Notes under the pieces: model-generated
Seen by the model: only the letters and a program-made list of their open reading frames with translations
The model's database searches: none
Told to the model about the DNA's origin: nothing
NCBI RefSeq assembly: GCF_030811455.1
Contig: NZ_JAUSQU010000001.1
Coordinates: forward strand, 5,890,001 to 5,954,000
Direction of reading: 5' to 3'
Length of the DNA stretch: 64,000 nucleotides
Source: Streptosporangium lutulentum
Lineage (GTDB): Bacteria > Actinomycetota > Actinomycetes > Streptosporangiales > Streptosporangiaceae
Part shown: piece after piece, positions 1-64,000 of the stretch
How the letters are laid out: each line of letters opens with the position of its first letter
Position numbering within the stretch: the stretch's first letter is position 1
Translations under genes and position numbers: made by a program

Positions 1-632
1 AGGACGGGCACCTTGAGCGCCCGCAGGGTGTCGAAGGAGTCCAGGCGGCCCGCCATGGCCCGCTGCGCCCAGGCCACCGCGCCCGGCGGAGCCGCCTGGA
101 CCAGCCCGCGCACCCGGCCGAACACCATCGCCCTGCGCCGTACGGTGGTCTGCCCGAGCAGCCCGGGAAGCACCTCCTCCAGCAGGACCGAGGTGCCGCT
201 GTCGAGCACGGTGGCGGCGATCCGCTCGCGGTTCGACCTGGCCGCCTCGGGGTCGGCGCCCGCCTTGGTGTCGGCGAGGATCACCCCCAGCACCCGGTCG
301 GGGTGGCGGCGGCACAGGGCCATCGTCACGTAACCGCCCATGGACAGGCCGCCGACGACCCCCCGCTCGATTCCCTCGCGGTCCATCAGGCGCACGACGT
401 CGTCGGCCATCACGTCGAGGGAGGGCTCGTCCTCGCCCAGCACCGAGCCGCCGAAGCCGCGCAGGTCGGGGGTGATGACCTTGCAGGTGGTCGCCAGGCC
501 CTCGCGCTGGGCCAGCCACATGGCCGATGACAGGGGGAAGGCGTGGAGGAGGACGACCGGAAGTCCCTCGCCCGCCGATCGCGTGTACAGGTCCACGCCG
601 TCCACCGTATTCCCGTACTCACCATCTGACAC
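1..632 (-). CDS. alpha/beta hydrolase, 3' part beyond window edge
   Basis: Alpha/beta-hydrolase-fold enzyme; substrate unknown. Reading leftward from a GTG at 632 the frame gives VDGVDLYTRSAGEGLPVVLLHAFPL (positions about 11-35; oxyanion-hole HAFP), then the nucleophile elbow GLSMGGY (Ser near residue 99), typical of the family. The gene runs off the left edge, so the Asp/His of the triad cannot be seen completely. The start is uncertain: in-frame GTG at 644 and ATG at 659 are alternatives. The ATG at 659 falls inside the last copy of a repeat derived from the neighbouring SDR gene, and a perfect 7-bp hairpin (632-638/644-650) overlaps the start region. AAGGGG lies directly against the GTG, which is too close for a good ribosome site. 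Same strand as the SDR upstream, so probably co-transcribed. Confidence 0.8.
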   Translation of the reverse strand, partial: MSDGEYGNTVDGVDLYTRSAGEGLPVVLLHAFPLSSAMWLAQREGLATTCKVITPDLRGFGGSVLGEDEPSLDVMADDVVRLMDREGIERGVVGGLSMGGYVTMALCRRHPDRVLGVILADTKAGADPEAARSNRERIAATVLDSGTSVLLEEVLPGLLGQTTVRRRAMVFGRVRGLVQAAPPGAVAWAQRAMAGRLDSFDTLRALKVPV

Positions 633-671
633 CCCTTGATTCACAAGGGGTTGTGACATCGTGACGGCGCC

Positions 672-860
672 GCCGTGGAGGACCCGGCGGGAGACGTACA
701 TCGCGATGACACCGCCACCGCCGTGGAGAGCCCGGCCGGAGACGTACATCGCGATGACACCGCCGCCGACCTGGAGACCCCGGCCGGCGACGTGGAGAGG
801 TCACGACATCGCGGTGGCGCCGCCGTCGACGTAGAGGACCTGCCCGGTGATGTAGGCGGA
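672..860. repeat. 48-bp imperfect tandem repeat derived from SDR 3' end
   Basis: Three imperfect 48-bp units begin at 672, 720 and 768. They resemble the last codons of the SDR gene (VLYVDGGATAMS then stop, minus strand, about 801-850). Units 1 and 2 differ at only a few positions. The array fills the gap between the SDR stop and the start of the hydrolase, and its last copy supplies the possible ATG of the hydrolase at 659. Confidence 0.75.
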
Positions 861-1562
861 GGCCGTGGCGGCGAGGAAGACCGCGGGGTGGGCCATCTCC
901 TCCGGAGTGCCCCAGCGGCGCATGGGAACGGTCTGGACGGTAGCCTGGCCGGCGCTCTCGTCCTCCCAGAGACTGCGGTTGAGGTCGGTGGCGGTCCAGC
1001 CGGGGCACAGGGCGTTGACCCGCACGCCGCTCCCGGCCCACTCCAGGGCCAGGGTCTTGGTCAGCGCGACCACTCCGGCCTTGGCCGCGGCGTAGGCCGC
1101 CAGGAAGGGGGCGCCCTTGGCCGCCACCGAGGCCACGTTGATCACCGAGGCGGAGCCGCGCTCGGTGAGGTGCGGTGCGAACGCGTGGCAGACCGCCATG
1201 GCGGAGTCGAGGTTGAGCCTCATCAGCTTGTCCCAGCCGGCCAGCCTCAGGTCCTTGAACGGCACGAGGAAGTTGGACCCGCCCGCGTTGTTGACCACGA
1301 TGTCCACGTGGCCCAGTTCCTCGATCCCCCGCTGTACGGCTGCCGCCACGGCGTCCCTGTCGGTGACGTCGCAGGGGATGACGGCGGCCTGCCGCCCCAG
1401 GGCCTTCACCTCGGAGGCCACCTCGGCCAGCGACTCGGCCGACCGGGAGACGAGCGCGACGTCGGCGCCCGCCTCCGCGTAGGCGAGCGCGATCGCCCGT
1501 CCGATGCCCCTCGACGCCCCGGTGATGAACGCCTTCCGGCCGGAAAGATCGAACGCCTGCAT
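801..1562 (-). CDS. SDR-family NAD(P)-dependent oxidoreductase
   Basis: Short-chain dehydrogenase/reductase of 253 residues, the classical length. It has the TGASRGIG cofactor motif near residue 13, NNAGG (the NNAG motif), a catalytic Ser in NVASVAAKG followed by YAAAKAG (the YxxxK motif), and ends with the usual VDGGATAMS tail. The substrate cannot be told from sequence; relatives act on 3-oxoacyl thioesters, alcohols or sugars. The start at 1562 is chosen over an upstream in-frame ATG at 1631 because GAGGAGG lies 5 bases before it and the Rossmann strand starts at once (MQAFDLSGRKAF). The 3' end has been amplified downstream as a 48-bp repeat. Confidence 0.9.
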   Translation of the reverse strand: MQAFDLSGRKAFITGASRGIGRAIALAYAEAGADVALVSRSAESLAEVASEVKALGRQAAVIPCDVTDRDAVAAAVQRGIEELGHVDIVVNNAGGSNFLVPFKDLRLAGWDKLMRLNLDSAMAVCHAFAPHLTERGSASVINVASVAAKGAPFLAAYAAAKAGVVALTKTLALEWAGSGVRVNALCPGWTATDLNRSLWEDESAGQATVQTVPMRRWGTPEEMAHPAVFLAATASAYITGQVLYVDGGATAMS

Positions 1563-1635
1563 GGCCGCCTCCTCGTTGACTGTGACCTCGATCGCCAGGT
1601 CCGCCGGATGCGGCGCGCTGGAACCGAACAAGATT

Positions 1636-2349
1636 CTACGAGTCGGGGACCTCGGTGGGGAGAGGATGGGCCGCCGGATTCACCCTGCGGACGATCTCGT
1701 TGAGGACGATCCGCACGTACGGCTCGCCGACCCACAGGTGCTTGGCCTCGTCCACCCCGACGACCTCGGCCTGGGGCACCCGGGCGAAGCGCTCACGGGC
1801 CTCCTGCGGGCGCAGGTAGTCGTCGAACTCGGGGACGAGCGCGATCAGCGGCCGTCCGAACTCCGCCCACGCGTCGAGGTCGGCGTCGGTGGTCCGGTGC
1901 AGCGGCGGGGAGAGCAGGACTGCGCCCTCCACGAGCGGGTCGCGGCCCCACTTGAGCGCGAGTTCGGTGCCGAAGGACCAGCCGACCAGCCAGACACGGG
2001 GCAGGTCGTTGAACTCCGCGTACTCCAGCGCGGCGGCGACGTCGAAGCGCTCCTCCTCACCACCGCCGAAGACGCCCTCGGAGGTGCCCCGTTCGGAGGT
2101 CGTGCCGCGCGTGTTGAACCGCAGCAGCGCCAGATCCGCGAGGGCGGGCAGCCTGTTGGCGGCCTTCCTGTAGACGTGGCTGTCCATCATGCCGCCGTGG
2201 GTGGGCAGCGGGTGCAGGCAGACCAGCGTGGCCACCGGGGGCCTTTCCGCCGGAAGGGCCAGCTCGCCGACGAGCTTCAGCCCGTCGCCGGTGGACAGCT
2301 CGATCGGTTCCCTGCGCGCGGGCAGCACCGTAGAGGCCCTGATCTCCAT
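1636..2349 (-). CDS. alpha/beta hydrolase (CocE/dienelactone-type lipase fold)
   Basis: A 237-residue alpha/beta hydrolase. It has LVCLHPLPTHGG near the N-terminus (oxyanion region), the nucleophile elbow GWSFGTELA (Ser about residue 115), a late Asp (VPEFDDYLRP) and a His in DEAKHLWVG. This resembles the actinobacterial hydrolases next to nucS and the ATP synthase operon; function unknown. The ATG at 2349 has GAGGAGAC just upstream. It lies 8 bases downstream of the small Cys/His protein gene, so the two very likely form one transcript. The frame is open much further upstream, but that part has no family match and overlaps the next gene. Confidence 0.85.
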   Translation of the reverse strand: MEIRASTVLPARREPIELSTGDGLKLVGELALPAERPPVATLVCLHPLPTHGGMMDSHVYRKAANRLPALADLALLRFNTRGTTSERGTSEGVFGGGEEERFDVAAALEYAEFNDLPRVWLVGWSFGTELALKWGRDPLVEGAVLLSPPLHRTTDADLDAWAEFGRPLIALVPEFDDYLRPQEARERFARVPQAEVVGVDEAKHLWVGEPYVRIVLNEIVRRVNPAAHPLPTEVPDS

Positions 2350-2357
2350 TTGTCTCC

Positions 2358-2678
2358 TCAATATCTGCTGCGGCCGGGACCACGTCTGACCCGGTTGCGC
2401 CAGCACGCGGTGTGCCAGTGCCTGCGCTCGTCCTCCCCGCCCGACCAGGCGGGCCAGCTCACCAGGTGCGGCAGGCCGGGTCTGATCTCCTGGTCGCAGC
2501 CGGGGCACCGGTAGACCTTGTCCGCTCCGCCGCCGGCGACCCGGCGCACGTGCCAGTCGCCGTCGGGCCACTCCTCCACCTGGTCGACGCCGGGCACGAA
2601 CGGGCCGACGGGGCGGGAGGAGCCACGGTTTCCACCGCGGTCGAAGGGGTCGGCCCGGCGGGCCTTTCGGGGACTCAC
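2358..2678 (-). CDS. small Cys/His protein, probable zinc-binding
   Basis: A 106-residue protein found in actinobacteria (often labelled ATP/GTP-binding or hypothetical). The N-terminal 40 residues are basic and low complexity. The conserved part is YRCPGCDQEIRPG (C58, C61) followed by HWHTACWRNR (H89, C92), which can form one zinc site. The tail is Arg-rich (RVRRGPGRSRY) and suggests nucleic acid or acidic partner contact; this is inference. It precedes the alpha/beta hydrolase by 8 bases. No enzymatic motif is visible. Confidence 0.75.
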   Translation of the reverse strand: MSPRKARRADPFDRGGNRGSSRPVGPFVPGVDQVEEWPDGDWHVRRVAGGGADKVYRCPGCDQEIRPGLPHLVSWPAWSGGEDERRHWHTACWRNRVRRGPGRSRY

Positions 2679-2984
2679 GGCAGGTCTCGGAAACCTCGCG
2701 CCCCGGCCGTGACAAGCCGGTCGAACGGCTCGGGGCTCCCGACGCCCGTCTCCGCGAGGCCGGCCGCTCCGGCCGCCCCAAAGATGCTCGTCATCACTCT
2801 CCCCGTCACACCCGCGAAATCCACTTCACACCAATAATCGCCCACTTCGGGACCACAACAGTCTCCCAGAGACCCCTCGGTTACCCCAAAGCCGGGACGG
2901 CACTCCCCATGAGAGTCATCAGAAAGTACTTGAACGGGAGTTGAGTATTAATTACCATTTGAGAAGATGAGCGGAGGAGGAGCC
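2679..2984. promoter_or_regulatory. divergent intergenic region
   Basis: About 300 bases without a gene between divergent transcription units. The right half (about 2920-2965) is clearly AT-richer than its surroundings and contains TTGAAC and a near-palindromic GTATTAATTAC, so the promoter and perhaps the operator of the winged-helix/ABC operon probably lie here. No defined factor site was recognised. Confidence 0.35.
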
Positions 2985-3425
2985 GTGGAAGGCGAATTCA
3001 AGCCGACAGAGGCGCTCCGGCGGATCGACGAGATCGACCGCCGCGCGCGGCGACCGGCGCGGACGGCCGGATGGATCTTCGTGATCGTGGGGCTGGGCAC
3101 CACGCTGTACTGGCCGGCCATGTCCTTCGGCCCGATGTGGGCACAGGTGACGGCGGGGGTGGGCTGGGTGGCGCTCACGGTCGCGAGCACCTTCTACCTG
3201 GGCGCCATGAAGGTCCAGGACCGCGAGGTCGCCTGGGTCAACAACCCGACCTCTCCGGTGAGCATCGCCTACGTGGTCTCCGTCCTGGTCACCTTCGTCT
3301 TCGGGATGTTCCTCCGTCCCGAGGATCCGAGTGGCGCCTGGATCACGGCGCTGATCGCGCTGGCGGTGCTCTCCGGCCTGCCCGCGCTCTACGGCGGCTG
3401 GCGGATCCTGAGGGCGAGCCGATGA
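2985..3425 (+). CDS. four-helix membrane protein of unknown function
   Basis: A 146-residue integral membrane protein: a short charged N-terminus (EALRRIDEIDRRARRPAR) followed by four hydrophobic segments at about residues 28-48, 54-74, 92-110 and 118-138. No catalytic motif. The GTG start at 2985 is preferred because GGAGGAGG lies 4 bases before it; an in-frame ATG at 2967 has only GAGAAG. The stop overlaps the start of the winged-helix regulator gene (ATGA at 3422), and an ABC transporter follows, so it is probably a partner or sensor of that exporter operon. Function unknown. Confidence 0.75.
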   Translation: MEGEFKPTEALRRIDEIDRRARRPARTAGWIFVIVGLGTTLYWPAMSFGPMWAQVTAGVGWVALTVASTFYLGAMKVQDREVAWVNNPTSPVSIAYVVSVLVTFVFGMFLRPEDPSGAWITALIALAVLSGLPALYGGWRILRASR

Positions 3426-3745
3426 GCGAGGGCGGCTCGCATCCTCGGCACGCCCTGGACGACGTCATCCACGCCCCGGTCCGCCTGTCGATCATGGCTG
3501 CCCTGTCGGCCACGGAGAAGGCGGAGTTCCGTTTCCTGCGCGACACGATCGAGGTCAGCGACTCCCTGCTCTCCAAGCACATCATCACCCTGGAGGAGGC
3601 CGGCTACGTCCACGTGGAGAAGGCCTTCGTCGGTAAGCGCCCGCGCACCTGGCTGGCACTCACCGAGGAGGGGCGTCAGGCTTTCCAGGAGTACGTCTCC
3701 GTGCTGAGACGGCTTACCGAAGGATCCCCCCATGATCGAAATTAA
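3422..3745 (+). CDS. winged-helix transcriptional regulator
   Basis: A 107-residue protein consisting of one winged-helix domain (PF13601/MarR-ArsR-like). It opens with LDDVIHAPVRLSIMAALS, has a helix-turn-helix at FRFLRDTIEVSDSLLSKHIITLEEAGYV and a wing at KRPRTWLALTEEGRQAF. It overlaps the membrane protein gene by 4 bases upstream and the ABC ATPase gene by 14 bases downstream, so translation is coupled. It probably regulates this exporter operon; the ligand is unknown. Confidence 0.85.
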   Translation: MSEGGSHPRHALDDVIHAPVRLSIMAALSATEKAEFRFLRDTIEVSDSLLSKHIITLEEAGYVHVEKAFVGKRPRTWLALTEEGRQAFQEYVSVLRRLTEGSPHDRN

Positions 3746-4625
3746 CGACCTGCACAAACGCTACGGCGACAAGACCGCCCTGGACGGGGTCACGTTCTCC
3801 GTGAAACCGGGCGAGATGTTCGGCTTCGTCGGCGCCAACGGTGCCGGGAAGACCACCACGATGCGAATCCTGATGGGAGTGCTGACCGCCGACTCCGGGT
3901 CGGTGCTCCGGGACGGCCGGCCGCTGACGTTCGAGGCCCGGCGCAGGTTCGGTTACATGCCGGAGGAGCGCGGCCTCTACCAGAAGATGAAGGTCGTCGA
4001 GCAGATCGAGTACTTCGGCCGGCTCAACGGCCTGGGCTCGGGCGACGCCAGGCGGGCGACCGACGAGCTGCTGGCGCGGCTCTCGCTCACCGAGCGCCGC
4101 AACGACACGGTGGACGCGCTCTCCCTGGGCAACCAGCAACGCGTGCAGCTCGCGGTCGCCCTGGTGCACGACCCCGAGGTGCTCGTCCTGGACGAGCCCT
4201 TCTCCGGCCTGGACCCGCTCGCCGTCGACGCGCTGGCCGACGTGCTCGCCGAACGGTGCCGCTCCGGCGTTCCCGTGCTCTTCTCCAGCCACCAGCTTGA
4301 TCTGGTGGAACGGCTGTGCCACTCGGTCGGCATCGTCTCCGCCGGCCGCATGGTGGCCAGCGGCACGGTCGAGGACCTACGGGACAGGGAGGGCCGAGGC
4401 CGGCTCAGGGTGGTCGTCCGCGACGCGCCCGCCGGCTGGACCGCGGACCTTCCGGGAGACGTCACCGAGAACGGCGACGAAGTCCTCGTCACCGGCGTGG
4501 AGGGCGACGACCAGGAAATCCTCCGCCTCGCCGTCAAGGCGGGAAGGGTCGAGCACTTCGGCTGGCAGCGGCCCACACTCACCGAGATCTTCAGAGGAGC
4601 CGTGGCGTCAACGACCCCGGTCTGA
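3732..4625 (+). CDS. ABC transporter ATPase (ABC-2 exporter)
   Basis: A 297-residue nucleotide-binding subunit. Walker A is GANGAGKTT (about residue 34), signature LSLGNQQRVQLA (an LSxGxQQR variant), Walker B VLVLDEPFSGLDPLA, H-loop SSHQLDLVE, then a C-terminal extension of about 80 residues like the DUF4162 tail of NatA/DrrA-type exporters. Its permease is encoded at 6300. The two genes must once have been neighbours, because an IscB element now occupies the gap. Starts at ATG 3732 inside the end of the regulator gene. Substrate unknown (sodium, antibiotic or lipid are all seen in the family). Confidence 0.92.
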   Translation: MIEINDLHKRYGDKTALDGVTFSVKPGEMFGFVGANGAGKTTTMRILMGVLTADSGSVLRDGRPLTFEARRRFGYMPEERGLYQKMKVVEQIEYFGRLNGLGSGDARRATDELLARLSLTERRNDTVDALSLGNQQRVQLAVALVHDPEVLVLDEPFSGLDPLAVDALADVLAERCRSGVPVLFSSHQLDLVERLCHSVGIVSAGRMVASGTVEDLRDREGRGRLRVVVRDAPAGWTADLPGDVTENGDEVLVTGVEGDDQEILRLAVKAGRVEHFGWQRPTLTEIFRGAVASTTPV

Positions 4626-4659
4626 AGGCCAGGGCTTGAGGTGCAGTGATGCGCTTAAA

Positions 4660-4945
4660 GCCCCACGTTGACCAGCCTTAGTCATCACGTTATGGAGGTG
4701 TGACCAGATGGCTACGTTGAACACACGCCAGCAGACCGACTCCGGGGTGCTTCCTCAGCCCCGGACCCTCGAATCCACGTCAGCAGACATCCCCGAGGGT
4801 GGGGACGAAACGGGACGTAGACGCCGTAAGGCAACGGGTGTTCGACATGGGCGAGGGGAGATCGGTCAGGCCGCACCACCTGACCGGCGTCACCCCAAGG
4901 GCTCTTCGGTGTCCGAGGGAGCGAACCGTGAGGTTCACCCGGCCG
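4660..4945 (+). ncRNA. omega RNA (HEARO) of the IscB element
   Basis: The region before and across the IscB start can fold extensively. There is a long-range stem ACCCTCG (4765-4771) with CGAGGGT (4794-4800), a perfect 8-bp hairpin 4863-4870/4879-4886, and a terminal hairpin GAACC-GTGA-GGTTC (4923-4936) lying inside the 5' end of the coding sequence. In characterised IscB systems the omega RNA is encoded immediately upstream of and overlapping the nuclease start, with the guide at its 5' end copied from the left flank. The match here is by position and pairing; no covariance search was possible. The 5' end is uncertain by tens of bases. Confidence 0.7.
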
Positions 4946-6303
4946 TGTTCGTCCTGGATGCGTATGGCCAACCGCTCGACCCGTGCCACCCGGCCCGTGC
5001 TCGCCGTCTTCTGGCGGCGGGGCGCGCAGTGGTGGCCCGGCACACCCCGTTCGTCATCCGGCTGCGCGACCGCGCCGCCGCCAACTCCACCATGCAGGGC
5101 GCCCAGGTCGGCATCGACCCCGGCTCCCGGCACACCGGCATCGCCGTGTTCGCCGAACGCGACGCAAACCGTACCGGCTTGTACAGCATCCAGCTCGACC
5201 ACCGGGGCGGGGCAATCCGCGACAAGCTCACCGTCCGATCGCAGTACCGGCGTCGGCGTCGCAGTAAGAACCTGCGTTACCGGGCACCCCGATTCCTCAA
5301 TCGGACGAAGCCTAAAGGGTGGCTCGCGCCGTCCCTGAAACACCGTGTGGACACCACCATGTCGTGGGTATCGCGGCTCACTCGATGGGCGCCCATCACG
5401 GCCGTCCACGTCGAGAAGGTCGCGTTCGACACCCACACCCTGTCGGCCGGTCGGCCGCTCGAAGGAGTGGAATACCAACAGGGCACCTTGTACGGGTATG
5501 AGGCCCGCGAATATTTGCTGGCCAAGTGGAGCCGTAAATGCGCGTACTGCGGCGCCACCGACACCCCGTTGAACATCGACCACATCCACCCGCGTTCCCG
5601 GGGCGGCTCCGACCGCATCAGTAATCTGTGTGTGGCGTGCATCGGCTGTAACCAGGCGAAGAACGCCACCTCGGTGGAGGTATTCCTGGCTGACCGGCCG
5701 AAGGTGCTGGCTCGGGTCCTGGCTCAGGCGAAGACTCCCCTACGGGACGCTGCCGCGGTGAACTCGACCCGGTGGACGCTGTGGTGGGCACTGACCGGCA
5801 CCGGCCTGTCCGTCGCCACGTCGTCGGGTGGGCGCACAAAGTGGAACCGATCCCGCACCGGTGCCCCGAAAGCGCACACATTGGACGCGCTGCACGTCGG
5901 TGACCTGGACACCGTCAGCGCCTGGCCGCACACGGTGCTGGTCGTTACAGCGACCGGGCGCGGAACCTACGCTCGCACCCGAACCGACAAGTACGGCTTC
6001 CCGCGCCTTGCGCTGCCCCGCACCAAGACCATTCGGGGCTTCCAAACCGGCGACCTGGTCCGGGCCATCGTCCCCTCCGGCAAGAAAGCCGGGGTTCACA
6101 CGGGCCGGGTCGCGATTCGTTCCACCGGCAGCTTCAACATCCGCACCCGGAACGGTCTCGTACAGGGCATTCACCACCGCCACGTCGGCCTACTTCAACG
6201 AGCCGACGGCTACGGCTACGCCACCCATCCAGAGACGCGGCACTGTGCCGCGTTTCCTCCCGGCTCTGAAGAACCGGGTTTCCACACTGGAGGCAATCGA
6301 TGA
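4909..6303 (+). CDS. iscB: IscB-type RNA-guided HNH/RuvC endonuclease
   Basis: IscB, the ancestor-like relative of Cas9. From the GTG at 4909 the protein is 464 residues. In order: an N-terminal RRXRR/PLMP-like segment (PLDPCHPARARRLLAAGRA), RuvC-I GIDPGSRHTG (Asp70), an Arg-rich bridge helix (RRRRR, 114-118), RuvC-II VHVEKVAF (Glu169), and an HNH domain with CAYC (C211, C214), NIDHIHP (D224, H225), SNLCVACIGCN (C244, C247, N248). RuvC-III is KAHTLDALH (H323, D326). All catalytic residues are present, so an active nickase/nuclease is plausible. The frame is open back to an ATG at 4708, but those 67 codons lie in the predicted omega RNA, encode no known domain and are rich in R/G/P. The stop TGA overlaps the start of the permease gene (ATGA at 6300), and the last 25 or so residues read through the element's right-end hairpin. 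Confidence 0.92.
   Translation: MSEGANREVHPAVFVLDAYGQPLDPCHPARARRLLAAGRAVVARHTPFVIRLRDRAAANSTMQGAQVGIDPGSRHTGIAVFAERDANRTGLYSIQLDHRGGAIRDKLTVRSQYRRRRRSKNLRYRAPRFLNRTKPKGWLAPSLKHRVDTTMSWVSRLTRWAPITAVHVEKVAFDTHTLSAGRPLEGVEYQQGTLYGYEAREYLLAKWSRKCAYCGATDTPLNIDHIHPRSRGGSDRISNLCVACIGCNQAKNATSVEVFLADRPKVLARVLAQAKTPLRDAAAVNSTRWTLWWALTGTGLSVATSSGGRTKWNRSRTGAPKAHTLDALHVGDLDTVSAWPHTVLVVTATGRGTYARTRTDKYGFPRLALPRTKTIRGFQTGDLVRAIVPSGKKAGVHTGRVAIRSTGSFNIRTRNGLVQGIHHRHVGLLQRADGYGYATHPETRHCAAFPPGSEEPGFHTGGNR
6259..6278 (+). repeat. right-end hairpin of the IscB element
   Basis: CCCGG (6259-6263) pairs with CCGGG (6274-6278), with further TC/GA pairing inside the loop. The surrounding pattern TTTCCTCC...GGGTTTCC is the form seen at right ends of IS200/IS605-family elements. 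The hairpin is also coding for the IscB C-terminus. Confidence 0.6.
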
Positions 6304-7448
6304 ACAGTCTGTGGCTGGTCGCGCGGCGGGAGATCGTCACGCGCGGCCGTACGAAAGCCTTTGTCATCGGCCTCGTGGTGAGCGCCGCGCTGGTCGCCGC
6401 GCTCGCTTTTCTGCCCCAGCTCTTCGCCGGGCCCGATTCCTACACGGTGGGGATCACCGGGTCGCAGTCGCTGCGACCCGCGCTCACCGAGACGGCGAAG
6501 GACGTCGAGATCACCGTCAGGGAGTTCCCCGACGAGGCCGCCGCGAGCAAGGCGGTGACCGCCGGAGACGTGGACGCCGCCGTGGTGGCCGACAGCAAGG
6601 TGCTCGCCGACGGCGAGGTCGACCGGGAGCTCGGCCTGCTGCTGGAGAACGCGCACCAGGCCGCCCAGGTCCAGAGACAACTCGCCGAGGCGGGCCTCGA
6701 CCCCGCCAAGGTGACCCAGGCGATGCGGGTCACCCCTCTGGAGCAGGTCTCGGTCGGGACGGACACCCGCTATTCGGGCGTGCGAACCGCCCTCGCGTCG
6801 CTTCTGGTCATGGTGCTGTTCTTCCTGATCATCTACTCCTCCATGTATGTCGCCATGGGAGTGGTCGAGGAGAAGGGGAGCCGCATCGTCGAGATCCTGC
6901 TGACCTCGATCCGCCCCTGGCAGTTGCTCGGCGGCAAGATCGTGGGCCTGGGCGCGCTCGCGCTGATCAACCTCGTCGTGGTCATCGTGGCAGGCCTCGG
7001 CGCCGCCGCGGCGACCGGCCTCTCCGCCGACCTGCCCCCGGGCATGACGGGGATCGTGATCAGCACTCTGTTCTGGTTCCTCCTCGGCTACGGGTTCTTC
7101 GCCGCGATGGCGGCGGCGCTGGGCTCGCTGGTGTCCCGGCAGGAGGATGTGAGCAGCGTCCTCACCCCGATGACGATGATCATGATGGCCACCTACCTGG
7201 TCGCCTACTACGCGGCCTTCGATCCCAGCGGCCCGGTGGCCCGCATCCTGTCGCTGGTGCCGCCGTTCTCCTCGATGGTCATGCCGGTCCGGATGGCCGG
7301 CGGCGAGGTGGCCGCCTGGGAGATCGCCCTGGCGGCGGTCCTGATGCTCCTGGCGACCGTGGGCACCCTCGTTCTCGGGGCTCGCATCTACCAGCGCGCG
7401 GTCCTGCGCACGGGCGCCCGCGTCAAGCTCTCCGAGGTCGTGCGCTGA
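6300..7448 (+). CDS. ABC-2 type exporter permease (NatB-like)
   Basis: A 382-residue permease. N-terminal helix at about residues 20-42, a roughly 120-residue extracytoplasmic domain (ITGSQSLRPALTETAKDVEITV onward), then five or six helices (LLVMVLFFLIIYSSMYVAMG; GLGALALINLVVVIVAGLG; VISTLFWFLLGYGFFAAMAA and so on). The core carries VEEKGSRIVEILLTSIRPWQLLGGKIVG, the motif of the ABC-2 NatB/YhaP group. Partner of the ATPase at 3732. SD GGAGG (6289-6293) is 6 bases before the ATG and lies at the junction with the IscB element. Translation is probably coupled to iscB through the ATGA overlap. A host-to-element promoter is not obvious. Confidence 0.9.
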   Translation: MNSLWLVARREIVTRGRTKAFVIGLVVSAALVAALAFLPQLFAGPDSYTVGITGSQSLRPALTETAKDVEITVREFPDEAAASKAVTAGDVDAAVVADSKVLADGEVDRELGLLLENAHQAAQVQRQLAEAGLDPAKVTQAMRVTPLEQVSVGTDTRYSGVRTALASLLVMVLFFLIIYSSMYVAMGVVEEKGSRIVEILLTSIRPWQLLGGKIVGLGALALINLVVVIVAGLGAAAATGLSADLPPGMTGIVISTLFWFLLGYGFFAAMAAALGSLVSRQEDVSSVLTPMTMIMMATYLVAYYAAFDPSGPVARILSLVPPFSSMVMPVRMAGGEVAAWEIALAAVLMLLATVGTLVLGARIYQRAVLRTGARVKLSEVVR

Positions 7449-7484
7449 CCACCGGACCATGTCGCGGGGGCTCGTCGTGAGTTC

Positions 7485-7515
7485 TTGACATCCTCCCCGG
7501 CCTTGCAACCGGATG
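7485..7515 (-). mobile_element. relic end of an IS200/IS605-type element
   Basis: Read on the minus strand this gives CCGGTTGCAAGGCCGGGG followed by AGGATGTCAAG. The tail GGGGAGGATGTCAA after a GC hairpin is a frequent right-end sequence of TnpB-bearing IS200/IS605 elements. No TnpB or TnpA coding sequence is attached. It is therefore either a relic or a stand-alone hairpin element; recognition is from memory of the family's end pattern. Confidence 0.5.
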
Positions 7516-7519
7516 CCGA

Positions 7520-7547
7520 CGGGTCGCGCGCCGTGTCGCGCGACCCG
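7520..7547 (+). terminator. strong hairpin after the exporter operon
   Basis: Perfect 11-bp stem CGGGTCGCGCG/CGCGCGACCCG with a 6-base loop, 70 bases after the permease stop. No U-tract, as is usual for actinobacterial terminators. It also precedes nucS, so it separates the two units. Confidence 0.65.
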
Positions 7548-7632
7548 GCGCGCGCCGGGGAACCGGGAACCCGCCACCCCGGCTGGACGGATCCTGGAGA
7601 GCCGGGTCCCGTCCGGCCGGTAGGGTTCGCTC

Positions 7633-8292
7633 ATGCGTCTGGTCATCGCGCGGTGCAGCGTGGATTACGTGGGAAAGCTCACTGCTCATCTTCCGATGGC
7701 GCCCCGGCTCATCCTCATAAAAGCCGACAGCAGCGTCTCGATCCACGCCGACGATCGAGCGTTCAAGCCTCTCAACTGGATGAACCCGCCGTGCAAACTC
7801 CGCGAGGAGGAGGGCGTCTGGACGGTGACCCACGGCAAGACCGGTGAGAAGCTCGTCCTCACCATGGAGGAGATCCTCCACGACTCCAGCCACGAGCTGG
7901 GCGTGGACCCCGGCCTCATCAAGGACGGCGTCGAGGCCCACCTGCAGGAGCTGCTGGCCGAGCACATCACCACGCTGGGCGCGGGCTGGACGCTGATCCG
8001 CCGCGAATACATGACGGCGATCGGCCCGGTCGACATCCTCTGCCGCGACCACACGGGCGCGACCGTGGCCGTGGAGCTCAAGCGGCGCGGTGACATCGAC
8101 GGCGTCGAACAGCTCACCCGCTACCTGGAGCTCCTCAACCGCGACCCCCTGCTGGCCCCGGTGAAGGGCGTCTTCGCCGCCCAGGAGATCAAGCCGCAGG
8201 CGCGCGTGCTCGCCGCCGACCGGGGCATCGGCTGCGTCACCCTCGACTACGACAAGCTACGGGGCATCGAGCGCAACGACACCCTGTTCTGA
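7633..8292 (+). CDS. nucS: mismatch-specific endonuclease NucS/EndoMS
   Basis: NucS of 219 residues (family length about 220-230), the key enzyme of the non-canonical mismatch repair pathway of Actinomycetota and many archaea. It cleaves both strands at G-T, G-G and T-T mismatches together with the sliding clamp. The N-terminal DNA-binding half runs from [16 protein letters not shown] to about residue 105. The C-terminal RecB-like nuclease carries GPVDILCRD (catalytic Asp) and [10 protein letters not shown] (the ExK), followed by QLTRYLELL. The C-terminal GIERNDTLF is a candidate clamp-binding tail. No SD precedes the ATG; TAGGGT lies 6 bases before it, which suggests a leaderless transcript. 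Single gene flanked by hairpins on both sides. Confidence 0.95.
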
Positions 8293-8308
8293 CGGCGTTC
8301 TGGCGGTG

Positions 8309-8331
8309 CTCGGACGGCCTCCTCGTCCGAG
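8309..8331 (+). terminator. nucS terminator
   Basis: Perfect 8-bp stem CTCGGACG/CGTCCGAG with a 7-base loop, 17 bases after the nucS stop; GGCGG and CCGCC extend it outward. Confidence 0.7.
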
Positions 8332-8444
8332 GCCCCGCCGGCGTGTACGACTCCTCGCCGTGATCCGCTGTCCTTCGAATGGAGGACAGCCGGTTCCACC
8401 GGTCGTTGGTGTCGCGGAAACCGTACGGACGCGACATTTGAAGC

Positions 8445-9287
8445 ATGACGACAGCGGTGAAAGTGCGCGGCCTGACCAAGCGCTACGGAGACGTGCAGGC
8501 GGTCGGGGGGATCGACCTGGACATCCGCGCGGGTGAGGTCTTCGCGATCCTCGGCCCGAACGGGGCGGGGAAGTCCACCAGCGTGGAGATCATGGAGGGA
8601 TACCGCACCCGGGACGCCGGAGAGGTCAGCGTTCTGGGCACGGACCCGAACAGGCCGACCCGCGAGTGGCGCTCCCGGATCGGCATCGTGCTCCAGACGG
8701 CCGACGACGTGGCCGAGGCGACGGTGCGGGAGACCGTACGGCATTTCGCGGGCTACTACCCGAACGCCAAGGATCCGGACGAGGTGATCGAGCAGGTCGG
8801 CCTGACGGACAAGGCAGGCAAGCGCATCCGCCAGCTCTCCGGCGGCCAGCGGCGCCGGGTGGACGTCGCCCTGGGCGTGATCGGCGCTCCCGAACTGCTC
8901 TTCCTCGACGAGCCGACCACCGGGTTCGACCCCGAGGCCCGGCGGCAGTTCTGGGGGCTGATCGAGGGCCTGGCCCACAACGGCACCACGATCGTGCTGA
9001 CCACCCACTACCTGGACGAGGCCGAGGCGCTCGCCGACCGGGTGGCCGTGGTCGCCAGGGGCCGGATCGTCGCCGAGGGCGAGCCCAAGACCCTGGGAGG
9101 CCGGGCGACCGCCAAGGCCAGGGTGAGCTGGTCCGACGAGGGCGAGCGCCGCACTCTGGAGACGGACACCCCGACGAGGACCGTTCTGGAGCTGACCCAC
9201 CGTTTCGACGGCGAGGTCCCCGAGCTGACCGTGACCCGTCCCTCGCTGGAGGACGTCTACCTCCAGCTCATCGAGACCCCCGCCTGA
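8445..9287 (+). CDS. ABC transporter ATPase (DrrA/CcmA-like exporter)
   Basis: A 280-residue nucleotide-binding protein. Walker A GPNGAGKST, Q-loop LQTADDV, signature LSGGQRRRVDVA, Walker B LLFLDEPTTGFDPEAR, H-loop TTHYLDEAEALADR, then a C-terminal domain ending LEDVYLQLIETPA. It heads a plus-strand run ATPase-permease-kinase-kinase-regulator. That arrangement, and the mirrored one at 14807-18611, point to an envelope- or drug-responsive exporter. Substrate unknown. Confidence 0.92.
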   Translation: MTTAVKVRGLTKRYGDVQAVGGIDLDIRAGEVFAILGPNGAGKSTSVEIMEGYRTRDAGEVSVLGTDPNRPTREWRSRIGIVLQTADDVAEATVRETVRHFAGYYPNAKDPDEVIEQVGLTDKAGKRIRQLSGGQRRRVDVALGVIGAPELLFLDEPTTGFDPEARRQFWGLIEGLAHNGTTIVLTTHYLDEAEALADRVAVVARGRIVAEGEPKTLGGRATAKARVSWSDEGERRTLETDTPTRTVLELTHRFDGEVPELTVTRPSLEDVYLQLIETPA

Positions 9288-9457
9288 CCGCGGTGAGCGT
9301 CCCCCGCACCCCGCGAACGACCACCGGGCGAGCGGTCCCGCTCCGCGAAGAACCGCCCCCCTCCCCCGGCGAACCGGCCCACCCGTGGGCGACCGGTCCC
9401 GTCTCCCGGGAGGCCGACCCCCTCCAGCGTCAACCGATCCCCCGAGGTGACAATCCC

Positions 9458-10300
9458 ATGAGCGAAACCGTGATCCGAGCCCCCGCCACACCCCTCCGCG
9501 CCTCGCAACCTTCCGCGATACGGCTGGGGCTGTCGCGGGCGGCCATCGAGACCAGGATGTTCTTCCGCGAGAAGGACGCGGTCATCTTCACCTTCTCCTT
9601 CCCGATCATCCTGCTGGTGATCTTCGGTTCGATCTTCGCGGACGATCTGGAGGGAACGGGACTCAACGTCTCCCAGCTCTACGTGGCGGGGCTGATCGGC
9701 TCGGCGGCGATGACCGGCTTCCAGAACCTCGGCATCAACATCGCGGGGGACCGCGACGACGGCACGCTCAAGCGGCTGCGGGGTACGCCGCTGCCTGCCG
9801 GTTCCTACTTCATCGGCAAGGCGCTCAACACCCTGTTCATCTCCTTCGTCCAGGTCGTCATCCTGCTGACCATCGGGGTCACGATGTTCGGCCTGGAGTT
9901 ACCGTCGGAGGCGGCCAGGTGGGCGACCTTCGTCTGGGTGTTCGTTCTCGGGGTGTTCGGCTCGTCCCTGCTCGGCATCGCGGCCAGCAGCCTGCCCCGG
10001 TCGGCCAAGAGCGCCAGCGCGGTGATCGCCATGCCGTTCGTGGTGCTGCAGTTCATCTCCGGGGTGTTCATCCCCATCGGCCGGCTTCCCTCGTGGCTGG
10101 TGGACATCGCCTCGGTGTTCCCCCTCAAGTGGATGTGCCAGGGTTTCCGCTCGGTCTTCCTCGGTGACGCCGGTGCCACACTGGAGGTCGCGAAATCATA
10201 CGAGCTTGACCGCGTCGCCCTGGTCCTCGGAGCCTGGGTCATCGGAGGACTGGTGCTGTGCCTGATGACGTTCCGCTGGAAGAGCCGCCGCGACGGCTGA
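9458..10300 (+). CDS. ABC-2 type exporter permease
   Basis: A 280-residue permease with a cytoplasmic N-terminus (SRAAIETRMFFREKDAVIFTFSFP, typical of DrrB/YadH-type permeases) and six predicted helices. Characteristic core GDRDDGTLKRLRGTPLPAGSYFIGKAL and a late segment GVFIPIGRLPSWLVDIASVFPLKWMCQGFR. The start is placed at ATG 9458, where the protein family begins, although the frame is open further left across the ATPase gene. A 170-base gap to the ATPase gene shows no other gene. Partner of the ATPase at 8445. Confidence 0.9.
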   Translation: MSETVIRAPATPLRASQPSAIRLGLSRAAIETRMFFREKDAVIFTFSFPIILLVIFGSIFADDLEGTGLNVSQLYVAGLIGSAAMTGFQNLGINIAGDRDDGTLKRLRGTPLPAGSYFIGKALNTLFISFVQVVILLTIGVTMFGLELPSEAARWATFVWVFVLGVFGSSLLGIAASSLPRSAKSASAVIAMPFVVLQFISGVFIPIGRLPSWLVDIASVFPLKWMCQGFRSVFLGDAGATLEVAKSYELDRVALVLGAWVIGGLVLCLMTFRWKSRRDG

Positions 10301-10347
10301 GTCATGGGGGCCGGCTCGGCCGGGTCATCACCCCGGCCGAGCCGCAC

Positions 10348-11472
10348 ATGTGGGAGTCGCTGCGTATCTGGGAGATCCTCCTGGTCGTGGCGACGCTCGT
10401 CCCCGCCACGCTCATCCTGCTCGGCGACCTGCCCGTGCGCGACAGGGTGATCGTGGCCGGGTGCCTGGTCTCGATCCTGCTTCTCTACGTCGTTCTCGGC
10501 CGCCCGGCGATCGTGGCCGAGAACCAGCGGCGCGGGACGGTCTATCTCGTGCTCCTGGCCCTGCTGTTCGTCCCGGCCACGTTCATCACCCCCGATGCGA
10601 CGTTCGCCCTGTTCGGACTCTGCCCGCAGTGCTTCATGGTGTTCCCGAGCAAGCGGGCCATGATCGGTGTGGTCGTGCTGAACCTCGCGCCGGCCATCCG
10701 TTACCTGTTCCTGGGGCCGGAGCTCGGCTGGCTCGGCTTCCTGACCATCGCCACCATCGTGATCTTCTTCTCCTGGGTGTTCGGGATCTGGATGGAGGGG
10801 ATGTCACAGCAGAACCGGGAACGGGCCGAGCTCATCGAGGAACTGATGAGCAGCCGGGCCGAGGTGTCCAGGCTCTCGGCCGAGCGCGGGGCCCTGACCG
10901 AGCGCGAGCGCCTGGCCGGGGAGATCCACGACACCCTGGCCCAGGGCTTCACCAGCATCATCATGCTGGTCCAGGCCGCCCAGGCCCAGGCGGACCCGGC
11001 CCGCCATCTGGCGCTGGCCGTACAGACCGCTCGCGAGAACCTGGCCGAGGCCCGCGCGCTGGTGGCCGCGCTCAGCCCGGCGCCGCTGGACGGCTCCAGC
11101 CTGGACGAGGCGCTGGTACGGCTGGCCGACCGTCTCACGGAGGAGACGGGGATCGCCGGGGCCTTCGCCGTCCGCGGGGAGTCGCGCCCGCTGCCGCCCC
11201 ACATCGAGGTGGTGCTCATCCGCGCCGCCCAGGAGGCTCTCGCGAACGTGCGCAAGCACGCGGCGGCGAACCGGGTGGACGTCTCGGTGACCTACGGCCC
11301 GCGGCGGGTGACGCTGGAGATCGGCGACAACGGGCGCGGCTTCGACCCGTCCAGGGCCGGCGGGTACGGCCTGCGCGGCATGCGGAACCGGGTGGAGCAG
11401 GCGGGCGGCTCGATGCGGGTGTGGAGCTCACCGGCGAGGGGGACGACGCTGACCGTCGACATGGGAGAGTGA
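10348..11472 (+). CDS. sensor histidine kinase, first of a tandem pair
   Basis: A LiaS/DesK-class kinase of 374 residues. Five or six N-terminal helices form the sensor (about residues 5-150). A short coiled coil leads to the HisKA_3 H-box RERLAGEIHDTLAQG (His194), and the HATPase domain has NVRKHAAANR (N-box), DNGRGFDPSR (G1) and GYGLRGMRNRVEQAGG (G2). The membrane part holds a CPQC pair (C92, C95) that is conserved in the second kinase as CAQC. The ATG at 10348 is chosen because an earlier in-frame start would overlap the permease; its SD is weak. Probably phosphorylates the regulator at 12695 and senses the state of the exporter or envelope (inference). Confidence 0.85.
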   Translation: MWESLRIWEILLVVATLVPATLILLGDLPVRDRVIVAGCLVSILLLYVVLGRPAIVAENQRRGTVYLVLLALLFVPATFITPDATFALFGLCPQCFMVFPSKRAMIGVVVLNLAPAIRYLFLGPELGWLGFLTIATIVIFFSWVFGIWMEGMSQQNRERAELIEELMSSRAEVSRLSAERGALTERERLAGEIHDTLAQGFTSIIMLVQAAQAQADPARHLALAVQTARENLAEARALVAALSPAPLDGSSLDEALVRLADRLTEETGIAGAFAVRGESRPLPPHIEVVLIRAAQEALANVRKHAAANRVDVSVTYGPRRVTLEIGDNGRGFDPSRAGGYGLRGMRNRVEQAGGSMRVWSSPARGTTLTVDMGE

Positions 11473-11477
11473 CCACC

Positions 11478-12692
11478 GTGTCATCTCAGGACAACCCCCC
11501 ACCTGTGCAACAGCACGCCTTCATGCGCCTGAACGGCTGGGAACTGCTCTACCTCGTCGCTTTCCTGTCCGCCCTTCTCTTCGTGTCATTCGACGGCACC
11601 CTCGGGACCGCCGAGCGGGCGGTCGCGATCACGCTGATCGGCGGTTGCCTGGTGGCCTACGCGCGCCTCGGGCGACGGGCCGTCGGCGTGGGATACCGCT
11701 CGTGGGAGGGCCGGACGTACGTCGTCCTGCTGATCGTGCTGTTCACCCCGGTGGCCGCGATCTGCCCGCCCACCAGGTTCGTTCTCTTCGCACTGTGCGC
11801 GCAGTGCTTCATGATGATCCCCAAGAACCAGGCGAAGGTCGCCGTGATCGTCTTCAACGTGGCCCCCGCACTGGAGTTCCTCTTCGCCCCGCCACCCCTG
11901 GAGGAGCTGGTCGTCTTCCTGGGGGTGACGATCCTCGTCCTCACCTTCGCGATGACCTTCGGTCCCTGGATCGTCGACATCATCGGCCAGAGCAGGGAGC
12001 GGGCCTCGCTCATCCAGGAGCTGGAGATCCGCCGGGCCGAGGTGGCCACGCTCTCGGCCGAGCGCGGGGCCCTGGCCGAGCGCGAACGCCTCGCCGGGGA
12101 GATCCACGACACCCTGGCCCAGGGCTTCACCAGCATCATCATGCTGCTCCAGCAGCCCGAGGCCCGGCGAATCGAGCTGGCCGTACAGACCGCGCGCGAG
12201 AACCTGGCCGAGGCCCGCACGCTGATCACCGCGCTGAGCCCGGCACCGCTGTCGGGCGCCACCCTGGAGGAGGCCCTGGACCGGATAACCGCGCAGTTCG
12301 GCGAGGAACTCGCGGCGTCCGCCACCTTCGAGGTCCGGGGCGACTCCAGGGCGACGTCGACCAGGATCGAGGTCGTCCTGCTCCGCGCGGCGCAGGAGGC
12401 TCTGGCCAACGTGCGCAAGCACACCCGCGCCAGGAGCGTCACGGTGACGCTGGAGTACACCCCCGACACGACCCGGCTGACCGTCCGCGACGACGGCGCG
12501 GGCTTCGTTCCGTCCGCCACCGAGGGGTACGGCCTGCGCGGCATGCGTGCCAGGGTCGAACAGGTGGGCGGCACCCTCACGCTGACCGGCCCTCCGGCCG
12601 GGGGCACCTTCCTTGAGGTCGCCATCCCCGCCGGCCGGCCCGGCCGGCCCGACCAGCCCGACCAGCCCGACCAGCCCGACCAAGGAGCATGA
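11478..12692 (+). CDS. sensor histidine kinase, second of a tandem pair
   Basis: A 404-residue paralogue of the preceding kinase: same helix layout, CAQC pair (C107, C110), H-box RERLAGEIHDTLAQG identical to its neighbour (His210), N-box NVRKHTRARS, DDGAGFVPSA and GYGLRGMRARVEQVGG. GTG 11478 is preferred, with GGGAGA 9 bases upstream; a GTG at 11469 overlaps the previous stop. The protein ends in a PDQ tripeptide repeat (PDQPDQPDQPDQ) encoded by four 9-bp units whose last copy supplies the AAGGAG ribosome site of the next gene. Two kinases for one regulator suggest heterodimers or integration of two signals. Confidence 0.87.
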   Translation: MSSQDNPPPVQQHAFMRLNGWELLYLVAFLSALLFVSFDGTLGTAERAVAITLIGGCLVAYARLGRRAVGVGYRSWEGRTYVVLLIVLFTPVAAICPPTRFVLFALCAQCFMMIPKNQAKVAVIVFNVAPALEFLFAPPPLEELVVFLGVTILVLTFAMTFGPWIVDIIGQSRERASLIQELEIRRAEVATLSAERGALAERERLAGEIHDTLAQGFTSIIMLLQQPEARRIELAVQTARENLAEARTLITALSPAPLSGATLEEALDRITAQFGEELAASATFEVRGDSRATSTRIEVVLLRAAQEALANVRKHTRARSVTVTLEYTPDTTRLTVRDDGAGFVPSATEGYGLRGMRARVEQVGGTLTLTGPPAGGTFLEVAIPAGRPGRPDQPDQPDQPDQGA

Positions 12693-12694
12693 CA

Positions 12695-13318
12695 GTGCTG
12701 CGTCTGATGATCGTCGACGACCACCCCGTGGTCCGCGAGGGCCTGCGGGGAATGCTGGAGGCCGATCCCGGAATCACCGTGGTGGGTGAGGCGGCCTCGG
12801 GGAACGAGGCGGTCGTCCGGGCCGGGGAGCTCCGGCCGGACGTGATCCTGATGGATCTGCGCATGCCGGACGGCGACGGGGTGAGCGCCACCTCGCGCAT
12901 CCTCGCGAACCGGCCGGAGAGCCGGGTGATCGTGCTGACCACCTACGAGACCGACCAGGACATCGTGCGGGCGGTCGAGGCGGGGGCCGCCGGATACCTG
13001 CTGAAGGACACGTCCAGGGCCGACCTGCTGGCCGCGATCGTCTCGGCGGCGCGCGGCGAGACCGTGCTGTCACCGTCGGTGGCGACCCGGCTCGTCACCC
13101 GGATGCGGGCCCCGGCGACCGAGTCGCTGTCGCCGCGTGAGGCCGAGGTGCTCTCCCTGGTGGCCAGGGGGCTGACCAACGCGGAGATCGGCAAGGCCCT
13201 GTTCATCAGCGAGACCACGGTCAAGACCCACCTGTTGCGCGTCTTCGGCAAGCTCGGCGTCGCAGGCCGCACCGCCGCCGTGACCACGGCCCTGGACCGG
13301 GGGCTGCTCCCCCGCTGA
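12695..13318 (+). CDS. NarL/LiaR-family response regulator
   Basis: A 207-residue regulator. Receiver domain VLRLMIVDDHPVVREGL with acceptor Asp54 (ILMDLRMPDGDG), the Thr/Lys switch (VLTTYET, YLLKDTS), then a LuxR-type HTH: LSPREAEVLSLVARGLTNAE to TVKTHLLRVFGKL. GTG 12695 sits 7 bases after GGAG. The ATG at 12689 overlaps the kinase stop (ATGA) but is only 1 base from the SD, so it is less likely to be used. Last gene of the operon; a hairpin follows. Confidence 0.9.
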   Translation: MLRLMIVDDHPVVREGLRGMLEADPGITVVGEAASGNEAVVRAGELRPDVILMDLRMPDGDGVSATSRILANRPESRVIVLTTYETDQDIVRAVEAGAAGYLLKDTSRADLLAAIVSAARGETVLSPSVATRLVTRMRAPATESLSPREAEVLSLVARGLTNAEIGKALFISETTVKTHLLRVFGKLGVAGRTAAVTTALDRGLLPR

Positions 13319-13323
13319 ACGAC

Positions 13324-13339
13324 CGAGACCGGCGTCTCG
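13324..13339 (+). terminator. hairpin after the kinase-kinase-regulator operon
   Basis: CGAGAC (13324-13329), loop CGGC, GTCTCG (13334-13339); perfect, starting 5 bases after the regulator stop. Confidence 0.55.
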
Positions 13340-13531
13340 CACCACGAGAATCAACCTCACCTCACTCATTCACCGACAGAAGGAGCTTGACCGACTAGTC
13401 AGGCTTGTGACCTTCTTGCATGGACTACGCAAGCAATAGCGCATTGACTCTTCCACAAAAAGGATCTTGCACCCATAATGGTGGATTCCGGGGGCCATGA
13501 CCATGAGGTGGAAGTGATAAAGCGAGTATTT

Positions 13532-13562
13532 GTCAACCCCACACTGACGGTGGGAGCTTGAC
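13532..13562 (+). promoter_or_regulatory. inverted repeat abutting the TetR start codon
   Basis: GTCAA (13532-13536) and TTGAC (13558-13562) enclose CCCAC (13538-13542) and GTGGG (13550-13554). The structure ends exactly at the ATG at 13563 and contains the only ribosome-site-like sequence (GGTGGGAG). It could be the TetR operator, an RNA hairpin covering the ribosome site, or both. The preceding 150 bases (about 13380-13530) are AT-richer than average and probably hold the promoter. Confidence 0.5.
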
Positions 13563-14168
13563 ATGAATGGACGGTCATACAGGGGAATGTCGGCGGAGGA
13601 GCGGCTGGCGGAGCGCCGGGAGCGCCTGATCTCCGCGGCGTACACCCTTTACTCCGACCCGGGCTTTCCGGAGACCACGATTGAGAAGTTGTGCGCCTCC
13701 GCGCGCATTTCCAATCGAGCCTTCTACGAGTGCTTCTCCGGACGCACGGAGTTGATGCAGGTGGTCCACGACCGGTGCGTGCGCGAAACCCTGCTTTCAG
13801 TATCGAAGTCCATCCAACAAGCCCCCGACACCCTGCTCGGCCGGGCCGAGGCCGGCATCGCCGGGTACATCGGCTTCGTCACCGAGGACAGGCGCCGTGC
13901 CCGGATCATGCACCTGGAGGTGCGCCGGGCGGGCGACTGCCTCATCACCTCTCGCCAGCAGGCGGTGACGGCCTTCACCCACATGGTCGAGACGATCGTC
14001 GCCGACCTGCCCGAAGCGGTCAAGACCAACCGGCGCCTGCTCGCGCTGGGCATGATCGGAGCGCTTCAGGAACTGCTCATCGAATGGGTGCTGTCCGACG
14101 AGCCTCCCGAGACCGACCGCCTGATCAGGACGGCCGTGCACATCTTCCACCGGTCCTTCGCGGCATGA
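13563..14168 (+). CDS. TetR/AcrR-family regulator
   Basis: A 201-residue TetR-type repressor. N-terminal HTH about residues 17-63: RLISAAYTLYSDPGFPETTIEKLCASARISNRAFYECFSGRTELM. The remaining helices form a ligand-binding domain with no informative motif (HLEVRRAGDCLITSRQQ). It stands alone between the two ABC/two-component modules, facing the STAS gene. Targets and ligand are unknown; autoregulation through the inverted repeat at its start is likely by analogy. Confidence 0.88.
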   Translation: MNGRSYRGMSAEERLAERRERLISAAYTLYSDPGFPETTIEKLCASARISNRAFYECFSGRTELMQVVHDRCVRETLLSVSKSIQQAPDTLLGRAEAGIAGYIGFVTEDRRRARIMHLEVRRAGDCLITSRQQAVTAFTHMVETIVADLPEAVKTNRRLLALGMIGALQELLIEWVLSDEPPETDRLIRTAVHIFHRSFAA

Positions 14169-14220
14169 CCGTTCTTCCGCCGGCGAACGACCGGCTCACA
14201 CCCGGGCGGGCACAGGACGA

Positions 14221-14244
14221 GGACGGGCTCATACGAACCCGTCC
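14221..14244 (+). terminator. bidirectional terminator between TetR and STAS genes
   Basis: GGACGGG (14221-14227), 10-base loop, CCCGTCC (14238-14244), between convergent genes. Confidence 0.6.
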
Positions 14245-14296
14245 CCCTCGATATGATCCGGTCCGCCGGGGCCCCGAAGCCCGGCGGTGGCCGGGA

Positions 14297-14614
14297 TCAG
14301 GCCACGGCGGCCATGGGGAGTTCGACGGTGAGCACCCGGTTGAGCCGGGTCACCGCCAGCACCCGCATGACCCGCGGTGGCACCCCTCGCAGAATAAGGC
14401 GGCGTTCCGCGCCCACAGCGCGGCGATGCGTGCCCACCAGCACTCCGAGACCGGTGGCGTCGATCATTTCCAGGCCGGAAAGATCCACGATCAGGTCACC
14501 CTCGCCCGAGTCGACTGCTTCGTGCAGCCGCGGGCGAACGTAGGCGACGGTTCCCACGTCGAGACGGTTACCGACGCTGACCACCTGAGCCTCGGGGTTG
14601 CCGGGGACGCGCAT
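14297..14614 (-). CDS. STAS-domain protein, anti-sigma factor antagonist-like
   Basis: A 105-residue single STAS domain, about the length of SpoIIAA/RsbV (110-117). Beta strand IVDLSGLEMIDATGLGVLVG is the signature that in SpoIIAA reads MDSSGLGV and in RsbV MDSTGLGV. The serine that is phosphorylated in those proteins (the first residue after Asp) is Ala here, leaving only the following Thr, so control by an anti-sigma kinase may be altered or lost. GGAGGAGGC precedes the ATG. No kinase or sigma factor gene is adjacent. Confidence 0.85.
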   Translation of the reverse strand: MRVPGNPEAQVVSVGNRLDVGTVAYVRPRLHEAVDSGEGDLIVDLSGLEMIDATGLGVLVGTHRRAVGAERRLILRGVPPRVMRVLAVTRLNRVLTVELPMAAVA

Positions 14615-14806
14615 GCCTCCTCCTCAAACCCGGCCGTTCAACGGACACGGCCGGGCACAACGGCGATGCGCCACCACAGCCAGTCAGTCACGCACCGTAT
14701 TCATACGATGTCACAGCACGAAAAGGGCATGTACCCCGCACGCGCCCCGATTCACACTTCTTACGGCCATGGGATTCCCTTTCCCGAACGAAAGGAGAAG
14801 ATGCCG

Positions 14807-15400
14807 TCAGAGCCAGCCCTTTTCCTGGGCCTCGCGGATCGCGTTGATCCGGTTGGTGGCGCCCAGCTTGGTGATGGCACTGGACAGGTAGTTACGCACG
14901 GTGCCCTCGGTGAGGTGCAGCGACGCGGCGATCTCGCCGACCGACGCGCCCTGCGCGGCCATGGCCAGGGCGTCGCGTTCCCGCTCCGTGAGCGGGCTCT
15001 CCCCCGCCATCATCGCCGAGGCCGCCATCTCCGCGTCGAGGTAGCGGCCTCCGGAGTGGACCTTGCGAATCGCCGCGGACAGCTCGTCCACCGAGGCGTC
15101 CTTGGGAATGAAACCACGCACCCCCGCCGCGAGCGCCCGCCGCAGGTATCCGGGCCTCCCCAAACTGGTCAGTATCACCATCGCACGACCGGGCAGCGTC
15201 TCGGCGACGCTCAGCCCGTCCATGCCCGGCATCTCGATGTCCAGCACGATCACGTCGGGGCGGTGATCCTGTACGGCCCGCGCCACCAGGTCTCCCCTGG
15301 CCACCTCGGCCACCACCTCGATGTCCGGCTCCAGACCCAGCAGGGTGGCGATCGCCCCCCGGATCAGATGCTCGTCGTCGGCCAGCAGTACCCGGATCAT
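14807..15400 (-). CDS. DesR-like response regulator
   Basis: A 197-residue NarL/DesR-type regulator. Receiver MIRVLLADDEHLIRGAI, acceptor Asp54 (VIVLDIEMPGMDG), switch residues in VILTSLG and GFIPKDAS, and LuxR HTH LTERERDALAMAAQGASVGE to GTVRNYLSSAITKLGA. ATG 15400 lies 6 bases after GGAGGG and overlaps the end of the kinase gene; a GTG at 15403 is the next alternative. It is the last gene of the minus-strand ABC/two-component module. Confidence 0.9.
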   Translation of the reverse strand: MIRVLLADDEHLIRGAIATLLGLEPDIEVVAEVARGDLVARAVQDHRPDVIVLDIEMPGMDGLSVAETLPGRAMVILTSLGRPGYLRRALAAGVRGFIPKDASVDELSAAIRKVHSGGRYLDAEMAASAMMAGESPLTERERDALAMAAQGASVGEIAASLHLTEGTVRNYLSSAITKLGATNRINAIREAQEKGWL

Positions 15401-16635
15401 CACATTCCCTCCAGCGGAACCGTCGCCCGCAGCCTGAACTCTCCCGCACCGCCGGCGCCGGCGGTGACTCTGCCCCCCGTGGCGGCCAGCCGCTCCGAAA
15501 GCCCGACGAGCCCGGTGCCACCGCGTCCGCCCGCCTCCGTCATCCCGTCGTTGGTCATCTCCAGCACGGCCGTACCGTCGCGAAGCGCGACCACGATCCG
15601 GCAGCGGGTCGCCGAGCTGTGCCGCAGCACGTTGGTGGTGCCCTCCCTGACCACCCAGGCCAGCAGCGTGGCCGACTCCTCGGGCAGCCGCTCCTCGGGC
15701 GTATCCAGCGTGCAGCGGATCCCGGCCGCCTCCAGCACCGCGGTCATGCTGCGCAGCTCGGCGTCGAGGTCGACGGTCCGGTAGCCGCGCACCGCCGTAC
15801 GGATCTCCTTCAACGCCTGCCGCGCCAGTCCTCGCACCTCGTCCATCTCGGCGACGGCCCGCCCGGTGTCGACCTTCGACAACTTGACGGCCACCTCGCT
15901 CTTGACCGCGATCGCGGAGAGACTGTGCCCGACCAGGTCGTGCAGGTCCCGGGAGAACCGGAGCCGCTCCTCGGTGACGGCCAGCCGTGCCTGAGCCTCC
16001 TTGCCCTCCTCCGCCGACTTGACGATCTTCCAGAACCAGAGCTGGAACCGGTTCGTGCCGGGCAGCACCAGGGCGAACCCGATGAAGGCGCCGGTGAGGG
16101 CGGAGTCATCGGCCGTATACGGTGCGACCATCGCGCGGCCGAGGACGGGAACGGCGTCGAACGACGCGAGAAGCAGTCCGGCCGCGACCGCGCCCACGCT
16201 GACGACGAGCGTGCCGGTCCTGTTCAGCAGAAGCGCCGCGCCCACCGCCCAGGACGGGGCGAGCAGCCCCCAGCCCCACAGATGGGTCTCCTGGGTCAGC
16301 AGCAGGACGACCGTGAGCACGCCCGAGGCCACGATCTCACGGTTGGCCGTGGTCCCGGCGACGGCCGCCTTCACCATCCTCATGTAGAGGACGCTGAAGA
16401 CGACCAGTCCCAGCAGCCCGAAGACGAGGGTGAGAGCGGACTCCTGATCCCCCTGCCGGCCCTCCGCGATCCCGCTGAGACCGCCGGTCCAGGCCAGGGG
16501 GATGCCGACGGTCAGTGACCAGAAGGTCCATCGACGGAGCCGTTCGATGCTCGTCCGCTTCTTGCTCCAGGGAAACCCCGAAGGGACGAGGCGACCGAAG
16601 CGCCCCGTCCCCTTCTCATCATCATTTATCAGCAT
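15400..16635 (-). CDS. DesK-like sensor histidine kinase
   Basis: A 411-residue kinase with about six transmembrane helices (about residues 36-200), a linker KIVKSAEEGKEAQARLAVTEERL, H-box RFSRDLHDLVGHSLS (His232, the DLHD-GH form of DesK), and a compact HATPase domain: VVREGTTNVLRHS (N-box) and GGTGLVGLSERLAATGG. Overlaps the regulator gene. It follows the permease gene by 13 bases, so all four genes from 18611 to 14807 form one operon. Confidence 0.9.
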   Translation of the reverse strand: MLINDDEKGTGRFGRLVPSGFPWSKKRTSIERLRRWTFWSLTVGIPLAWTGGLSGIAEGRQGDQESALTLVFGLLGLVVFSVLYMRMVKAAVAGTTANREIVASGVLTVVLLLTQETHLWGWGLLAPSWAVGAALLLNRTGTLVVSVGAVAAGLLLASFDAVPVLGRAMVAPYTADDSALTGAFIGFALVLPGTNRFQLWFWKIVKSAEEGKEAQARLAVTEERLRFSRDLHDLVGHSLSAIAVKSEVAVKLSKVDTGRAVAEMDEVRGLARQALKEIRTAVRGYRTVDLDAELRSMTAVLEAAGIRCTLDTPEERLPEESATLLAWVVREGTTNVLRHSSATRCRIVVALRDGTAVLEMTNDGMTEAGGRGGTGLVGLSERLAATGGRVTAGAGGAGEFRLRATVPLEGM

Positions 16636-16648
16636 TTGGTGACCGACG

Positions 16649-17452
16649 TTAGCCGTGCCGGGGCTCCCAGCGGAACAGCCATCTGGCCAGCAGGGCCGCC
16701 ACCGCGATCCAGGCCAGCAGGATGCCCAGGGAGGGCAGCGCCGCCGTCCACTGCTGGACCATGGTCAACGTCTCGCCGCTCCCGGAGAAGTGGTCCTGAC
16801 CGAGGAAGGCGGTACGCATGATCGTCACGACCGGGGTCACCGGGAGCAGGCTGGAGATCGTGCCCAGCGGACCGGGAAGCATGTCGGCGGAGAAGGCCAC
16901 CGGCGCGCCGATCATCATGATCAGGATCACCGGGAGCACCGTGATCTGGGCCAGCTCGGCGTTGGGCGTGACCCCGGAGAAGGCGGCGGCGAGCAGGCCG
17001 AACAGCGCGACCCCCAGGACCGCCGCGAGCACCAGCAGCGGCACGTTGGCCGGCAGCACCCCGTCGGACCGGTTGATCCAGATCACCAGCAGCGCCACCT
17101 GGCCGAGAAAGAGCGCGAGCGCGCCGAGAGCGCTGCCGCCGAGGACCGCCGCCGAAGACGGCTGGCCCCCGCGCAGCCGCTTGAGCACCAGTTCCTCACG
17201 CCGGGCCGTGAAGGTGTTGACCAGGTTGGTGAAGACCGCGAACCCCAGCATCAGTCCGGGCACGCCGGTCAGCACGTAGAGCTCGCTGGGCACGCCGGAG
17301 ATCTCCGCGCCCACCTGGGTCTGCGTGAACAGCCAGGCCATCAGGAGCGGCAGCAGCAACACGTTGAACAGCACCGTGGTGTTCCTGCCCACCAGGGTCA
17401 GGTCGAGCCTCGCCAGCCGTACGGCGTGCAGAACGTCGGTCTTCATGGTCAC
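16649..17452 (-). CDS. ABC-2 type exporter permease
   Basis: A 267-residue permease with six predicted helices and the ABC-2 core LVNTFTARREELVLKRLRGG followed by LGGSALGALALFLGQVALLV. GTG 17452 is 6 bases after GAGGAG and is preferred over an ATG at 17446. Partner of the ATPase encoded upstream. The substrate is unknown; DesK/DesR-linked exporters of this type in actinobacteria commonly respond to antibiotics or membrane state. Confidence 0.88.
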   Translation of the reverse strand: MTMKTDVLHAVRLARLDLTLVGRNTTVLFNVLLLPLLMAWLFTQTQVGAEISGVPSELYVLTGVPGLMLGFAVFTNLVNTFTARREELVLKRLRGGQPSSAAVLGGSALGALALFLGQVALLVIWINRSDGVLPANVPLLVLAAVLGVALFGLLAAAFSGVTPNAELAQITVLPVILIMMIGAPVAFSADMLPGPLGTISSLLPVTPVVTIMRTAFLGQDHFSGSGETLTMVQQWTAALPSLGILLAWIAVAALLARWLFRWEPRHG

Positions 17453-17537
17453 TCACCACTCCTCGTGCGCTGTGCCCGCTGCTCGGTCGCCGCTTCCTCG
17501 CGGATCGCTCCGCTTCCCCCGCCGGATCCGGTCCGCC

Positions 17538-18611
17538 TCATCGGACGTCTCCGACCACTCGCATGAACGCGTCCTCGAGGGTTCCCCTGCGTACGGCCAG
17601 CCGCTCCAGGGTTTCGTCCTGCTCGTCGGCCCACCTCAGCAGCGGCCGGAGCGCGGCGTGAGCGCGGGCCTCGGCCTGTTCGCCGGTCAGGATGTAGCCG
17701 ACCTCGGTGCCGCCGCCCGCGTAGGTCAGCGTGGGAGCGGTGCCGTCCAGGGAGGGCAGGTCGCCGAAGGACCAGGTGGTGCCGGGGAGCCGGAAGGAGA
17801 TGGTGTCGCCGGAGCCGGCCACCACCTCCTCGACCGTGCCGTAGGTGTGGATCCGGCCCTCGTGCATGATGGCCAGCCGGTCGGCGAGGCGCTCGGCCTC
17901 CTCCAGGTAGTGGGTGGTGAGGAGCACGGTGGTGCCGCCGGCCCGCAGATCCTCGATCACCTTCCACGTGGTCCGGCGGGCCTCGGGGTCCATCCCCGTG
18001 GTCGGCTCGTCCAGGAAGAGCACCTCGGGGGCCGACAGCACCGCGAGCGCGAGATCGAGCCTGCGCTTCTGCCCGCCGGAGAGCTGCCGGACCTTGGTCC
18101 TGGCCTTGTTCTCCAGGCCGACCAGCTCCAGCGCCCCCATGGTCCGCCGGTCCACTCCCCTGACGCGGCCCATGAGGGTGAGGTGGCCGGGCAGCGTGGT
18201 GGTGCCGGACAGGGTGACGGGACGCCCCGCGTCCTCACTCAGTCCCTTCCACAGGTCCACGGTCTCGGCCACACTGAGGTCGCCGAGGAAGCCGCCCTCC
18301 TGCAACATGATCCCCACGCGGAGGCGCAGCTCGCGCCGATTCCTGATCGGATCGAGGCCGAGCACCCGGACGGTGCCGTCGGTGGCGGGGGTGAAGCCCT
18401 CCAGCACCTCCATCGTGGTCGTCTTGCCGGCGCCGTTCGTGCCGAGCAGGGCGAAGATCTCGCCTCTCGGAACGGTGAAGGAGACGCCGCGCACGGCCTC
18501 GAAGTCACCGTACTTCTGCCGGAGCCCGCCGACCTCGATCACGTTGTCGAGGTCGGCGGCTTCGGTGTCCGTCACGTCCACACGCTGTCGTAGTGTCATG
18601 TGGATAATCAT
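17538..18611 (-). CDS. ABC transporter ATPase (exporter)
   Basis: A 357-residue ATPase with Walker A GTNGAGKTTT, Q-loop MLQEGGF, signature LSGGQKRRLDLA, Walker B VLFLDEPTTGMDPEAR and H-loop TTHYLEEAERLADR. A long C-terminal domain ends LRRGTLEDAFMRVVGD-like (VRRGTLEDAFMRVVG). ATG 18611 has GGGAAG upstream; a second ATG at 18599 has none. A perfect 16-bp palindrome lies about 70 bases upstream, so this is probably the regulated promoter of the operon. Confidence 0.9.
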   Translation of the reverse strand: MIIHMTLRQRVDVTDTEAADLDNVIEVGGLRQKYGDFEAVRGVSFTVPRGEIFALLGTNGAGKTTTMEVLEGFTPATDGTVRVLGLDPIRNRRELRLRVGIMLQEGGFLGDLSVAETVDLWKGLSEDAGRPVTLSGTTTLPGHLTLMGRVRGVDRRTMGALELVGLENKARTKVRQLSGGQKRRLDLALAVLSAPEVLFLDEPTTGMDPEARRTTWKVIEDLRAGGTTVLLTTHYLEEAERLADRLAIMHEGRIHTYGTVEEVVAGSGDTISFRLPGTTWSFGDLPSLDGTAPTLTYAGGGTEVGYILTGEQAEARAHAALRPLLRWADEQDETLERLAVRRGTLEDAFMRVVGDVR

Positions 18612-18679
18612 CGACTTCCCGCCTTTTGGCAGGTAGTCGTCGATATCACCGGAGAGATACGGATCTTTCAGGTGATCGA

Positions 18680-18695
18680 GATGACAAATGTCATC
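18680..18695. promoter_or_regulatory. palindromic operator upstream of ABC/DesKR-like operon
   Basis: GATGACA-AA-TGTCATC, a perfect inverted repeat 69 bases upstream of the ATPase start and touching the stop codon of the tricorn protease gene. Position and form fit a dimer-binding site for a NarL/DesR-type regulator such as the one encoded at 14807. That link is inference. Confidence 0.55.
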
Positions 18696-21600
18696 TACGA
18701 GCGGGGGGGCAGTGCCGGGCGGCGGCGGGAGGGACGGGTCGCCGGGTCCGGCGGGGTCGCCGCGGGACGCTCCTGCAGCGCGGCCAGCGCGAGCCGTACC
18801 GCCTCCTCGATCTGCGGATCCCGCCCGGCCGCCCAGTCATCGGGAGTGATGTCGACCTCGACGTCCGGGTCGACGCCGTAGTTCTCCACCCCCCAGCCGA
18901 GTCCCTCGAACCAGAACGAGTACTTGGGCACGGTGATGTGCGACCCGTCGACCAGGCGATGGCCGTTCTCGATGCCGATGACGCCACCCCAGGTACGGGT
19001 GCCCACCACGGGCCCGATCTTGTGGATCTTGAAGGCGGCGGTGACGATGTCGCCGTCGGATCCGGCGTTCTGATCGGTGACCGCGACCAGCGGACCGCGC
19101 GGGGCGTCCTCGGGGTAGGTGATCGGCGCCATGCCCCTGGGCAGGTCCCAGGCGATGACCCGGCGGATCAGCTTCTCGATGACGAGCTCGGAGGTGTGGC
19201 CGCCCCGGTTGCCCCGGACGTCCACGACGAGCCCCTCGAAGGCCATCTCCTTGCGCAGGTCACGATGGAACTGCGCCCAGCCCTCGGCGACCATGTCCGG
19301 GATGTGCAGGTAACCCAGACGGCCCCCGCTGAGCTCCCTGACATGCGCCCGGCGCCCGGCCACCCAGTCCTGGTAGCGAAGACGCCGATCGTCGTGGAGC
19401 GGGGTGACGACCACTCGCCGGCCGCCTTCCAGCGTCAGCTCGACCGGTTTGTCCGCGGCGCCGACCAGCAGCCTGGCGGGCCCCTCCGGCGGCACCGGGC
19501 GGCCGTCGACCGCGAGCAGCGTCTCCCCCTGCCGGACTCCCGCCCCGGGCACGGCCAGCGGTGAGCGGGCATGCACGTCGGAGGACTCGCCGGGCAGCAC
19601 CCGGTCCACCTGCCAGCGGCCGTCACCGTTCACGGACAGGTCGGCGCCGAGCAGACCGACCCGCTCGAACCCCATGTGCTCCCACGGAGCGCCGTTGACG
19701 TAGGCGTGCGAGCTTCCCAGCTCTCCCAGGACCTCCCAGAGCAGGTCGGCGAAGTCGTCCGCGGTGGCGACGCGATCCACCAGCGGCCGGTACTCCTCCA
19801 GCACCGCGTCCCACTCGACGTCGGCCATGTCGTCGACCCAGAAGTCGGCCCGCATCCGGCGGCCCGCCTGGGTGTAGGCGTGATGCCGGTAGGCCTGCGG
19901 GTCGCCGGTGATCCGGATCCGCGACAGGTCGACGGTCGTGTCGTCGCCGTTCTTGCCGCCGGACGACTTGCCCGTGGCCGAGCAGACCGTCAGCGTTCCC
20001 TTGTCGCTGACGACGAGCTGGGTGCCGTCACCGCTCACCCGGTACCAGTCGAGCTTCTCCACCACCTCTTCGCACTTGCGCTTGGCGAGGTCGTAGCGGT
20101 CCAGCGCCGGACGGGGGGACTCACCCCCCACCCGGTCCCTGTCCTCACCGAGCTCTCCGGCCAGCGGCTCGCGGAGCCAGACGAACCCGCCCTTGACCGA
20201 CCTCAGGTCCGAGTAGCGGCCCTCGGGCACCGGCACCTGCACGACCCTGGCGGCGATGCCGTCCAGGTCGACGGTGAGCGCGGTGCCGCCCTCCTCCTTC
20301 TTGTCCTCCCCGGAGTCGCCGGAGTCCCCGGAACCCCCGGAATCGCCCGTCGACCGGCCGTCGGAGCTGGGCGCGAACGGCGACGGCGTGGACGCGGCCA
20401 GCGGCACCAGATAGGGGCGGTAGCCGAACGGGAAGGCCATGTCGAAGGAGTGCGCGTCGTAGACGGGGTCGAAGCCGCGTCGAGACAGAAACGCCAGGTA
20501 GTCACCGGTGAACGCGGGCGAGATGTCCATGAACCGGCCGTCGGTGACGTCGGTGACGACGCGGTCCGCGATCCTGGCCAGCCGGATCCTGCGCAGGTGC
20601 TCGCCCTCCGGCTGTGACCAGGCCAGCCAGGCGGAGTCGGGCGACCAGGTCGGCCCGTTGATCTCACCGTTGGCCCTGGCCAGCTCGGTGACCTCGCCGG
20701 AGGCCACGTCGACCAGGAGCAGCCGCCCGTCCCTGGCTGCCACCGCGATCGTGTTCTCATTGGGCGCGACGGCCAGATCGCCGACCTCGCCCAGCTTTCC
20801 CGCGGCGATCCTGCGGCTCTCCCCGCCGCCGACCGGGCCGATCTCCAGGCCCTGCCGCTCGCCGTCGTCGAAGGCCCACACCACCCGGTCCGCGCCGAGG
20901 ACGCGAGGCCGGCCCGCCGACAGGCCGGTGCTGAGCTGCCGCGCCGGGCCGTCCCGGTGGGTCACCCAGTGCACCGAGCCCTGGACCTCCACCGCGCTGG
21001 CCCGGCCGGTCTCGTCCACGGCCAGGTCGTGCAGCCGCCTGCCCGCGTTGACCTGGTACGGCTGCCGCCCGCGCGGCGGGGAGCCGAGCGTGACGTCGAG
21101 CTTGCGCCCTTCGCCGTCGAGGTCGTCCAGGAGGTAGAGGTCACCGGCGTTCTGGTAGACGATCCGGGTGCCGTCCGTGGTGGCGTGCCGGGCGTAGAAG
21201 ACGTCGTGGTCGGTGTGGCGGCGCAGTCCGGTGCCGTCCAGCGCGCAGGAGTAGAGGTTGCCGACGCCCTCGTGGTCGGAGAGGAAGGCCAGACGGCCGC
21301 CGACGAGCATCGGGCTGGCGAAGTGACCGTTCACCTCCGCCAGGAGCCGGGTGAAGTCACCGCCGGCCTCCTGGACCCAGAGGCGCCCCGCCGTGCCGCC
21401 CCGGTAGCGCTTCCAGGCCGCGGGGTCACGGGCGAGGGAGGCGGCGAGCAGCGCCACGGAGTCCTCGGTGATCGAAAGGTCGCCGACCGGGCCGTAGGGC
21501 AGACGCTCGGCCTGACCGTCACCCAGCGCGTAGGCCCAGGTCCGCGAGGCGAACGGCTGCCCGGTCGCGCTGACCGCGAGAATCCTGCCGTCCGGTGTCC

Positions 21601-21883
21601 ACCCGCGCGTACGAGTCCGGGCGTCGCCCCAGTAGGTCAGCCGCTCGGCCGAGACGGACTCCAGGTCGGCCAGGAAAACTTCGGGAGCCCCCTCTCGAAC
21701 GCTCGTCCAGGCGACCTTCGTCCCGTCGGGGGAAAGGTGGGGATGACTCGCGGGAGCCCGGTCCGAGGAGAGACGCCACGCTCGGCCACCGTTCGCGGGG
21801 ACCGCCCAGACGTCGTCGTCGGCGACGAACGTCAGCGTCTCATGGGATATGTGAGGGAATCGCAGGTAGAAACCAGAAGCCAT
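18695..21883 (-). CDS. tricorn protease homologue (S41 family)
   Basis: A 1062-residue cytoplasmic protease of the tricorn family, which trims peptides released by the proteasome and Clp-type machines. N-terminal beta-propeller repeats cover about 1-500 (FVADDDVWAVPANGGRAWRLSS; SPDGTKVAWTS; SPDSAWLAWSQ). A low-complexity linker SGGSGDSGDSGEDKKEEGG follows near 520. The C1 helical region comes next, then a PDZ domain about 760-850 (GDGRWQVDRVLPGESSD, GETLLAVDGRPV). The catalytic S41 part has VDVRGNRGGHTSE and AVTDQNAGSDGD with nucleophile Ser942. No signal peptide. No SD before the ATG; TATGAT 6 bases upstream suggests a leaderless message. Divergent from the cobalamin adenosyltransferase gene by 64 bases. 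Confidence 0.93.
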   Translation of the reverse strand: MASGFYLRFPHISHETLTFVADDDVWAVPANGGRAWRLSSDRAPASHPHLSPDGTKVAWTSVREGAPEVFLADLESVSAERLTYWGDARTRTRGWTPDGRILAVSATGQPFASRTWAYALGDGQAERLPYGPVGDLSITEDSVALLAASLARDPAAWKRYRGGTAGRLWVQEAGGDFTRLLAEVNGHFASPMLVGGRLAFLSDHEGVGNLYSCALDGTGLRRHTDHDVFYARHATTDGTRIVYQNAGDLYLLDDLDGEGRKLDVTLGSPPRGRQPYQVNAGRRLHDLAVDETGRASAVEVQGSVHWVTHRDGPARQLSTGLSAGRPRVLGADRVVWAFDDGERQGLEIGPVGGGESRRIAAGKLGEVGDLAVAPNENTIAVAARDGRLLLVDVASGEVTELARANGEINGPTWSPDSAWLAWSQPEGEHLRRIRLARIADRVVTDVTDGRFMDISPAFTGDYLAFLSRRGFDPVYDAHSFDMAFPFGYRPYLVPLAASTPSPFAPSSDGRSTGDSGGSGDSGDSGEDKKEEGGTALTVDLDGIAARVVQVPVPEGRYSDLRSVKGGFVWLREPLAGELGEDRDRVGGESPRPALDRYDLAKRKCEEVVEKLDWYRVSGDGTQLVVSDKGTLTVCSATGKSSGGKNGDDTTVDLSRIRITGDPQAYRHHAYTQAGRRMRADFWVDDMADVEWDAVLEEYRPLVDRVATADDFADLLWEVLGELGSSHAYVNGAPWEHMGFERVGLLGADLSVNGDGRWQVDRVLPGESSDVHARSPLAVPGAGVRQGETLLAVDGRPVPPEGPARLLVGAADKPVELTLEGGRRVVVTPLHDDRRLRYQDWVAGRRAHVRELSGGRLGYLHIPDMVAEGWAQFHRDLRKEMAFEGLVVDVRGNRGGHTSELVIEKLIRRVIAWDLPRGMAPITYPEDAPRGPLVAVTDQNAGSDGDIVTAAFKIHKIGPVVGTRTWGGVIGIENGHRLVDGSHITVPKYSFWFEGLGWGVENYGVDPDVEVDITPDDWAAGRDPQIEEAVRLALAALQERPAATPPDPATRPSRRRPALPPRS

Positions 21884-21947
21884 CGGTAAATCATATTGTC
21901 CGCTATAGGGTCAAACTGATTATTTCCCAGCGGATACGCTGAGCCCT

Positions 21948-22550
21948 ATGACGCGAGCCGATAAAAACCAGCCGGTTGTGCTCTCCAAGATCTACACGCG
22001 CACCGGCGACGACGGCACCACCGCGCTCGGCGACATGAGCCGCGCTCGCAAGACCGATCCCCGTCTGGCCGCGTACGCGGACGTGGAGGAGGCCAACGCG
22101 GCGATCGGCGTGGCCCTGGCCACTGGAGCCGCCGACGGCTCCCTCGACGAGGACATCGCCCGCGTCCTCGTCCGGATCCAGAACGAGCTGTTCGACGTCG
22201 GCGCCGACCTGTGCACCCCGGTCGTGGAGAATCCCGAGTTCCCGCCGCTGCGGGTCGAGCCCTCCTACGTCGAGTGGCTGGAGGAGCGGTGCGATGAGTT
22301 CAACGAGCGGCTCAAGCCGCTGCGCAGCTTCATCCTGCCGGGCGGCACCCCGGTCGTCGCCCACCTTCACGTGGCCAGGACCGTGATCCGGCGGGCCGAG
22401 CGGACCGTCTGGTCCGCCCTGGAGGCGCACGACGACGTGAACCCGCTGACCGCGCGGTACCTCAACCGGCTGAGCGACCTGATGTTCATCCTCTGCCGGG
22501 TGGCCGCGGGCGGCGAGGAGATCCTCTGGAAGCCCGGCGGCACTCGTTAG
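21948..22550 (+). CDS. cob(I)alamin adenosyltransferase, PduO type
   Basis: ATP:cob(I)alamin adenosyltransferase of 200 residues, making adenosylcobalamin for B12-dependent mutases and ribonucleotide reductase. The N-terminal motif YTRTGDDGTTALGDMSR (17-32) binds ATP; RTVIRRAERTVW (about 141-152) and LNRLSDLMFILCRVA complete the family signature. In M. tuberculosis the same family lies in this neighbourhood (Rv1314c), between the ATP synthase operon and nucS. TACGCT 7 bases before the ATG and the lack of an SD suggest leaderless transcription. Confidence 0.95.
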   Translation: MTRADKNQPVVLSKIYTRTGDDGTTALGDMSRARKTDPRLAAYADVEEANAAIGVALATGAADGSLDEDIARVLVRIQNELFDVGADLCTPVVENPEFPPLRVEPSYVEWLEERCDEFNERLKPLRSFILPGGTPVVAHLHVARTVIRRAERTVWSALEAHDDVNPLTARYLNRLSDLMFILCRVAAGGEEILWKPGGTR

Positions 22551-22553
22551 GTC

Positions 22554-22570
22554 CCCGGCACCTCGCCGGG
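22554..22570. terminator. terminator between convergent genes
   Basis: CCCGGC (22554-22559) and GCCGGG (22565-22570) with a 5-base loop, immediately after the adenosyltransferase stop and before the end of the convergent DUF642-like gene. Confidence 0.55.
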
Positions 22571-22588
22571 TCCTGCGGCTCGGAGAGG

Positions 22589-23239
22589 TCAGCCGTCCTG
22601 GCTCGGCACCTCCACCTCAAGCTCGGTGGAGCGCGGTCGCGGGGTGACGGTCACGTCGTCGATCGCCGGGCCGTACGCCCCGTTGGTGGTGGACACCAGG
22701 CTCAGGGTCGCCTCCGGGCCCTCCGCGCAGAAGTGAAGCCTCTCCCGGACGTAGCCCATGTTCAGCGGCGTCTTCCCGGTGATGTCGAAGGTGAAGTTCT
22801 TCTGCACGGTGACGGGCCCCTGGGTCACCCGCGCGTATCCCGCCTTCACGATGGGAGGGCCGAAGGTGTTCCCCGCCAGGGCGAAGCTCACGGTGTAGCA
22901 GCGCCCCGCCGTCGTGGGGATGGTCTGCTCGATCGTCCCGGGCCGGTAGCCCGTGAGATCGAGAGACTGCTTTCCCTTGGCGGGTCGCAACGGGCCGCCG
23001 ACACCGATCAGGTCGACGGATCCCGCCGTGACGCTCCACGCCCCGATGCTGCTCCCCGTGTCGTGGAAGGCCTGTCCGACGGTCGGCGGGCTCTCGAACC
23101 CGCCGTTGCCGACCGGCGGAGCCGTCGCGAGGGCGTGCGCCCCCGCGGCCGGCAAGACGACGGAGACGACGGAGACGCAGAGGGCCAGGCCGCAGGCCGC
23201 CGGCCTGGCCGGTTTCGGGCGACGGGCCGAAAAAATCAT
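22589..23239 (-). CDS. secreted DUF642/choice-of-anchor-C-like protein
   Basis: A 216-residue exported protein. Signal peptide: basic start MIFSARRPKPARPA, hydrophobic CGLALCVSVVSVVLPAAG, cleavage near AHA-LA. The mature part is a galactose-binding-like jelly roll: NGGFESPPTVGQAFHDTGSSIGAW, IEQTIPTTAGRCYTVSFALAGN, LHFCAEGPEATLSLVS and GPAIDDVTVTP. These are the marks of the DUF642/choice-of-anchor C family, named for plant cell-wall proteins; in bacteria probably carbohydrate binding (inference). ATG 23239 has GGAGGAAGG upstream; the frame is open further left without signal-peptide character. Confidence 0.85.
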   Translation of the reverse strand: MIFSARRPKPARPAACGLALCVSVVSVVLPAAGAHALATAPPVGNGGFESPPTVGQAFHDTGSSIGAWSVTAGSVDLIGVGGPLRPAKGKQSLDLTGYRPGTIEQTIPTTAGRCYTVSFALAGNTFGPPIVKAGYARVTQGPVTVQKNFTFDITGKTPLNMGYVRERLHFCAEGPEATLSLVSTTNGAYGPAIDDVTVTPRPRSTELEVEVPSQDG

Positions 23240-23425
23240 GACCTTCCTCCTATGGTGCGATCCGCTTCGCGACGGGATGAAGTGGCCGCCGCGACGGGAC
23301 CGGCACGCATCGCGCACCCTTCGTCAACGAATCGGCACTCTCGGTAGCCAACGAAGATCCACGGTAACGGAGAGGAAGGGATCTGTCCTGATGGCACGCC
23401 CGGCCGGCGGGCCGTACGGCAGACG

Positions 23426-23839
23426 TCAGGCGACGTCGAGATAGGCGCTGGGCGGGGCGGACTCCAGCCAGGCGACGAACCCGGTGAGGGCGCGGTAGCC
23501 CATGGCGAGTTCGAAGGCGCTCTGCCCGTTGCGGCACTCCAGCGCGGTCACACCCTCGATGAACCCGAAGAACTCACCGGACCCGACCGTGCGACGCCCG
23601 GAAACAACAAGGCCGCGCCTCACGATGACGTGGCGCGGCCTTGGAAGCAGACCTATGAGTGGAATCCAGTTGAGCTGGCCGTCGGCGTATCGGGCTACCC
23701 CCACCCGCCAGCCTCGCTCCCCCGGCATCGGGCGCAGACAACACAGCACCGAGCCGCGAGATCGGGTCAGAACGAGCACCCGGGAGGCCAGAAGGGCGAC
23801 GAGCAGCGCCACCACGATGAGTACGTCCAGCACCACCAT
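23426..23839 (-). CDS. DUF2550 membrane-anchored protein
   Basis: A 137-residue protein with one N-terminal helix (MVVLDVLIVVALLVALLASRVLVL) and a cytoplasmic domain with GERGWRVGVARYADGQLNWIPLIGLLPRPR and the conserved C-terminus NGQSAFELAMGYRALTGFVAWLESAPPSAYLDVA. DUF2550 genes directly follow atpC in many actinobacteria (Rv1312 in M. tuberculosis). Function unknown. It follows atpC by 39 bases on the same strand and is probably co-transcribed with the ATP synthase operon. A perfect 12-bp inverted repeat lies inside the gene. Confidence 0.88.
   Translation of the reverse strand: MVVLDVLIVVALLVALLASRVLVLTRSRGSVLCCLRPMPGERGWRVGVARYADGQLNWIPLIGLLPRPRHVIVRRGLVVSGRRTVGSGEFFGFIEGVTALECRNGQSAFELAMGYRALTGFVAWLESAPPSAYLDVA
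23608..23643. repeat. perfect 12-bp inverted repeat inside DUF2550 gene
   Basis: CAAGGCCGCGCC (23608-23619) and GGCGCGGCCTTG (23632-23643) with a 12-base loop. It encodes RPRHVIVRRGL on the minus strand, so part of the symmetry may follow from Arg codons, but the pairing is exact. Confidence 0.6.
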
Positions 23840-23878
23840 GTCTGCGCCCCCAACGCCCGTACCGCTAAGAAGCCGAAT

Positions 23879-24286
23879 TTATCCGACTTCTTCGCCGGCC
23901 GCTCGCAACCGGGCCCTGGCACGCTTGGCCTCGGCGGCGGCGTCCTCATCCTCCCGGTTGCCCTCGGCCGAGGTCTGCGCACGCTCCAGGGCGTTTCTCG
24001 CCCTCGAGACGTCCACTTCGGAACCGAGCTCGGCTACTTCGGCCAGGATCGACACCTCGTCGTTGGCCACCGAGAGAAACCCGCCGTGAACCGCGGCGAC
24101 GAGGTCGGACTCACCGTCGCCACGCTTGACCGTCAACACTCCACCCTCGACGAGAACGCCGAGCACGGGTGCATGTCTAGGCATGATACCGATCTCGCCG
24201 TCGACGGTCTTGGCAATCACCATGTCGGCCTCGCCGGACCAGATCTCACGTTCCGGCGAGACGACGCCTACTCGCAGCTTCGCCAC
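23879..24286 (-). CDS. atpC: ATP synthase epsilon subunit
   Basis: F1 epsilon subunit, 135 residues: an N-terminal beta sandwich (KLRVGVVSPEREIWSGEADMV, EIGIMPRHAPVLGVL) and a C-terminal helical pair (RARNALERAQTSAEGN, AAAEAKRARARLRAAGEEVG). It couples the c-ring to gamma and in actinobacteria restrains ATP hydrolysis. The GTG at 24286 lies after GGAGAG; the frame continues upstream into the hairpin between atpD and atpC, which is not coding. Last structural gene of the operon. Confidence 0.95.
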   Translation of the reverse strand: MAKLRVGVVSPEREIWSGEADMVIAKTVDGEIGIMPRHAPVLGVLVEGGVLTVKRGDGESDLVAAVHGGFLSVANDEVSILAEVAELGSEVDVSRARNALERAQTSAEGNREDEDAAAEAKRARARLRAAGEEVG

Positions 24287-24311
24287 TTTCTCTCCAGTTC
24301 CTTTCGAACCA

Positions 24312-24341
24312 GGTGCCGGTACGGCAAGCCGTACCGGCACC
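24312..24341. promoter_or_regulatory. intercistronic hairpin between atpD and atpC
   Basis: Perfect 14-bp arms (24312-24325 and 24328-24341; GGTGCCGGTACGGC and its complement) separated by AA. It lies entirely in the 63-base atpD-atpC gap. It could attenuate transcription, protect the upstream message end, or both. Confidence 0.65.
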
Positions 24342-24349
24342 GAAGGCGA

Positions 24350-26681
<2,332 letters not shown>

Positions 26682-26684
26682 CGG

Positions 26685-28334
<1,650 letters not shown>

Positions 28335-28357
28335 CTCTCTTCAGTCTCCCTATTCGC

Positions 28358-29170
28358 CTAGCCGGCCAACCGGCGGCGGACTTCTTCGATTCGTCCCGCG
28401 ATGGTGGTGTCGATGAGGTCGTCCCCGATGTGAACCGAGAACCCTCCGATCACTCGCGGATCCACCTCGACGTTCAGATGAACGTCGTGGCCGTACGAGG
28501 TGCGCAGCCACGTGGCGAGACGCTGCTTCTGCTCCTCGGAGAGCTCGATGGCGCTGCGCACCACCGCGACGAGCCGCTGCCGCTGGGCGGCGACCAGCCT
28601 GCCGAACTCCTCCAAGCCTCTGTCCAGGCTACGTCCTCGGGGATGAACCACGAGTTGCGTGATCAGACGAAGGCTGGTGGGGGCGACCTTGCTGCCGAGC
28701 AGGGAGGTGAGGAGCTCTCCCTTGCCCTGCGCGGAGACGCCCTGGGCGGCCAGGGTCCGGTGCAGCTCCAGGTTCGAGGCGACGATGCGCCCGAACCGGA
28801 ACAGCTCGTCCTCGACCTCGTCGAGCTTGCCCTGCGCCTCGGCCTCGGCCGCCGCGGCGATGACGCCGAGACGTTCAAGCGCGTCGGACAGGTCACCGGA
28901 ACGCGCCCACTTGGCGGACACGGCCGCGGTCACCGTCTCCAGTGCCGCGTTGCTGACCTTGCCCTCCAGCAGGACCCGTACGGCTTGCGCCTTCTGGGCC
29001 GCCGGACGGGCGGGGTCGGACAGGTTTCGGCGGAGTCCGTGCTCACGGTCGAACAGGTCGGCGACCGAGAAAAGCTCGTCGGCCAGCGTGCCGAGGTCGG
29101 CGCTTCCCGCCACCGCGTTGAAGCGCTCTTCGACCTCGGCCAGCGAAGCCCTGCTCAGGCCTCTCATCAT
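28358..29170 (-). CDS. atpH: ATP synthase delta subunit
   Basis: OSCP-type delta subunit of the peripheral stalk, 270 residues. This is about 90 longer than in E. coli but usual for actinobacteria. N-terminal helical domain (LSRASLAEVEERFNAVAG, ADELFSVADLFDREHGLRRNLSDPARPA), then the C-terminal signature VVRSAIELSEEQKQRLATWL and VDPRVIGGFSVHIGDDLIDTTI. Shares the terminal base region with atpF (stop and start overlap at 29170). Confidence 0.95.
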   Translation of the reverse strand: MMRGLSRASLAEVEERFNAVAGSADLGTLADELFSVADLFDREHGLRRNLSDPARPAAQKAQAVRVLLEGKVSNAALETVTAAVSAKWARSGDLSDALERLGVIAAAAEAEAQGKLDEVEDELFRFGRIVASNLELHRTLAAQGVSAQGKGELLTSLLGSKVAPTSLRLITQLVVHPRGRSLDRGLEEFGRLVAAQRQRLVAVVRSAIELSEEQKQRLATWLRTSYGHDVHLNVEVDPRVIGGFSVHIGDDLIDTTIAGRIEEVRRRLAG

Positions 29171-29718
29171 CAGCGAACCGCCGCGTTGCTCGACTCGAGC
29201 TCCTCAAGGAACCGGTCGACGGTGCGGCGCTGACGCACCTCGTCCTCAAGGGACTCACCGACGATGCGGCCGGCCAGATCGGTCGACAGGCGACCGATCT
29301 CAGAGCGAAGCTGGGCGAACGCCTGCTGGCGGTCGGCCTCGATCTGGGTGTGCGCGGCCTCGATGAGACGGCGGGCCTCGGCCTGCGCCTCCTCGCGGAG
29401 CTCGGCCTTGATCTGCGCGCCCTGCTCACGAGCCTCTTCACGGAGACGTGACGCCTCGTGACGAGCCTCGGTGAGCTGGTCCCTGTACTGCTTGAGAGCT
29501 TCCTGAGCTTCTTCTTGCGCGTCCGCGGCCCGCTTCAGGCCGCCCTCGATCGCGTCGGTCCGCTCGGTCAGAGTCTTCTGAATGCGAGGGGTGAGGATCT
29601 TGCCGACAACGAGGAGTACGAGGAAGAACGCGAAGCCGCCGACAACCAGCTCGGAAGTATGTGGGATAAGAGGGTTGCCACCCTCCTCCGCTGCCAGGAG
29701 CGAAGCTGCCAGAATCAT
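29170..29718 (-). CDS. atpF: ATP synthase subunit b
   Basis: Peripheral stalk subunit b, 182 residues. One N-terminal helix (LVVGGFAFFLVLLVVGKILTPRI), then a long amphipathic coiled coil (TDAIEGGLKRAADAQEEAQE onward, with many Ala, Glu and Arg). It precedes atpH directly and follows atpE by 31 bases. The charged heptad pattern and position make the call secure. Confidence 0.95.
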   Translation of the reverse strand: MILAASLLAAEEGGNPLIPHTSELVVGGFAFFLVLLVVGKILTPRIQKTLTERTDAIEGGLKRAADAQEEAQEALKQYRDQLTEARHEASRLREEAREQGAQIKAELREEAQAEARRLIEAAHTQIEADRQQAFAQLRSEIGRLSTDLAGRIVGESLEDEVRQRRTVDRFLEELESSNAAVR

Positions 29719-29749
29719 TGGTGCAGCCTTCCGTCAGGGTTCTTGCGTC

Positions 29750-30046
<297 letters not shown>

Positions 30047-30838
30047 TCAGTGGTCGGCGTGGAGCGAGTTGCCGATGTACATCGCGGCGAGCATCGCGAA
30101 GAGGAACGCCTGCAGGAACTGAATGAACATCTCGAAGCCGGTCATCGCGACCGTCATGATCACGCCGACCACGCCGAGCGGGGCGCCCAGCGGCGTGAGC
30201 TTCTCGAAGAGGAACCAGAAGCCGACCGTGCTGAAGAAGGCAAGAATGAGGTGGCCGGCGAACATGTTGGCGAACAGTCGCACCGCGTGGGTGAAGGGAG
30301 CGATGATCATGTTCGAGAGAAACTCGATCGGGGCCAGCAGCGCGTAGATCGGCTTGGGCAGCCCCGGGGGGAACATCATGTTCTTGAAGTAGCCGACCGG
30401 GCCCTGGTGCTTGACGCCCAGGTAGACCTTGAGGACGTAGATGCTCACCGCCAGCACGATCGGGAAGGCGATGTGCGAGGCGACCGGGAACTGCAGGACG
30501 GGAACGACACCCATCACATTCCAGATCCAGACCAGGAAGAAGATGCTGAGCAGCAGGCCCATCCACCGGTCAGCGTCCTTGCCGAGGAACGGCCGGGCGA
30601 CCTGGTCGCGGACGAACGTGTAGCCCATCTCACCGATGTTCTGGACGCCCCGGGGCACCAGCTTCGGGTTGGCGAAGGCGGACCAGCAGAAGGCGACGAC
30701 GATGAGCGTGCTCAGGATCGCCAGCAACACCGGCTTCGTGAACCAGTCGACACCTGAGATTATCGGCGGGGAGTCGAAGAGTTCCAGGCCCGGAGGCGTG
30801 AACTCGTCCCCGGGGGCGAGGAGCGTCAGCGTGCTCAC
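30047..30838 (-). CDS. atpB: ATP synthase subunit a
   Basis: Membrane stator subunit a, 263 residues. Five or six helices; the essential half-channel Arg is in THAVRLFANMFAGHLIL (about residue 186), followed by the C-terminal signature ALTGFEMFIQFLQAFLFAMLAAMYIGNSLH-like segment near residues 230-260. It forms the proton path with the c-ring. Follows a small AtpI/AtpZ-type gene and precedes atpE. Confidence 0.96.
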   Translation of the reverse strand: MSTLTLLAPGDEFTPPGLELFDSPPIISGVDWFTKPVLLAILSTLIVVAFCWSAFANPKLVPRGVQNIGEMGYTFVRDQVARPFLGKDADRWMGLLLSIFFLVWIWNVMGVVPVLQFPVASHIAFPIVLAVSIYVLKVYLGVKHQGPVGYFKNMMFPPGLPKPIYALLAPIEFLSNMIIAPFTHAVRLFANMFAGHLILAFFSTVGFWFLFEKLTPLGAPLGVVGVIMTVAMTGFEMFIQFLQAFLFAMLAAMYIGNSLHADH

Positions 30839-30905
30839 GCGGCGTTCCCTTCAGCGTGGTAGTGGATCGAAATGGCTTCGTCAGCGAAGCGACCGCCGCC
30901 GAAGG

Positions 30906-31130
30906 CTAGCGACCGTACTTCCGGTAGACCAGGTAGACGGCTAGAGCGACTCCGAGGATCAGCCCGATCGGAGTGAAGGCGACCACGCCGGTCCATTTGG
31001 ACAGCAACCAACCGGCACCGCCGTACAGAATCATCCCGGAGAGGAGATAACTGGGGATCGACCAGGCGGCGCTGGCAAAGTCGCGACCGTCGTCCTCGGG
31101 CCGGATTTTCTTTTCGCTCATCGCGGGCAT
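30906..31130 (-). CDS. AtpZ/AtpI-family small membrane protein
   Basis: A 74-residue protein with a charged N-terminus (MSEKKIRPEDDGRDFASAAWSIPSYL) and two helices (LSGMILYGGAGWLLSKW; IGLILGVALAVYLVYRKYGR). This is the AtpZ/FoF1-associated family (PF09527), which helps assembly of the c-ring or carries Mg/Ca. It lies between the AtpI-like gene and atpB. ATG 31130 or 31121 could be the start; neither has a clear SD. Confidence 0.8.
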   Translation of the reverse strand: MPAMSEKKIRPEDDGRDFASAAWSIPSYLLSGMILYGGAGWLLSKWTGVVAFTPIGLILGVALAVYLVYRKYGR

Positions 31131-31199
31131 GACGATAGCAGCCGCGACGAGGACTAGTCATATCGGGCAGGGTCGGACCCGCCAGCGAGATAATACGCC

Positions 31200-31625
31200 T
31201 CACCGGGAACCGTCCCGGCCCACAGTCCCCGCCTCGGGGTCGACGTAGAGCATTTTAAGTTTCATGAAGCCGCGCATCTCACCCACGCTCCAGGCGACCG
31301 TGCACACGATGGCGGCCCAGCCGAATGCCTTCGGCTCGAAGACGGTGACGTCTTCGAACGTCCTGAGGAGGACCATGATGATGAGAATCTTCACCACGTA
31401 GCTCAGAACCGCGGCGGTCATCATCATCATGGGCGAGACGCGGCTGGCATAGGAGACGACGATCACGCCGATGGTGAAGAAAGCGCAAACGATCAGGGTC
31501 CCGACGGCGGCGCCCAGTGCTCCCTTGCCTCCGGCGATCAGAGCGGCGACCAGGATCACGAGCAGACCCACGAGCACCGTGGGTATCGCCGCCCCCTTCA
31601 GGAGACGTATGTCGTTGGCCTGCAT
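31200..31625 (-). CDS. AtpI-like ATP synthase operon protein
   Basis: A 141-residue protein with four helices (AAIPTVLVGLLVILVAALIAGG; GALGAAVGTLIVCAFFTIGVIVV; MMMMTAAVLSYVVKILIIMVLL; WAAIVCTVAWSVGEMRGFM). It is equivalent to the first gene of the actinobacterial atp operon (Rv1303 type). ATG 31625 has TTGGAG 5 bases upstream; a GTG at 31631 lies inside that SD. Role in synthase assembly is inferred from position. Confidence 0.8.
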   Translation of the reverse strand: MQANDIRLLKGAAIPTVLVGLLVILVAALIAGGKGALGAAVGTLIVCAFFTIGVIVVSYASRVSPMMMMTAAVLSYVVKILIIMVLLRTFEDVTVFEPKAFGWAAIVCTVAWSVGEMRGFMKLKMLYVDPEAGTVGRDGSR

Positions 31626-31643
31626 CGGCACTCCAAGTAACTT

Positions 31644-31672
31644 TTATCAAGCGAGCGATTGCTACCTTGCAA
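31644..31672 (-). promoter_or_regulatory. probable atp operon promoter
   Basis: On the minus strand TTGCAA (31667-31672), a 17-base spacer and TGATAA (31644-31649) form a good sigma70-type promoter 19 bases upstream of the first ATG of the atp operon. This leaves a very short untranslated leader containing the SD. The neighbourhood is AT-richer than average. Confidence 0.5.
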
Positions 31673-31777
31673 AGCTCATCTGGTTGAGCTTCTGTTAGTG
31701 AAAGCTATCACAAGCTCTTGGAAGGCCGCCTTTACCTGCCGTTTCAAGTAAACGATCATTGGGTTACCGGAGGGTGC

Positions 31778-33076
31778 TCAGAGCCGCGTCTCAGGGTTTG
31801 AGAAACTCGACCGGGGGGCGACGAGCGTCATGTCGGGGAGCGCGGTCAGCATCGCCGTGTCGTTGTCGGCGGCCGACCGGGGACCCGGCCCCTCGGGGGA
31901 GGGCGGAGGAGACTGGACCGGCACCGTGTCAGGGCGCGAGCGACGACCGGCGCTGTGCGCCCCGTGGCCCCCACCACCGCCGGCCTCCCGGCGTGCGCGC
32001 CAGCGCGGCAGCGACATCACCACCAGCACGCCGACGGCCAGCAGCACGGTCAGCGGGAACAGGACGAGCGGAACGCCCTCGATGGACAGCCCCACGACCG
32101 TGAAGGCGAACAGGAAGGTCCAGGTGTACATGATCAGGACGCTGCGCCGGTGCGAGTGGCCGACGTCCAGCAGCCGGTGATGGAGATGGCCCCGGTCGGG
32201 GGCGAACGGCGACAGGCCGTTGGAGGTGCGCCGCACCACCGCCATGATCAGGTCGAGCAGCGGCAGCACCAGGATCGCGACCGGCACGATGAGGGGAAGG
32301 ACCACGGGGAACCGGTTGATGTTGCTGGAGTCGAGCGGCGTCACGGTGATCATCGTGGAGGCGAGCACCAGGCCGATCAGCATCGCCCCGGTGTCACCCA
32401 TGAAGATCTTCGCCGGATGGAAGTTGTGCGGCAGGAAGCCCAGACACATGCCGATGAGCACCGAGGCGATCACCGCCGTGACGTTGATGCTGCTGTCCCC
32501 GTAGTCCTTGGACAGGGCGATGGAGTACGTCCACGTGGCCATGGCCGCGATGCCGACGATGCCGGCCGCCAGACCGTCCAGACCGTCGACGAAGTTGACC
32601 GCGTTGATCATGATGATCACGATCAATATCGTGATCACCGGTCTCAGCGTCGAGTCCAGGCTGGTCTGCCCGCCCAGAGAGGTGGGCAGCGGGAGCCACG
32701 GCAGGCTGACGTCGAAGGCGACGAGCACGCCCGCGGCGCCGATCTGCCCGGCGAACTTGATGAGGGCGTCCATGCCCCACCAGTCGTCCAGGAAGCCGGT
32801 CAGCGTGATCAGACCGCCCGCGAGGATCAGCGCGATCACGGTTTTGCCCTCGGCGAGCTTGCCGCCGGCGTAGGGCAGTTCGCTGGCGACCAGCAGGCCC
32901 GCGACGAGCCCGCCGTACATCGCCAGGCCGCCGAGTCTGGGCGTCGGCGTGGTGTGCACGTCGCGGTCACGGACCTCGGGCATCGCACCGATGCGAATGG
33001 CGAAAACGCGGACCAGCGGGACCAGTAGATAGGTCATCGCCGCCGCCACCAGCGCCATGAGTAGATATTCGCGCAC
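31778..33076 (-). CDS. undecaprenyl-phosphate sugar-1-phosphate transferase, WecA/MraY family
   Basis: Polytopic transferase of 432 residues that starts lipid-linked glycan synthesis by moving a sugar-1-phosphate from a UDP-sugar to polyprenyl phosphate. About eleven helices. Family motifs: TPRLGGLAMYGG, LTGFLDDWWGMD (DD pair), NAVNFVDGLDGLAAG, FLPHNFHPAKIFMGDTGAM and the cytoplasmic HLHHRLLDVGHSHR (the HIHH-like motif of WecA). The C-terminal 70 residues are a low-complexity Gly/Pro tail. Rv1302 (WecA) occupies this place in M. tuberculosis, where it starts arabinogalactan. Follows glyA by 57 bases. Which polymer it feeds here is unknown. Confidence 0.9.
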   Translation of the reverse strand: MREYLLMALVAAAMTYLLVPLVRVFAIRIGAMPEVRDRDVHTTPTPRLGGLAMYGGLVAGLLVASELPYAGGKLAEGKTVIALILAGGLITLTGFLDDWWGMDALIKFAGQIGAAGVLVAFDVSLPWLPLPTSLGGQTSLDSTLRPVITILIVIIMINAVNFVDGLDGLAAGIVGIAAMATWTYSIALSKDYGDSSINVTAVIASVLIGMCLGFLPHNFHPAKIFMGDTGAMLIGLVLASTMITVTPLDSSNINRFPVVLPLIVPVAILVLPLLDLIMAVVRRTSNGLSPFAPDRGHLHHRLLDVGHSHRRSVLIMYTWTFLFAFTVVGLSIEGVPLVLFPLTVLLAVGVLVVMSLPRWRARREAGGGGGHGAHSAGRRSRPDTVPVQSPPPSPEGPGPRSAADNDTAMLTALPDMTLVAPRSSFSNPETRL

Positions 33077-33133
33077 GGACCTAGTTTCGCGGATAGTCCG
33101 GCCAACTGTGACCGGAAAACGACACAGAACAGC

Positions 33134-34399
33134 TCATAGTTCCCTGGGATATGCCGGACAGGCCCGCGTCAGCTCCATGACCCGCCTTCTTGTCTCTCCT
33201 GCCGCGTCCGGGCTCCGGATGACCTGCGCCACCATCGAGGCCACCTCTTTCATCTCCTCGGGCCCCATCCCCTGCGTCGTGACGGAGGGGGTGCCGACCC
33301 GGATCCCGGACGTCACCGTGGGCGGCTCGGGATCGTACGGGATCGCGTTGCGATTCAGGATGATCCCCGCGTCGTGGCACCGCTGCTCGGCCACCGCGCC
33401 CGTGACCCCGGCGTCCCTCAGGTCGATCAGCGCCAGATGGCTGTCCGTGCCCCCGGAGACGGGCCGCATGCCCTCGGCCGCCAGGGCGTCGGCCAGCACC
33501 CGGGCGTTGTCCACCACCCGCCGCGCGTACTGCGCGAACTCCGGCTGGAGCGCCTCGCCGAACGCCACCGCCTTGGCCGCTATCGCGTGCATGAGCGGAC
33601 CGCCCTGGACGAACGGGAAGACCGCCCGGTCGACCCTGGACGCCAGCTCCTGCGTGCACATGATGCCGCCGCCCCTCGGGCCGCGGAGCGCCTTGTGCGT
33701 GGTGAAGGTCACCACGTCGGCGTACGGCACGGCGGACGGCAGGGCTCCTCCCGCCATCAGGCCGATGGTGTGCGCGACGTCCGCCAGCAGCCAGGCGCCC
33801 ACCTCGTCGGCGATCCCCCTGAAGGCCGCGAAGTCGATCTCGCGTGGATACGCCGTGGCACCACAAATGATCATCTTGGGCTGGTGCCGCAGCGCCAGGC
33901 CCCTGACCTCGTCGTAGTCGATCAGCTCGGTGTCCCTGCGCACGCCGTACGCCACGACGTCGAACCACCGGCCTGAGAAGTTGACGCGGGAGCCGTGAGT
34001 GAGATGGCCGCCGTGCGGCAACGCCATGGCCAGCACGGTGTCACCCGGCTGGAGGAGGGCCGCGTACGCGGCGAGGTTGGCCGAGGCGCCCGAATGGGGT
34101 TGCACGTTGACGTGGTCGGCGCCGAAGAGCCGCTTGGCCCGGTCGATCGCGAGCTGCTCCGCCCGGTCGACCACCTCACAGCCCGCGTAGTAACGCCTGC
34201 CGGGATACCCCTCGGCGTATTTGTTGGTGAGCGTCGAACCGAGCGCGGCGAGCACGGCGGGCGAGGCGAGGTTCTCGCTCGCGATGAGCTGGATGCCGCC
34301 GCGGAGCCGGTCCAGCTCATCGAGGAGAACGCGCGCGACCTCAGGGTCCTGCCTCTGCAGGAGACCGAAATCAGGCCCGTAGTACGGCTCTGCGCCCAT
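33134..34399 (-). CDS. glyA: serine hydroxymethyltransferase
   Basis: PLP enzyme converting serine and tetrahydrofolate to glycine and methylene-tetrahydrofolate; 421 residues, normal length. Motifs: [76 protein letters not shown] and [15 protein letters not shown] with the PLP lysine (about residue 236). It sits between tsaC-side genes and wecA as in Streptomyces. No glycine riboswitch was seen in the 78-base upstream gap. Confidence 0.96.
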
Positions 34400-34477
34400 G
34401 GCTCACATCCCGGGGATGACGACTCACCCCCACTGTAAGCCCGCTCGGCCCTCTTTTCCCACGTCAGCCGCGCGTCG

Positions 34478-34858
34478 TCATGAGAATGCGTGCGGTGCTC
34501 CGGCGGCGACGGGGATCCACCTCGGCGTGTCGGCGGCCTGATCACTGATCGACGTGAGGATCGCCTGCCGGTAGAGACCGAGACGGGTGCGCCACGCCGT
34601 CATGTCCTCGACGTAGCGGCCCGAGACGGGTGCGTCCCAGACGTCCCTGCTCCTGGCGAGCTGGTAGGCCTTGTCCAGGGAGGCGGTCAGCGTGTCGAGC
34701 ACGGGGAGCACCTGTCTCCACATCATGACCAGCCGCTGGTAGTCGGGATTGAACTCCCACGACATGGCGGTGTCCGGAGACGGCAGCCCGACGCCTCCCG
34801 AGACCGGCGGGGTCTCTCCCGGCTGCAGCGGCTGCGGTGCGGGTGGATCCACGAACAT
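34478..34858 (-). CDS. small protein, WXG100/ESX-like candidate
   Basis: A 126-residue protein. N-terminal Pro-rich stretch (FVDPPAPQPLQPGETPPV) then a helical domain: YQRLVMMWRQVLPVLDTL, LDKAYQLARSRDVWDAPVSG, RYVEDMTAWRTRLGLYRQAI. The hairpin-like pair of helices with VWDAPVSGRYVEDM resembles ESX/WXG100-type proteins (W-x-A/S-x-x-F spacing), but no exact WXG motif is present, so the call is tentative. GAGGAG is 6 bases before the ATG. It follows the large repeat protein gene by 28 bases on the same strand; they probably act together. No ESX ATPase gene lies in the window. Confidence 0.5.
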   Translation of the reverse strand: MFVDPPAPQPLQPGETPPVSGGVGLPSPDTAMSWEFNPDYQRLVMMWRQVLPVLDTLTASLDKAYQLARSRDVWDAPVSGRYVEDMTAWRTRLGLYRQAILTSISDQAADTPRWIPVAAGAPHAFS

Positions 34859-34886
34859 CACAGACTCCTCACGCTCACTGTCCGCC

Positions 34887-37055
34887 TCACTTTCCGCCGC
34901 CGAGTGGCGGAATCGACCGCAGCGGGTCACCGGGATCCACGTCGTCCGCCGGGCCGTCGGGCCTGATGTCCATGGGCGCCCAGGCGCCCTCGCCCCAGGT
35001 CTCTCCGTCGGGCACCTGCACGCCCGGCATGTCCAGTGGCTCGATCTCACTGACATTGTCGACGAGCGTCTTGAGCGCGTCCATGTCCAGCGGGCCCGCC
35101 TCGGCCGAGACGACGTCACTGCCGTCGTCCGCCCACCGCGCGACCGCCCCCTCGTCTCCCGTCCCCACGGTCTGCCCCGGGGCGTTCCCGGTCGCCGTTC
35201 CCGCGGCCTGCGTCCCGGCGTCGCCGGAGACGCCCGTTCCGATCGGCTGCGTCCCGGCGTCTCCGGAAGTGGTCGTGCCCACCGACTGCGTCCCGGCGTC
35301 CACAGAAAGAGCCGTCCCGATCGACTGCGCCGGGGCACCTCCCTGAGCCGTTCCGGCCGGTGGCGTGGCCGCCTTTCCGTCCGTGTCCGGCGGCTGGACC
35401 GTCTGACCGGGAGCCGGCTCGGCGGTGTCGAGGAGGGGGAAGTCAGGCTTCGCCGAGGACAGCGGTTCGTTCGGCTCGACCCAGCCGGGTTGGCCTGAGA
35501 CGTCGGAGACGCCGTCGACCTCGGGCATCCCCAACGGCGGGATGTCCTCGATGTTCTTCAACAGCTCGCTGACCTGCTCCGCCGTGGGCGAGTCGAGCGG
35601 GATCTGCAGCACCTTCACCCCATCGATCTCCACGACCTTCGGTTGCGAGTCGCCGCTCTGGTCGATGTCGTCGGGATGGTCCTTCTGCGGGGTGTCCACG
35701 ATGTCGGTGCCTGACGTGCCGCCCTCTTCCCTGGGGGAGCGCTCGTCACCCTTGGAACCGACGTCGCCCTTGCCGTCGGGGTCGTTCGCGGGGGCGTCGG
35801 GCGTGGTCTCCCCGGTGCGTGGCGACGTGTCGTTGATCTGGTCGACCTGTGTCCGCGAGTCGTCCGCCCTCGGCTCCTCCGGCACGGGATCGGGATTCGG
35901 CGTCTCCCTCGGCGCCGGATCGACAGGCTGCTCACCGCCCTGAGCACCCTCGCCCGGCCCCGGAACCGCCCCACCTTGAACGTTCTCACCCGGCCCCGGA
36001 ATCTCACCGCCCTGAACGTTCTCACCCGGTCCTGGAGCCACCCCACCTTGGACGTTCTCACCCGGCCCCGGCCCCGCCCCGCCCTGAACGTTCTCACCCG
36101 GCCCCGGAACCGCCGGTTTCAAGTCCTCGACCCTCGGCGCCTGCGGCCGCGCATCGTCCGCCCTCGGCTCCTCCGGCACGGGATCGGGATTCGGCGTCTC
36201 CCTCGGCGCCGGGTCAACAGGCTGCTCACCATCCCGAGAACTCTCACCCGGCCCGGGAACCACCGAGTCCACATACTCGTCTCGCGGAGCCTGCGGCTGT
36301 GCGTCCTCCGCCTCGGGCCTCGGTTCCGGCACAGGGTCGGGATCCAGTGGTTCCGGCTTCACGACGTCCTTGGGCTCCTCCCCCTCGCGTGGGGAGATTT
36401 CGTCACCCTTGGAACCGGTCTCCGGCTTGGGATCACCGGCTTGGGGAGAGTCCTTGGAGCCCGTCTCCGGCTTGGCATCCTCAGCCCGCGGAGAATCCTT
36501 CGACCCCGTCTCCGGCTTGGCATCCTCAGCCCGCGGAGAATCCTTCGACCCCGTCTCCGGCTTGGCATCCTCAGCCCGCGGAGAATCCTTCGAACCGTCC
36601 CGGGGAGAGGTCTCGTCGCCCTTGGAATCGGTCTTGGACTTCGCGTCGTCGCCCTTGGGAGTGTCCGATGCGGGCTGATCCTTGGGATTGTCACGCGGAG
36701 CGGTGTCAGCCGACTGGTCACCGACACGGGGCCTGGCGTCGCCACCCGGGGAATCAGTCTCGGCCTTGCGAGAATCGGATCCCACGCCTCCGGCCCTCGG
36801 CTCCGCGGGAGGGGCCGTGCCCTCCTGCTTGACCTTCTTCTCCAGCAGCTCCACGCGGTTGGAGACGTCACGGATCATTTTTTCGCAGTCGTCGGCGATC
36901 TGGGCCGGACGGTGAGTGGACGGCGCGGGCAGGCCCGCCCCGCGCATCAGGTGGTTGACCCGCTCCTCATCGCTCCGCATCCGCACCGCGGCTTGTTGCA
37001 CCTCGGACAGCAGGTCACGGACCAGCTTGGGGTCCATTCCTTCGAACTTGCCCAT
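34887..37055 (-). CDS. repeat-rich 722-residue protein with helical N-terminus
   Basis: Unrecognised protein. Residues 1-80 are helical (MGKFEGMDPKLVRDLLSEV, ADDCEKMIRDVSNRVELLEKKVKQ). About 85-600 is disordered, rich in P, D, E, K, G and S, and built from short repeats: three exact and one diverged copy of a 15-residue unit (DSPRAEDAKPETGSK), five copies of PGPGENVQGG and two of RETPNPDPVPEEPRADD. After 600, shorter GTxxSGDAGTQ repeats occur. The end is more ordered (DMDALKTLVDNVSEIEPLDMPG). A similar sentence occurs at about 530 (VSELLKNIEDIPPLGMPEVDGV). ATG 37055 has GGGAGA upstream; the frame is open further left without matching character. No signal peptide. A type VII substrate or surface-interaction scaffold is a guess. 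Confidence 0.7.
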   Translation of the reverse strand: MGKFEGMDPKLVRDLLSEVQQAAVRMRSDEERVNHLMRGAGLPAPSTHRPAQIADDCEKMIRDVSNRVELLEKKVKQEGTAPPAEPRAGGVGSDSRKAETDSPGGDARPRVGDQSADTAPRDNPKDQPASDTPKGDDAKSKTDSKGDETSPRDGSKDSPRAEDAKPETGSKDSPRAEDAKPETGSKDSPRAEDAKPETGSKDSPQAGDPKPETGSKGDEISPREGEEPKDVVKPEPLDPDPVPEPRPEAEDAQPQAPRDEYVDSVVPGPGESSRDGEQPVDPAPRETPNPDPVPEEPRADDARPQAPRVEDLKPAVPGPGENVQGGAGPGPGENVQGGVAPGPGENVQGGEIPGPGENVQGGAVPGPGEGAQGGEQPVDPAPRETPNPDPVPEEPRADDSRTQVDQINDTSPRTGETTPDAPANDPDGKGDVGSKGDERSPREEGGTSGTDIVDTPQKDHPDDIDQSGDSQPKVVEIDGVKVLQIPLDSPTAEQVSELLKNIEDIPPLGMPEVDGVSDVSGQPGWVEPNEPLSSAKPDFPLLDTAEPAPGQTVQPPDTDGKAATPPAGTAQGGAPAQSIGTALSVDAGTQSVGTTTSGDAGTQPIGTGVSGDAGTQAAGTATGNAPGQTVGTGDEGAVARWADDGSDVVSAEAGPLDMDALKTLVDNVSEIEPLDMPGVQVPDGETWGEGAWAPMDIRPDGPADDVDPGDPLRSIPPLGGGK

Positions 37056-37330
37056 GGACGTCTCCCGGAGGGTGTCGGCCCACTTCACGGTACCGGGGAG
37101 AACGCCGCGCGTCACGGTGATAATCAGACGGCATGGATCACGGGCCCGAACGGCATTCGGTGACGTGGAGTCCTCCGGCCGATCACCCCGGGCGTACGCC
37201 ACTGGGCGCGGCCCCTTCGTGACGTCAAGCCCGCCGCGACCTCGGTGACGCAAAAACGAGGAAACCGAAAGTGCCAAATATCATTAGTGCGGCATAAGGT
37301 AGCGCAGGTTGCATAGCAACTCTTGTTGGT

Positions 37331-38368
37331 ATGTCTGACCCGATAGGGGCATCCCCCATGCACCGCGCTCTCCGCCTCCTGTTGATCACGGGAACCGCAG
37401 GAATCCTGATGGGCGCCTGCACCGCTGGAACGCTCTACGCCTTTCAGAGCAGCCTTGACTCTGAGATCGTTCGCATCCCCGACGCCCTCCCCACCCTTGA
37501 GTCCGAGCGGCCCCCGCCCGAAGTGGGGGTGGGTGAGAACTGGCTGCTCGTCGGAACCGACAGCCGGTCGGAGAAGGCGACCACCGGCAAGGACGCGACG
37601 ACCCGGCTGTGGCGGCCCGGCGAGCAACGCACCGACACGATCATGCTGATCCATCTCTCCGAGAGCGGAAACCGCGCCTGCGTGATCTCGATCCCGCGAG
37701 ACTCGTGGGTCTCCGTTCCCGGGAAGGGCAAGGCGAAAATCAACGCCGCCTTCTCCTGGGGTGGGCCCGCCCTGCTGATCAAAACCATCGAGAAGGTCAC
37801 CGGAGTCCGGATCGATCACTACGCGGCGATCGACTTCCAAGGGTTCTCCTCGGCCACCGACTCGATCGGCGGGGTTGACGTCGAGATCGCACGGACCGTG
37901 CGAGACCCGTTCAACAACGTCACCTGGAAAGCCGGCCGCCAGCACCTGAACGGTGAGCAGGCCCTGCAGTTCGTCCGCCAGCGCGCCAACCTTCCCGGTG
38001 GGGACCTCGACCGGATCAAGCGTCAGCAGGCACTGCTGAACTCCATCGCCGACAAGGTGCTCAGCACCGAGACCCTCACCAATCCCCTGAAGCTCAACGA
38101 TTTGCTGCGGTCCCTGACCAAGGCGATCAGTGTCGACTCGGGGGTCACCCCCGGCGTCCTCAGATCGCGGATGCTCAAACTGACCGGCCTCGACTCGCTC
38201 GACTACGTCACCATGCCGGTGAAGGGCACCGGCATGGAGGACTCACAGAGCGTCGTCTATCTGGATCTGCCACAGGTCCGAGCCCTCAGCGAGGCGATCC
38301 AGGACGACAGAGTCGACGACTACGTCAGGGAGAACGACAGCGGCAACGCCGTAGACGAGGTCCGCTGA
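37331..38368 (+). CDS. LytR-CpsA-Psr (LCP) family protein
   Basis: Membrane-anchored LCP phosphotransferase of 345 residues, the class that ligates undecaprenyl-linked glycopolymers to peptidoglycan. One helix at about 13-36, then the LCP domain: NWLLVGTDSRS, RTDTIMLIHLSESGNRACVISIPRDSWV with the conserved Arg/Asp, GKAKINAAFSWGGPALLIKTIE, DHYAAIDFQGF, LNGEQALQFVRQR and DLDRIKRQQALL. Divergent from the repeat-rich protein gene, with an AT-richer 275-base gap (37056-37330) that should hold both promoters. Its acceptor polymer is unknown; the wecA-like gene and the glycosyltransferase island are candidates for the same pathway. Confidence 0.92.
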   Translation: MSDPIGASPMHRALRLLLITGTAGILMGACTAGTLYAFQSSLDSEIVRIPDALPTLESERPPPEVGVGENWLLVGTDSRSEKATTGKDATTRLWRPGEQRTDTIMLIHLSESGNRACVISIPRDSWVSVPGKGKAKINAAFSWGGPALLIKTIEKVTGVRIDHYAAIDFQGFSSATDSIGGVDVEIARTVRDPFNNVTWKAGRQHLNGEQALQFVRQRANLPGGDLDRIKRQQALLNSIADKVLSTETLTNPLKLNDLLRSLTKAISVDSGVTPGVLRSRMLKLTGLDSLDYVTMPVKGTGMEDSQSVVYLDLPQVRALSEAIQDDRVDDYVRENDSGNAVDEVR

Positions 38369-38373
38369 GAGCC

Positions 38374-38400
38374 GGCCGGGATCACCGGGCTCCCCCGGCC
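38374..38400 (+). terminator. LCP gene terminator
   Basis: GGCCGGG (38374-38380) pairs with CCCGGCC (38394-38400), 13-base loop, starting 5 bases after the stop. The following 220 bases up to 38621 hold no gene that I can support. Confidence 0.6.
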
Positions 38401-38621
38401 CTCGCGACCACGTCCCCCGGGCTTCCGGGACAGCTGCGGGGCTGGGGACCGGTTCTCGGCACGCCGCCGGTCCCTTCGCGTCCGCTCCCCGGGAGAGGTC
38501 CGGGCGACCCGCTCACCGCCACAGCCCAGCCGTCCCAGTGTCCGCACGGTGCCGACGGCACCGGGGTGGAGCGGGCAACGCCCGGTCCCGACAGCAGGAA
38601 GCGGAACGCTCGGGTCTGTGG

Positions 38622-39287
38622 TTACCCGTCCGACTCGGAGCCGCCGTCAGTGGCGACATAGCCGATCACACCACGCAGCTTCTCCACCGATACGGCCCCG
38701 CGGCGCAGCAGCCGGGGCACCGCCGTGGTCAGGTCGAGGATCGTGGACGGGGTGTTGTCGTTGCACGGGCCGTCGTCGAGATAGACCGAGACCGAGTCGC
38801 CCAGCTGCTTCTCCGCGTCGGCGGCCGTGGTCGCGGCCGGGGCACCGGAGCGGTTGGCGCTGGAGACCGCCATCGGGCCGAGGTCCTTGAGCAGGTCGAG
38901 GGCGACGGCGTGCAACGGCATCCGGAGGGCGACGGTGCCCTTGCTGTCACCCAGGTCCCACGACAGCGACCTGTTCACGCGGCAGATCAGCGTGAGCGGA
39001 CCGGGCCAGAAGGCGTCGACGAGATCCTGGCCGTACGGGCCGAGGTTCTCCACGAGGGCGTTGGCGGCCCGCACGGTCCCGACCAGCACGGGCACCGGCA
39101 TGTCCCGGCCACGCCCTTTGGCCTCCAGCAACGAGGTGACCGCGGACGGGGTGAAGGCGTCCGTTCCGATGCCGTAGACGGTGTCGGTCGGGAGCACCAC
39201 GAGCTCACCCCGCCGTATGGCCGACGCGGCGTCGGTCAGACCGGCGGCTCGCTGCTCGGGGTCCGTGCAGTCATAACTTCGGCTCAC
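38622..39287 (-). CDS. L-threonylcarbamoyladenylate synthase (TsaC/Sua5)
   Basis: A YrdC-domain enzyme of 221 residues forming threonylcarbamoyl-AMP for t6A37 of ANN-decoding tRNAs. Motifs: GELVVLPTDTVYGIGTDAF (substrate loop), KGRGRDMPVPVLV (the KxR-like site), WPGPLTLI, VALRMPLHAVAL and MAVSSANRSGAPAATTA (SxN motif). It is the standard neighbour of prmC in actinobacteria (Rv1301 type). Its upstream gap to prmC is filled by a 79-bp tandem repeat. Confidence 0.93.
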   Translation of the reverse strand: MSRSYDCTDPEQRAAGLTDAASAIRRGELVVLPTDTVYGIGTDAFTPSAVTSLLEAKGRGRDMPVPVLVGTVRAANALVENLGPYGQDLVDAFWPGPLTLICRVNRSLSWDLGDSKGTVALRMPLHAVALDLLKDLGPMAVSSANRSGAPAATTAADAEKQLGDSVSVYLDDGPCNDNTPSTILDLTTAVPRLLRRGAVSVEKLRGVIGYVATDGGSESDG

Positions 39288-39290
39288 TTT

Positions 39291-39505
39291 GCCTCCTCGC
39301 CTAGCGGCTCGTCATCAGTGAGCCAAAGGCTGCTGTGTCTACTGGTTCACTCGCTACGCTCACTCGCATGCCTCCCCGCCCAGCGGCTCGTCATCAGTGA
39401 GCCAAAGGCTGCTGTGTCTACTGGTTCACTCGCTACGCTCACTCGCATGCCTCCCCGCCTAGCGGCTCGTCATCAATGAGCCAAAGGCTGCTATATCCAC
39501 TGACA
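39291..39505. repeat. 79-bp tandem repeat between prmC and tsaC
   Basis: Units start at 39291, 39370 and 39449 (GCCTCC...), each 79 bases; the third is cut short near 39505. The first two differ at only a few sites and the third has more changes. Each unit includes a small hairpin (GGCTC...GAGCC, 39306-39310/39320-39324 in unit 1) and a GGTTCACTCGCTACGCTCAC stretch. Nearly the whole 234-base gap is repeat. Not a CRISPR: no unique spacers. Confidence 0.9.
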
Positions 39506-39521
39506 TTCACGCCGTGCCATC

Positions 39522-40376
39522 CTATTCCTGGCCAAAACGGGCGGTGACGAAGCGGTCCCTGCGGGTGAGATCCTGGCGGCTGCGGACGTCGCGCCATCCG
39601 TTGTCCTCGGAGAAGATCAGGTAGACCGGGGTGCCCTGCTGGTCGGCGTGCTCCACAGCGACGAACCCACCGGGGCGGAGCAGCCGTCTGGCGGTCCGTT
39701 CGACCGCCCTGACCTCGTCGAGGCCGTCGCTGCCCGAGCCGTACAGCGCGCGGTGGGGGTCGTAGTCGCGGACCTCGGGATCGCGGGGAATCGCGCCCGG
39801 CGGGATGTAGGGCGGATTGGAGATCACCAGGTCCACCTGGCCGTTGAGTTCGGACAGGGCGTCGGCCAGATCCTCAGGGTGCAGGTGGACGCGGCCCTGG
39901 CCGTGCTCCAGGATGTTGCGTTTGGCCCAGCGGTAGGCGTCCGGATCGACCTCGACCGCGTGCACCGTGGCCAGGGCGACCTCCTGGGCGATCGACAGGG
40001 CGATGGCGCCCGAGCCGGTGCCGAGATCCACGACCACCGGCGAGGCGACGTCCATCTCCCGCAACCGCTCGATGGCCCAGCCCGCCACGACCTCGGTCTC
40101 CGGACGCGGCACGAACACCCCGGGCCCGACCTCCAGGGACAGGTAGCGGAAGTACGCCCGCCCGGTGATGTGCTGCAACGGCTCGCGGGACTCCCGCCGG
40201 GCGACGCCCTCCCAGAACAGCGCGTCAAAGTCCGAGTCCTTCACCACGTGCAGTTCGCTGCGCCGTACGCCGTGGACGCAGGCGGCGATCTCCTCGGCAT
40301 CGGTGCGCGGCGACGGCACACCTGCCTCGGCGAGCCGGGCGGTGGCGAGGGCGATCTCGTCCAGCAGAAAGGTCAT
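39522..40376 (-). CDS. prmC: release factor glutamine methyltransferase
   Basis: HemK-type enzyme methylating the GGQ glutamine of RF1/RF2; 284 residues. N-terminal helical domain, then the SAM-binding motif VVDLGTGSGAIALSIAQEV, VHAVEVDPDAYRWAKRN and the catalytic NPPY (VISNPPYIPPGAIP). Directly downstream of prfA (9-base gap), its substrate's gene, so co-expressed. Normal length, no oddities. Confidence 0.96.
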   Translation of the reverse strand: MTFLLDEIALATARLAEAGVPSPRTDAEEIAACVHGVRRSELHVVKDSDFDALFWEGVARRESREPLQHITGRAYFRYLSLEVGPGVFVPRPETEVVAGWAIERLREMDVASPVVVDLGTGSGAIALSIAQEVALATVHAVEVDPDAYRWAKRNILEHGQGRVHLHPEDLADALSELNGQVDLVISNPPYIPPGAIPRDPEVRDYDPHRALYGSGSDGLDEVRAVERTARRLLRPGGFVAVEHADQQGTPVYLIFSEDNGWRDVRSRQDLTRRDRFVTARFGQE

Positions 40377-40385
40377 GGGCGCGTT

Positions 40386-41438
40386 CTATGAGTGGGCGGC
40401 GAGCTTCTCCGCCATCTCGGCGTCAAGCAGGGACTGGATGACGGCGGTGAGGTCACCGTCGAGCACCTGATCGAGGTTATAGGCCTTGAAGCCGACACGA
40501 TGATCGGAGATGCGATTCTCGGGGAAGTTGTAGGTGCGGATGCGCTCGGAGCGGTCGACCGTCCGGATCTGAGACTTGCGCTCGGCCATCGCGGCGGCGT
40601 TGGCCTCTTCTTCGGCGATGGCCTGCAGGCGGGCCCGCAGGATGCGCATGGCCGACTCCTTGTTCTGGAGCTGGCTCTTCTCGTTCTGGCAGGAGGCGAC
40701 CACGCCGGTCGGGATGTGCGTGATCCGCACGGCCGAGTCGGTGGTGTTGACGCTCTGGCCGCCGGGGCCGCTGGACCGGTAGACGTCGATGCGAAGGTCG
40801 TTCGGGTCGATCTGGACGTCGACGTCCTCCGCCTCCGGGTAGACCAGCACACCGGCCGCACTGGTGTGGATGCGGCCCTGCGACTCGGTGACCGGCACTC
40901 GCTGGACGCGGTGCACACCGCCCTCGAACTTCAGCCTCGACCAGACGCCTTCGTCGCCCCTGGCCTTCAGGGCGACCGTGACGTCCTTGTAGCCGCCGAG
41001 GTCGGAATGGGTCGCGTCGATGAGCTCGGTCTTCCAGCCGACGCGCTCGGCGTACCGCAGGTACATCCTCAGGAGGTCGCCGGCGAACAGCGCCGACTCC
41101 TCGCCGCCCTCACCCGCCTTGATCTCCATGATGATGTCCTTGTCATCATTGGGATCACGCGGGACCAGCAGGTGCCTGAGCTTCTCTTCCAGCTCGGGGA
41201 TCCGGGCCTCGAGCTCCTTGGCCTCGTCGGCGAAGGCCTGGTCCTCCGACGCCAGTTCCCTGGCCGTTCCGAGGTCGTCCCGCGTTCCCTCGAGCTCCCG
41301 ATAGGTGGTGATGATCGGGGTCAGCTCGGCGTACCGCCTGCCGAAGGTGCGAGCCTGTGCCTGGTTGGCGTGCACGGTGGGATCGGCGAGCTTGAGTTCC
41401 AGCTCGGCGTACTCACTGAGTAGCTCGTCGAGGTTCAC
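40386..41438 (-). CDS. prfA: peptide chain release factor 1
   Basis: RF1 of 350 residues, recognising UAG and UAA. Motifs: [22 protein letters not shown], the PxT-type codon-reading motif ([16 protein letters not shown]), and the catalytic GGQ in [23 protein letters not shown] in place of SPF distinguishes RF1 from RF2. Followed by prmC; preceded by rpmE and a terminator-like hairpin. Confidence 0.97.
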
Positions 41439-41499
41439 CGTGCGTCCTTCCTTGAAAGCGCTGAAGCCTGCCTAATCACCACGAACGCCGACCCGGGCG

Positions 41500-41524
41500 C
41501 ACCCCCTGGAAATGAAAGGGGGTG
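41500..41524 (-). terminator. rpmE terminator or attenuator
   Basis: CACCCCCT (41500-41507) pairs with AGGGGGTG (41517-41524), 9-base loop, 25 bases after the rpmE stop and upstream of prfA. Confidence 0.6.
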
Positions 41525-41549
41525 GTTCCGAGCCGGCGTCGAGATGAGG

Positions 41550-41771
41550 CTACTGACCCGTCGTGGGCTTCTTGCCGAAGCGCTTCTCGAAGCGGGCCAC
41601 CCGGCCGCCGGTGTCGAGGATCTTCTGCTTGCCCGTGTAGAACGGGTGGCAGGCCGAGCACACGTCGGCGTGGATCACGCCGCTCTTGGCGGTGCTACGG
41701 GTGGTGAAGGTGTTACCACAGGTACAGGTCACCGAGGTGGTGGTGTACTCCGGGTGAATGTCGGGCTTCAT
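41550..41771 (-). CDS. rpmE: 50S ribosomal protein L31 (zinc-binding type)
   Basis: Ribosomal protein L31, 73 residues. It has the zinc ligands C16, C18, C38 and C41 ([17 protein letters not shown]), so it is the C+ form normally replaced under zinc starvation by a Cys-free paralogue. Sequence [16 protein letters not shown] is typical. The 256-base region upstream (41772-42027) carries no gene; its promoter should lie there. Confidence 0.97.
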
Positions 41772-42027
41772 GTCTTAGATCCTCTCCAAAGCGCGGTCGC
41801 CGGGTCGCCACTGTCTCTCGCCTGTAAGGCTTGCGCGCTGAGCACACCAGGGTGCGCGCGGGCGGGAACCGGAACCGCTGCGGTTCGGCTACCAGTGTGC
41901 CAGATCCTCCAACCATCCCAGGCCACAAGACATTCCCCGGCGGGGGCGGCCGTGTCCGCGGGCGGGTCACAGGGGCGGTCTCGGGCCCCGATTCGCGAAC
42001 CTCGTCTTTACCTGTTCTTCATCTTCC

Positions 42028-42672
42028 CTACCTGCCCAGGTAGGCGAGCACGGCCAGGACCCGGCGGTGGTCGTCGGAGGCGGGCTCAAGACCGAGCTTG
42101 GTGAAGATGCTGGAAATGTGCTTCTCCACCGCGCCCTCGGTGACGAGCATGCGCCCGGCGACGGCCGTGTTCGAGCGGCCCTCGGCCATCAGGGCCAGGA
42201 CCTCTCCCTCCCTGGCGGTCAGGGATTCCAGCGGATCCCCCTTGCGCTGGCGGCTCAGCAGCTGCCCGATCACCTCGGGGTCGATGACCGTCCCTCCGTC
42301 CGCCACCCGGCGTACCGCGTCGAGGAATTCGGCCACGTCGGCTATCCGCTCCTTGAGCAGGTAGCCGACCGCCGCGGCGCCGCCGCCGATCAACTCGGTG
42401 GCGTACTGCTCCTCCACATACTGCGACAGCACCAGGATCGGCAGTCCCGGCCGCCGCGACCTGGCCTCCAGGGCCGCGCGCAGCCCCTCGTCGGTATGGG
42501 TCGGCGGCATCCGCACATCCACGATCGCCAGGTCCGGATCATGCTGGGCCACCACGGCCACCAGCCCCGGGCCGTCCCCCGCCACCCCGACGGTCTCGAT
42601 CCCGCCGTCGGCCAGCAGCCTGGCCAGTCCCTCGCGCAACAGCACCGAGTCTTCGGCGATCACCACCCGCAT
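42028..42672 (-). CDS. NarL-family response regulator
   Basis: A 214-residue regulator: receiver MRVVIAEDSVLLREGLARLL, acceptor Asp52 (DLAIVDVRMPPTHTDEG), switch Lys in GYLLKERI, then HTH LTAREGEVLALMAEGRSNTA to GAVEKHISSIFTKLGLEP. The start follows family alignment at ATG 42672; a GTG at 42690 overlaps the kinase gene. The kinase gene ends 12 bases upstream. Inserted between rpmE and rho, which are adjacent in most actinobacteria. Confidence 0.9.
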   Translation of the reverse strand: MRVVIAEDSVLLREGLARLLADGGIETVGVAGDGPGLVAVVAQHDPDLAIVDVRMPPTHTDEGLRAALEARSRRPGLPILVLSQYVEEQYATELIGGGAAAVGYLLKERIADVAEFLDAVRRVADGGTVIDPEVIGQLLSRQRKGDPLESLTAREGEVLALMAEGRSNTAVAGRMLVTEGAVEKHISSIFTKLGLEPASDDHRRVLAVLAYLGR

Positions 42673-42683
42673 ACGCTCGTCCC

Positions 42684-44003
42684 TCACCACTCGCAGGGCA
42701 GTTCTGCGCGGATCATCGTGGGCCCCCCGAGCGGGCTGTCCACGCTCAGGGTGCCGTCGATGGTCGCCGCCCGGTCCGCCAGCCCCGCGAGGCCGCCCCC
42801 GGGGCGCGGCACCGCGGCGCCGACCCCGTTGTCGTACACCTCGACGACCACCAGCTGACCCTGACGGCTGACCCGGATGAACGCCTCAGTGGCCTCGGAG
42901 TGCTTGGCCAGGTTGGTCAGGCACTCGGCCACGATGAAGTACGCGATGCTCTCCACCGCCGCCGGCGGGCGGTGGGACACCTCCACCGAAAGATCCACCC
43001 GTACGGGCGCGCGGGCCGCGAGCGAGGAGAGCGCGGCTCTCAGCCCCCTGTCGGTGAGGATCGCCGGGTGGATCCCTCTCGCGAGATCACGCAGCTCGGC
43101 GATGGCGGCCTTGGTGCCGGTGTGCGCCTGGGCCAGGAGCTCCCTGGCCCCCTCGGGGTCGGAGTCCATCTTGGCCTGGGCCCGCCCCAGATCCATGGCC
43201 ACGGACAGCAGCCGCTGTTGAGCGCCGTCGTGCAGGTCACGCTCGATTCTGCGCCGCTCGGCCTCGGCCGCGTCGACCCCGCGGGCCCTGCTGGCCCGCA
43301 GGTACGCCGCACGGGCGACCAGCCGGTTCTTCTCCCCCGTCCCCAGCAACGCGATGCCGAACAGCGCGTGCAGCCAGGCCATCCCCCGGGTCGCGTAGAG
43401 CGCGGCGAGGAAGAAGCCTGTCCCGACGGACATGCACAGCAGCGCCTCGGGCACCGTGTCGATCAGCAACTCGCCGCCGGGCGTCATCGGCTCACCGACG
43501 AGCAGCAGGGGCAGCGGCGCGACGGTCAGGCCGAGCGCGAAGCACCACAGGACCACCGAGACGACGAACTCCCCGATCCCGATCGGCAGCAGCAGCAGGA
43601 GGTAGAGAAGATCCTTCCAGGTCGCGGGGTCGACGAACATGTCCTTCCACCGCAGGAACAGGTTGTCGCCCTCGGAGGGCCGGTAGGGGGCGGGGATGTC
43701 CACGCCGAAGCCCAGCCGGAGGAAGCGGCGTTCGAGCATCGCCGCGCCGCGCCAGGCCAGCATGGTCAGCGCGAGCAGCGGCACCCCCACCCACACGACC
43801 GCCAGGACCAGGGAGAGCAGGATCGCCGACGCCAGGACGGCGAAGCAGGCGATGCCGTAGAACATGCTCACCAGCAGGTAGGGCACCGCCCGCCAGGTCA
43901 TCGGGTCGACGAGCATGCCCACGGGCCCGTTCGGCCCCAGTGGGACACGCCGGCGGAGCGGCGTCCCCGTCACAGGTCGGCTCGCTGCGCTCTCGGCCAC
44001 CAT
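42684..44003 (-). CDS. sensor histidine kinase with duplicated sensor segment
   Basis: A 439-residue kinase. The membrane sensor carries two copies of a DPxTWxxxxYLL segment (VDPMTWRAVPYLLVSM about 32-47; VDPATWKDLLYLLLLL about 124-139), the pattern of the putative-sensor domain PF13796, each followed by two or more helices. H-box ERRRIERDLHDGAQQRLLSVA (His258), N-box YFIVAECLTNLAKHS, and GGGLAGLADRAATIDG. ATG 44003 has AAGGTG upstream; an earlier in-frame ATG at 44024 lacks it. Partner of the regulator at 42028. Confidence 0.9.
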   Translation of the reverse strand: MVAESAASRPVTGTPLRRRVPLGPNGPVGMLVDPMTWRAVPYLLVSMFYGIACFAVLASAILLSLVLAVVWVGVPLLALTMLAWRGAAMLERRFLRLGFGVDIPAPYRPSEGDNLFLRWKDMFVDPATWKDLLYLLLLLPIGIGEFVVSVVLWCFALGLTVAPLPLLLVGEPMTPGGELLIDTVPEALLCMSVGTGFFLAALYATRGMAWLHALFGIALLGTGEKNRLVARAAYLRASRARGVDAAEAERRRIERDLHDGAQQRLLSVAMDLGRAQAKMDSDPEGARELLAQAHTGTKAAIAELRDLARGIHPAILTDRGLRAALSSLAARAPVRVDLSVEVSHRPPAAVESIAYFIVAECLTNLAKHSEATEAFIRVSRQGQLVVVEVYDNGVGAAVPRPGGGLAGLADRAATIDGTLSVDSPLGGPTMIRAELPCEW

Positions 44004-44170
44004 GCGCTCACCTTTCGTCTTCACGAACTGCGATCACGGCTATGGCCGTGCCCGAACCTCGTATCGGACCATCCAAGCCTGTTGGAGGAAGCAGGCACGG
44101 CGAAATGCGGCAGGCGGGCGTTCTGAAAGTAGGGATATCCCGAAGTCTCCGGTCACACAAGACCTCGGAG

Positions 44171-44211
44171 ACGACGAATGCCCCGGTCACGGGGACCGGG
44201 GCATTCGTCGT
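44171..44211 (-). terminator. rho terminator
   Basis: Perfect 18-bp stem (44171-44188 with 44194-44211) and a 5-base loop, 34 bases after the rho stop. This is the strongest hairpin in the window. Confidence 0.85.
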
Positions 44212-44244
44212 ACGTCAGGGTGATCGACTTTTACAGCGAAACGA

Positions 44245-46398
44245 TCAGTCGCGGTCGGAGCTGACCGTGGTCTTCTGGACCTGGAGGAGGAACTCCGCGT
44301 TGGACTTGGTCTCCCTCATCTTCTCCAGGAGAAGCTCCAGAGCCTGCTGCATGTCCAGAGCGTGCAGCACGCGCCGCAGCTTCCAGGTGATCTGCAGCTC
44401 GTCCTTGCCCATGAGGATCTCTTCCTTACGGGTGCCGGACGCGTCGACGTCCACCGCGGGGAAGATCCGCTTGTCCGCGAGCGAGCGGTTGAGCTTGAGC
44501 TCCAGGTTTCCGGTGCCCTTGAACTCCTCGAAGATGACCTCGTCCATCTTGGAGCCGGTCTCGACCAGCGCCGTGGCGAGGATCGTCAGCGAGCCGCCGT
44601 TCTCGATGTTGCGGGCGGCGCCGAAGAAACGCTTCGGCGGGTAGAGCGCGGTGGAGTCGACACCACCGGACAGGATTCGTCCGGAGGCCGGGGCCGCCAG
44701 GTTGTAGGCCCGGCCCAGACGGGTGATCGAGTCGAGCAGCACGACGACGTCGTGACCGAGCTCCACCAGACGCTTGGCACGCTCGATGGCGAGCTCGGCG
44801 ACCGTGGTGTGATCTTCGGCCGGACGGTCGAAGGTCGAGTGGATGACCTCGCCCTTGACCGACCGCTGCATGTCGGTGACCTCTTCCGGACGCTCGTCCA
44901 CCAGGACGACCATCAGGTGGCACTCGGGGTTGTTGTGGGTGATCGCGTTGGCGATCGCCTGGAGCACCATCGTCTTGCCGGCCTTGGGCGGGGAGACGAT
45001 GAGACCGCGCTGACCCTTGCCGATCGGCGCCACCATGTCGATGATCCGGGTGGTCAGGATGTTCGGCTCGGTCTCCAGGCGCAGCCGCTCCTGGGGGTAC
45101 AGCGGGACGAGCTTGTTGAAGTCGGGCCGCTGCCGCGCCTGCTCCGGGTCCATGCCGTTGACCGTGTCGAGGCGGACGAGCGCGTTGAACTTCTCGCGGC
45201 GCTCACCGTCGCGGGGCTGGCGGACGGCGCCGGTGACGACGTCACCCTTGCGCAGGCCGTTGCGGCGGATCTGGGCCAGCGAGACGTAGACGTCGTTGGA
45301 GCCGGGCAGGTAGCCGCTGGTCCTGACGAACGCGTAGTTGTCGAGGATGTCCAGGATGCCGGCGATCGGGATCAGGACGTCGTCGTCGCCCACCACGGGC
45401 TCGTTGCTGTCGAAGCGGTCACGGCCACGACGGTTCCGCTCACGGAACCGGCCGCGACGGCCGCGACGGTCGTCGTCCTCGCCGACGCCGTGCTGGTCGT
45501 TGCGGTCCTGCGGGCCACGGTTCTGCGGGCCGCGGTCGCCACGGTCACCGCGGTCGCCGCGGTCGTTGATCCGCTCGTTGCGGTCGCCGCCACGGTCGCC
45601 CCGCTCGCCGCGGTCACCGCGGTCGTTGAGACGGTCACCGCGGTCGTTGATCCGCTCGTTGCGGTCGTTGATCCGCTCGTTGCGGTCGCCGCCACGGTCA
45701 CCGCGCTCGCCGCGGTCACCGCGGTCGTTGAGACGGTCACCGCCACGCTCACCGACGCGCTCGCCGCGGCTCTGGCCGGGGTCGGCGGCGCGCTGGTCGG
45801 CACGGTTGTCGCCACGCTCACGCCGGTCGTTGGTGCGCTCGCCGCGCTCGCTGTTGCGACCGCGGCGTTCGCCACGCTCGCGACGGCTCTCGCCACGCTC
45901 GGGGCGGCCTTCGGTCTGGCCGGTGTCGAGCTGCTGCTGCTGCTCGATCACGGGCTCGGCGGCGACGGCGGACACGGGCTCAGGCGCCGGGGGCGCCTGC
46001 TCCACGACGGGCTCGGCGGCGACGGCGACGGCGGCGGGACGGGAACGTTCCCTCCGGGTGCGCGCCGGACGCTCGGTGATCCGCTCGGCCGCAGGCTCGG
46101 CCACGGCGACCGGGGCTGCCGGAGTCTCCTTGACGACGGTGGGAACGGGGGCGGAAGCCGGGGCGCTCTCAGGGGATACGCCCTGCTTCTCCTGGATGGC
46201 CGCGATGAGCTGGCTCTTGCGCATCCGCCCGGTCCCGCTGATGCCGAGGCCTGACGCCATGGCTTGCAGCTCGGGCAGCACCATGGCGGACAGGCCGGTG
46301 CCGGAGCGACGACGCGGCTTGGCCGCGGCGCGGATGGGGGTGTCGCCGGTCGCCGGCAGCGTGCCGGTGTCGGAGAGGAGTTCGGTGGTGTCGCTCAC
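44245..46398 (-). CDS. rho: transcription termination factor Rho, large N-terminal insertion
   Basis: Hexameric RNA helicase/terminator, 717 residues against about 420 in E. coli. Rho_N helix bundle at about 37-72 ([31 protein letters not shown]), then about 250 disordered residues dominated by RGDR, NDRG and NERIND repeats, then the primary RNA-binding cold-shock fold ([20 protein letters not shown]). The ATPase core carries Walker [27 protein letters not shown] and [15 protein letters not shown]. Long basic insertions are known in actinobacterial Rho and increase RNA binding; in some species they drive condensates. GTG start with GGAAGG upstream. GC-rich and repetitive coding in 45420-45900. 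Confidence 0.97.
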
Positions 46399-46862
46399 TA
46401 ATGGGTCCTTCCCAGGGGTCGGGCGTGGCCATGATCAGCCAATCGTCCCGGTGGTGCGATCAACCCGGTGGGACAGACCGGGTCGGGTTGCACGTTGCGA
46501 TCCTCGACGGTCCATGAGAACCGCCGCCACTGTCGGAGAAGGGCGTATCCAGACCGCCACCATCGAGATTCGCCGACGGTGGGGCTTGGAGGACACCCCC
46601 CGGATTGCTACCGGCAACCAGATGTCGAGGTAGATCGAACGCGCATGTCCCCTTAAACGCCGCCTCTCGTTGCCCCAACCGAATGTGGAGCATTCGGAGG
46701 CGACGGATTCGGGGAGGCCACTGCGGCGCTCATGCCTCACGAAGTGAGACATGGTGCAGCGATGTGTGACTGACAAGCACGCACCCAACGCGGGGCACCT
46801 GGTGCGGCTATCAGCCTAACATCACCAGCGCACACAGCTATTCCCTGAAGGTCGAAGAGGTA
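46399..46862 (-). promoter_or_regulatory. long rho upstream region
   Basis: 464 bases between thrB and rho without a convincing gene. On the minus strand TTAGGCT near 46809-46816 resembles an actinobacterial -10 element, which would give a leader of about 400 bases. E. coli rho is autoregulated in its leader; similar control here is inference. Open frames of 77 and 117 codons exist but have no recognisable domain. Confidence 0.35.
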
Positions 46863-47852
46863 TCAGCGTGTCTCGGGAGAAACAACGCAAGCACCGCGGG
46901 TTTCGACATCCAGTGGCTGGATGTGCCAGTCAGTACCCACTTCTGGTGCGATCAAATCCTGCGTATCCGCAGTCGAAAACGCAAGGATCGTGGGACCGGC
47001 TCCCGAGACAACCGTGGGAACGCCGATCCCGCGCAATCGTTCTACCAGATCGGCGGTCTGTGGCATCGCAGGCGCGCGGTAATTCTGATGGAGCCGGTCC
47101 TCCGTCGCGGCCAGCAGCACTCCCGGTTCGAGCCCGCCGGTGAGCGCCGCGATCAGCAGCGCCGCCCGGCCGGCGTTCGCGGACGCGTCGACATGCGGCA
47201 CGTCCTTGGGGAGCAGCCCCCGGGCGACCTCGGTGGAGAGTCTGTTCCGGGGAATGATGGCCACGGGCCGGATGCCGGCGTGTGGAATCAGTTTCACCAT
47301 ATGCGGAACGTTCGACTGATCCGTCCATGCGATGGTCAGCCCGCCCGCGAGGCACGGCGCCACGTTGTCGGGATGGCCCTCGATCTCGGTGGCCAGCGCG
47401 AAGACGTCGTCATCGGTGAACGCGGGCCGCGTCCGGGAAGGATCGAGGGGATCGTCCGGATGGGGACCCGCCGCGTACGGCGTGCCGGCCAGCGCGCGGG
47501 CGGCGAGGATGCCCGCGCAGATCGCAGCGGAGGAGGATCCGAGGCCGCGGGCGTGGGGGATGCGGTTCAGGCAGCGTAACCGGATGCCGCGCGGCTGCGG
47601 GACCCCCATCCGGTCGAAGGTCATGCGCATCGTCCTCACGATGAGATGGCCCTCTCCCGGGGCGAGCTCGCCCGATCCCTCGCCCTCGACCTCTATGACG
47701 ACCTCCCGGGAGGCGGCGCTTCCGGGGAGCTCGAAGAGGGCGGCCTCGACCTCGTCGTACAGACCGAGGGCCAATCCCAGCGTGTCGAACCCGGGTCCGA
47801 GGTTGGCCGACGTCGCCGGGACCCGGACGACGACCTTGCTGCTGTCGGTCAT
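46863..47852 (-). CDS. thrB: homoserine kinase
   Basis: GHMP-family kinase making O-phosphohomoserine for ThrC; 329 residues. Motif 1 VVVRVPATSANLGPGFDTLGLAL, ATP loop RIPHARGLGSSSAAICAGILA and C-terminal VVSGAGPTILAFS. ATG 47852 follows GGAGACTTG; a TTG at 47855 is unlikely. About 66 bases after the thrC stop, same strand. Confidence 0.95.
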   Translation of the reverse strand: MTDSSKVVVRVPATSANLGPGFDTLGLALGLYDEVEAALFELPGSAASREVVIEVEGEGSGELAPGEGHLIVRTMRMTFDRMGVPQPRGIRLRCLNRIPHARGLGSSSAAICAGILAARALAGTPYAAGPHPDDPLDPSRTRPAFTDDDVFALATEIEGHPDNVAPCLAGGLTIAWTDQSNVPHMVKLIPHAGIRPVAIIPRNRLSTEVARGLLPKDVPHVDASANAGRAALLIAALTGGLEPGVLLAATEDRLHQNYRAPAMPQTADLVERLRGIGVPTVVSGAGPTILAFSTADTQDLIAPEVGTDWHIQPLDVETRGACVVSPETR

Positions 47853-47918
47853 CAAGTCTCCGGAGCGGGCCCCCTGCCGGGAGCCGCGCCCCTACTCCTT
47901 AACGCTCGGGCCTGACGC

Positions 47919-48977
47919 TTAGGCGAGTTCGAGGGCGGTGGCGGCGGCGTGGGCGTCGATCGGGATCGTCACCGGGGTGGGAGCCCCCGAGATGGCCCAG
48001 TCGGGGTCCTTGAGGCCGTTTCCGGTCACCGTGCACACGATGCGCTGGCCGGGGTCGACCAGTCCCTGCTCGTGGGCCTGGAGGAGGCCCGCGACGCTGG
48101 CGGCCGAGGCGAGCTCGACGAACACGCCCTCCTCCTGGGCCAGCAGCTTGTAGGCGGCGGCGATCCGGCGGTCGGTGACGGCCTGGATGACCCCGCCGGA
48201 CTCGTCACGGGCGGCCTCTGCGAGCTGCCAGGAGGCGGGGTTGCCGATGCGGATCGCGGTGGCGATCGTGTGGGGGTGGGTCACCGGGGCGCCGTTGACG
48301 ATCGGCGCGGCGCCGCTGGCCTGGAAGCCGAACATCCGGGGCTTCCCGGACGCGACACCGTCCTCGGCGTACTCGGTGTAGCCCATCCAGTAGGCCGAGA
48401 TGTTGCCGGCGTTGCCGACCGGGATGCAGTGGATGTCGGGGGCGTCGCCGAGCGTGTCCACGATCTCGAAGGCCGCGGTCTTCTGGCCCTGGAGCCGGAA
48501 CGGGTTCACCGAGTTGACGAGCGCGATCGGATAGTTCTCCGACAGTTTCCTGGTCATGTCAAGGCAGTCGTCGAACGAACCCTCGACCTGGAGCAGCTTG
48601 GCGCCGTGGACCAGGGCCTGGGCCAGCTTGCCCATCGCGATCTTGCCGCGGGGCACCAGCACGGCGCAGGTCAGGCCCGCGCGGACCGCGTAGGCGGCGG
48701 CGGAGGCGCTGGTGTTGCCGGTGGAGGCGCAGATGACGGCCTTCGCGCCGTCCTCGACGGCCTTGCTGATGGCCATGGTCATGCCACGGTCCTTGAAACT
48801 GCCGGTCGGGTTCAGGCCCTCGACCTTGAGGTAGACCTCGCAACCGGTCAGCGCCGAGACCCTGTTCGCCGGGATGAGCGGCGTGCCGCCCTCCAGGAGC
48901 GTGACGACGGGCGTCGCCGTGGTCACCGGAAGTCGGTCACGGTACTCCTCGATGAGGCCCCGCCACGCCCTGGCCAT
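47919..48977 (-). CDS. thrC: threonine synthase
   Basis: PLP enzyme, 352 residues, converting O-phosphohomoserine to threonine. PLP lysine in [14 protein letters not shown] (about residue 62), [37 protein letters not shown] (phosphate-binding glycines) and [17 protein letters not shown] 48977 with GGAGG upstream; the longer frame to 49052 lacks family similarity. Normally preceded directly by hom, but here the glycosyltransferase island and a deacetylase gene separate them by 12.3 kb. Confidence 0.95.
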
Positions 48978-49197
48978 GATCACTCCTCCCGCGCGCGGAC
49001 AGACCGTGCGCGTCCTACTACCTGCGGTACTGGGAACCGAGTCTACGGGCAACCGTCTCGGCAGCGGGATGCGTTGTCCACCAAATGGACAAGTCAGGCG
49101 TCTTGCTATCAGGAAACTCTAAGCAACGTTCTGTAGGGTCATCAGCCCTTGACAGGAGTTGACAGGCACGCACGCATGTAAAAGGGGCACCTGAATC
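48978..49197. promoter_or_regulatory. divergent promoter region thrC / glycosyltransferase 1
   Basis: A 220-base gap. On the plus strand two TTGACAGG copies, 10 bases apart (49149-49156 and 49159-49166), precede the first glycosyltransferase gene; a TTGACAGGG also lies in the second divergent gap of the island (53837). TGTAAA at 49177 is a possible -10 element although the spacing is not ideal. Confidence 0.4.
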
Positions 49198-50754
49198 ATG
49201 ACGGACGACGCGGTGATCCATCAGCCGCCGATCCGGCACAACGACTACTCACCTCTGGATCCCCCCGCGCTCGGCGAATGGAGTCCGCGGCTCTCGGTCA
49301 GCGTGATCATCCCCGCGTACGGCGGTCAGCGCCGGCTCGACCTGGCCCTCGCGGCCCTGGCCGCGCAGACCTATCCCGATCACCTCATGGAAGTGATCGT
49401 GGTCGACGACGGCAGCACCCCGCCGCTGCGGCTGCCGGAGATCGCTCCGTCCGGCACCCGGATCGAGGTGGCCGACCCCTCGGGCTGGGGCACCGCCAAC
49501 GCGGTCAACACCGGCGCCGCCCTCTCGGAGGGCCGGATCATCCAGCGCCTTGACTCCGACATGGTCGTCTGCAGGGAACACATCGAGGCCCTGGCCCGCT
49601 GGCATCACCTGGCCGACTACCTGGTCACCATCGGCGCGAAGAAGTTCATCGAGGAGCCCGACCTCTCAGCCGCCCGGGTGTACGACGGCGTGCGCACGAG
49701 CCCGCTGGAGTCCGTCTTCGACCTGTCGGGGGCCCTGCCCAGCTCCACCGAACGGACGATCCAGCGCACCAACGGCCTGCGGGCCAGCCGCAACCCCTAT
49801 CACGTGTGCACGGGGCCGACGGTGTCGATGCTCCGCGAGACCTTCCAGGCCGTGGGCGGGGTCGATCCGAGCGTGCTCAGGGGTGAGGACACCGAGTTCG
49901 CCTACCGGCTGGCCCAGCGGGGCGTGGTCTTCATTCCCGACCCGACGGCCCAGGCCGTGCATCTGGGGCTTCCCGCCCAGCGCCTTGACAAGGAACGGAC
50001 CGTCCGGTCCGTCGCCCCCTACCTCGCCCAGCGCGTTCCGCTCCGCCGTGACCTGCGCAAGGACCGGGGCCGGCGGTGGCTGGTGCCGTACGTGGAGGTG
50101 GTGCTCCACGTCGACGCGCCCTCCGACCAGGTGCGCAGGGCGGTGAGCGCGGCTCTTGAGGGGACGGTCGGCGACGTGCTCGTCACCCTGGTCGCCCCGT
50201 GGTCACAGCTGCCCGAGGGCCGCCATCCGGTGCTCGACGACCCCTTCTTCGAGCTCCGGACGCTGCGTGAGTACTTCTCCCACGACGAGCGCGTACGGCT
50301 GGCCGACAAGGTCTCCGACACCCCCGCCCCGATCCCGTTCCGCTACACGGGCCCGGTCTCGGTCCCGCTGGGAGACGACTCGCTGGAGCGGATGATCGGC
50401 GCGATGCAGAAGGACCGGCCGGGCATGCTCGTCGTCGATCTCTCGGACGCCGGCAGGGCGACGCTGGAACGGACCGAGGCGCTGGGCCGGGCGAAGCTGC
50501 TCGGCGCCGACGACGTCGTCATCTCGATCAAGGCCACCCACGGCGTACGGCACGGCGATCGGTCGGAGTTCTGGCCGGTCAGGACCGCGCCCCCGGCCCC
50601 AGGGAAGGAGCTCGCGTCCTCCGCGCGAAAGCCCTCGCCGGACGCCCCGGCCCAGAACGCGCCTGCGACGAAGAGACCTGCGGCGCCGAAGCCCACGCAG
50701 ACCAGGCCGGAGTCCTGGTTCGGCAGGTTCCTCGCCAGACCCCGCTCCGGCTGA
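49198..50754 (+). CDS. family 2 glycosyltransferase, architecture A
   Basis: A 518-residue GT2-type enzyme, cytoplasmic (no signal or helices). It starts with the island's shared motif HNDYSPLDPPALGEWSPRL (about 14-31), then the GT-A fold SVIIPAYGGQRRLDLALAAL, EVIVVDDGS and RLDSD metal-binding motif (DSD 119-121), and the acceptor-side GEDTEFAYRL near 223. A second domain (about 290-455; WLVPYVEVVLHVDAPSDQVR, VLVTLVAPWSQLP) recurs in the other A-type proteins. The C-terminus is a Pro/Ala-rich tail instead of the coiled coil of its relatives. AAAGGGG precedes the ATG. Sugar and acceptor unknown. Confidence 0.85.
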   Translation: MTDDAVIHQPPIRHNDYSPLDPPALGEWSPRLSVSVIIPAYGGQRRLDLALAALAAQTYPDHLMEVIVVDDGSTPPLRLPEIAPSGTRIEVADPSGWGTANAVNTGAALSEGRIIQRLDSDMVVCREHIEALARWHHLADYLVTIGAKKFIEEPDLSAARVYDGVRTSPLESVFDLSGALPSSTERTIQRTNGLRASRNPYHVCTGPTVSMLRETFQAVGGVDPSVLRGEDTEFAYRLAQRGVVFIPDPTAQAVHLGLPAQRLDKERTVRSVAPYLAQRVPLRRDLRKDRGRRWLVPYVEVVLHVDAPSDQVRRAVSAALEGTVGDVLVTLVAPWSQLPEGRHPVLDDPFFELRTLREYFSHDERVRLADKVSDTPAPIPFRYTGPVSVPLGDDSLERMIGAMQKDRPGMLVVDLSDAGRATLERTEALGRAKLLGADDVVISIKATHGVRHGDRSEFWPVRTAPPAPGKELASSARKPSPDAPAQNAPATKRPAAPKPTQTRPESWFGRFLARPRSG

Positions 50755-50755
50755 G

Positions 50756-50845
50756 CGTCCGGGCCTGACCCGGCCTCGCTGTCCCCTCCCGGGAACCGGG
50801 CGCACGGCGAAGGGCCGGGACCTACGGCGGGCACAGGCCCGGACG
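50756..50845. terminator. large inverted repeat between convergent glycosyltransferases
   Basis: CGTCCGGGCCTG (50756-50767) and CAGGCCCGGACG (50834-50845) are exact complements, 66 bases apart, filling most of the gap between two convergent genes. It could form a long-stem bidirectional terminator or mark an inversion/duplication end. Confidence 0.5.
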
Positions 50846-50882
50846 ACGATCGGGCACTTCTTCCCCGGCGAGGCCGGCCTGG

Positions 50883-52679
50883 TCACCGGCGGCGGGTGAG
50901 CGCCCGTTTGACGGAGGAGAGCAGGCCGTACTGGACGACCTTCCGCGCGGCGGCCAGTTCCTTGCGCAGGCCGCCGACCTCGCGCCGCAGCTCGACCGCG
51001 CTCCTGCGCCAGGTCCCCGCCTCGTCGCGCCACTTGGTCACCTGACCGCGAAGCCGTTCGGCCTCCTTGGTGAGCCGGGCCACCTCGGCCTCCGCCTCGG
51101 TCCTGGCCCGGTGGGACCCGCGGCGGCCGGTGACCGGCCGGGCCTCGGGCAGGAAGCCGTAGGTCTCGCCGTCCACCCACAGGACCCCGAAGGTGTCCTC
51201 CACGGCGTCGTCGAGGTCCTCGCCCTCCGCCAGGACGATCGCGGCGCGGGCGAACGCCGCGGCCCGTTCCAGCCGTGCCGTGACGAGCCTCCGGTCTCCC
51301 CGGGCCCGGCCCTCGACGCCCTCGGCGCCCCCCGCGCTCCCGGCGTCCTCGGCGTTCCCGGTGGTTTCGGCCCTTCCGGCGCTCCCCGGGCTCTCGGCGG
51401 CCTCGGCCAGCAGCACCGAGACCAGGCCGTAGCCGTCGTCCTTGGCCACGTCGAGCAGCCGCGCCAGGCTGTCCTCGCCCGGCACCCACCCCGCCGGCAG
51501 CCTGAGCCGGTACGGCACCGCCGGCAGTCCCTCGCCGGTCGCCGGATACGACGGGGCCGGCCGTACCGACTCGGGGGCGCCGAGCGAGAAGCGCACCTTG
51601 GGCTCGTGGGCGTAGTGGCCTCGGATCAGCACGAGGTCCAGGTCCGGGTTCTCCAGTGGCGCGCGGTCCTCGGTTCCGAGCCGGTCCCAGGGGCCGGTGA
51701 GGGTGACCACGACGTCGGGCAGGGTGCCCGCGAGCACGGCGTCCACGGTGGCGCGGACCTCGTCGTAGCCGTAGCCGCCCCCCGGCCGCCCGGCGGGCTC
51801 GACGACCACCTCCAGGTAGGGCACCTTCCACTGCCGGGTCGGGTGGGAGCGAAGCCAGCGGTAGGCCGGGATCCGGTCGGCCACGAAGGCGTGACTGACC
51901 CGGTCGATCGAGGTCTTGTCGCGCATCCGCATCGTGGGGCCCAGGTGGAAGGCGCGAGACAGCGGCTCGGGCACGAACACGGCGCCCGCCTGGGCCAGCC
52001 GGTAGCCCATCTCGGTGTCCTGGCCGAGGATCAGGCCTGCGTCCATCGGCCCCGTCTGGGCGAGCAGGGCGGCGTTGACCGAGGTGGCGCCGCCCACGTG
52101 CAGGCTGAAGGCGCGGTGCGGGTTGTCGATGAGGCCGCCGGTCCGTTCGACCAGGTCGACCAGCCAGGCGTGCGGCTCGGCGGGTTCGAAGATCTTGGCC
52201 AGGTCGTCGGCCGCGGCCACCACGCCGGGAGCGGGCAGCTCCGCCGGGGTGAAGCGCAGGTAGCCGGTCACCACGAGGTACGGCGCCACGTGGTGCCAGC
52301 GCATGTGCGCCTCGACCGACCTGCGATCAAGGACCACGTCGGAGTCCAGCCAGTGGATCACGTCGCCGGTGGCGGCCAGGAGGCCGGCGTTGCGGGCGTG
52401 GGCCCGGCCGGGCACCGGGCAGTCGATCAGCCGGGTCCCCGCGGGACGAAGCTCGGGCAGGCATAAGGACGGCAGGCTGCCGTTGTCCACTACGATGATC
52501 TCTGTCAGCGCGGCGGGGTAGGTCTGTCCGGCCAGCCCGGCGAGCACCAGGTCGAGCTTTTCCTGGCCGCTGTAGGCGGGCACCACCACGCTGACCCGCA
52601 GCGAGGGCGTCCAGGCGCCGATCTCGGGAGGAATGAGGCTCCCGTAGTCGTTACCGGCGATCCGTACGATCATGGTCAT
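50883..52679 (-). CDS. family 2 glycosyltransferase, architecture A
   Basis: A 598-residue enzyme. Shared N-terminal motif GNDYGSLIPPEIGAWTPSLR (9-28), GT-A strand VSVVVPAYSGQEKLDLVL, EIIVVDNGS, DSD at 112-114 (HWLDSDVVLDR), HMRWHH, and GQDTEMGYRLAQAGAVFVP near 238. The middle domain is QWKVPYLEVVVEPAG and PDVVVTLTGPWDRLG. A low-complexity insert SPGSAGRAETTGNAEDAGSA (about 427-446) precedes ARLERAAAFARAAIVLAEGE, and the C-terminal 80 residues form a predicted coiled coil (EVARLTKEAERLRGQVTKW). The start overlaps the end of the next gene by 29 bases; ATG 52673 is an alternative. Confidence 0.87.
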   Translation of the reverse strand: MTMIVRIAGNDYGSLIPPEIGAWTPSLRVSVVVPAYSGQEKLDLVLAGLAGQTYPAALTEIIVVDNGSLPSLCLPELRPAGTRLIDCPVPGRAHARNAGLLAATGDVIHWLDSDVVLDRRSVEAHMRWHHVAPYLVVTGYLRFTPAELPAPGVVAAADDLAKIFEPAEPHAWLVDLVERTGGLIDNPHRAFSLHVGGATSVNAALLAQTGPMDAGLILGQDTEMGYRLAQAGAVFVPEPLSRAFHLGPTMRMRDKTSIDRVSHAFVADRIPAYRWLRSHPTRQWKVPYLEVVVEPAGRPGGGYGYDEVRATVDAVLAGTLPDVVVTLTGPWDRLGTEDRAPLENPDLDLVLIRGHYAHEPKVRFSLGAPESVRPAPSYPATGEGLPAVPYRLRLPAGWVPGEDSLARLLDVAKDDGYGLVSVLLAEAAESPGSAGRAETTGNAEDAGSAGGAEGVEGRARGDRRLVTARLERAAAFARAAIVLAEGEDLDDAVEDTFGVLWVDGETYGFLPEARPVTGRRGSHRARTEAEAEVARLTKEAERLRGQVTKWRDEAGTWRRSAVELRREVGGLRKELAAARKVVQYGLLSSVKRALTRRR

Positions 52680-53787
52680 CCAGGATGAGACTCGGTCGGA
52701 AGCCGCGCCACTGGTTCGACGCGACGCGCAGGAAATGGGCGAGCGAGAGCCGCCACGTGTGATCGGTGCTCACCGAACGCCGCAACATGTAGCCGAGGCC
52801 GTGGGTGCGGTAGATGCGCGCCTCCGCGGCGTGCGCGGCCTTCAGGAACGCGGCGTCCACCCCTCCGCGCAGGGCGGGGAATCCGCCGAGCTCCTGGAAC
52901 CTGGCCAGATCGAGCAGGATCGTGCCTCCGGCCACGTGCTCGGACCAGATCTCGCTGGTGTAGTCGGTACGGCGGATCGTGGCGTCGAGCGGCTCCAGGT
53001 AGAAGAACTCGGCCGCGGTGCCCACGATGTCCGCACCGGTGTAGGAGCGCGCGAGGAGAAGATCGGCCAGGTGCTCGGGGCCGTACCAGTCGTCGTCGTC
53101 CCACTTGGCGAGGTGCTCGCCACCCGCCCTGGACGCGGCCCGGTTGAGCACCTCCCCGAAGGGGATCTCCGAGCCGGCCTCGACCACGGTGATCGGCAGG
53201 TCGAACTCCCGCACCGCCCGCCGTACCTCCTCGTGCTCGGCGGGGACGCCGTGCAGGCCCAGCAGGACCTCGACCTCCACTCGCCGCTGCCGGGCGATCT
53301 GGCCGAGCGCCGAGGCCAGCAGGTTCGGCCGCATGCTGGACATCACGACGCTCACCTTGGGCAGGGCCGCCGTGGCCGCCCCGGCACGGCTCCGGAGCCC
53401 GTGGCGGCGCAGCCGTACGCTGTGCTCCTCCCGGCGCAGGTCGGTCACGGAGCGCCGGTCGCCGTCGCCCTCCTCGGGGGTCCACGCGGCGAGCAGGCCG
53501 GCCAGCTCGGGCTCCACCCAGGCCGGTGTGCCGGCGGCGTGCAGCGGCACTCCGGCCGCGGCCAGGACCGTGATCACCTCGATCGGGACCCGTGAGGAGG
53601 GCCATCGGATGTTCAGGCCCCGCAGCGGCCTCAGGCGGGCGACGCCGTCGGGGTCCAGCCGGTCACCGAGCGGCTCGCCGGCCGCCAGCCACCCTTCCCC
53701 GGTCCAGGACATCTCGGCCGTGCCCTCGGCCGCCGACCGTGAGAAACCGACCGGGGCCGGAAGGGGGGAGGTCGGCTGTACAGGCAC
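52651..53787 (-). CDS. glycosyltransferase, architecture B (short)
   Basis: A 378-residue protein with the second architecture of the island. Residues 1-140: a domain with LRGLNIRWPSSRVPIEVITV, AAAGVPLHAAGTPAWVEPEL and the charged RREEHSVRLRRHGLR. Residues 141-378: a GT-A fold with VSVVMSSMRPNLLASALGQI, EVLLGLHGVPAEHEEV, LNRAASRAGGEHLAKWD and DDDD at 230-233 before WYGPEHLADLLLA, the metal-binding site. It ends IYRTHGLGYMLRR and QWRGFRPSLILDD. The same order of motifs is found in the protein at 56189. Cytoplasmic. Probably the first gene of a two-gene minus-strand operon with the A-type gene at 50883. Confidence 0.85.
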   Translation of the reverse strand: MPVQPTSPLPAPVGFSRSAAEGTAEMSWTGEGWLAAGEPLGDRLDPDGVARLRPLRGLNIRWPSSRVPIEVITVLAAAGVPLHAAGTPAWVEPELAGLLAAWTPEEGDGDRRSVTDLRREEHSVRLRRHGLRSRAGAATAALPKVSVVMSSMRPNLLASALGQIARQRRVEVEVLLGLHGVPAEHEEVRRAVREFDLPITVVEAGSEIPFGEVLNRAASRAGGEHLAKWDDDDWYGPEHLADLLLARSYTGADIVGTAAEFFYLEPLDATIRRTDYTSEIWSEHVAGGTILLDLARFQELGGFPALRGGVDAAFLKAAHAAEARIYRTHGLGYMLRRSVSTDHTWRLSLAHFLRVASNQWRGFRPSLILDDHDRTDRR

Positions 53788-53997
53788 GATCGAAGGATAG
53801 CGATGTCAGAAGAGCGCGTCTCGTCCTACTTTCAACTTGACAGGGACGCTCACAATTGATCGTCTACAGCTGTCATCGGATCACGAGACGCTCGGAGTTT
53901 ACCCTTTATAGGCATATTTCATCTTGAACAACGGATAGCCTCGATTGCCACACCATAGGCAGATATTTAGATAGAGCAGTACGGAAGGTAAGCGCAG

Positions 53998-54459
53998 ATG
54001 TCCACGGCCCGAAAGCTGATGCTCCTGGCAGGGGGCATCGGTCTCTGCGCTCTGATCGCGTTGACGCTGCTCACGGGCGCGGACGTCATCTCGGCCACGG
54101 CGGCGGTCGTGATCGGGGCGCTCGCGGTGGTGCTCGCCTTCCAGCTCCTGACGGTCGTGAGCATCCGCAGGGTCGACGGCAAGGCTCTGCGCATCGACAA
54201 CCGAGTCAAGCGATACGAAACCGAGATGGCCAAGGTCAAGGCGTCGACAGAGCGGCTGGACCGGCGGCTCGACGAGATCGTCACGCTGCTCGGCAGTCGT
54301 GAGGTCAAGTACGAGGAGGACCTGCAGGCGATCCTGGTCTCCCTCGGAGAGCACCGGCTCATCTCCCGGCCCCAGCGCCGGCACCAGGAGGGAACTCCCG
54401 GGCTGCTGCCCTGCCTGGACGCGGCCGAGGCCAGATCCGAAGCAGAGGGGAAGGCGTGA
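53998..54459 (+). CDS. two-helix membrane protein with coiled coil
   Basis: A 153-residue protein: two N-terminal helices (KLMLLAGGIGLCALIALTLL; ATAAVVIGALAVVLAFQLLTVV, about 6-52), then a cytoplasmic coiled coil (DNRVKRYETEMAKVKASTER, RLDEIVTLLGSREVKYEEDL). No known domain. Its stop overlaps the start of the next glycosyltransferase gene (GTGA), so it is translationally coupled. It is the only membrane protein in the island and could anchor the coiled-coil-bearing glycosyltransferases (inference). Confidence 0.75.
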   Translation: MSTARKLMLLAGGIGLCALIALTLLTGADVISATAAVVIGALAVVLAFQLLTVVSIRRVDGKALRIDNRVKRYETEMAKVKASTERLDRRLDEIVTLLGSREVKYEEDLQAILVSLGEHRLISRPQRRHQEGTPGLLPCLDAAEARSEAEGKA

Positions 54460-56189
54460 CGGTGCCCGGCCTCGAAACCGGCCCCGGCGGCTCCCGGCCG
54501 TCTCGTCAGGCTCCCCCCGAGGGGCCTCCCCCGTTCTCCCCCGCTCTCCCGGGTGACGGCCGCGGCGCCGTTCCCAGCGCCCGGATCAGGCACAACGACT
54601 ACGGATCGCTACGGCCGCACGACCTCGGCAAGGGGGAGCCGCGCCTGACGGTCAGCGTGGTGATCCCCGCGCACAACTGCCAGGAGGCGCTGGACCGCAC
54701 GCTCGCCGGCCTGGCCGCGCAGAGCTACCCCTCGCATCTGACCGAGGTGGTCGTCGCCGACGACGGCAGCGTCCCGCCCCTGCGGATCCCCGAGCTCGCC
54801 CCGGCGAACACCCGGCTCGTCCGGGTGCCCGACGGCCGCTGGGGCCGTGGCTGGGCCCGCCAGACCGGCGCGGCGGCGGCGAGCGGCGACGTCCTGCACT
54901 GGATCGACTCCGACATGATCCTCGACCGGGAGCACATCGAGGCGCACATGCGCTGGCACCACCTCGCCTCCTACACCGTCGTGCTCGGCGACATCCGCTT
55001 CACCCCCGACGGGGAGGAACCCCCGGCTCAGGAGGTCTTCACGGCCGTCGAGTCCGGCGACGCGGAAAAGCTGTTCACCACCTCGGCCCCGCACACGTGG
55101 CGAGCGGGCGTGCTCGAGAAGAGCCGGTGGCTGCGGGACGCTGGCGCGGGCGCCTACGGGCTCCACTCCGGCGCCACCACCTCGGTCTCCATCGCGCTCC
55201 TGCGGTCGGTGGGCGGGGTGAACACCACCTTGAACATGGGTGAGGACACCGACCTCGGCTTCCGCCTCGCGCAGGCGGGCGCGGTCTTCATCCCCGACCC
55301 GCAGGCCCGCAGCTGGCACCTCGGCTCGTCCACCGTGATGCGCAGGGAGAAGGAGGTGCACCGGCACAACTGGTCGGTGCTGCCCGACCTCATCCCCGAT
55401 CTGCGCTGGCTGCGCGCCCACCCGCGCAGGCACTGGCTGGTGCCGTACGTCCACGTCGTCGTGGACGCCCGCGGCGCCTCCTACGAGGACGTCAGGGCGA
55501 CCGTGGACGCCGCGCTCGCCGGAACCGTCGTCGACGTCGCCGTCACCGTCGTCGGCCCGTGGACGGCGCTCACCGGCGGGCGTCGCTCCTCCCTCGACGA
55601 GCCGCTGCTCGACATGCGCCTGACGCACAACCTCTACGCCCACGAGCCCCGCGTCTCCTTCGCCGAGGAGGCTCCCCGGACCTCGGCCCCCGCCCCGTTC
55701 CGCCTCACCTGCCCCGCCGGATGGGTGCTCGGCGCCGACAGCCTGTCGGAGCTGGTGAAACTCGCCGAGCGCGAGGAGTACGGCCTGCTGAGCGTGGTGC
55801 TCGAAGAGAGCCCCGAGGGCGTCAGGGCCGCCAGGCTCGAACGCACGGCCGCCTTCGCCAGGGCGGCCCTGCTGGTCGGCGACGGCGCCCCCGCCGCCGA
55901 CACCGACGACGTGGTGCACGAGCTGTTCGGCTCGTTCTGGGCGGGCGCGGACCAGTTCGGCCTCACGACCGCCGGAGAGGCCGAGCCCGTCACCGGGGAT
56001 GTCGCGAAGTGGCGGGCCTCCGCGGCCCAGTCGCGACGCGAGGCGGCCCGACTGGAGGGCGAGCTCAAGGACCTCCGCGCCGAGACCGAGCGCCTGCGAG
56101 CGAAGATCGGTCAGCTGGAGGACAAGCGGCCGCGCGGTCCCCTGCGAAAGATCATCTCGACGGCCATACGCCAGGGGAAAACCGGCTGA
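54456..56189 (+). CDS. family 2 glycosyltransferase, architecture A
   Basis: A 577-residue A-type enzyme. A Pro-rich start of 42 residues, shared motif RHNDYGSLRPHDLGKGEPRL (45-64), VSVVIPAHNCQEALDRTLAGL, VVVADDGS, DSD 151-153 (HWIDSDMILDREH), HMRWHH, MGEDTDLGFRLAQAGAVFIP near 265. The middle domain is HWLVPYVHVVVDARGASYEDV and VAVTVVGPWTALTGG, then RLTCPAGWVLGADSLSELVK, and a C-terminal coiled coil (SRREAARLEGELKDLRAETE). GTG start overlapping the membrane protein stop; the stop overlaps the next start (TGATG). Confidence 0.88.
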   Translation: MTVPGLETGPGGSRPSRQAPPEGPPPFSPALPGDGRGAVPSARIRHNDYGSLRPHDLGKGEPRLTVSVVIPAHNCQEALDRTLAGLAAQSYPSHLTEVVVADDGSVPPLRIPELAPANTRLVRVPDGRWGRGWARQTGAAAASGDVLHWIDSDMILDREHIEAHMRWHHLASYTVVLGDIRFTPDGEEPPAQEVFTAVESGDAEKLFTTSAPHTWRAGVLEKSRWLRDAGAGAYGLHSGATTSVSIALLRSVGGVNTTLNMGEDTDLGFRLAQAGAVFIPDPQARSWHLGSSTVMRREKEVHRHNWSVLPDLIPDLRWLRAHPRRHWLVPYVHVVVDARGASYEDVRATVDAALAGTVVDVAVTVVGPWTALTGGRRSSLDEPLLDMRLTHNLYAHEPRVSFAEEAPRTSAPAPFRLTCPAGWVLGADSLSELVKLAEREEYGLLSVVLEESPEGVRAARLERTAAFARAALLVGDGAPAADTDDVVHELFGSFWAGADQFGLTTAGEAEPVTGDVAKWRASAAQSRREAARLEGELKDLRAETERLRAKIGQLEDKRPRGPLRKIISTAIRQGKTG

Positions 56190-58111
56190 TGTCTTTTCTG
56201 ACCGACCTTGTCCGCGCCGCCGTGGAGCGCAACGGCAAGCAGCAGGTCCTCGTCTACTGCGCCGGCTTCGAGACGCCCGCCGAGCTGGAACCGTACGACG
56301 TGCTGGACCTCGACGGAGACCTCGACGGGGCTCCGCCGCCGGACGGGGGCGTCGCCGCGATCCTGGTGCTCGCCCGGACGCCGACCGATCTCCGCAGGGC
56401 CGCGACCCTGCAGTCCTCGCTCCCCATGGCGAGGCGGGTCATCGTCGCCGTGGAGGAGACCCCTCCGTGGTACACCGCGCCGGTCATGTCGCCCACCCCC
56501 GCCCACCGCTGGCGGGCGCTGACCGAGCTGCGCGTGTACCAGCCGAAACCGCCGGCGTGGGTGGTGGACGCGAAGTTCTCCAAGCTCACGCCCTCCGGCC
56601 GGACCCTCGCCGCGACCGCCAGGGCGTTCGCCGCGCACCGGCTGGACGCCGTGACGGCGCCCGTGGTCGGCCTGGCCGGTCCGGGAGCGGCCCACTGGCG
56701 TCCCGGCGACCCGAACGCGGCCCCGGCCGGCGTGAGCGGCCCGGTTCCCGAGCGGTTCGGCGCGCGCGGCAGTGACCTGGTCCTGCGCACCATCGGCCAG
56801 GATCCGATCCCCTGGACCGGCGACGAGATGCCGGTGGACCGCCCGGTCGCCGAGCTGATGAGCTGGGAACGGCTCGGCCGTCCCGGCGGGACCGGGATCC
56901 TGGAGGCGGGCTTCGGCGACCTCTCCGAGCCCTGGACCATCCCGCCGGTCGACGACCGCTCGGTCAACCCGACGAACTTCCTCACCGTGCCGTCCCTCGG
57001 CATGGCCGATCTGTCGGTCGAGTCCGGCCGATGGGCGATCACCTGCGACGGCGAGACGCTCACCCGGTTCGCCACCTCCGGGTGCGTCACCGACGTGGAC
57101 GTGAACCGGATCAGGCGGGTCCGGGGGGTACGCGTGGACTGGGGGCGGAGCCACAGCGGCCCCGTGGCCGCGCTCCGGGTCGTCACCGGGCTGGCGGCGG
57201 CCGGCGTGCCCCTGATCTCCGAGGGCGTGCCGCGCTGGGCGGGAGCCCTCGGGCCGGAACTGGCCTGGCTGCTGACCTCGACCGGCGAGTCCGGTCTGAC
57301 GGACGACCTGGAACGCGAGGAACACAGCATCCGGCTCCGGCGCGAGGCGCTGCGCACCCACGGTGTCCGCGCGCGCTGGGAGCAGCTCGGCGCCCCCGCC
57401 TCGCCCGCGCCGCTGATCTCCGTACTGCTCACCACCCGCCGCCCGGAGATGGTGGGCTTCGCGCTGGAGCAGATGGCCAGGCAACGCGGCGTCGAGTTCG
57501 AGACGATCCTCACCCTCCACGGGATCCCCGCGGGGCACCCCGACGTGGTGGCGGCGCTGGCCTCCTTCGACCGGCCGGTGACCGTGTTCCAGGCGAGTCA
57601 GAAGACCGTGTTCGGAGCCGTGCTGAACGAGGCCGCGTCCAGGGCCTCGGGAACGTTCCTCGTCAAGGTGGACGACGACGACTGGTACGGGCCCGACTTC
57701 CTGTCCGACCTGCTTCTGGCCCATTCGTACTCGGGGGCCGAGGTCGTGGGCACGGTACCGGAGTTCGTCTACCTGGCGTCGATCGACGTGACCGTGCAGC
57801 GGCAGCAGATCACCGAGCAGATCACCAACTTCATCGCCGGAGGGACCATCTTCGCCGAACGCTCCGCCTTCGAGGCCGTGGGCGGGTTCAGGCCGCTGCC
57901 GGGCACGATCGACGCCCAGTTCCAGCACGCGATACAGGCCGCCGGGGGGCAGATCTACCGCACCCACGGCCTGGGCTACATCCTGCGGCGCGGCAACGCC
58001 GCCAACCACACCTGGCGCGAGCCGATCGGCACCTTCCTGCGGGACAACAAACGTCAGTGGCGCGGCTTCCGGCCCAACGCGCTCATGGAGCTCCCCGTGG
58101 AGACGGCGTGA
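56189..58111 (+). CDS. glycosyltransferase, architecture B (long)
   Basis: A 640-residue protein. Residues 1-260 have no recognised domain (LTDLVRAAVERNGKQQVLVYCAGFETPAEL; VAAILVLARTPTDLRRAATLQSS; ARRVIVAVEETPPW); this part resembles a Rossmann-type nucleotide or sugar-binding lobe. From about 265 it matches the protein at 52651: VRGVRVDWGRSHSGPVAALR, LEREEHSIRLRREALR, a GT-A domain from about 408 (PLISVLLTTRRPEMVGFALE), DDDD at 495-498 before WYGPDFLSDLLLA, then IYRTHGLGYILRR and QWRGFRPNALMEL. It is thus an extended paralogue. Overlapping start and stop with both neighbours. Confidence 0.85.
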   Translation: MSFLTDLVRAAVERNGKQQVLVYCAGFETPAELEPYDVLDLDGDLDGAPPPDGGVAAILVLARTPTDLRRAATLQSSLPMARRVIVAVEETPPWYTAPVMSPTPAHRWRALTELRVYQPKPPAWVVDAKFSKLTPSGRTLAATARAFAAHRLDAVTAPVVGLAGPGAAHWRPGDPNAAPAGVSGPVPERFGARGSDLVLRTIGQDPIPWTGDEMPVDRPVAELMSWERLGRPGGTGILEAGFGDLSEPWTIPPVDDRSVNPTNFLTVPSLGMADLSVESGRWAITCDGETLTRFATSGCVTDVDVNRIRRVRGVRVDWGRSHSGPVAALRVVTGLAAAGVPLISEGVPRWAGALGPELAWLLTSTGESGLTDDLEREEHSIRLRREALRTHGVRARWEQLGAPASPAPLISVLLTTRRPEMVGFALEQMARQRGVEFETILTLHGIPAGHPDVVAALASFDRPVTVFQASQKTVFGAVLNEAASRASGTFLVKVDDDDWYGPDFLSDLLLAHSYSGAEVVGTVPEFVYLASIDVTVQRQQITEQITNFIAGGTIFAERSAFEAVGGFRPLPGTIDAQFQHAIQAAGGQIYRTHGLGYILRRGNAANHTWREPIGTFLRDNKRQWRGFRPNALMELPVETA

Positions 58112-59883
58112 ACACACCATCGGTTCCCGGCGACCGCCACGGGGTGGACGCACCGCGAATCCCGGGCAACGACTACGGCGTGCTCAACCCGCCCGCCATC
58201 GGCGCGTGGGAGCCCCGCCTGCCGGTGAGCGTGGTGATCCCCGCCAGGCAGAACCAGGGGAAACTCGACCTCACCCTGGCCGCCCTCGCCGCCCAGACCT
58301 ATCCCGCGCACCTCCTTGAGGTGATCGTCGTGGACGACGGCAGCGCGCCCCCGCTCCGCCTCCCCGAGGTCGCCCCCGAACGCACCCGCCTCATCGGCGC
58401 CGCGCCCGGCGGCTGGGGCATCGCCTGGGCCCTGGAGTCCGGTACGGCCGTCGCGGACGGCCAGGTGATCCACCGGATGGACTCCGACATCGTCGCCTAC
58501 CGGGACCACGTCGAGGCGCACATGCGCTGGCACCACCTCGCCGACTACCTGGTGGTGATGGGCACACTGCGCTTCACCGCCATGGCAGGAACCCCGCCCA
58601 CCCCCTCCGAGGTCCAGATCGCCGTCGCCAAGGACAAGACCGCCTCCCTCTTCGAGGCGGACCCCGACCACGGGCACGACTGGATCGACGAGCTCATCGC
58701 CAGGCACCGCGACTTCCGCGACGCCCCCAGCTCGCTCCTCCACCGCATCCACGTGGGCGCGACCGTCTCCCTGCCCAAGGCGCTGTTCCGGGCCGTCGGA
58801 GGGACCGACCCGTCCCTGACGCTCGGCGAGGACACCGAGCTGGGTTACCGGCTCACCCAGACGGGCGCGGTCTTCGTCCCGGACACCGGCGCGCTGAGCT
58901 GGCATCTCGGCACGACGACGGCGATGAGGCGGTCCCAGGACGTCCGGCGGCACAACGATCCCTTCATCGCCGACCGCGTGCCCTACCGGCGGTACCTGCG
59001 CACCGACCCGGGCCGCCAGTGGCTGGTCCCCTATGTCGACGTCGTGGTCGACACCCTCGGCGCCGCTTTCGAGGACGTCCGCGCGAGCGTGGACGGGGCG
59101 CTGGCGAGCACGCTGCCCGACCTGCGTGTCACGGTGGTCGGCCCGTGGTCGTCCCTGACCGCCGACCGCCGGGCACCGCTGGACGATCCGCTGCTGGACC
59201 TGCGGCTGATCCAGGGGCAGTACGCCCACGACAGTCGTGTCTCCTTCGTCGAGGAGGTCTCCCCGACCGCGTCCCCCACGCCGTTCCGCCTCACCTGCCC
59301 CGCCGGATGGGTCCCCGGCGCCGAGTCGCTGGCCCTGCTGGTCGAGCAGATGGAGAAGGACGACGAGGGCCTGCTGCTCGTGGCGCTGGAGGAGTGCGAG
59401 TCCGGGGTCGTGGCCGCCCGTCTGGAGCGGACCGCCGCCGTCGCCCGCGCGATTCGCGTCGCCCGTGACGGCGAGTCCCTGGACGATGTGATCGCCGACC
59501 TCTACGGCGCGACCTGGCTGGACGCCGAGTCGTGGAAGTTCCGGCCCGCGGCGCGGGCCTACCCGGCCTGGGCCTCGGGCCGGAACCGCGAGGCCGTGCG
59601 CTGGCGCGCGGAGGCCGAGTCCCGCAAGCGGGAGGCCGAACGGGCCCAGCGGCAGGTCGCGACGCTCAAGGCCGAGCTCAAGGAACTACGTGCCTCGGTG
59701 GCCAAGAGCCAGCGTGACACCTCCAGATGGCGGGAGAAAGCCGAACAACGCCGGCAGGAGGCCGTGGCCCTGCGCAGGACGCAGAACCGGCTGGAGGCCG
59801 GGGCCCTGCGCAAGGTGCGGAAACGCTCGTTCCTCGGCCGCGCCGCCCGCCGCCTGCGGAAACTGGTACGGGACTCCACCTAG
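58108..59883 (+). CDS. family 2 glycosyltransferase, architecture A
   Basis: A 591-residue A-type enzyme beginning at GTG 58108 (overlap GTGA with the previous gene). Shared motif GNDYGVLNPPAIGAWEPRL (20-38), VSVVIPARQNQGKLDLTLAAL, EVIVVDDGS, DSD 125-127 (HRMDSDIVAYRDH), HMRWHHLADYLVVMG, LGEDTELGYRLTQTGAVFVP near 255. The middle domain is QWLVPYVDVVVDTLGAAFED and LRVTVVGPWSSLTADR, then RLTCPAGWVPGAESLALLVE, and a long basic C-terminal coiled coil (EAVRWRAEAESRKREAERA; WREKAEQRRQEAVALRRTQN). Last gene of the plus-strand run. Confidence 0.88.
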   Translation: MNTPSVPGDRHGVDAPRIPGNDYGVLNPPAIGAWEPRLPVSVVIPARQNQGKLDLTLAALAAQTYPAHLLEVIVVDDGSAPPLRLPEVAPERTRLIGAAPGGWGIAWALESGTAVADGQVIHRMDSDIVAYRDHVEAHMRWHHLADYLVVMGTLRFTAMAGTPPTPSEVQIAVAKDKTASLFEADPDHGHDWIDELIARHRDFRDAPSSLLHRIHVGATVSLPKALFRAVGGTDPSLTLGEDTELGYRLTQTGAVFVPDTGALSWHLGTTTAMRRSQDVRRHNDPFIADRVPYRRYLRTDPGRQWLVPYVDVVVDTLGAAFEDVRASVDGALASTLPDLRVTVVGPWSSLTADRRAPLDDPLLDLRLIQGQYAHDSRVSFVEEVSPTASPTPFRLTCPAGWVPGAESLALLVEQMEKDDEGLLLVALEECESGVVAARLERTAAVARAIRVARDGESLDDVIADLYGATWLDAESWKFRPAARAYPAWASGRNREAVRWRAEAESRKREAERAQRQVATLKAELKELRASVAKSQRDTSRWREKAEQRRQEAVALRRTQNRLEAGALRKVRKRSFLGRAARRLRKLVRDST

Positions 59884-59927
59884 CCTGCCTGCGGCCCCGG
59901 CCCTCCTCGGCGGGCGGTCGTCCCCCG

Positions 59928-59950
59928 GTCCCCGCCGTGACGGCGGGGAC
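59928..59950. terminator. bidirectional terminator
   Basis: Perfect 10-bp stem GTCCCCGCCG/CGGCGGGGAC with loop TGA, between the convergent glycosyltransferase and deacetylase genes; flanking CCCG/CGGG pairs can extend it. Confidence 0.7.
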
Positions 59951-59967
59951 GCCCGGGGAGGCGGGGG

Positions 59968-60816
59968 TCACTGACGCGGCAGCGGCCTGTACTTGGCCCC
60001 GACCGCGTCGCGCATGGTCTTGACCACCGTGCCGTGCGACTTGCGGGTGGCCAGCCAGCCGAGGAACGCGTCCAGGACCTTGGGTGACACCGAGTAGACG
60101 CCGCAGCCGGCGCACACCCGGTGGAACACCAGGGGAAGGACCCCGCCGCTTTTCTCCGCGTTGAGAACCTGCTGCTTGATCTCGTGCAGTGAGGTGTCCT
60201 CGCGGACCGAGCTCGGAGTCCGGATCCCGTAGCGGTCCGCCGGGCGGAAGGGCTCGGCCGCCTGGCAGGTGGGGCATCCCCACTCCTTGAGCCCGCCGAC
60301 CGTGCGCGCCGCGTCGTAGCCGCACTGGCGGGCCACCTTTTTGGCGTCGGAATCCACCGAGCCGAACGGATAGGCGAGGGTCGTGGCCCGGTACCCCCAC
60401 GTGGCCAGCGTCCGGCGGTCGTCGCAGATCTGTGTGCGCTGCTCGCTCGGAAGGAGCTCGGAGAGCCGGAGGTGGGTCAGCGTGTGACCGCCGATCTCGT
60501 GCCCCCCCTTGGCGATCGTGGCGATCTGGGCGCGGGTCATCTTGAGCTTGTCCCCGACGGTCCCGGTGTTGATGTAGAACGTGCCACGCATCTTTCGCTT
60601 CTCCAGCATGCGTGCCGCGGCCACGTGGGTGACGTCCCCGTCGTCGAAGGTGAGCGAGACGACCGTGCTGATCTTCTTCTGCGGCTTCGCGGCCTCTCCC
60701 TGGGCGGCTTTCTGCGGCTTCGCGGCCTCTCCCTGGGCGGCCTGCGCCGGCACGGCCGGCATCACCAGCACGACCGATGCGATCAGCAGGGCTGCCACCC
60801 CACGAGCGATCCTCAC
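59968..60816 (-). CDS. secreted polysaccharide deacetylase (NodB/CE4)
   Basis: A 282-residue exported CE4-family enzyme. Signal peptide about 1-26 (VRIARGVAALLIASVVLVMP, AVPAQA). Two direct copies of AAQGEAAKPQK (27-47) follow. NodB motifs: SLTFDDGDVTH (catalytic Asp and metal Asp, 58-59), HEIGGHTLTH (metal His, 106-115) and TTLAYPFGSVDSD. Four Cys in pairs (WGCPTCQAAEPF; HRVCAGCGVYS) could form a disulfide or metal site. The family removes N-acetyl groups from GlcNAc-type glycans. GTG 60816 with AAAGGA upstream. It borders the glycosyltransferase island and could trim its product. Confidence 0.9.
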   Translation of the reverse strand: MRIARGVAALLIASVVLVMPAVPAQAAQGEAAKPQKAAQGEAAKPQKKISTVVSLTFDDGDVTHVAAARMLEKRKMRGTFYINTGTVGDKLKMTRAQIATIAKGGHEIGGHTLTHLRLSELLPSEQRTQICDDRRTLATWGYRATTLAYPFGSVDSDAKKVARQCGYDAARTVGGLKEWGCPTCQAAEPFRPADRYGIRTPSSVREDTSLHEIKQQVLNAEKSGGVLPLVFHRVCAGCGVYSVSPKVLDAFLGWLATRKSHGTVVKTMRDAVGAKYRPLPRQ

Positions 60817-61305
60817 TGTAAGCCGTCCTTTCGAAAGGGGTACGCGACCCGGAAGGGTTCCGCGTCGCGTTCGCGCAGCACGTGCCGCTCCCGGCCCACC
60901 GTTCCGGAGGGCGGGCTCCCACCGATCAGGAGCGCGAGAGTCCGCCCGGCCTCCGCCGTTCGGACCTGGGGAACCGGCCGTGGTCGGCGGCGTCGCCGAC
61001 CGGAGCCCGGCGCGAACGCGGCCGACCGCCCGGAGGAGGACGACGGAGCGATCTACCGGACGAAAAGCCAGGGACATAAGCACCAAGTACCTTATATGCC
61101 CATAGAAAACACTTGGATGAGTTCTTACCAAACAGCTAAGTATGAATCTCAGCTCGGCCGGAGTCGGCAAGAACGATGACACACCCGCACGTCCCGTGCG
61201 TGACCCTCCCGCGAACAGGCCGGGAGGGCCGTGGAAACTCCTGGGAGGCGTCCTCGCCCCCGGTGCCGGCGCCGTCACGGAAGACGCGGGCCGTCATGGA
61301 AACCC
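60817..61305. promoter_or_regulatory. intergenic region hom / deacetylase
   Basis: About 490 bases without a supported gene. The part near 61060-61150 is AT-rich, with CATATAAGG on the minus strand and inverted arms CCAAGT/ACTTGG (61082-61115); it probably holds the deacetylase promoter with a leader of more than 200 bases. No riboswitch consensus was recognised. Confidence 0.35.
61204..61228 (-). terminator. probable hom terminator
   Basis: CCCTCCC (61204-61210) pairs with GGGAGGG (61222-61228), 11-base loop, about 80 bases after the hom stop. Confidence 0.5.
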
Positions 61306-61324
61306 CTAGGAGGCGTCCTCGCCC
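61232..61324. repeat. duplicated 3' end of hom
   Basis: A 28-base segment covering the hom stop and its last codons (61297-61324) recurs at 61232-61259 with two differences. The spacing is 65 bases. Confidence 0.7.
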
Positions 61325-62598
61325 TCGACCCGCATGACGCTCACCACGTCGCGGACGATGTCGAGCTCGCGCAGTCCTTCGAGCGTCGCCGAAAGCGCGG
61401 CGTCGGTGGCGCGGTGGGTGACCAGCACGAGCTGGGCGTCGTCGCCGCGCCCCTCCTGGAGGACGGTCTGGATGGAGACGTCCTGCTTGGCGAACATGTC
61501 GGCGACCCGGGCGAGCACGCCCGGCTTGTCGGCGACGTCCAGGGAGACGTGGTATCGCGTGACGGTCTCGCCCATCGGGTGCACGACCAGGTCGGCGTAG
61601 GTGGACTCCTCGGGACCGCGTGCCCCGGCCAGCCGGTTGCGGGCCACGGCCACGAGGTCGCCCAGCACCGCGCTCGCCGTCGGGGCGCCGCCGGCGCCCG
61701 CGCCGTAGAACATCAGCCGCCCCGCGGACTCGGCCTCCACGAAGACCGCGTTGTAGGCCTCGCGGACCCCGGCCAGCGGGTGCGTCCTGGGGATCATGGC
61801 CGGGTGCACCCGGACGCCGAAGGAACGGCCGTCATCGGAGCGGGCGCAGATCGCCAGCAGCTTGATGACGTAGCCCATCGCCTTGGCGCTGGCCACGTCC
61901 GTCGCGGTGATCTCGGTGATGCCCTCGCGGTGCACGTCGGCGGCCGTCACCCGGCTGTGGAACGCGATTCCGGCGAGGATCGCGGCCTTGGCCGCGGCGT
62001 CGAAACCCTCCACGTCGGCCGTGGGGTCGGCCTCGGCGTAGCCCAGGGCCTGGGCCTCCTCCAGCGCGTCGGAGAACGAGGCCCCGCTGGAGTCCATCTT
62101 GTCGAGGATGTAGTTGGTGGTGCCGTTGACGATGCCGAGCACGCGGCGCACGCGATCTCCGGCCAGCGACTCGCGCAGCGGCCGGATCAGCGGGATGGCG
62201 CCCGCGACGGCCGCCTCGAAGTACAGGTCCGCGTCGTTGGCCCTGGCCGCGCCGTGAACGGTCGCGCCGTCCTCGGCGAGCAGCGCCTTGTTGGCCGTGA
62301 CGACCGACTTGCCGCTGTTCATGGCCGCCATGATGAGCGACCTGGCGGGCTCGATGCCGCCGATCACCTCGACGACGATGTCCACGTCGTCGCGGGTGGC
62401 CAGGGCCTCGGCGTCGGTGGTGAACAGGGCGGGGTCCACGTCGATGTCCCGCCTGCGGCCCAGCCTCCGCACGGCCACACCGGCGAGTTCGAGCGGGGTC
62501 CCGATGCGCGCGGTGAGGTCGTCGGCCTGCTCCTGCATCAGCCTGACCACTTGGGAGCCGACGACGCCGCATCCCAGGAGCGCGACTTTCAGCGCCAT
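61306..62598 (-). CDS. hom: homoserine dehydrogenase
   Basis: NAD(P)-dependent enzyme reducing aspartate semialdehyde to homoserine; 430 residues. N-terminal Rossmann motif ALLGCGVVGSQVVRLM, NKALLAE, GIVNGTTNYILDKM, EEAQALGYAEADPTADVEGFDAAAKAAILA (substrate and Lys site), and a C-terminal ACT domain (YHVSLDVADKPGVLARVADMF) for threonine feedback. GAGGAT precedes the ATG. Follows lysA by 61 bases on the same strand. Confidence 0.97.
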   Translation of the reverse strand: MALKVALLGCGVVGSQVVRLMQEQADDLTARIGTPLELAGVAVRRLGRRRDIDVDPALFTTDAEALATRDDVDIVVEVIGGIEPARSLIMAAMNSGKSVVTANKALLAEDGATVHGAARANDADLYFEAAVAGAIPLIRPLRESLAGDRVRRVLGIVNGTTNYILDKMDSSGASFSDALEEAQALGYAEADPTADVEGFDAAAKAAILAGIAFHSRVTAADVHREGITEITATDVASAKAMGYVIKLLAICARSDDGRSFGVRVHPAMIPRTHPLAGVREAYNAVFVEAESAGRLMFYGAGAGGAPTASAVLGDLVAVARNRLAGARGPEESTYADLVVHPMGETVTRYHVSLDVADKPGVLARVADMFAKQDVSIQTVLQEGRGDDAQLVLVTHRATDAALSATLEGLRELDIVRDVVSVMRVEGEDAS

Positions 62599-62659
62599 CC
62601 GGTCATCCTCTCCCGCTCGTTCGCTTCGTTCACTCGGCGGTTCACCGCCTGAGGTCGTT

Positions 62660-64000
62660 TCACAGCTGCCCTCTCAGCAGGTCGTCCTCGGTCTCCCGCC
62701 GGACGATCACACGGGCCCCCCCGTCCTTGACCGCGACGACGGCGGGCTTGGGGAGGTAGTTGTAGTTGTTGGAGAGCGAGCGGCAGTAGGCGCCGGTGCC
62801 CGCGACGGCGATCAGGTCGCCGGTGGCCAGATCCTGTGGGAGCCACAGGTCGCGGATCACCATGTCGCCGCTCTCGCAGTGCTTGCCGACCAGGCGCGAG
62901 AGCATCGGCCCGGAGTCGCTCTCGCGAGAGGCCAGGCGCGCGGTGTACTCGGCGCCGTAGAGGGCCGTGCGGATGTTGTCGCTCATGCCGCCGTCGACGC
63001 TGACGTAGGTGCGCAGTCCTTCGACGTCCTTGATCGTGCCGACCTCGTAGAGCGTCATCCCGGCGAGCCCGGCGATGGCGCGGCCGGGTTCGACGGTGAG
63101 CTTGGGCACCGGCAGGCCCGCGGCCTTCGTCACCTTGGAGACGATCTCCCGCAGGTTGTCGGCGATCTCCTTGACGTCGAGTGCGGCGTCGCCGTCGACG
63201 TAGGGGATGCCGTAGCCGCCGCCGAGGTCGAGCTCCGGCAGGACGACCCCGTGCTCCTCCTTGATCTGCACCAGAAGCGTGGCCAGGCGGCTCGCGGCCA
63301 CCTCGAAGCCCGCGGTGTCGGTGATCTGGGAGCCGATGTGGGAGTGCAGGCCCACGAGTTCCAGCTGGGGCAGCGCGAGGATCCGCCGGGCGGCCTCCGC
63401 GGCGGCGCCGCCGCTCAGCGAGAAACCGAACTTCTGGTCGTCGTGGGCGGTGGCGATGAACTCGTGGGTGTGCGCCTCCACGCCCACGGTCACCCGGATC
63501 ATGATCTGGGGACGCTTGCCGTGCTTGTCCGCGAGGAAGCCCAGACGGGCGATCTCCTCGAAGGAGTCGGCCACGATGTGCCCGACGCCGGCCACGATGG
63601 CCCTCTCCAGCTCGGCGAGCGACTTGTTGTTGCCGTGCATGGTGATCCGCTCGGGCGGGAACCCGACGCTCAGCGCGACGGCGAGCTCGCCCGCGCTGCA
63701 CACGTCGAGGCCGAGGCCCTCCTGCATGATCCAGCGAGCGACCTCGCGGCACAGGAACGCCTTGCCGGCGTAGTGGACCTCGCCTCCGTCGAACGCGCTC
63801 CTGTAGTCGCGGCACCGGGACCGGAAGTCTTCCTCGTCCACCACGTAGAGCGGCGTGCCGTGTTCTTCGACCAGGTCTCTGACGTCCACGCCGCCGACCG
63901 TGATCGAGCCGCCTGTGCGGTTCGACGTCCGGGACCAGATCGTCGGGTCAAGCGTGTTCAGGTCGGCAGGCGTGTGCGGAGGGCGGTCCTCGGGCAACAC
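62660..64000 (-). CDS. lysA: diaminopimelate decarboxylase, start at window edge
   Basis: PLP enzyme of fold type III, last step of lysine synthesis; 446 residues or more (usual 440-470). PLP lysine in [10 protein letters not shown] (about residue 79), [32 protein letters not shown], and CESGD (catalytic Cys, about residue 377), ending [19 protein letters not shown] lies at the very edge (64000), so the true start may be there or just beyond the window. First gene of the lysA-hom run. Confidence 0.95.

Follow-up and report, generated by a model that had tools for sequence, protein, structure and literature searches.

An IscB/omega RNA element directly before a permease start codon in Streptosporangium lutulentum, and the apparent habit of its relatives of sitting at gene starts

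IscB proteins are RNA-guided DNA-cutting enzymes and the ancestors of Cas9. Among their relatives, IsrB lacks the HNH domain, and TnpB has a RuvC domain alone, its guide coming from the opposite end; to our knowledge, the motifs of TnpB are not start codons. Weinberg in 2009 is said to have reported the insertion of HEARO elements before ATGA or GTGA and is not known to have drawn the link to start codons. For IsrB, the accessible portions of PMC9581776 give NTGA, NTG or NTGG as target-adjacent motifs. For TnpB, the part of PMC11870625 available to us describes a TAM that is also the insertion motif, with the element-free allele being cut and the element retained.

The element described here shares with the OMEGA systems (OgeuIscB and the HEARO nucleases) a RuvC-HNH IscB, a HEARO RNA placed 5' of the gene, a start that coincides with that of the RNA model and an NTGA-type motif on its 3' side. 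Features of the element and its relatives that the literature consulted does not describe for these systems are the location at a host start codon, ends that bring a stop for the upstream gene and, in one group, a terminal Shine-Dalgarno sequence. The NTGA-type motif is also common to IsrB (PMC9581776, in the portions accessible), the HNH domain being the difference. With the TnpB of IS200/IS605, a peel-and-paste system with retention directed by the guide, it would share, on the sequence comparisons made here, a guide recorded in the flank, the identity of TAM and insertion motif and the cutting of the element-free allele (for TnpB, PMC11870625, in part). IStrons are likewise transposable units limiting the damage to host genes; they do so, according to the part of PMC4227781 available, by a self-splicing group I intron, whereas our element uses gene borders.

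The window, that is, the whole stretch of DNA analysed, comprises 64,000 nt of Streptosporangium lutulentum (GCF_030811455.1, NZ_JAUSQU010000001.1, positions 5,890,001 to 5,954,000). Alignment with empty sites places the IscB/omega RNA (HEARO) element at 4607-6299, between the ATPase and the permease genes of an ABC exporter. The features of the region, in window coordinates, are as follows.

3386..3745, + strand: domain-bearing part of the frame of an HTH_34 winged-helix regulator, 5' of the exporter (Pfam PF13601, E 2.9e-30)
3732..4625, + strand: exporter ATPase, native up to 4606, the rest (five codons and the stop) coming from the element (Pfam, empty-site comparison)
4591..4606, + strand: left flank and putative 16-nt guide, doubling as the ATPase gene end (from the junction, guide length assumed)
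4607..4866, + strand: omega RNA scaffold, HEARO (Rfam RF02033, 86.0 bits)
4607..4612, + strand: 5' strand of the outer stem, GTCAAC, pairing with GTTGAC at 4667-4672 (HEARO alignment)
4623..4625, + strand: element-borne TGA closing the ATPase frame (sequence)
4909..6303, + strand: iscB, GTG start, RuvC-HNH nuclease, with its stop TGA (6301-6303) within the host ATGA (NF040563)
6237..6251, + strand: right-end hairpin GCGGCAC/GTGCCGC (sequence)
6256..6283, + strand: terminal right-end hairpin, found again in relatives (sequence comparison)
6289..6293, + strand: Shine-Dalgarno GGAGG among the last element bases, 6 nt 5' of the permease ATG (sequence)
6300..6303, + strand: ATGA, combining the insertion target/TAM with the start codon of the permease and the stop codon of iscB (empty relatives, same position)
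6300..7448, + strand: ABC-2 permease (Pfam PF12698, ABC2_membrane_3, E 3.2e-44)

At the left junction, the host flank ...GAGCCGTGGC is followed by the element, GTCAACGACC, with 4607 being both its first base and the first HEARO position. At the right junction, the element ...GGAGGCAATCG runs up to its last base, 6299, followed by the host sequence ATGAACAG. Both junctions are exact, and there is no target duplication. An earlier note on this DNA had set the ends at 4649 and 6303, hence a start 42 bases too far to the right and an end that took in the host target ATGA (6300-6303), part of which also serves as the iscB stop codon. We rejected the ATGA as a part of the element, as ATGA or GTGA is found at the same place in element-free relatives at the exporter, hisB and uppS. 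An exception to this host origin is hom, where the occupied allele reads ATGA and 15 other members of the genus shown have ATGG or GTGG.

The exporter ATPase carries the ABC_tran and DrrA1-3_C domains of Pfam, and its permease finds matches in 37 of 100 genomes, its own included. In all of the 29 other loci (L008-L036) the ATPase adjoins the permease, and by reading, ATGA or GTGA lies directly at the gene border in 13 of the 17 loci inspected (L008-L024). The uninterrupted pairs that the earlier note had proposed to look for are present in four relatives of the same genus (L008-L011, all the others with a close orthologue), whose ATPase and permease genes overlap by ATGA or GTGA, and it was their alignment that set the exact ends. 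Directly downstream of the exporter lies a gene for the mismatch endonuclease NucS (7633-8292; NF002876, 396 bits), and further on the window holds an L31-Actinobacteria ribosomal protein leader on the minus strand (41795-41878; Rfam RF03158, 40.3 bits). Just past the permease stop, TTGACATCCTCCCCGG, followed by a GC-rich palindrome, lies at 7485-7560; we take this to resemble a remnant of an IS200/IS605-type end. This is the sole match in the window at up to two mismatches, shuffled sequences averaging 0.07.

The proposal of an intact IscB/omega RNA unit between the two exporter genes is borne out by the protein, the RNA and the empty pairs. The IscB scores 427.8 bits against the curated NCBIfam model NF040563 (guided_IscB, cut-off 175), carries the Pfam domains RRXRR and HNH, and has an open frame without internal stops. 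Read from the GTG at 4909, it contains every residue named beforehand, D70, E169, H323 and D326 for RuvC and D224/H225 and N248 for HNH, residues that we take to be the catalytic ones. When aligned with the chain of HfmIscB, D70, E169 and H225 match identical residues; the TbaIscB chain matches H323/D326 and has other residues at the positions of D70 and H225. The protein does not reach the level of a Cas9 model: NF049971 (Cas9d) gives 38.9 bits against a cut-off of 375, covering the HNH part only. The omega RNA expected 5' of iscB was recovered by the covariance search, in which Rfam HEARO RF02033 matches 4607-4866 over the full model (1-211) with 86.0 bits (gathering score 83, E 5.8e-16 for the window). 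At the gathering threshold, HEARO was found at 6 of 16 further loci and at none of the six GTAA-type loci among these 16. Altogether, the element is intact and typical of the IscB/HEARO kind.

In calling both host genes intact, the earlier note was nearly right, the exceptions being the end of the ATPase and the ribosome-binding site of the permease. It sits directly 5' of the ATGA carrying the permease start codon, and its omega RNA starts within the ATPase frame. Since the element begins inside this frame, which stops at the element TGA (4623) after five element codons, the ATPase protein ends in VASTTPV rather than VA. The native purine-rich stretch is left behind on the left flank, and the permease gains a new Shine-Dalgarno sequence, GGAGG (6289), from the right end of the element. 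Reading on through the hairpins of the right end, the iscB frame reaches its stop in the TGA of the host ATGA; the -4 stop/start overlap is therefore rebuilt, with iscB in the place of the ATPase. This rebuilt coupling, together with a co-directional placement 5' of a gene, might suggest a domesticated regulator, in which the omega RNA and IscB would now control the translation of the permease. We find this highly improbable, given that the catalytic residues are intact, that the neighbouring genes vary between copies, and that the exporter site is empty in four same-genus orthologues and thus not conserved there.

Concerning mobility, the statement that there is no transposase is true of the element itself. 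The genome does encode one Y1 transposase about 4.4 Mb away (Y1_Tnp gene at 1519050-1519412 of contig 1, the window lying at 5.89 Mb). The element has hairpin right ends, and insertion at a tetranucleotide without target duplication is seen at the exporter, hisB and uppS, as in the IS200/IS605 type. As no Y1 transposase lies inside, it would be at most a non-autonomous member of this type. The other long copies in the same genome are 72% and 81% identical to it, with further fragments at 64% and 40%, and the former two values indicate that the window copy does not stem from a recent burst in this genome. This divergence and the missing transposase would suit a dead passenger, intact in sequence and yet silent and immobile. 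We regard such a state as improbable, since the frame is open, the catalytic residues are present and HEARO scores above its gathering threshold, and since IscB above the cut-off occurs in 56 of 341 genomes of the family (own included), beside many different genes.

The earlier note had also suggested that IscB may recognise the empty exporter locus of sister chromosomes or related strains and so promote its own retention. When the left and right flanks are joined as in the empty site, the sequence reads the guide followed by ATGA, so that the flank taken as guide and the flank bearing the motif become adjacent there; the occupied locus reads GTCA in the same place. As the motif is present in the empty allele and gone from the occupied one, the former would be a target and the latter would not, a pattern that fits self-retention by IscB. 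Counted over an assumed guide length, mismatches at the exporter empty site amount to 3/16 in the closest relative and to 4-5 in four others, which speaks against recognition in these five relatives. The proposal of retention is partly supported, by the anatomy of the flanks and the succession of guide and ATGA. A closer pair is provided by the hisB element of G003, whose guide has 0/16 mismatches to the empty allele of G009 and 0/15 compared in G005, followed by GTGA. In the genome of the window, a search for the 17-nt guide of the exporter element plus NTGA elsewhere at up to three mismatches gave no site.

The position before a start codon was followed through further copies. The survey pooled 129 loci, 51 from named genomes, 77 from same-family regions and the window locus; eight duplicates were dropped (six by identical flanks, two by hand), leaving 121 copies. 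The right end was placed in 105 of them, the remaining 16 being cut by a contig end (6) or not placeable (10). Right ends came from a motif rule and from reading by eye, a hairpin search having failed at a large number of loci. The tetramers following the right end (92 ATGA, 11 GTGA, 1 ATGC, 1 ATGG) are not independent evidence, because [AG]TGA was a condition of the automatic rule and 39 right ends were settled or checked visually. The left end was missing in 19 of the 105, leaving 86 copies for a strict start test by codon score, the codon model having been trained on the downstream ORFs themselves. By this rule, 64/86 copies adjoin a gene start. Of the other [AG]TGA sites of these flanks, taken as the control, 569/6670 do so (odds ratio 31, p 2e-48); the automatic set alone passes in 51 cases out of 66. 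A Shine-Dalgarno-like match of at least 4 nt is found in 40/66 left flanks and in 22% of 5671 control sites (p 1.5e-11).

The downstream ORFs were compared with NCBIfam, 50 of the 54 with at least 100 aa being scanned. A family was matched by 33 of these 50, and all 33 are in register with its N-terminus, residue and model position agreeing to about 40 residues. The first 20 proteins had been picked as recognised, and of the next 30, not so picked, 13 matched; the threshold was E 1e-20 for these later 30 and 1e-10 for the first 20 and the control. In the control, for which 20 sites were drawn from 893 and ten scanned, six ORFs matched, two near the N-terminus and four internally. The families downstream include dnaN, hom, sdaA, smpB, lptA, galE, ruvA, guaB, ispE, pth, hisB and era. 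The ORF downstream of L058 matches its family from residue 131 only (model 138).

Some copies do not follow the strict rule. It is failed by 22/86 sites, some of which are true starts (guaB at L148, smpB at L069). By reading, L153 interrupts an aldehyde dehydrogenase-like frame and L152 lies within a gene; very short frames follow the right end at L045, L047, L056, L076, L079, L084, L125, L154, L166, L170 and L195. In 20 annotated plasmid loci, again by reading, the right end is at a CDS start in nine, at NTGA without an annotated start in five and unplaced in six, so that the plasmid copies show the habit less than the chromosomal ones, in which it is strong. A Deinococcus plasmid (L200) has an IscB element between parA-family and parB-family genes. 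Two pairs, L147/L155 and L131/L132, each represent one orthologous site in two species and their copies are not independent. With these exceptions, location at gene starts looks like a habit of the family.

Same-genus empty alleles indicate that insertion was base-exact and without duplication at hisB and uppS. At pgeF in G003 (L129), the junction on the right is exact; between the left end and the start codon, 14 host nt that relatives have are absent. At hom in Streptosporangium subroseum (L122 and L037), the ATGA of the occupied allele differs from the ATGG or GTGG of the 15 relatives displayed; it arose either by mutation beforehand or in the course of insertion.

A passive origin of this distribution would have elements inserting at any NTGA, with intragenic hits purged, start codons surviving and the stop and Shine-Dalgarno sequences of the ends being structural accidents. 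The insertion motif indeed needs only NTGA, and L152 and L153 are two copies that, by our reading, do interrupt genes. In a single 50-kb sample of E. coli, [AG]TGA sites fall at 25 CDS starts, 104 intergenic and 721 intragenic positions, CDS starts thus making up 25/850 of all sites and 25/129 of those outside genes. Purging of intragenic hits alone would then leave about 19% of insertions at starts, against about 74% seen, E. coli being a proxy and some intergenic sites being untranscribed. We consider this explanation possible but rather unlikely.

Another option would be active targeting, where the transposase or an IscB complex favours start sites, for instance through single strands exposed close to translation starts or an upstream purine-rich motif. 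It draws on the size of the start excess (64/86 against 569/6670) and on repeated sites. In one genus, the ispE start is occupied in three genomes by IscB copies whose left ends differ (L157, L165, L179; L165 identified by NCBIfam, the others by matching N-termini), and two copies each sit at the starts of hisB (L127, L160) and murT (L162, L177); these starts are possible insertion hot spots. Nevertheless, outside NTGA nothing more than a diffuse excess of G/A, as at ordinary ribosome-binding sites, is seen in the flanks, and gene-internal insertions exist. We know of no mechanism for active targeting of start sites, which also counts against it, and we judge it improbable.

Upstream of the 86 two-ended copies, the gene is co-directional in 32 (L075 being dubious), on the opposite strand in nine and without a call in 45. 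Overlaps of -4 as the sole target were rejected, such an overlap being found for 13 of the 32 co-directional upstream genes. According to the accessible portions of PMC12548453, -4 and -1 are the commonest spacings of closely placed genes, and among start/stop overlaps NTGA predominates by far.

The ends of the elements may also bear on translation. Within at most six codons, the left end brings a stop in the -4-overlap frame in 86 of 101 copies, and in 30 and 9 in the other frames. Two different left ends stop this same frame, GTAA at once and GTCAAC via TGA or TAA at +16, which argues against a passive accident; in favour of one, the sequence with which the left end begins is set by the outer RNA stem. 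Where the empty site was scored as a -4 overlap (13 copies), 0 to 6 residues are added to the upstream protein. On the right, a Shine-Dalgarno sequence is present in 28 of 31 actinobacterial copies with GTCA left ends (9.4 expected from shuffling) and in 6/33 with GTAA left ends (expected 5.6). GTCA copies outside actinobacteria have it in 1/19 (expected 4.1) and GTTA copies in 0/3, jointly 1/22 (expected 4.9); copies without a placed left end have it in 5/11 (expected 2.2) and 5/8 (expected 1.9), together 10/19 (expected 4.1). A universal right-end Shine-Dalgarno sequence is accordingly rejected; its regularity in one actinobacterial group only is compatible with a passive origin. Of the 105 copies, 15 have an iscB stop that overlaps the host start by -4, and in a further 6 the overlap is -1. 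In L154, L156 and L185, the right-end hairpin is lengthened to a long, near-perfect palindrome (GTTTCCTCC...GGAGGAAAC).

The explanation that we consider probable is that of a non-autonomous IscB element of the IS200/IS605 (ISC) kind, inserted at ATGA, occupying a start-codon niche kept by selection and retained by means of its guide. A Y1 transposase acting in trans would have placed it directly 5' of the ATGA shared by ATPase and permease. The operon transcript would then carry the left flank (the guide), the omega RNA and iscB, as a 5' guide would need transcription from outside, which an operon junction or a gene 5' end could supply. IscB would cut element-free alleles, in which the guide is followed by NTGA, and would be kept from cutting its own locus by the loss of the motif; repair would then restore the element. 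The start-codon site would be a niche maintained by selection, transcribed in the right direction and breaking neither gene, with the element ends presumably stopping the upstream gene and, in one actinobacterial group, equipping the downstream gene with a ribosome-binding site.

A broader reading, for and against which we feel evenly inclined, is that IscB elements are specialists of start codons in operon junctions and 5' gene ends, where the host would transcribe guide, omega RNA and iscB, and that their termini have evolved as translational adaptors. On the left, the adaptor would be the stop in the overlap frame; on the right, a ribosome-binding site or a rebuilt -4 or -1 overlap. Our literature search, whose coverage did not extend to the founding papers, found no link between IscB insertion and start codons and no adaptor-like ends. 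The link is absent from the accessible portions of PMC9755519, PMC13180657, PMC9581776, PMC12548453, PMC11870625 and PMC8987985.

If IscB elements are such specialists, this would explain why the motifs of IscB and IsrB read NTG(A), which corresponds to the start codon of bacteria and to the start/stop overlap met most often, and how a guide lying beyond the left end of its element comes to be transcribed. A start-codon rule, if true, would provide a simple ecological reason for the motif of the ancestors of Cas9, a way for annotators to reach exact IscB ends and guides, and natural guide-target pairs for tests of retention, such as hisB of G003 and G009. It would also make of these elements a case of mobile DNA able to keep operons working without splicing.
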